Positions 1 to 11,977 of a DNA stretch of 11,977 nucleotides are shown piece after piece (the stretch's first letter is position 1; each line of letters begins with the position of its first letter). Both the position numbers and the translations under genes were made by a program. The notes under the pieces were generated by a model. The model ran no database searches. It was not told the origin of the DNA and saw nothing but the letters and a program-made list of their open reading frames with translations. Source of the stretch: Promethearchaeota archaeon (GTDB taxonomy: Archaea > Asgardarchaeota > Lokiarchaeia > Sigynarchaeales > SOKP01); assembly GCA_030620005.1 (NCBI GenBank), contig JAUXAJ010000157.1, forward strand, positions 1 through 11,977. Reading direction: 5' to 3'.

Positions 1-2
1 TG

Positions 3-1049
3 TTCGAAAAACTCGAGAAGGAAATAAAGCCTTCAAAAATTTTAGGTCAAAAGTATTTAGAAAAATTCCATGATTTTCTATTGGATCAAATAGAAATAAA
101 TCACACGGTATTATCAAGAGAACAGAATTATAACGATGAAAAAGCCATAGAAGAATTTAAAAATATTATTGTTCAAAATTTAGATTCATTTTTCAAGAAG
201 ATAACATTGACTATTGGTGATTTAGTTTCATTTGCAGAAATAGAAATGGAAAAAGAGTCCAAGGTTATTAAAACTCATATTGATAATTTTAAAAAGTTTT
301 CAAGCGAGATACATTATTTATTAGGTTATATTTTGAGATATAGTACAATAAATAGATATTTAAAAGATGAGCCTGAAAACGAGATATCAGATCCTGTGTC
401 ATTCGCCAATAAATTTCATCGTTTCTTGGAAAAACGAATCGGTGGAATTAATTTTGCTTGGAAATCTTACATATTTGATTGGATCAATGATTATTCAAAA
501 AATTTTTTCAAATTGGACATACCAAACTATTGGACTATAAAAGAAATTTATGTTGATTTTCTGGGTTATTTGGGAGAAAGAGAATCAAATGAACAAAATC
601 CCGAACGATTTTTAGAATTCATTGATAATTACAATAAACGATTACCGGATGGTGAAGAAAGGGAACATTTACTCGATTTTTATAATCAATATAAATTTTG
701 TATTGAAATAAAGGACGAGATTCCAAATTTTATTAGACAAATAATTGAAAACGAATTAACTTCTCTGAAGTTTCTATTAGAAGAATTAATACCGATTAAT
801 TTTCTAAATATTGAAGGAGAAGATGATCTTTATAATTACATCAAGGAATCTGCATTAATGTATTTTTCTAAATTAATTCCCCGACCGCATTCCTTGATTT
901 TAAAGCACAGCATATCCAATGAAGAAAGAGAACTTTTTAATGGCTCTCTTTTTCATGTGATTAATTTCGATTTTAAGGACGATAAATTAATATTTGACTT
1001 AGCAGATAATTTTAAACAAGTTTATCGGGAGTGGTTAAAAGAATTATGA
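3..1049 (+). CDS. Unknown protein, 5' end cut by window edge
   Basis: The reading frame is open to the window edge with no in-frame ATG before a TTG at 81. The gene therefore most likely starts outside the window, and about 348 codons are visible. I do not recognise the family. The product is soluble and predicted mostly helical, rich in Lys, Glu, Ile and Phe, with no signal peptide, membrane segment, Cys pair or nucleotide-binding motif. Its stop overlaps the ATG of the next gene (ATGA at 1046-1049), so the two are probably translationally coupled and expressed from one operon. Codon use matches the neighbours. TTG at 81 remains a possible but unattractive start, because the 26 upstream codons read as ordinary coding sequence. 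Confidence 0.75.
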   Translation, partial: FEKLEKEIKPSKILGQKYLEKFHDFLLDQIEINHTVLSREQNYNDEKAIEEFKNIIVQNLDSFFKKITLTIGDLVSFAEIEMEKESKVIKTHIDNFKKFSSEIHYLLGYILRYSTINRYLKDEPENEISDPVSFANKFHRFLEKRIGGINFAWKSYIFDWINDYSKNFFKLDIPNYWTIKEIYVDFLGYLGERESNEQNPERFLEFIDNYNKRLPDGEEREHLLDFYNQYKFCIEIKDEIPNFIRQIIENELTSLKFLLEELIPINFLNIEGEDDLYNYIKESALMYFSKLIPRPHSLILKHSISNEERELFNGSLFHVINFDFKDDKLIFDLADNFKQVYREWLKEL

Positions 1050-1822
1050 TAAATGGAATAAGTGGAATAAAAAGAAAAACAACTGCTATAGAAAGTACAT
1101 ATAGGTTCTTTCAAACTGTTGATTTAATTATTTCTCACTTTAAAAGAGATGCTGATAAGCAAAAAATTTATGAGCTAGTAAACCACGAAACAACACTTAA
1201 TGGTTTTTTAATTGCTACAGCCGCTATTCATATATATCATAATTTAGGAATTAGAGTTCAAGATGATTTTGAATCTGATCAAATGACTGTAGATTCAACA
1301 AGAACATTAGAACTTAAAGAGAAAAAAATTCTAAAAGAAGAAGTAGAATCTCTGTTAAAAAACTCTTTTAATTTGGAAATTGAAATGATAAATATAATTA
1401 TTAATTTAGAAAATAAATTTATCTCATTTTTGATTGAAGGGAGAAAATCTAAACTTAAAAATTTTCAAAAAGAACAAAAATTAAAAGAGATTGAAGATCA
1501 AATCGAGTATGAATTATTACAAATCATTAGAAATTATCCTCCATTTTGTTTTTACGATTTAATTGGAGACTTAATTGGACTTACTAATGTGACAAAAATG
1601 GAAATATTAGAAGAAAGTTCTGGTTTAAAGGATTTGTCTATAGAAATCGAAAAAAAACTAGAAAAAGAAGATAAGGAAGATAAATACATTGAACTGTCTA
1701 CTTTAAATCGATTGATTACTAAGCTTCAAAAAAATTTTGAGTTTAAGTCCTATAAAGAGTTACAAATTCAGGCAATGCCTGTTAGAATGATAAAAAAAAA
1801 AAATAATAGGATACGAAATTGA
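1046..1822 (+). CDS. Unknown helical protein, N-terminal part of a probably frameshifted gene
   Basis: I chose ATG 1046 over the in-frame GTG at 1031 because it gives the ATGA stop/start overlap with the upstream gene. This ORF encodes about 258 residues and is not recognised. The sequence is helical, with a charged segment near residues 95-160 that could form coiled coil and a Lys/Glu stretch near residues 205-220. The last codons (K-K-K-N-N-R-I-R-N) read through a run of 12 A at 1792-1803 and then stop. The next frame opens at the same run and stays open for 1.6 kb. The likeliest reading is one gene of about 800 codons ending at 3455. The break may be an assembly error, a real mutation, or slippage or programmed frameshifting. 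Confidence 0.7.
   Translation: MINGISGIKRKTTAIESTYRFFQTVDLIISHFKRDADKQKIYELVNHETTLNGFLIATAAIHIYHNLGIRVQDDFESDQMTVDSTRTLELKEKKILKEEVESLLKNSFNLEIEMINIIINLENKFISFLIEGRKSKLKNFQKEQKLKEIEDQIEYELLQIIRNYPPFCFYDLIGDLIGLTNVTKMEILEESSGLKDLSIEIEKKLEKEDKEDKYIELSTLNRLITKLQKNFEFKSYKELQIQAMPVRMIKKKNNRIRN
1792..1803 (+). repeat. A12 homopolymer at the frame break
   Basis: Twelve consecutive A bases form the point where the upstream frame (ending 1822) and the downstream frame (open from 1794) exchange. Losing one A, adding two, or a +1 shift in this run would join the two ORFs. Long A runs are known sites of polymerase slippage and of sequencing error. Confidence 0.9.
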
Positions 1823-1910
1823 TCGTTTTCCTATTTCTGTTCCCGGTTTAAATGCATTTCTAAAAGCAAATAATTTAAAAAAGGATTTAATAGCAAAAAT
1901 TAAAAACGCG

Positions 1911-3455
1911 TTGAACGAGAAAATTAACTACGATCAATTTGAACACCAAATGTTGGCTTATTTAAAAATTGAGATAATAAAACAGTTAAAAACTAATCCT
2001 AATGACTTCATATATTTTTTGCAAAAATTGAACGAAACTAATTTCAGCGAAACTATATACATATTAAACAAATACGGAATTCATAATATTTTACATTTGT
2101 TAAAAGCTGACGAGGAGCTTTCAAAAAAAATTAATCAAAATATGATCAGATATAATATTAAAAAATTTGATATAATGTCGCTAAATGATCCTAACAAAGA
2201 TTTAATATACTTAGCTAAAAAAGCTATATGCAATTTAGATTTTCCAATTTTAAAAGATGCAATGAAAACTAACCATGATTCATCCGAATTCAATTTGTTT
2301 AATTTATTAAATCAAGATAGTATTGAAGCTAAAGAGTCATGGAAATTAATAGAAAAAGAAATAAATTATTCAAAAAGCGATTTTAGGGAGTTTGTTAGAA
2401 AAAAGGAAATCATTGATAAAATTTTCCTAAGAGGATTAAAAATAAGGGATTATTCTCAAATATTATTATTAATGAATTTCGAAACAATTTTAGAAAATAT
2501 TGTAAAGAACATATTTTTTTATCTTTTATCAAAAATCTTACGTCAATTAGGAAGAATTATTGAGATTTACCTTAAAGTTACTAATGAGAGAGGTCTATCC
2601 CTATTAGCTCTAAAAAAAATGCAAGGCACGACAGATTCCGAGGAATGGGTTAACATTAAATTAGAAGAACTCCTAATCGAACGAATAAACAAAAGACAAA
2701 ATGAATTAGTAACTGTTTTTAATGCGATGACTCAACCCTTTCTAGTAAACGGATTTATTTTTGCAAGGTTTAAAAATATTGCTTTAAAAACGGGTATATC
2801 GGAAATGAAAAACACTACAAGTCCAGTTTACGAGGGTATATTACCGTTGAAATTACAGGCGGAGTACATTTCACCCGTTTCTTATTGTATTGCCTATGAT
2901 TTAGTTAAGAGATTCGAAAAATATGTGGAATTGCACAAAATAAAAATAGAAAAAATTATTGAATCGAAAGAAAAAGTTAAAGAAGAAAAAAAGAAGGAAT
3001 TGCGCAAAAAGCAGGAAGGAAGCACATTTAATTGGATTGAAAGAAGGATTACATCTGCTTTAATGAGAATAAATAGCCCAGGTATTAATCCAACACTCCT
3101 ATACTGGCAGAAAAAAGATACTAAAAGCGCAACAGACAATATTAAATTACATAGTGAGTTACAAGGAAATACAGTAGAATTATTTAGCGAATTTTTTATT
3201 TTTTGCATAGAAAAAATTAAATCTTTTTCCCAAGAGTTTAAATTACCTGATAATGATAAAATAATTCAAATGGTCAATAAAATAACTGAAAAAACGTTAA
3301 AGGAACGATTAGGTCGTGTTCCTACTTCCACAGATGTGCAAAACATGATTGAAGGAGAAAGATATGAAATTGCAAAACAAATTGCTAAAAGAATTGGAAA
3401 ATTCTTAGATAAAGTTTTATATATAAAATTTAAAAATAAACGAAAAAATAATTAA
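1911..3455 (+). CDS. Unknown protein, C-terminal part of the same interrupted gene
   Basis: The nominal TTG start is at 1911, but the frame is open back to 1794, and those 39 codons look like real protein (…GYEIDRFPISVPGLNAFLK…). No ATG or GTG lies in that stretch, and the first in-frame ATG is about 13 codons inside the ORF. A free-standing start is therefore weak, and fusion to the ORF ending at 1822 is preferred. The visible part is 514 residues and is not recognised. A central block around residues 265-335 (near NAMTQPFLVNGFIFARF and LPLKLQAEYISPVSYC) looks the most conserved-like and least charged. It is followed by a strongly charged Lys/Glu helix near 343-370. There is no membrane segment or known catalytic motif. 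It ends the operon; T-rich sequence with TTTTTTTAT follows at about 3471. Confidence 0.7.
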   Translation: MNEKINYDQFEHQMLAYLKIEIIKQLKTNPNDFIYFLQKLNETNFSETIYILNKYGIHNILHLLKADEELSKKINQNMIRYNIKKFDIMSLNDPNKDLIYLAKKAICNLDFPILKDAMKTNHDSSEFNLFNLLNQDSIEAKESWKLIEKEINYSKSDFREFVRKKEIIDKIFLRGLKIRDYSQILLLMNFETILENIVKNIFFYLLSKILRQLGRIIEIYLKVTNERGLSLLALKKMQGTTDSEEWVNIKLEELLIERINKRQNELVTVFNAMTQPFLVNGFIFARFKNIALKTGISEMKNTTSPVYEGILPLKLQAEYISPVSYCIAYDLVKRFEKYVELHKIKIEKIIESKEKVKEEKKKELRKKQEGSTFNWIERRITSALMRINSPGINPTLLYWQKKDTKSATDNIKLHSELQGNTVELFSEFFIFCIEKIKSFSQEFKLPDNDKIIQMVNKITEKTLKERLGRVPTSTDVQNMIEGERYEIAKQIAKRIGKFLDKVLYIKFKNKRKNN

Positions 3456-3523
3456 ATAAGAGTGTATGAGTTTTTTTATATGAATATCTCAAATAAATTA
3501 AAACATAACAAATAAAGAGAATG

Positions 3524-3534
3524 ATAAATTTAAG
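3524..3534 (+). promoter_or_regulatory. Possible TATA box for the 91-aa membrane protein
   Basis: ATAAATTTAAG lies about 40 bases before the ATG at 3569. That would place transcription start near 3555, with a leader of roughly 14 bases. No Shine-Dalgarno sequence is visible before the ATG. The whole 113-base gap is AT-rich, so this is a weak call. Confidence 0.3.
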
Positions 3535-3568
3535 AAATCAATAAAATCATTCTTTTCAATCTCATATA

Positions 3569-3844
3569 ATGCCATCAATCATCTCATGGATTAAAAATCA
3601 ATTGAATTACTTTAGAGAATCTCTCCCTCAGATTATTAAGGGGCTTGTTTTGTGTTTACTTTCGTTTTCAGGTTTAGGTTGTGCCATCTTGTTGCGCTAT
3701 TTAGAGTATAACGGTTCAATAATCGCAGTTCTGGGTATAATAACAGAAATGATTTCAATGATCATTTGCTACTTTATTTTTTTAAAGCATTTCAATCCAA
3801 AAAAAGAATCTGAAAAACCTGAAATTAAAAAGAAGAAAAAATGA
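3569..3844 (+). CDS. Small two-helix membrane protein, unknown function
   Basis: The gene encodes 91 residues. Two hydrophobic segments are visible, at about residues 22-46 and 48-73, joined by a very short turn containing RYLEYNGS. A Lys-rich tail ending in five Lys follows, so both ends are probably cytoplasmic. The N-terminal 20 residues are amphipathic. No family is recognised and no catalytic residues are apparent; there is no lipobox. The gene stands alone, with 113 bases to the operon upstream. It ends 15 bases from the convergent stop of the PD-(D/E)XK nuclease gene. The real ATG and two clean helices argue that it is a gene and not a chance ORF. A role in membrane anchoring or stress is possible, but nothing here shows it. 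Confidence 0.6.
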   Translation: MPSIISWIKNQLNYFRESLPQIIKGLVLCLLSFSGLGCAILLRYLEYNGSIIAVLGIITEMISMIICYFIFLKHFNPKKESEKPEIKKKKK

Positions 3845-3859
3845 TTTATAAAATCTCTT

Positions 3860-4588
3860 TTAAATTATCTGTTTAATCAACTCTTTTCCAGTAATGAATT
3901 TACTATATTGGCTCTTGGAAATCAATTCTAGTATCAAATTTGGACTATACTCCCACGTTTTGTCTTTATTGAAAGAGATACATTTAAGATTTTTGATGTT
4001 AAGTAAGGAGCGGGCGAGAAGACCGTAAACAGCCACTTGTGGTAGTGAAATTAAAAATTTTCCTTCTGGTTTATAATCAATTACCTTAACATTATTATTA
4101 TCAACTTGAATTAAATCAATATGACCTGTAACATAGTTATTATTTTTCACTTTTTTCCATATTGGAACTTCTATAGCCACAGAGTCCTTATCCTTTATTA
4201 ATATATTCTTAAGAATTGGTTCGTGTCCTGGTTTTTTATTAATATGGTTTTCCTTGTAGTTATCATAAACTCTTCGAGCATAATTAGATAATTTTGAGTC
4301 CGTATCAAATTTTGTGATTTTCCCCGAACGAATTAATTGCTTACTAAAGCTTTTAACAAATGAACTTTTTATACCTCTAAGCTTAAATTGTGAAACTCTA
4401 GGAAAGCGTTTATCATTAAACAAGTCATTCGGGATTGATCCATCATGGATTTTTTTAAAATATTTTCTTAATTGTACAATATCTTGTCGACAACCATTAA
4501 GCTGCTTTAGTTTTTCCTCATGATGAATATAATTCCAATTAAAAGAATAACAAATTCTTTGATGGTAAAAATCGCGATGTCTTAACAT
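3860..4588 (-). CDS. PD-(D/E)XK (RecB/Cas4-like) nuclease
   Basis: The gene encodes 242 residues from an ATG. The second half carries the ordered motifs of the PD-(D/E)XK nuclease fold. These are Glu140 in VAIEVPIW, the strand GHIDLI with Asp158, then VIDYKP with Asp171 and Lys173, and QVAVYGLLAR with Gln184 and Tyr188, which fits the QxxxY helix of RecB-like members. All metal-binding and catalytic positions look intact, so it should be an active Mg-dependent DNase. The N-terminal 120 residues are basic and helical and match nothing I know. The four-Cys iron-sulphur signature of Cas4 is absent, and no CRISPR array, helicase or cas gene is in the window. It is therefore better read as a stand-alone RecB-family nuclease, in repair, defence or a mobile element. 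It is monocistronic here and converges on the small membrane protein. Confidence 0.7.
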   Translation of the reverse strand: MLRHRDFYHQRICYSFNWNYIHHEEKLKQLNGCRQDIVQLRKYFKKIHDGSIPNDLFNDKRFPRVSQFKLRGIKSSFVKSFSKQLIRSGKITKFDTDSKLSNYARRVYDNYKENHINKKPGHEPILKNILIKDKDSVAIEVPIWKKVKNNNYVTGHIDLIQVDNNNVKVIDYKPEGKFLISLPQVAVYGLLARSLLNIKNLKCISFNKDKTWEYSPNLILELISKSQYSKFITGKELIKQII

Positions 4589-4850
4589 AAAACATGTGCT
4601 CTGATGGTATTATGATTAGTAATCTCAAATTATTTAATGACACTAAATTAATAAATTGATTGTATTAATGAATTATTAATTTTTACCGAGTTTATTAATT
4701 CTATTTACCGACATAAATCAATATTACTGATATTAACTTGATTATTATTTAATATGGACATAAAAATTATATATATATCGAAAATGAATTTTTAATATTC
4801 TATTAGATTTTAAGTTTTCTAGTTATTTTGAAGAATAGAGAAATTAATAG
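4589..4850. other. Intergenic AT-rich spacer, no gene seen
   Basis: About 260 bases separate the nuclease start from the 3' end of the tRNA-Arg fragment. The spacer is strongly AT-rich and includes an (AT)n stretch near 4770-4778. It must hold the nuclease promoter on the minus strand, but several TATA-like words compete and I cannot choose one. I see no ORF, RNA fold or repeat worth naming. Confidence 0.6.
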
Positions 4851-4935
4851 CGGACCCGGCAGGATTCGAACCTGCGACCCTTGGATGTCTTCTAGAGTAA
4901 GAATTATTAGAAGTCCAATGCCCTATCCATTCTAG
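4851..4935 (-). tRNA. tRNA-Arg(UCU), 3' part of a split or giant-intron tRNA, with anticodon-loop intron
   Basis: On the minus strand, the D-loop end and everything 3' of it are complete. These are GGGC (22-25), A26, stem TTGGA/TCCAA with loop CTTCTAA (anticodon UCU), a 5-base variable loop, T-arm GCAGG-TTCGAAT-CCTGC, acceptor strand CGGGTCC and discriminator G, with no encoded CCA. The anticodon loop is broken at the canonical 37/38 site by a 21-base intron (4887-4907) containing TTCT/AGAA complementarity. No strand able to pair with CGGGTCC lies next to it. The sequence just upstream (TTGCCTAG at 4962-4969, or CTAG at 4932-4935) can complete the D-arm but has no acceptor 5' strand. The matching 5' piece is at 6845-6855. 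The mature junction is inferred as GTAGC + CTAG-AATGGATA-GGGC. Confidence 0.75.
4887..4907 (-). other. Canonical 37/38 tRNA intron
   Basis: Removing these 21 bases restores the 7-base anticodon loop CTTCTAA between perfect 5-bp stems. TTCT and AGAA inside it can form the inner helix expected of an archaeal bulge-helix-bulge intron. The exact ends can slide by one base. Confidence 0.75.
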
Positions 4936-4952
4936 TTTAAAATTTTTATTAA

Positions 4953-5219
4953 TTCAAATTACTAGGCAAGCAAGGATTCAAGATTCAAGATTCAAGAATC
5001 ATTGTTTATTGCGCGTATAATACATGCCTGACTGGCTTTCTTTCTTTTTTGGGAATCGTGTTCTCGAGCATTGGGATCTATTTAATTGCATTTAACAAGT
5101 CAATCTTGAGATCGAGTTATAAACCCGCATCGTTTTTCATATTAGAAGCGATACTATTGGTTGTATTCGGAGTCACGCCATCGTTAAAAATCATCTGGTA
5201 TTTTCCTTTATTTCCTTGA
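4953..5219 (+). CDS. Possible small membrane protein or gene remnant (non-ATG start)
   Basis: A frame open from 4953 to the TGA at 5217-5219 encodes two convincing hydrophobic helices, near 5028-5090 and 5135-5185. A basic linker separates them (FNKSILRSSYKPASF), and the end is aromatic (IIWYFPLFP). There is no ATG. TTG at 5049 would give about 56 residues, and a GTATAATA box at 5015-5022 sits about 30 bases before it. Codons before about 5000 run into the tRNA fragment and are probably not coding. The stretch is visibly less AT-rich than its surroundings. It may be a short gene with a TTG start, or the tail of a membrane protein gene that lost its beginning. No family is recognised. Confidence 0.35.
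   Translation, partial: FKLLGKQGFKIQDSRIIVYCAYNTCLTGFLSFLGIVFSSIGIYLIAFNKSILRSSYKPASFFILEAILLVVFGVTPSLKIIWYFPLFP
4975..4995 (+). repeat. Three tandem GATTCAA units
   Basis: Three perfect 7-base copies of GATTCAA stand side by side, followed by GAATC. On the minus strand they read TTGAATC and lie in the leader of the split tRNA-Arg 3' part. The word TCTTGAA that they create is complementary to TTCAAGA in the trailer of the 5' part (minus strand, about 6813-6819), so they may help the two RNAs or the two intron ends to pair. Confidence 0.75.
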
Positions 5220-5288
5220 ATCGCGCGATCGTGAAAAAATGTAAAAAAACTGAGAGCGTGCATAAATTTAAATGGAGAACAAGAATTG

Positions 5289-5367
5289 ATTTCGTATCAC
5301 GAAATTAACTAATGGTTTTTTGGAAATTATTTTGTATTACGAAATACCTCATTTTGTATTACGAAAT
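5289..5367. promoter_or_regulatory. Three 17-bp operator-like palindromes upstream of the endonuclease
   Basis: ATTTCGTATCACGAAAT lies at 5289-5305, with perfect 7-bp arms around a 3-base centre. ATTTTGTATTACGAAAT lies at 5329-5345 and again, identical, at 5351-5367. Copy starts are 40 and 22 bases apart, close to whole turns of B-DNA. All lie between the small membrane ORF and the endonuclease promoter. This is the layout of a dimeric repressor's operators. The cognate regulator is not identified in the window. Confidence 0.7.
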
Positions 5368-5420
5368 AAAAAGAAGAAAAAAGTTCGATAAATTTATAAT
5401 GCAAGATTTAAAAACGGATA

Positions 5421-5429
5421 GTTTAAATA
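5421..5429 (+). promoter_or_regulatory. TATA box for the endonuclease gene
   Basis: TTTAAATAC fits the archaeal TATA consensus and lies about 50 bases downstream of the last palindrome. Transcription would start near 5450, leaving a leader of about 60 bases that contains an A13 run (5480-5492) and the ribosome-binding candidate AGGATGG just before the ATG at 5510. A second candidate is TTTATAAT near 5394. Confidence 0.5.
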
Positions 5430-5509
5430 CTCACGTTAAGACAACAGAGTTAACAGTAATTTAACAAAAAATATCTAACAAAAAAAAAAAAATAGGATGG
5501 AAAAATGAA

Positions 5510-6373
5510 ATGGAAGTAAAGGATGAGATGATTAAGGAATTTAAACATGCCAGAAGAAAAGGTAAAAGTCTAAAGGAGTGTCAGAAAGGCATTGAAGCGC
5601 TTTTTTTAGAAAAAAATGAAAATCTCGCAGAATTGGTGGGCATTCTTTTAGGAGACGGACACATCACATTAGATTACGAGAAAAGTAGTTATAAAGTTGA
5701 AATAGCGTTAAACTCTGATGAAAAGCTTTATGTAGACCATGTATACAACTTTTTAGTTAACAAATTTAACGTGAAACCGAGAGTCTATCAGAGAAGTACT
5801 GAGAAAACAATTGTGATTGATATAGGACAAAAACCTATTGTTGAAGCCCTTATTTCGGGGGGTTTGATGTCAGGAAATAAAATTAAAAACCAAGTACATG
5901 TTCCACGATGGATATGTAAAAGTGCAAGATGGATTCTAAGTCACGAAAATATATGGAACATGAACTACCGTCCGCTCGTAATTCGTTGTTTAAAAGGATT
6001 AATGGATACAGATGGTAGTATTTACGTGACTCATAATGCACGCACGAATTATACATATATTGGCATTAAATTTACTAATGGTTCAAGACCTCTCGTTGAG
6101 GATTTTAAAAACATGTGTGAATCAATTGATATTGAAACTTCAAATATATACGAATATGTTGGTACGACAAAACAGGGCAAGGAATATAGGGGATATAGCA
6201 CAAGCACGGGATCGAAAGCAAAAGTGTCTAAATTTTTAGAAATAGTCATGCCAATGAAATGGGAGGTTAAAAAACCAGAGATCATGGGCAAATTAAGAAA
6301 TCACGGATTGACACTGGAAAACATGTTTTCATACCAGAGACAACATCGAAATACTCCCTTTAACGATTTTTAA
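5510..6373 (+). CDS. LAGLIDADG homing endonuclease (two-motif, monomeric)
   Basis: The gene encodes 287 residues with two LAGLIDADG helices, LVGILLGDG at 42-50 (Asp49) and CLKGLMDTDGS at 160-170 (Asp166 or Asp168). Each is followed by a beta-rich DNA-binding half. Both acidic residues are kept and no frame damage is visible, so the enzyme is probably active: it would cut one long asymmetric DNA site. ATG 5510 is preferred because AGGATGG precedes it and the two nearby upstream ATGs stop at once. The gene is not inside a protein frame, so it is not an intein. It lies antisense within the 1.9-kb interval between the two parts of a tRNA-Arg gene, next to a second tRNA-Arg. If that interval is an intron, this is its resident endonuclease. 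Otherwise it is free-standing. WhiA-type or other LAGLIDADG regulators are less likely, since no helix-turn-helix region is seen. Confidence 0.88.
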   Translation: MEVKDEMIKEFKHARRKGKSLKECQKGIEALFLEKNENLAELVGILLGDGHITLDYEKSSYKVEIALNSDEKLYVDHVYNFLVNKFNVKPRVYQRSTEKTIVIDIGQKPIVEALISGGLMSGNKIKNQVHVPRWICKSARWILSHENIWNMNYRPLVIRCLKGLMDTDGSIYVTHNARTNYTYIGIKFTNGSRPLVEDFKNMCESIDIETSNIYEYVGTTKQGKEYRGYSTSTGSKAKVSKFLEIVMPMKWEVKKPEIMGKLRNHGLTLENMFSYQRQHRNTPFNDF

Positions 6374-6376
6374 TCA

Positions 6377-6388
6377 TTTTTTTTTTTT
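6377..6388 (+). terminator. T12 tract after the endonuclease gene
   Basis: Twelve T bases start 3 bases after the stop codon region, which is the usual form of archaeal intrinsic terminator. It mirrors the A13 run in the leader of the same gene. Confidence 0.6.
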
Positions 6389-6578
6389 CCATTTTCTATT
6401 TTAATTTTATCTTGCAATGAATTAATTGCATAGTAAGATCCGAAGAGCATCTAAACGTGCTTGATTGAAAATTACAAGGAATGAATAATTCTTTTGAAGT
6501 GAGAATATTAACTTTATTTGAGAAGAATATCAGCGATCTCTTGTAAGAAAGGATTAAAAATTGAAGGGAAGGAAATAG
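6389..6578. other. Spacer between endonuclease and tRNA-Arg, nothing recognised
   Basis: The spacer is AT-rich with a short palindrome-like GCAATGAATTAATTGC near 6415-6430. The minus strand just past the tRNA has no long T tract. I see no ORF with coding character and no RNA gene. Confidence 0.5.
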
Positions 6579-6684
6579 CGGATCTGGCAGGAATCTCGTT
6601 ATGGATATAGTTTATTCCAAGATTTCGAACCTGCGATCTTTGGATTAGAAGTCCAACGCCATATCCATGCTTGGCTACAGATCC
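6579..6684 (-). tRNA. tRNA-Arg(UCU) with a T-loop intron
   Basis: This is a complete cloverleaf on the minus strand. The acceptor GGATCTG/CAGATCC pairs perfectly, TA is at 8-9, and the D-arm is GCCA-AGCATGGATA-TGGC with G15 available for archaeosine. The anticodon arm is TTGGA-CTTCTAA-TCCAA (UCU), and the T-stem GCAGG/CCTGC and discriminator G follow; CCA is not encoded. The T-loop is expanded to 38 bases. Removing 31 bases at about 6593-6623 restores TTCGAAT. The intron begins ATCT and ends AGAT, and also holds TGGA/TCCA, so it can fold back on itself. The exact splice sites can slide. It is a close paralogue of the split tRNA-Arg that flanks it on both sides, and it shares a 19-bp upstream element with the 5' part of that tRNA. 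Confidence 0.88.
6593..6623 (-). other. Non-canonical T-loop tRNA intron
   Basis: This 31-base insert lies in the T-loop of tRNA-Arg(UCU). Complementary ends (ATCT/AGAT) and an inner TGGA/TCCA pair are visible. Introns at this place need the broad-specificity (heterotetrameric or loop-extended) type of archaeal splicing endonuclease. Confidence 0.75.
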
Positions 6685-6726
6685 AATGGTAAATTATAAT
6701 TAATCTTATTAATATAATTTATCAAC

Positions 6727-6745
6727 AAAAATCTTTAAATTTTAT
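6727..6745 (-). repeat. 19-bp element upstream of tRNA-Arg (copy 1)
   Basis: ATAAAATTTAAAGATTTTT on the minus strand ends 42 bases before the first base of the intact tRNA-Arg. An exact second copy is at 6899-6917, 43 bases before the 5' part of the split tRNA. It is a shared promoter or activator element from a duplicated tRNA promoter. Confidence 0.75.
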
Positions 6746-6844
6746 CATATTTCTTGTCAGTTATAAAACAAAAAATAATGAAAATTTATAACCAAAATAA
6801 TATTAAAACGTCTTGAAGAGTGGCACGGAATAGATATTTAAACT

Positions 6845-6855
6845 GCTACGAGTCC
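6845..6855 (-). tRNA. tRNA-Arg(UCU), 5' part of the split or giant-intron tRNA
   Basis: Minus strand GGACTCG-TA-GC. GGACTCG pairs with all seven bases of the orphan acceptor strand CGGGTCC at 4852-4858 (six Watson-Crick pairs and one U-G). TA is the usual 8-9, and GC starts the D-stem that GGGC of the 3' part closes. The paralogous intact tRNA begins GGATCTGTAGC. A TATA box ATATAAAT (6874-6881) is centred about 22 bases upstream, and a 19-bp element is shared with the intact tRNA promoter. After GC the sequence diverges from tRNA: AGTTTAAA follows, complementary to TTTAAACT at the start of the 3' part. The gene piece is short, so the call rests on the combination of these points. Confidence 0.65.
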
Positions 6856-6873
6856 AATAGAAAAAATCATTTA

Positions 6874-6881
6874 ATTTATAT
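6874..6881 (-). promoter_or_regulatory. TATA box for the tRNA-Arg 5' part
   Basis: Minus strand ATATAAAT lies about 22 bases before GGACTCG, the spacing expected of an archaeal TATA box for a tRNA with little or no leader. Confidence 0.5.
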
Positions 6882-6898
6882 GTATAAATAGAATCATA

Positions 6899-6917
6899 AA
6901 AAATCTTTAAATTTTAT
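6899..6917 (-). repeat. 19-bp element upstream of the tRNA-Arg 5' part (copy 2)
   Basis: This is an exact copy of the element at 6727-6745, at almost the same distance from the tRNA start (43 against 42 bases). The sequences between element and tRNA have diverged except for the final ATTGGA. Confidence 0.75.
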
Positions 6918-6949
6918 TATTACATCTAAATCTTTTATTATTATCATGA

Positions 6950-6958
6950 TTTATATAA
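6950..6958 (+). promoter_or_regulatory. TATA box for the plus-strand unit at 6979
   Basis: TTTATATAA is centred 25 bases before the ATG at 6979. That spacing predicts a leaderless transcript starting at or next to this ATG. Confidence 0.5.
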
Positions 6959-6978
6959 GAGTTTTAAGTTATATTTAT

Positions 6979-7092
6979 ATGAACTTAAATTTTTGTTATC
7001 TTTTAACAAATATAGTCATGAGTATTATTTTTCTATGGCAAATAATTATAAAAAAGAAATCATTAGGTGCGTATACGAATAGTGGAAGATAA
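6979..7092 (+). CDS. Possible 37-aa single-helix membrane peptide
   Basis: An ATG opens a 37-codon ORF with one hydrophobic helix at about residues 5-24, ending in Trp-Gln. Three Lys and a short polar tail (SLGAYTNSGR) follow, which would place the C-terminus in the cytoplasm. A good TATA box at leaderless distance supports expression. The ORF overlaps the first codons of the coiled-coil gene in another frame: the latter's possible starts are at 7067 (GTG) and 7082 (GTG), and this stop is at 7090-7092. Reading into the coiled-coil gene could be coupled to it. It may instead be an untranslated leader, or the real N-terminal anchor of the coiled-coil protein if the frame is broken here, though no homopolymer explains a shift. 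Confidence 0.35.
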   Translation: MNLNFCYLLTNIVMSIIFLWQIIIKKKSLGAYTNSGR

Positions 7093-7894
7093 AAGTAAAC
7101 GATATGAACAAGATCTAAGGTCTGTTATTGATATTTTAAACGAAAGAATCAAATCTATAGAAAAAGAAAAAATAAATTTCGAGCAAAAATTAAAAATTAA
7201 AGAAAATAAAATTGAAAAATTGCTTCAAGATAAAGAAACCTTATTGAAAGAAAAATCTGAAGTTTTAGAAGTAAAGAACGAAATCTTGCAGACCATATCT
7301 AAACAAGAATTAGAACTCCAACAAAGGGACCAAAAATATTCGGAATTACAGTTAAAATTTAAGCAATCTAGTGGTGAATTGTTAAGCAAATCAATGCAAA
7401 TAGAAAAATTGATTAAAAAGGTATATCGTATTGAGAGTCTAAGAGACAGTGAAAAACAGGAGATGGAAGGAGGAATTATATCGCTAGATAACACGGGAGT
7501 GATTTCTAACATGGAAGGAATAATTAACTATATTAAAGAGACATTACCTCAAGGAAAAAGCAGTATTAGACTGGTTTTGCCTGAAATTGAAGATTTGAAT
7601 AAATTTGAATTAACAAGCATTATTAAGGAAAGACCGTCCAAAGTAAGAATAAATATTGCTATAAAAATAGATAATCCAGATGAGAATCCCCTTGTACAAG
7701 AAATGAAAGAATATTCTCAATTAATAATGTATAATGATATAAAGTTTATTGCTTTAAATGTAGATTCCTCTAATTTTATTATAGGTATATTTAGAGGTGA
7801 CGAGGTAATTGGAATATATACGGATATTTTAGAACTCATTGATCTGTTTAAATCAACAATAATGGAACCATTCATAAAAGGAAGAAAAATATAA
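7067..7894 (+). CDS. Coiled-coil protein with TrmB/PLD-like C-terminal domain
   Basis: The gene encodes about 275 residues from GTG 7067; GTG 7082 is an alternative, and an in-frame TAG at 7064 rules out an earlier start. Residues about 5-130 are a continuous coiled coil rich in Glu, Lys, Leu and Gln with heptad-like spacing. The C-terminal half, about 150-270, alternates strands and helices (SIRLVLPEIEDL, KVRINIAIKI, FIALNVDSSNFIIGIF, DEVIGIYTDILELIDLF). It resembles the phospholipase-D-like regulatory domain found in TrmB-type archaeal proteins, which lacks nuclease HKD motifs; none is present here. No DNA-binding helix-turn-helix is seen, so a sensor or scaffold role is likelier than a repressor. 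That family call is by resemblance only. The gene converges on trm5. Confidence 0.6.
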   Translation: MRIRIVEDKSKRYEQDLRSVIDILNERIKSIEKEKINFEQKLKIKENKIEKLLQDKETLLKEKSEVLEVKNEILQTISKQELELQQRDQKYSELQLKFKQSSGELLSKSMQIEKLIKKVYRIESLRDSEKQEMEGGIISLDNTGVISNMEGIINYIKETLPQGKSSIRLVLPEIEDLNKFELTSIIKERPSKVRINIAIKIDNPDENPLVQEMKEYSQLIMYNDIKFIALNVDSSNFIIGIFRGDEVIGIYTDILELIDLFKSTIMEPFIKGRKI

Positions 7895-7919
7895 TTTTTT
7901 AATTATAAACAATTTTTTT
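7895..7919 (+). terminator. Two T tracts ending the coiled-coil gene
   Basis: TTTTTT at 7895-7900 and TTTTTTT at 7913-7919 follow the stop at once. They fill the 30-base gap to the convergent trm5 stop. Confidence 0.6.
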
Positions 7920-7924
7920 AAAAA

Positions 7925-9070
7925 TCAAGAAGTTAACGATTTAATTAAAAGGTCAACAACGATTAAATCTGATTTTGGTGAAAAAGTTTTCACTATTTTA
8001 GCGTTTAAAACCTTTTCAAGTGACCAATCATAGTTAATCAAGAGAACTTTCAAATTTTCTATTGCTTTTTCAATTGGGTTTGGTCTTTCGCAAAATTGAT
8101 AATTATGTAAAAGGCCTCCCGTTTTTTTTAATAAAAAACAAGCTATATCGATAAAGTTCAAGGAATTTTCTGGTAAGTTCATTATGATTCTATCTACACT
8201 ATTTTTTAAAGTCATTCCTAATGTACTTGAAGGGTCCAGTAGACTTTTAACATCTAAATTATAAGGTGTAATCTTTTTTTTGATTTTATTTAGTTTAATA
8301 TTTTCCTTCAAATAATTGTATGCGTGTTGATTGATATCAAATGCGTGAATTTTTACTTCATGATTTTTGGCAATTTGAATGGAAAATGGGCCGACTCCGG
8401 CAAATATATCAACGATTATTTCGTTCTCTTTAATATTACTTGAAGTTATTCTTTTACGTTCGTGAACTAATCGAGGTGTGAAAAAAACACGCTTTACATC
8501 AAGCTTAAAAACACATTTATTCTCTTTATGAATTGTTTCAGGATTATCTTCCCCGTGAAGAATCGTTAATTCCCTTAATCTACAATGTCCTTTAATTTCG
8601 CTTCTTTTTTCGTACACTGAATTAATGTTTTTATTCACTTCAATTATTGATCTTGCTATTTTTTTTTTCAATATAATTAAATCTTTTTTTGTAATTGATG
8701 ATGTTGAATATAAATTATTAGTATCAATAATTGCGATATTCCCAACGATATCGTAAGATTTTGGAATGAGATAATTAAATTTCTCGGGAATTTTATTTTC
8801 TAAAGCATCTTGAAGTGTTTTATGCTTGTAATTTGGATTTTTAATAGCATCCCTTAAAATAATATCAAAATCAATCTTATTTTTTATATATCTGGCAATT
8901 TCATTAATTAATTCGGTCTTACTGGTTAACGGAAAGAAAATCCAGTTATTCTCAAGAATGATTTTAAATCTCTTATTTAGAATTGACTTGTTGAATTCCC
9001 TAATGAATTTAATTAGATTTTGACCGTCTTTTTTTTTAACTTTAATATAAGATATTTGTTCTCTTCCCAT
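7925..9070 (-). CDS. trm5: tRNA (guanine-37-N1) methyltransferase Trm5
   Basis: The enzyme uses S-adenosylmethionine to methylate G37 next to the anticodon, which prevents +1 frameshifts. It has 381 residues from an ATG. The N-terminal ~95 residues would form the tRNA-elbow domain (D1). The family core follows: a segment with VYEK (152-155) and GHCRLREL, HGEDNPETIHKEN (172-184), DVKRVFFTPRL (191-201), SAM-binding motif I DIFAGVGPFS (221-230), an acidic end of strand 2 (FDIN, 244-247) and the NLPENS motif (298-303). This order and length fit archaeal Trm5. A Taw2 wyosine enzyme is a relative to consider, but the full length favours Trm5. The gene starts 1 base after the DUF371 stop and is the last of the AK6-TgtA-DUF371-Trm5 series. 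Confidence 0.9.
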   Translation of the reverse strand: MGREQISYIKVKKKDGQNLIKFIREFNKSILNKRFKIILENNWIFFPLTSKTELINEIARYIKNKIDFDIILRDAIKNPNYKHKTLQDALENKIPEKFNYLIPKSYDIVGNIAIIDTNNLYSTSSITKKDLIILKKKIARSIIEVNKNINSVYEKRSEIKGHCRLRELTILHGEDNPETIHKENKCVFKLDVKRVFFTPRLVHERKRITSSNIKENEIIVDIFAGVGPFSIQIAKNHEVKIHAFDINQHAYNYLKENIKLNKIKKKITPYNLDVKSLLDPSSTLGMTLKNSVDRIIMNLPENSLNFIDIACFLLKKTGGLLHNYQFCERPNPIEKAIENLKVLLINYDWSLEKVLNAKIVKTFSPKSDLIVVDLLIKSLTS

Positions 9071-9071
9071 T

Positions 9072-9503
9072 TTATCGGTTTACTTCATTTATTTTGAATA
9101 TTAAGCAAAATCTTTTTCCACGAACCCTTAATTTATTGATAAGGTTTCGATTTAATTCGCTTGAGGATTTCGTGCATTTGATTAAAATCGTTCTATCGCA
9201 TATAAAATCACTTTTACGAAAAACTATATCTTTTCTATCTGTTAGTGATAATTTTTTATTTCCATAACCGTAAAAAGAGTCAATCTCATCGTCTACCTTT
9301 ATTATTACATTAATTTTTTTTCCGCTCTTTATTTCCTTTTTTAATTCAGGATTGAGATCGTAACAACCTTTGGATGCACAAATTCCTAAAATGCAATTTC
9401 CTTCTTTTGTAAGGCGCTTATCTTTAGTTATTTCAATTGTGGTATCATGAGTACAAAGAATATTTTCATGGCTAGTTGCGTAGATTTTATCTAAACTTTT
9501 CAA
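9072..9503 (-). CDS. DUF371 family protein
   Basis: The gene encodes 143 residues and matches the archaeal DUF371 pattern: HENILCTHDTTIEITKD near the start, LTKEGNCILGICASKG at about 31-46, then YGYGNKKLSLTDRKDIVFRKSDFICDRTILIKCTKSSSELNR. The role of the family is not established. Conserved polar residues and a compact alpha/beta pattern are the main features. The start codon is TTG, and TTGA overlaps the stop of tgtA (9500-9503). No alternative ATG would keep the conserved N-terminal segment. With tgtA upstream and trm5 1 base downstream, it belongs to a tightly coupled tRNA-modification operon. A role in tRNA modification or handling is inferred from this context only. Confidence 0.85.
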   Translation of the reverse strand: MKSLDKIYATSHENILCTHDTTIEITKDKRLTKEGNCILGICASKGCYDLNPELKKEIKSGKKINVIIKVDDEIDSFYGYGNKKLSLTDRKDIVFRKSDFICDRTILIKCTKSSSELNRNLINKLRVRGKRFCLIFKINEVNR

Positions 9504-11137
9504 ATATCATTACCGTCTTTAAAAAATTGTAATATATCTTCGATACTATTAAAAATTGAGAGATTGTAATTAAATTTTGATTTCAGATGTGAAAATACAT
9601 TTGCCATTGAATTATTATATAAGATAATGATTTCGTTATTTTGATTAACAATTTTTTCCGGAATTAGAGCTCCACATTTTACATATTGGCTAATGTGAGT
9701 CTTGAAGAACAATTTTACTTTTTTTAAAGCGTTCCAAAATAAAATATCATTTGTTCCAAATGATTTTATTGACTCATACTGAAACATGCCTAATTCCAAA
9801 GGTATTATCCCATAAAACTCTGAATAAAATACCACATGCATTTCCATCCTTGGAATCAATATGTTATTATTTAAATATTCCAACCAATTCTTAATATTGT
9901 AGGAATAATCTCCTTTTTCTTCTAATTCTGGTAAAATAATCAAATACTTTACATCTTTAGGAACGCGATAATTATCAATTATCTTCTTCGCGTATCTATA
10001 TAATAGTGGTCGATGAATACTTTCAGAAGAAGAATATAACCTACCGTGTTTTTTGTATATTTTTTCGTGTGATTCAAAAAAATTTTTGTTTTTCTGAACC
10101 ACTTTAACAGCCTCCACAAGAGCAGGATGATTTCTAATTCTTTGCTCTACAAGTTCCCATAAATTACCTTCTCTTATAGCTTGTCGTACCGTTCTTAATT
10201 CGGAAAATGAGAGATATAAATTATGTCTGGCCACTAGCTCAATTCGTAGCTTTTCTTCAAATTTTTTCACTTCTTTTGGAGTGTATTTACTACACACAGG
10301 GCAATGGCATGGGAATTCCTCTAATTCTTTGAGGTTTTTTGTTCCCGTAGATAAAGTAAAGTAACGATTTTCTCTAGCATATAATACATATGCGGCGGAA
10401 TCCATCAAGTCGCATCCACACGCAACTGCCAATGAAAAGAATTGTGGCAATCCTAATCCAAACATGTGTATTGGTTTGTTAGGGATAATGTTTTTCTTTA
10501 CGGTTAATAATATTTGAATTGCTAAATAAAATTTATATTTTAAAAAAGCTTTTACCAAGCCTCCAATTGCGTAGATATCAAAATCTAATTTGCTCATTTC
10601 AATAGCGCTCGTTTTTAATAAATCAAAAAATTTCCCCCCATGTATCGGTCCAAACCAATGACAATTTTCGTTAGTCCTTCTTTTGATATTGTCTTTTGCC
10701 CTATTTATAGTTATTATTACTTTTTCCTTAGCTTTATCGTATGAATCATCGAGTTGTACTGGAATATCGAGAATTACAGGAAAATCAGAACAAATATCTT
10801 CTTGAAATTTTTCAATTGTGTCAGCATTGATTCCAATACGATTTTTATACATGTATTGCTGAAAGGCGCCTGAATCCGTCGCAATCAATCCATCAAAATC
10901 TAAATGATGGTGTATACCCTCTTTTAAAACTTTTTCTCGTAAAGTTTCATTTTGATACATGATATAAGCGTTTGTAAATAGACATTGGGCTCCAATATTC
11001 TTTAAACTTGATGCAGAAATAATGTTTTTAATCGGATGGACTACTGGGAAAAAACAAGGTGTGATTACTTCTTTCCGATTCACTATTAGCTTACCTATTC
11101 TCCCCAATGCGTCTAGATCTACAATTTCAAAATTCAA
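9500..11137 (-). CDS. tgtA: Archaeosine tRNA-guanine transglycosylase
   Basis: The enzyme exchanges G15 in the tRNA D-loop for preQ0, the first step to archaeosine. It has 545 residues. The catalytic TIM barrel (1-310) has TDSGAFQ with Asp88, LDIPVQLD, WFGPIHGGKF, AIGGLV and DLMDSAAY with the likely nucleophile Asp246. The zinc site is Cys277, Cys279, Cys282 and His305. After a helical linker, residues about 375-480 hold an ArcS/TgtA2-like segment with FYGIIPLEL. The final ~75-residue PUA domain usual in archaeal TgtA is not seen, and the protein is shorter than the usual 580-650. The start is TTG, forced by an in-frame TAA directly before it. It lies 33 bases after the AK6 gene and overlaps DUF371 by 4 bases. 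Confidence 0.92.
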   Translation of the reverse strand: MNFEIVDLDALGRIGKLIVNRKEVITPCFFPVVHPIKNIISASSLKNIGAQCLFTNAYIMYQNETLREKVLKEGIHHHLDFDGLIATDSGAFQQYMYKNRIGINADTIEKFQEDICSDFPVILDIPVQLDDSYDKAKEKVIITINRAKDNIKRRTNENCHWFGPIHGGKFFDLLKTSAIEMSKLDFDIYAIGGLVKAFLKYKFYLAIQILLTVKKNIIPNKPIHMFGLGLPQFFSLAVACGCDLMDSAAYVLYARENRYFTLSTGTKNLKELEEFPCHCPVCSKYTPKEVKKFEEKLRIELVARHNLYLSFSELRTVRQAIREGNLWELVEQRIRNHPALVEAVKVVQKNKNFFESHEKIYKKHGRLYSSSESIHRPLLYRYAKKIIDNYRVPKDVKYLIILPELEEKGDYSYNIKNWLEYLNNNILIPRMEMHVVFYSEFYGIIPLELGMFQYESIKSFGTNDILFWNALKKVKLFFKTHISQYVKCGALIPEKIVNQNNEIIILYNNSMANVFSHLKSKFNYNLSIFNSIEDILQFFKDGNDI

Positions 11138-11170
11138 TTAATTCACTTTTTTAGAATTCTTAATTATTTA

Positions 11171-11764
11171 TTATTTAAAAAATTCCATTATGCGATCGTT
11201 TTTGTTTAGGTCTTCCAACCAATCTATTTTTCCAATTATATATTCTTCATGATTTATCTCATTTTTTATTATTTTTACCATGATTTCTGTGATATGTTCA
11301 CTTGTCGAGTTGGATGTGTCTATTTCGAGAATAGGTATTTTAATTTTTTTTTCAATCATATAGTTAACACAATTTCCTAAAATTTCACTTTGTACATTCT
11401 CCATAATTTTGCTATTTTTATAGCCTCTCTTTTTTAATCTATTAATTAGTTCGTCCGGATTACGTCTTAAAATAAAGATAAAATCAATGAATTTATTAGG
11501 TATAATATCTGAAAAATGACCTTCAATAATTAAAAATTCAAGACCCTCTTTTCTGAATGATTCGATTAGGTTTAATACATGTGGTAATAGTAAATTAAAA
11601 TTAACGATGGATGTTTCCCTTTCCTCATCGTATTCTAATATAAAGTTCTTCTTGATTGAAAGTTCGTTTAATGAAATGACCCTCGCATTAATCATTTCAC
11701 AGGCTTTATTTGAAACGGTTGTTTTTCCGGTGCCAGGCGTGCCAGAGATTATTATTATCTTCAT
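11171..11764 (-). CDS. AK6/Fap7-type adenylate kinase (NTPase)
   Basis: The gene encodes 197 residues from ATG 11764. A TTG two codons earlier is possible but less likely, since ATG directly precedes the KIIII strand. The P-loop is GTPGTGKT (8-15), a Walker-B-like strand ends in FLIIEGH (77-83), and the LID segment RLKKRGYKNSKIMENVQSEI (109-128) is typical of AK6/Fap7. In archaea and eukaryotes this small NTPase binds ribosomal protein uS11 and acts in the last steps of small-subunit maturation; it also has adenylate kinase activity. It lacks the long LID of bacterial Adk. It is followed by tgtA after 33 bases and is preceded by tRNA-Ile on the same strand, so it heads an operon of RNA-maturation genes. 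Confidence 0.88.
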   Translation of the reverse strand: MKIIIISGTPGTGKTTVSNKACEMINARVISLNELSIKKNFILEYDEERETSIVNFNLLLPHVLNLIESFRKEGLEFLIIEGHFSDIIPNKFIDFIFILRRNPDELINRLKKRGYKNSKIMENVQSEILGNCVNYMIEKKIKIPILEIDTSNSTSEHITEIMVKIIKNEINHEEYIIGKIDWLEDLNKNDRIMEFFK

Positions 11765-11833
11765 GACCAATTAATAAATAGGGAAATTTTGTTAATAAAA
11801 TATTAGTGTGACAACCACGATTGTTGTTAAAAA

Positions 11834-11935
11834 TGCGAAAGGGGGGCTTCGAACCCCCGACCTCACGGTTATCAGCCGTGCGCTATACCAGGCTAAGCCA
11901 TTCGAAGAAACCCAACATTTGGGCTCCACTCTCGC
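11834..11935 (-). tRNA. tRNA-Ile(GAU) with an intron between acceptor stem and D-arm
   Basis: Minus strand: acceptor GCGAGAG pairs with CTTTCGC (one G-U), the D-arm starts TGGCTTAGCC and contains GGT, the anticodon arm is CACGG-CTGATAA-CCGTG (GAU), the variable loop is AGGTC, and the T-arm is GGGGG-TTCGAAG-CCCCC. The discriminator is A, and CCA is not encoded. Without splicing, the bases before the D-arm (CTTCGAA) cannot pair with CTTTCGC. Removing 28 bases (11901-11928) gives a perfect cloverleaf. The first 13 bases of that spliced tRNA, GCGAGAGTGGCTT, also lie uninterrupted directly upstream at 11936-11948. T5 follows at the 3' end. G15 is present for TgtA. Confidence 0.88.
11901..11928 (-). 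other. Non-canonical tRNA-Ile intron at position 7/8
   Basis: This is a 28-base insert with a 5-bp hairpin (CCCAA-ATG-TTGGG). It starts and is followed by TGG, so the boundary can slide by three bases. AGCC inside it can pair with GGCT of the D-arm, which could form the central helix recognised by the splicing endonuclease. Confidence 0.75.
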
Positions 11936-11948
11936 AAGCCACTCTCGC
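11936..11948 (-). repeat. Uninterrupted copy of the spliced tRNA-Ile 5' end
   Basis: GCGAGAGTGGCTT equals bases 1-13 of the mature tRNA-Ile with the intron removed, and stands immediately before the true 5' exon (11929-11935). Confidence 0.85.
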
Positions 11949-11959
11949 TTAAAAACTTT

Positions 11960-11972
11960 TTTATATTTAAAT
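11960..11972 (-). promoter_or_regulatory. TATA box for tRNA-Ile
   Basis: Minus strand ATTTAAATATA lies about 30 bases before the 5' exon at 11935. Transcription would start a few bases before that exon, inside or at the end of the upstream exon-like copy. Confidence 0.5.
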
Positions 11973-11977
11973 AGTAA

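What the first reader, a model, noticed from the sequence alone, without database searches (positions are those of the whole stretch)
4851..6855. A tRNA-Arg(UCU) in two pieces 1.9 kb apart: split tRNA or giant intron with nested genes
The 3' part (4851-4935) is a perfect tRNA from the D-loop on but lacks its acceptor 5' strand. GGACTCGTAGC at 6845-6855, same strand, pairs fully with the orphan CGGGTCC and completes the D-stem, and it has its own TATA box. AGTTTAAA after the 5' piece is complementary to TTTAAACT before the 3' piece. Further out, TTCAAGA matches TCTTGAA in the GATTCAA repeats, in the antiparallel order needed for a duplex. Between them lie a complete tRNA-Arg(UCU), an antisense LAGLIDADG gene and a small membrane ORF. 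Two models fit. One is a trans-spliced split tRNA, known in Nanoarchaeum and Caldivirga. The other is one gene with an intron of about 1.9 kb holding another tRNA. The junction (GTAGC + CTAG, or GTA + GCCTAG with a 30-base D-loop intron at 4932-4961) is not settled.
Basis: partly seen in the sequence, partly recalled or inferred. Interest (0 to 1): 0.88.

Follow-up and report, generated by a model that had tools for sequence, protein, structure and literature searches.

The report
tRNA gene broken by selfish nuclease
In a Lokiarchaeon, an arginine tRNA gene lies in two pieces because a selfish DNA-cutting gene with a spare tRNA seems to sit inside it; this looks like a breakage scar, not a working two-part tRNA, and it shows how archaeal tRNA genes may come to be broken apart.

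Summary
The two pieces are real and come from one ancestral gene. Of 53 related loci, 43 hold one contiguous tRNA-Arg(UCU) with a fully paired acceptor, 40 of them beside the same neighbour gene; the rejoined pieces match the best of these at 70 of 75 bases. Splicing is not supported. The three ordinary introns here have a full central bulge-helix-bulge; the break has none. The promoter motif that precedes the 5' piece and the intact tRNA-Arg is absent at the 3' piece. The intact tRNA-Arg(UCU) between the pieces can do the job. The insert carries an intact LAGLIDADG gene. Relatives of that gene lie between a complete tRNA and a partial second copy of the same tRNA in three more genomes: tRNA-Met in G010, tRNA-Tyr in G039 and G125. 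Uninterrupted sites exist in relatives for Met and for the G039 Tyr. Best reading: a mobile homing-endonuclease element that breaks tRNA genes and leaves displaced fragments. The closest precedent is the Caldiarchaeum tRNA-Thr fragment (PMC3293823). New variant of a known kind. A functional split tRNA is unlikely; only RNA data can exclude it.

The parts
6845..6855 (-). Displaced 5' end of the ancestral tRNA-Arg(UCU) ('ARG1'), positions 1-11, GGACTCGTAGC
   Evidence: 13 contiguous tRNA-Arg genes of relatives begin GGACTCG, e.g. L070, L078, L099
6901..6917 (-). Promoter-like motif ATAAAATTTAAAGATTT upstream of the 5' piece
   Evidence: exact match; also upstream of the orphan 5' piece in L067
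6580..6684 (-). Complete tRNA-Arg(UCU) ('ARG2'), acceptor GGATCTG/CAGATCC, with one T-loop intron
   Evidence: BHB test; all 21 tested cloverleaf pairs form after splicing
6593..6623 (-). T-loop intron of ARG2 (31 nt)
   Evidence: central helix 4/4, outer helix 5; similar intron in L067
6729..6745 (-). Promoter-like motif ATAAAATTTAAAGATTT upstream of ARG2
   Evidence: exact match
5510..6373 (+). Free-standing LAGLIDADG homing endonuclease gene (287 aa), antisense to the tRNAs
   Evidence: Pfam PF14528 7.2e-11, above cut-off; both acidic LAGLIDADG motifs (GDG, DTDG) invariant in a 6-row alignment
4851..4967 (-). Displaced 3' part of ARG1, from position 10 to the discriminator base, acceptor strand CGGGTCC
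   Evidence: all 21 tested pairs of the rejoined tRNA form
4930..4959 (-). D-loop intron inside the 3' piece (30 nt)
   Evidence: central helix CTAG/CTAG 4/4, inner helix 6, outer helix 1; counterpart at the same place in L067
4887..4907 (-). Canonical anticodon-loop (37/38) intron inside the 3' piece (21 nt)
   Evidence: central helix 4/4, outer helix 5
5289..5367 (+). Three palindromic copies of ATTTYGTATYACGAAAT (5289-5305, 5329-5345, 5351-5367) upstream of the endonuclease gene; possible operator
   Evidence: read from the sequence; function not tested
3860..4588 (-). PD-(D/E)XK-like gene (Pfam match just below cut-off): conserved neighbour on the 3' side of the tRNA in relatives
7067..7894 (+). 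Coiled-coil ORF: neighbour on the 5' side, also between TYW2 and tRNA-Arg in L069 and L096, so not part of the insert

Best explanation
A small mobile element of about 1.9 kb sits in the D-arm of the resident tRNA-Arg(UCU) gene. It consists of a LAGLIDADG homing endonuclease gene and a complete second tRNA-Arg(UCU). The resident gene is left as an 11-nt 5' fragment with its promoter and a 3' fragment from position 10 on. Shown: the ancestral contiguous gene at this place; the intact second tRNA; the intact endonuclease gene; relatives of the endonuclease between a complete tRNA and a partial second copy of that tRNA in three other genomes; and uninterrupted sites in relatives for two of those. 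Inferred: the endonuclease cuts tRNA genes, and repair from an element-bearing donor brings in both the endonuclease gene and the donor's tRNA sequence. The translated tRNA-Arg(UCU) would then be the intact copy, and the fragments would be displaced relics that decay with time.
For: Contiguous tRNA-Arg in 43 of 53 neighbour loci by script (45 by eye), 40 of the 43 within 1.2 kb of the PD-(D/E)XK gene. Rejoined pieces 70/75 identical to L105. Intact copy with a BHB intron. HEG intact with both acidic motifs. G010/L023: tRNA-Thr, 14-nt 5' fragment of tRNA-Met, HEG antisense, complete tRNA-Met. Contiguous Thr-Met in 10 of 25 fetched loci. HEG-deleted remnants in L215 and L216, L215 aligning at 72/87 and 105/117 to the two ends of the G010 element. 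Decayed displaced Met fragment in L208. G039/L203: complete tRNA-Tyr, HEG, displaced 3' fragment, repeat score 116 vs null maximum 39; uninterrupted site with both neighbours kept in L264. G125/L252: displaced 5' half of tRNA-Tyr, HEG antisense, complete tRNA-Tyr, score 49 vs 35. In the Rfam scans, 6 of 35 HEG loci have a tRNA within 200 bp.
Against: In the window the complete tRNA lies on the 5' side of the HEG and both ends of the old gene persist; none of the three other cases has both ends. No uninterrupted site exists in a close relative of the window, and its own genome is not held. The 3' piece shows no decay: all 21 tested pairs form. L186 and L187, the best HEG matches, have no tRNA found nearby. 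Of the 35 scanned HEG loci, 27 showed no tRNA in the Rfam scans (one of them, L203, does have one that Rfam missed), and in 2 of the other 8 it is more than 1 kb away. G029 carries a 751-aa ORF of no known family in that place instead of a HEG. The L023 repeat alone is at the edge of its null (33 vs maximum 32); it rests on position and the uninterrupted sites. Non-tRNA repeats also exceed the null in L189, L205 and L031, so a repeat across a HEG is not by itself telling. One duplex energy is at the 5th percentile. Endonuclease activity and cutting site were not tested.
Confidence: 0.8

Rival explanations
1. A functional split tRNA: the 5' and 3' pieces are transcribed apart and trans-spliced to a second tRNA-Arg(UCU).
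For: Both pieces are undamaged: all 21 tested pairs form and the introns in the 3' piece keep full central BHB helices. The 5' piece has a promoter motif. An identical GGACTCGTAGC with the same motif is kept in G029. The duplex of trailer and D-intron leader is at the 5th percentile of shuffles.
Against: No BHB at the junction in any of four alignments. No promoter motif at the 3' piece. Complementarities near chance. An intact isoacceptor is present. In G029 the 5' piece has no partner in the held assembly. Relatives of the HEG lie beside such fragments in other tRNA genes.
Confidence: 0.08
2. One gene with a giant cis intron of about 1.9 kb that holds another tRNA and an antisense gene.
For: Both ends lie on one strand in the right order and are flanked by the ancestral neighbours.
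Against: No BHB at the junction; no group I or II intron match at E up to 1; it would need read-through of a second tRNA gene with its own promoter motif.
Confidence: 0.03
3. Two separate relics: a truncated 5' copy and a truncated 3' copy left by different duplications and deletions of tandem tRNA-Arg genes, with the HEG a later arrival.
For: G029 has two truncated 5' copies in front of a complete gene and no HEG in that place. ARG1 and ARG2 have the promoter motif at nearly the same distance.
Against: The two pieces meet with only a 2-nt overlap (positions 10-11), as one break would give. Relatives of the HEG lie between partial and complete copies of the same tRNA elsewhere.
Confidence: 0.12
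4. Assembly artefact joining two strains or two loci.
For: No whole genome is held for the window, so the layout cannot be checked; ARG1 and ARG2 share short repeats.
Against: Both outer neighbours are in the ancestral order; the exact repeats shared by ARG1 and ARG2 in the alignment are under 20 nt; G029 independently shows the orphan 5' piece.
Confidence: 0.03

Closest known systems
tRNA-Thr(GGU) disruption in Caldiarchaeum subterraneum (Sugahara et al. 2012, PMC3293823; abstract, passages and sections 5-6 read)
   Same: A 5' tRNA fragment, a 1,868-bp insertion with an 813-bp ORF and a complete tRNA with an extra D-arm intron (24/25); read there as mobile-element insertion that scatters tRNA fragments.
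   Different: There the ORF was called DNA-binding or recombination-related by a classifier and the insertion was linked to pNOB8-type plasmids by composition. Here the gene is a LAGLIDADG endonuclease, both ends of the old gene remain, and similar scars are seen in Met and Tyr genes. Whether ORF b is related to this HEG was not tested.
Phage T4 SegB free-standing homing endonuclease (PMC2988022, passages read)
   Same: A free-standing homing endonuclease whose insertion site lies between tRNA-Arg and tRNA-Ile; the title of a reference listed there says it is required for preferred inheritance of the T4 tRNA gene region.
   Different: GIY-YIG family, phage, intergenic target; displacement of tRNA halves was not seen in the passages read.
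Trans-spliced split tRNAs of archaea, e.g. Nanoarchaeum, Aeropyrum, Staphylothermus (PMC3218864, passages read)
   Same: A tRNA gene in two pieces at different places.
   Different: In the passages the Aeropyrum case has a canonical BHB at the junction, a 14-bp G/C-rich stem and RT-PCR proof; here there is no BHB, an intact isoacceptor is present, and there are no RNA data.
HeimM2 element of Heimdallarchaeum (PMC8813620, passages read)
   Same: An Asgard mobile element with a homing-endonuclease-like gene inserted beside tRNA-Arg(TCT).
   Different: 8 kb, between the 16S rRNA and tRNA genes; no displaced tRNA halves in the passages read.

Membership tests
Trans-spliced split tRNA | Bulge-helix-bulge at the exon junction | tested here: not met
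   central helix at most 2/4, outer helix 0 in four alignments; three controls 4/4
Trans-spliced split tRNA | Long stable duplex between 5' trailer and 3' leader | tested here: inconclusive
   longest matches near chance; energy at the 71st percentile for one leader, 5th percentile for the other
Trans-spliced split tRNA | Each half has its own promoter | tested here: inconclusive
   exact motif upstream of the 5' piece and ARG2 only; other promoter types not excluded
Trans-spliced split tRNA | Joined mature tRNA in RNA | not testable with these tools
   no RNA data
Group I or II intron | Conserved catalytic RNA fold | tested here: not met
   no match at E up to 1
Free-standing LAGLIDADG homing endonuclease gene | LAGLIDADG domain with both acidic motifs, outside an intein | tested here: met
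   287-aa ORF of its own
Free-standing LAGLIDADG homing endonuclease gene | Cuts the uninterrupted target allele | not testable with these tools
   needs biochemistry
tRNA-disrupting mobile element (Caldiarchaeum type) | Displaced tRNA fragment plus complete tRNA flanking an insert | tested here: met
   window; L023, L203, L252
tRNA-disrupting mobile element (Caldiarchaeum type) | Uninterrupted site in relatives | tested here: inconclusive
   met for tRNA-Met and the G039 tRNA-Tyr; for tRNA-Arg only in distant relatives; not sought for G125
SSV/pNOB8 integrase element | Tyrosine integrase gene beside the tRNA | tested here: not met
   no integrase among the 10 window proteins scanned (the small ORFs were not all scanned)

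The most novel reading that the evidence does not exclude
The element is a natural 'cut and rescue' drive: its endonuclease destroys an essential tRNA gene by cutting a conserved arm, and the element survives because it supplies a working, cut-resistant tRNA of the same kind (in the window one with an altered D-stem pair and a T-loop intron). Repeated rounds would turn tRNA genes into pieces and introns, a route to the split tRNAs of other archaea.
Probability: 0.2. Interest if true: 0.8.

Novelty: new variant of a known kind. Interest (0 to 1): 0.55.

Why it matters
How archaeal tRNA genes come to be split or filled with introns is an open question, and insertion of mobile elements was proposed from one natural population (PMC3293823). 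Here a candidate agent can be named, a LAGLIDADG endonuclease gene, and the same kind of scar is seen in tRNA-Arg, tRNA-Met and tRNA-Tyr genes of Asgard archaea. For two of these, intact alleles are known in relatives. That makes the idea directly testable with purified enzyme and cloned tRNA alleles. It is also a warning: complementary tRNA pieces in a genome are not by themselves a split tRNA.

Tried and rejected
Trans-splicing and giant intron: tested by an explicit bulge-helix-bulge scan with three positive controls, shuffled complementarity, duplex energies and Rfam; rejected as not supported, not disproved. A partner 3' piece in G029: none found by two DNA patterns; the tRNA list was not read through for it, and the assembly may be incomplete. 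Decayed 3' piece before PDDEXK in L067: score 26 against a shuffle mean of 23 and maximum of 36, so none. Relatives of the HEG or of the G029 ORF in viral contigs: none confirmed. The G029 751-aa ORF: Pfam hits only below cut-off, no NCBIfam or PHROG match, no homologue but itself (where only the candidates sharing most words were scored); single-sequence AlphaFold model useless, mean pLDDT 34. It looks GIY-YIG-like to me from memory only. Displaced copies beside L024, L188, L189, L201 and L205: none convincing (5' ends at up to 3 mismatches; 3' ends of four of them at up to 2, one chance-like hit in L205), and no tRNA-like repeat across the HEG where the flanks allowed the test (L201 and L026 could not be tested; several HEG spans in that script were approximate). 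Solved structures by sequence: only a chance hit. Literature: (open-licence PMC only); none of the listed titles and abstract beginnings describes a LAGLIDADG gene inside Asgard tRNA genes. Correction made on checking: my earlier count of 45 of 53 contiguous tRNA-Arg loci was by eye; a script that demands a fully paired acceptor gives 43 (it leaves out L068 and L112, which have an acceptor mismatch).
Full report
What is in the sequence. The window is Lokiarchaeal: the tRNA-guanine transglycosylase at 9500-11137 is 53-65% identical (best segment) to 18 Lokiarchaeal loci. On the minus strand the order is TYW2-like gene (9070-7925), a coiled-coil ORF on the other strand (7067-7894), the 5' piece GGACTCGTAGC (6855-6845), a complete tRNA-Arg(UCU) (6684-6580), an antisense LAGLIDADG gene (5510-6373), the 3' piece (4967-4851) and a PD-(D/E)XK-like gene (4588-3860; Pfam match just below cut-off). 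I call the broken gene ARG1 and the complete one ARG2.

Anatomy. ARG2 has one intron, in the T-loop (6623-6593). The 3' piece of ARG1 has a D-loop intron (4959-4930) and a canonical anticodon-loop intron (4907-4887). A scan for the archaeal bulge-helix-bulge (3-nt bulges cut after the second base, 4-bp central helix; rule from memory, consistent with these introns) gives 4 of 4 central pairs for all three; the outer helix is 5 pairs for two of them and 1 for the D-loop intron, which has an inner helix of 6. After splicing, both ARG2 and the rejoined ARG1 form all 21 tested cloverleaf pairs. The break overlaps by two bases (GC at positions 10-11).

The pieces come from one gene. I fetched the stretch around the PD-(D/E)XK orthologue from 53 genomes of the family (56 of 65 genomes had some match). 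A script that demands a fully paired acceptor finds a contiguous tRNA-Arg(UCU), with ordinary introns at most, in 43 of 53. It lies within 1.2 kb of the PD-(D/E)XK gene in 40 of the 43; L067 is 2.7 kb away because of an extra ORF, L079 and L080 are 6.9 kb away. L068 and L112 also have a contiguous gene but with an acceptor mismatch. The other 8 (L077, L083, L084, L085, L087, L094, L097, L111) show none in the stretch fetched; in G002, G009 and G010 it was seen instead in the other loci L002, L009 and L010. Thirteen of the 43 begin GGACTCG, as the window's 5' piece does. The rejoined ARG1 is 70 of 75 identical to L105, the best of 43 compared; ARG2 is 71 of 75 identical to L108, L102 and L092; ARG1 and ARG2 are 64 of 75 identical to each other. 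The coiled-coil ORF lies in the same place in L069 and L096, so the extra DNA is what lies between the two pieces.

No sign of splicing. The longest trailer-leader matches, 7 and 8 nt, are reached by 27% and 16% of dinucleotide shuffles. The duplex energy is ordinary for the leader that ends before GCCTAG and at the 5th percentile for the leader inside the D-loop intron; this last value is mildly against my reading. No group I or II intron family matches. The exact motif ATAAAATTTAAAGATTT stands upstream of the 5' piece and of ARG2 but not of the 3' piece; other promoter types are not excluded.

A relative with the same 5' orphan. G029 (L067) is closest by the PD-(D/E)XK gene; L069 of G031 is closer by TYW2 and marginally by the transglycosylase and has one ordinary tRNA-Arg on the opposite strand relative to TYW2. 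G029 has an orphan GGACTCGTAGCC with the same motif upstream, a second orphan GGATCTGTAGCCTAGC, then one complete tRNA-Arg. That gene has a D-loop intron at the place of the window's and a T-loop intron like that of ARG2. It is followed by an antisense 751-aa ORF of unknown family. No 3' piece with CGGGTCC was found in its held assembly. An orphan 5' end can thus persist without a known partner. That it is identical in both genomes could also mean it is kept for a reason. I think it more likely that the ancestral acceptor, still present in many relatives, was broken separately or recently, but this is inference.

The endonuclease family and tRNA genes. Relatives of the window's HEG were sought in 18 genomes, in 83 genomes of the class (24 with a match at 1e-8) and, as a profile, in 227 genomes of the phylum (24 with a match at 1e-25). 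In Rfam scans of the 35 HEG loci have a tRNA in the fetched stretch (L023, L024, L029, L188, L189, L191, L201, L205) and 6 have one within 200 bp (not L029 and L191). Three of the six are the same tRNA-Thr place in three genomes, and many of the 35 lie in long open frames that may be inteins (not checked). With an assumed background of 0.6-1% (my estimate, not measured), 6 of 35 has a probability of about 1e-6 or less, and counting only independent places (4 of 33) about 3e-4 or less. Flank-against-flank alignment on 17 loci, the window included, plus reading of the sequences, shows partial second copies of the same tRNA across the HEG in three other genomes. In G010 (L023) the order is tRNA-Thr, 14 nt of the 5' end of tRNA-Met, HEG antisense, complete tRNA-Met (its repeat score alone, 33 against a null maximum of 32, proves little). 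In G039 (L203) it is complete tRNA-Tyr, HEG, displaced 3' part from the anticodon loop on (score 116, null maximum 39). In G125 (L252) it is displaced 5' half of tRNA-Tyr, HEG antisense, complete tRNA-Tyr (score 49, null maximum 35). Rfam (E up to 0.5) and ARAGORN missed both tRNA-Tyr genes; the Tyr and Met identities are my reading of the anticodons. Two loci, L026 and L201, had too little flank to test. L189, L205 and, slightly, L031 gave repeats above the null that are not tRNA.

Uninterrupted sites and decay. For tRNA-Met, 10 of the 25 fetched loci have tRNA-Thr directly followed by contiguous tRNA-Met (L209-L214, L217, L225, L228, L229). Two loci keep the two ends of the element without the HEG (L215 and L216; measured on L215 as 72/87 and 105/117 identical). 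One shows a decayed displaced Met fragment (L208). For the G039 tRNA-Tyr, L264 has one contiguous, intron-bearing tRNA-Tyr between the same two neighbour genes. No uninterrupted site was sought for G125. The window's own genome is not held, so its uninterrupted allele could not be sought.

How it most likely works. The endonuclease gene is intact, and both acidic LAGLIDADG motifs are invariant in a 6-row alignment (that these are the catalytic acids is from memory). I propose that it cuts tRNA genes and that repair from an element-bearing donor copies in the HEG with donor tRNA sequence. This leaves a complete (donor or rebuilt) tRNA and a displaced piece of the resident one. In the window both ends of the resident gene remain and the complete ARG2 lies inside. 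This fits one insertion of an ARG2-HEG cassette, or two rounds. Cutting, its site and the donor route are inferred, not shown. The fragments in the window are undamaged, which fits a recent event and does not by itself show function.

Known work. A tRNA-Thr 5' fragment 1.8 kb from a complete tRNA-Thr with an extra D-arm intron, with a one-ORF insertion between them, was described in Caldiarchaeum and read as mobile-element disruption (PMC3293823; abstract, passages and sections 5-6 read). Known split tRNAs have a BHB junction and, in the case read, RT-PCR proof (PMC3218864, passages). T4 SegB is a homing endonuclease between tRNA genes (PMC2988022, passages). HeimM2 is an Asgard element with a homing-endonuclease-like gene beside tRNA-Arg(TCT) (PMC8813620, passages). 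My literature searches were limited to open-licence papers.

Verdict. The split-tRNA reading is unlikely (0.08), the giant intron more so (0.03). A homing-endonuclease element that breaks tRNA genes is the best reading (0.8), a new variant of a known kind.

Noticed in passing
window 5289-5367: Three palindromic copies of ATTTYGTATYACGAAAT upstream of the endonuclease gene, possibly operator sites that regulate it.
   Followed up: no
window 1031-3455: Two ORFs (1031-1822 and 1911-3455) seem to correspond to one 803-aa ORF in L005; the break is near a poly-A run at about 1790-1803, so a frameshift or sequencing error is likely.
   Followed up: no
L067 1558-3813: 751-aa ORF in the same antisense place beside tRNA-Arg in G029; no homologue but itself found at the sensitivity; looks GIY-YIG-like to me from memory only.
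   Followed up: partly
L067 4103-3867 (-): Complete tRNA-Arg preceded by two truncated 5' ends (GGACTCGTAGCC and GGATCTGTAGCCTAGC); the complete gene looks like a mosaic of the window's ARG1 (D-arm) and ARG2 (acceptor, T-loop intron).
   Followed up: partly
L205 about 1002-1191: A tRNA ten bases from a HEG seems to have an intron in its acceptor stem besides others; not verified.
   Followed up: no
L208 about 1960-2085: In G037 a complete tRNA-Met lies inverted a few hundred bases downstream of tRNA-Thr and a decayed Met fragment.
   Followed up: no
window 4755-4881: The Rfam HPnc0260 match is below its gathering score and overlaps the tRNA T-arm; probably spurious.
   Followed up: partly
L203, L252, window: ARAGORN and the Rfam tRNA model miss several intron-rich Lokiarchaeal tRNAs, so automatic tRNA counts in such genomes are likely too low.
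   Followed up: partly
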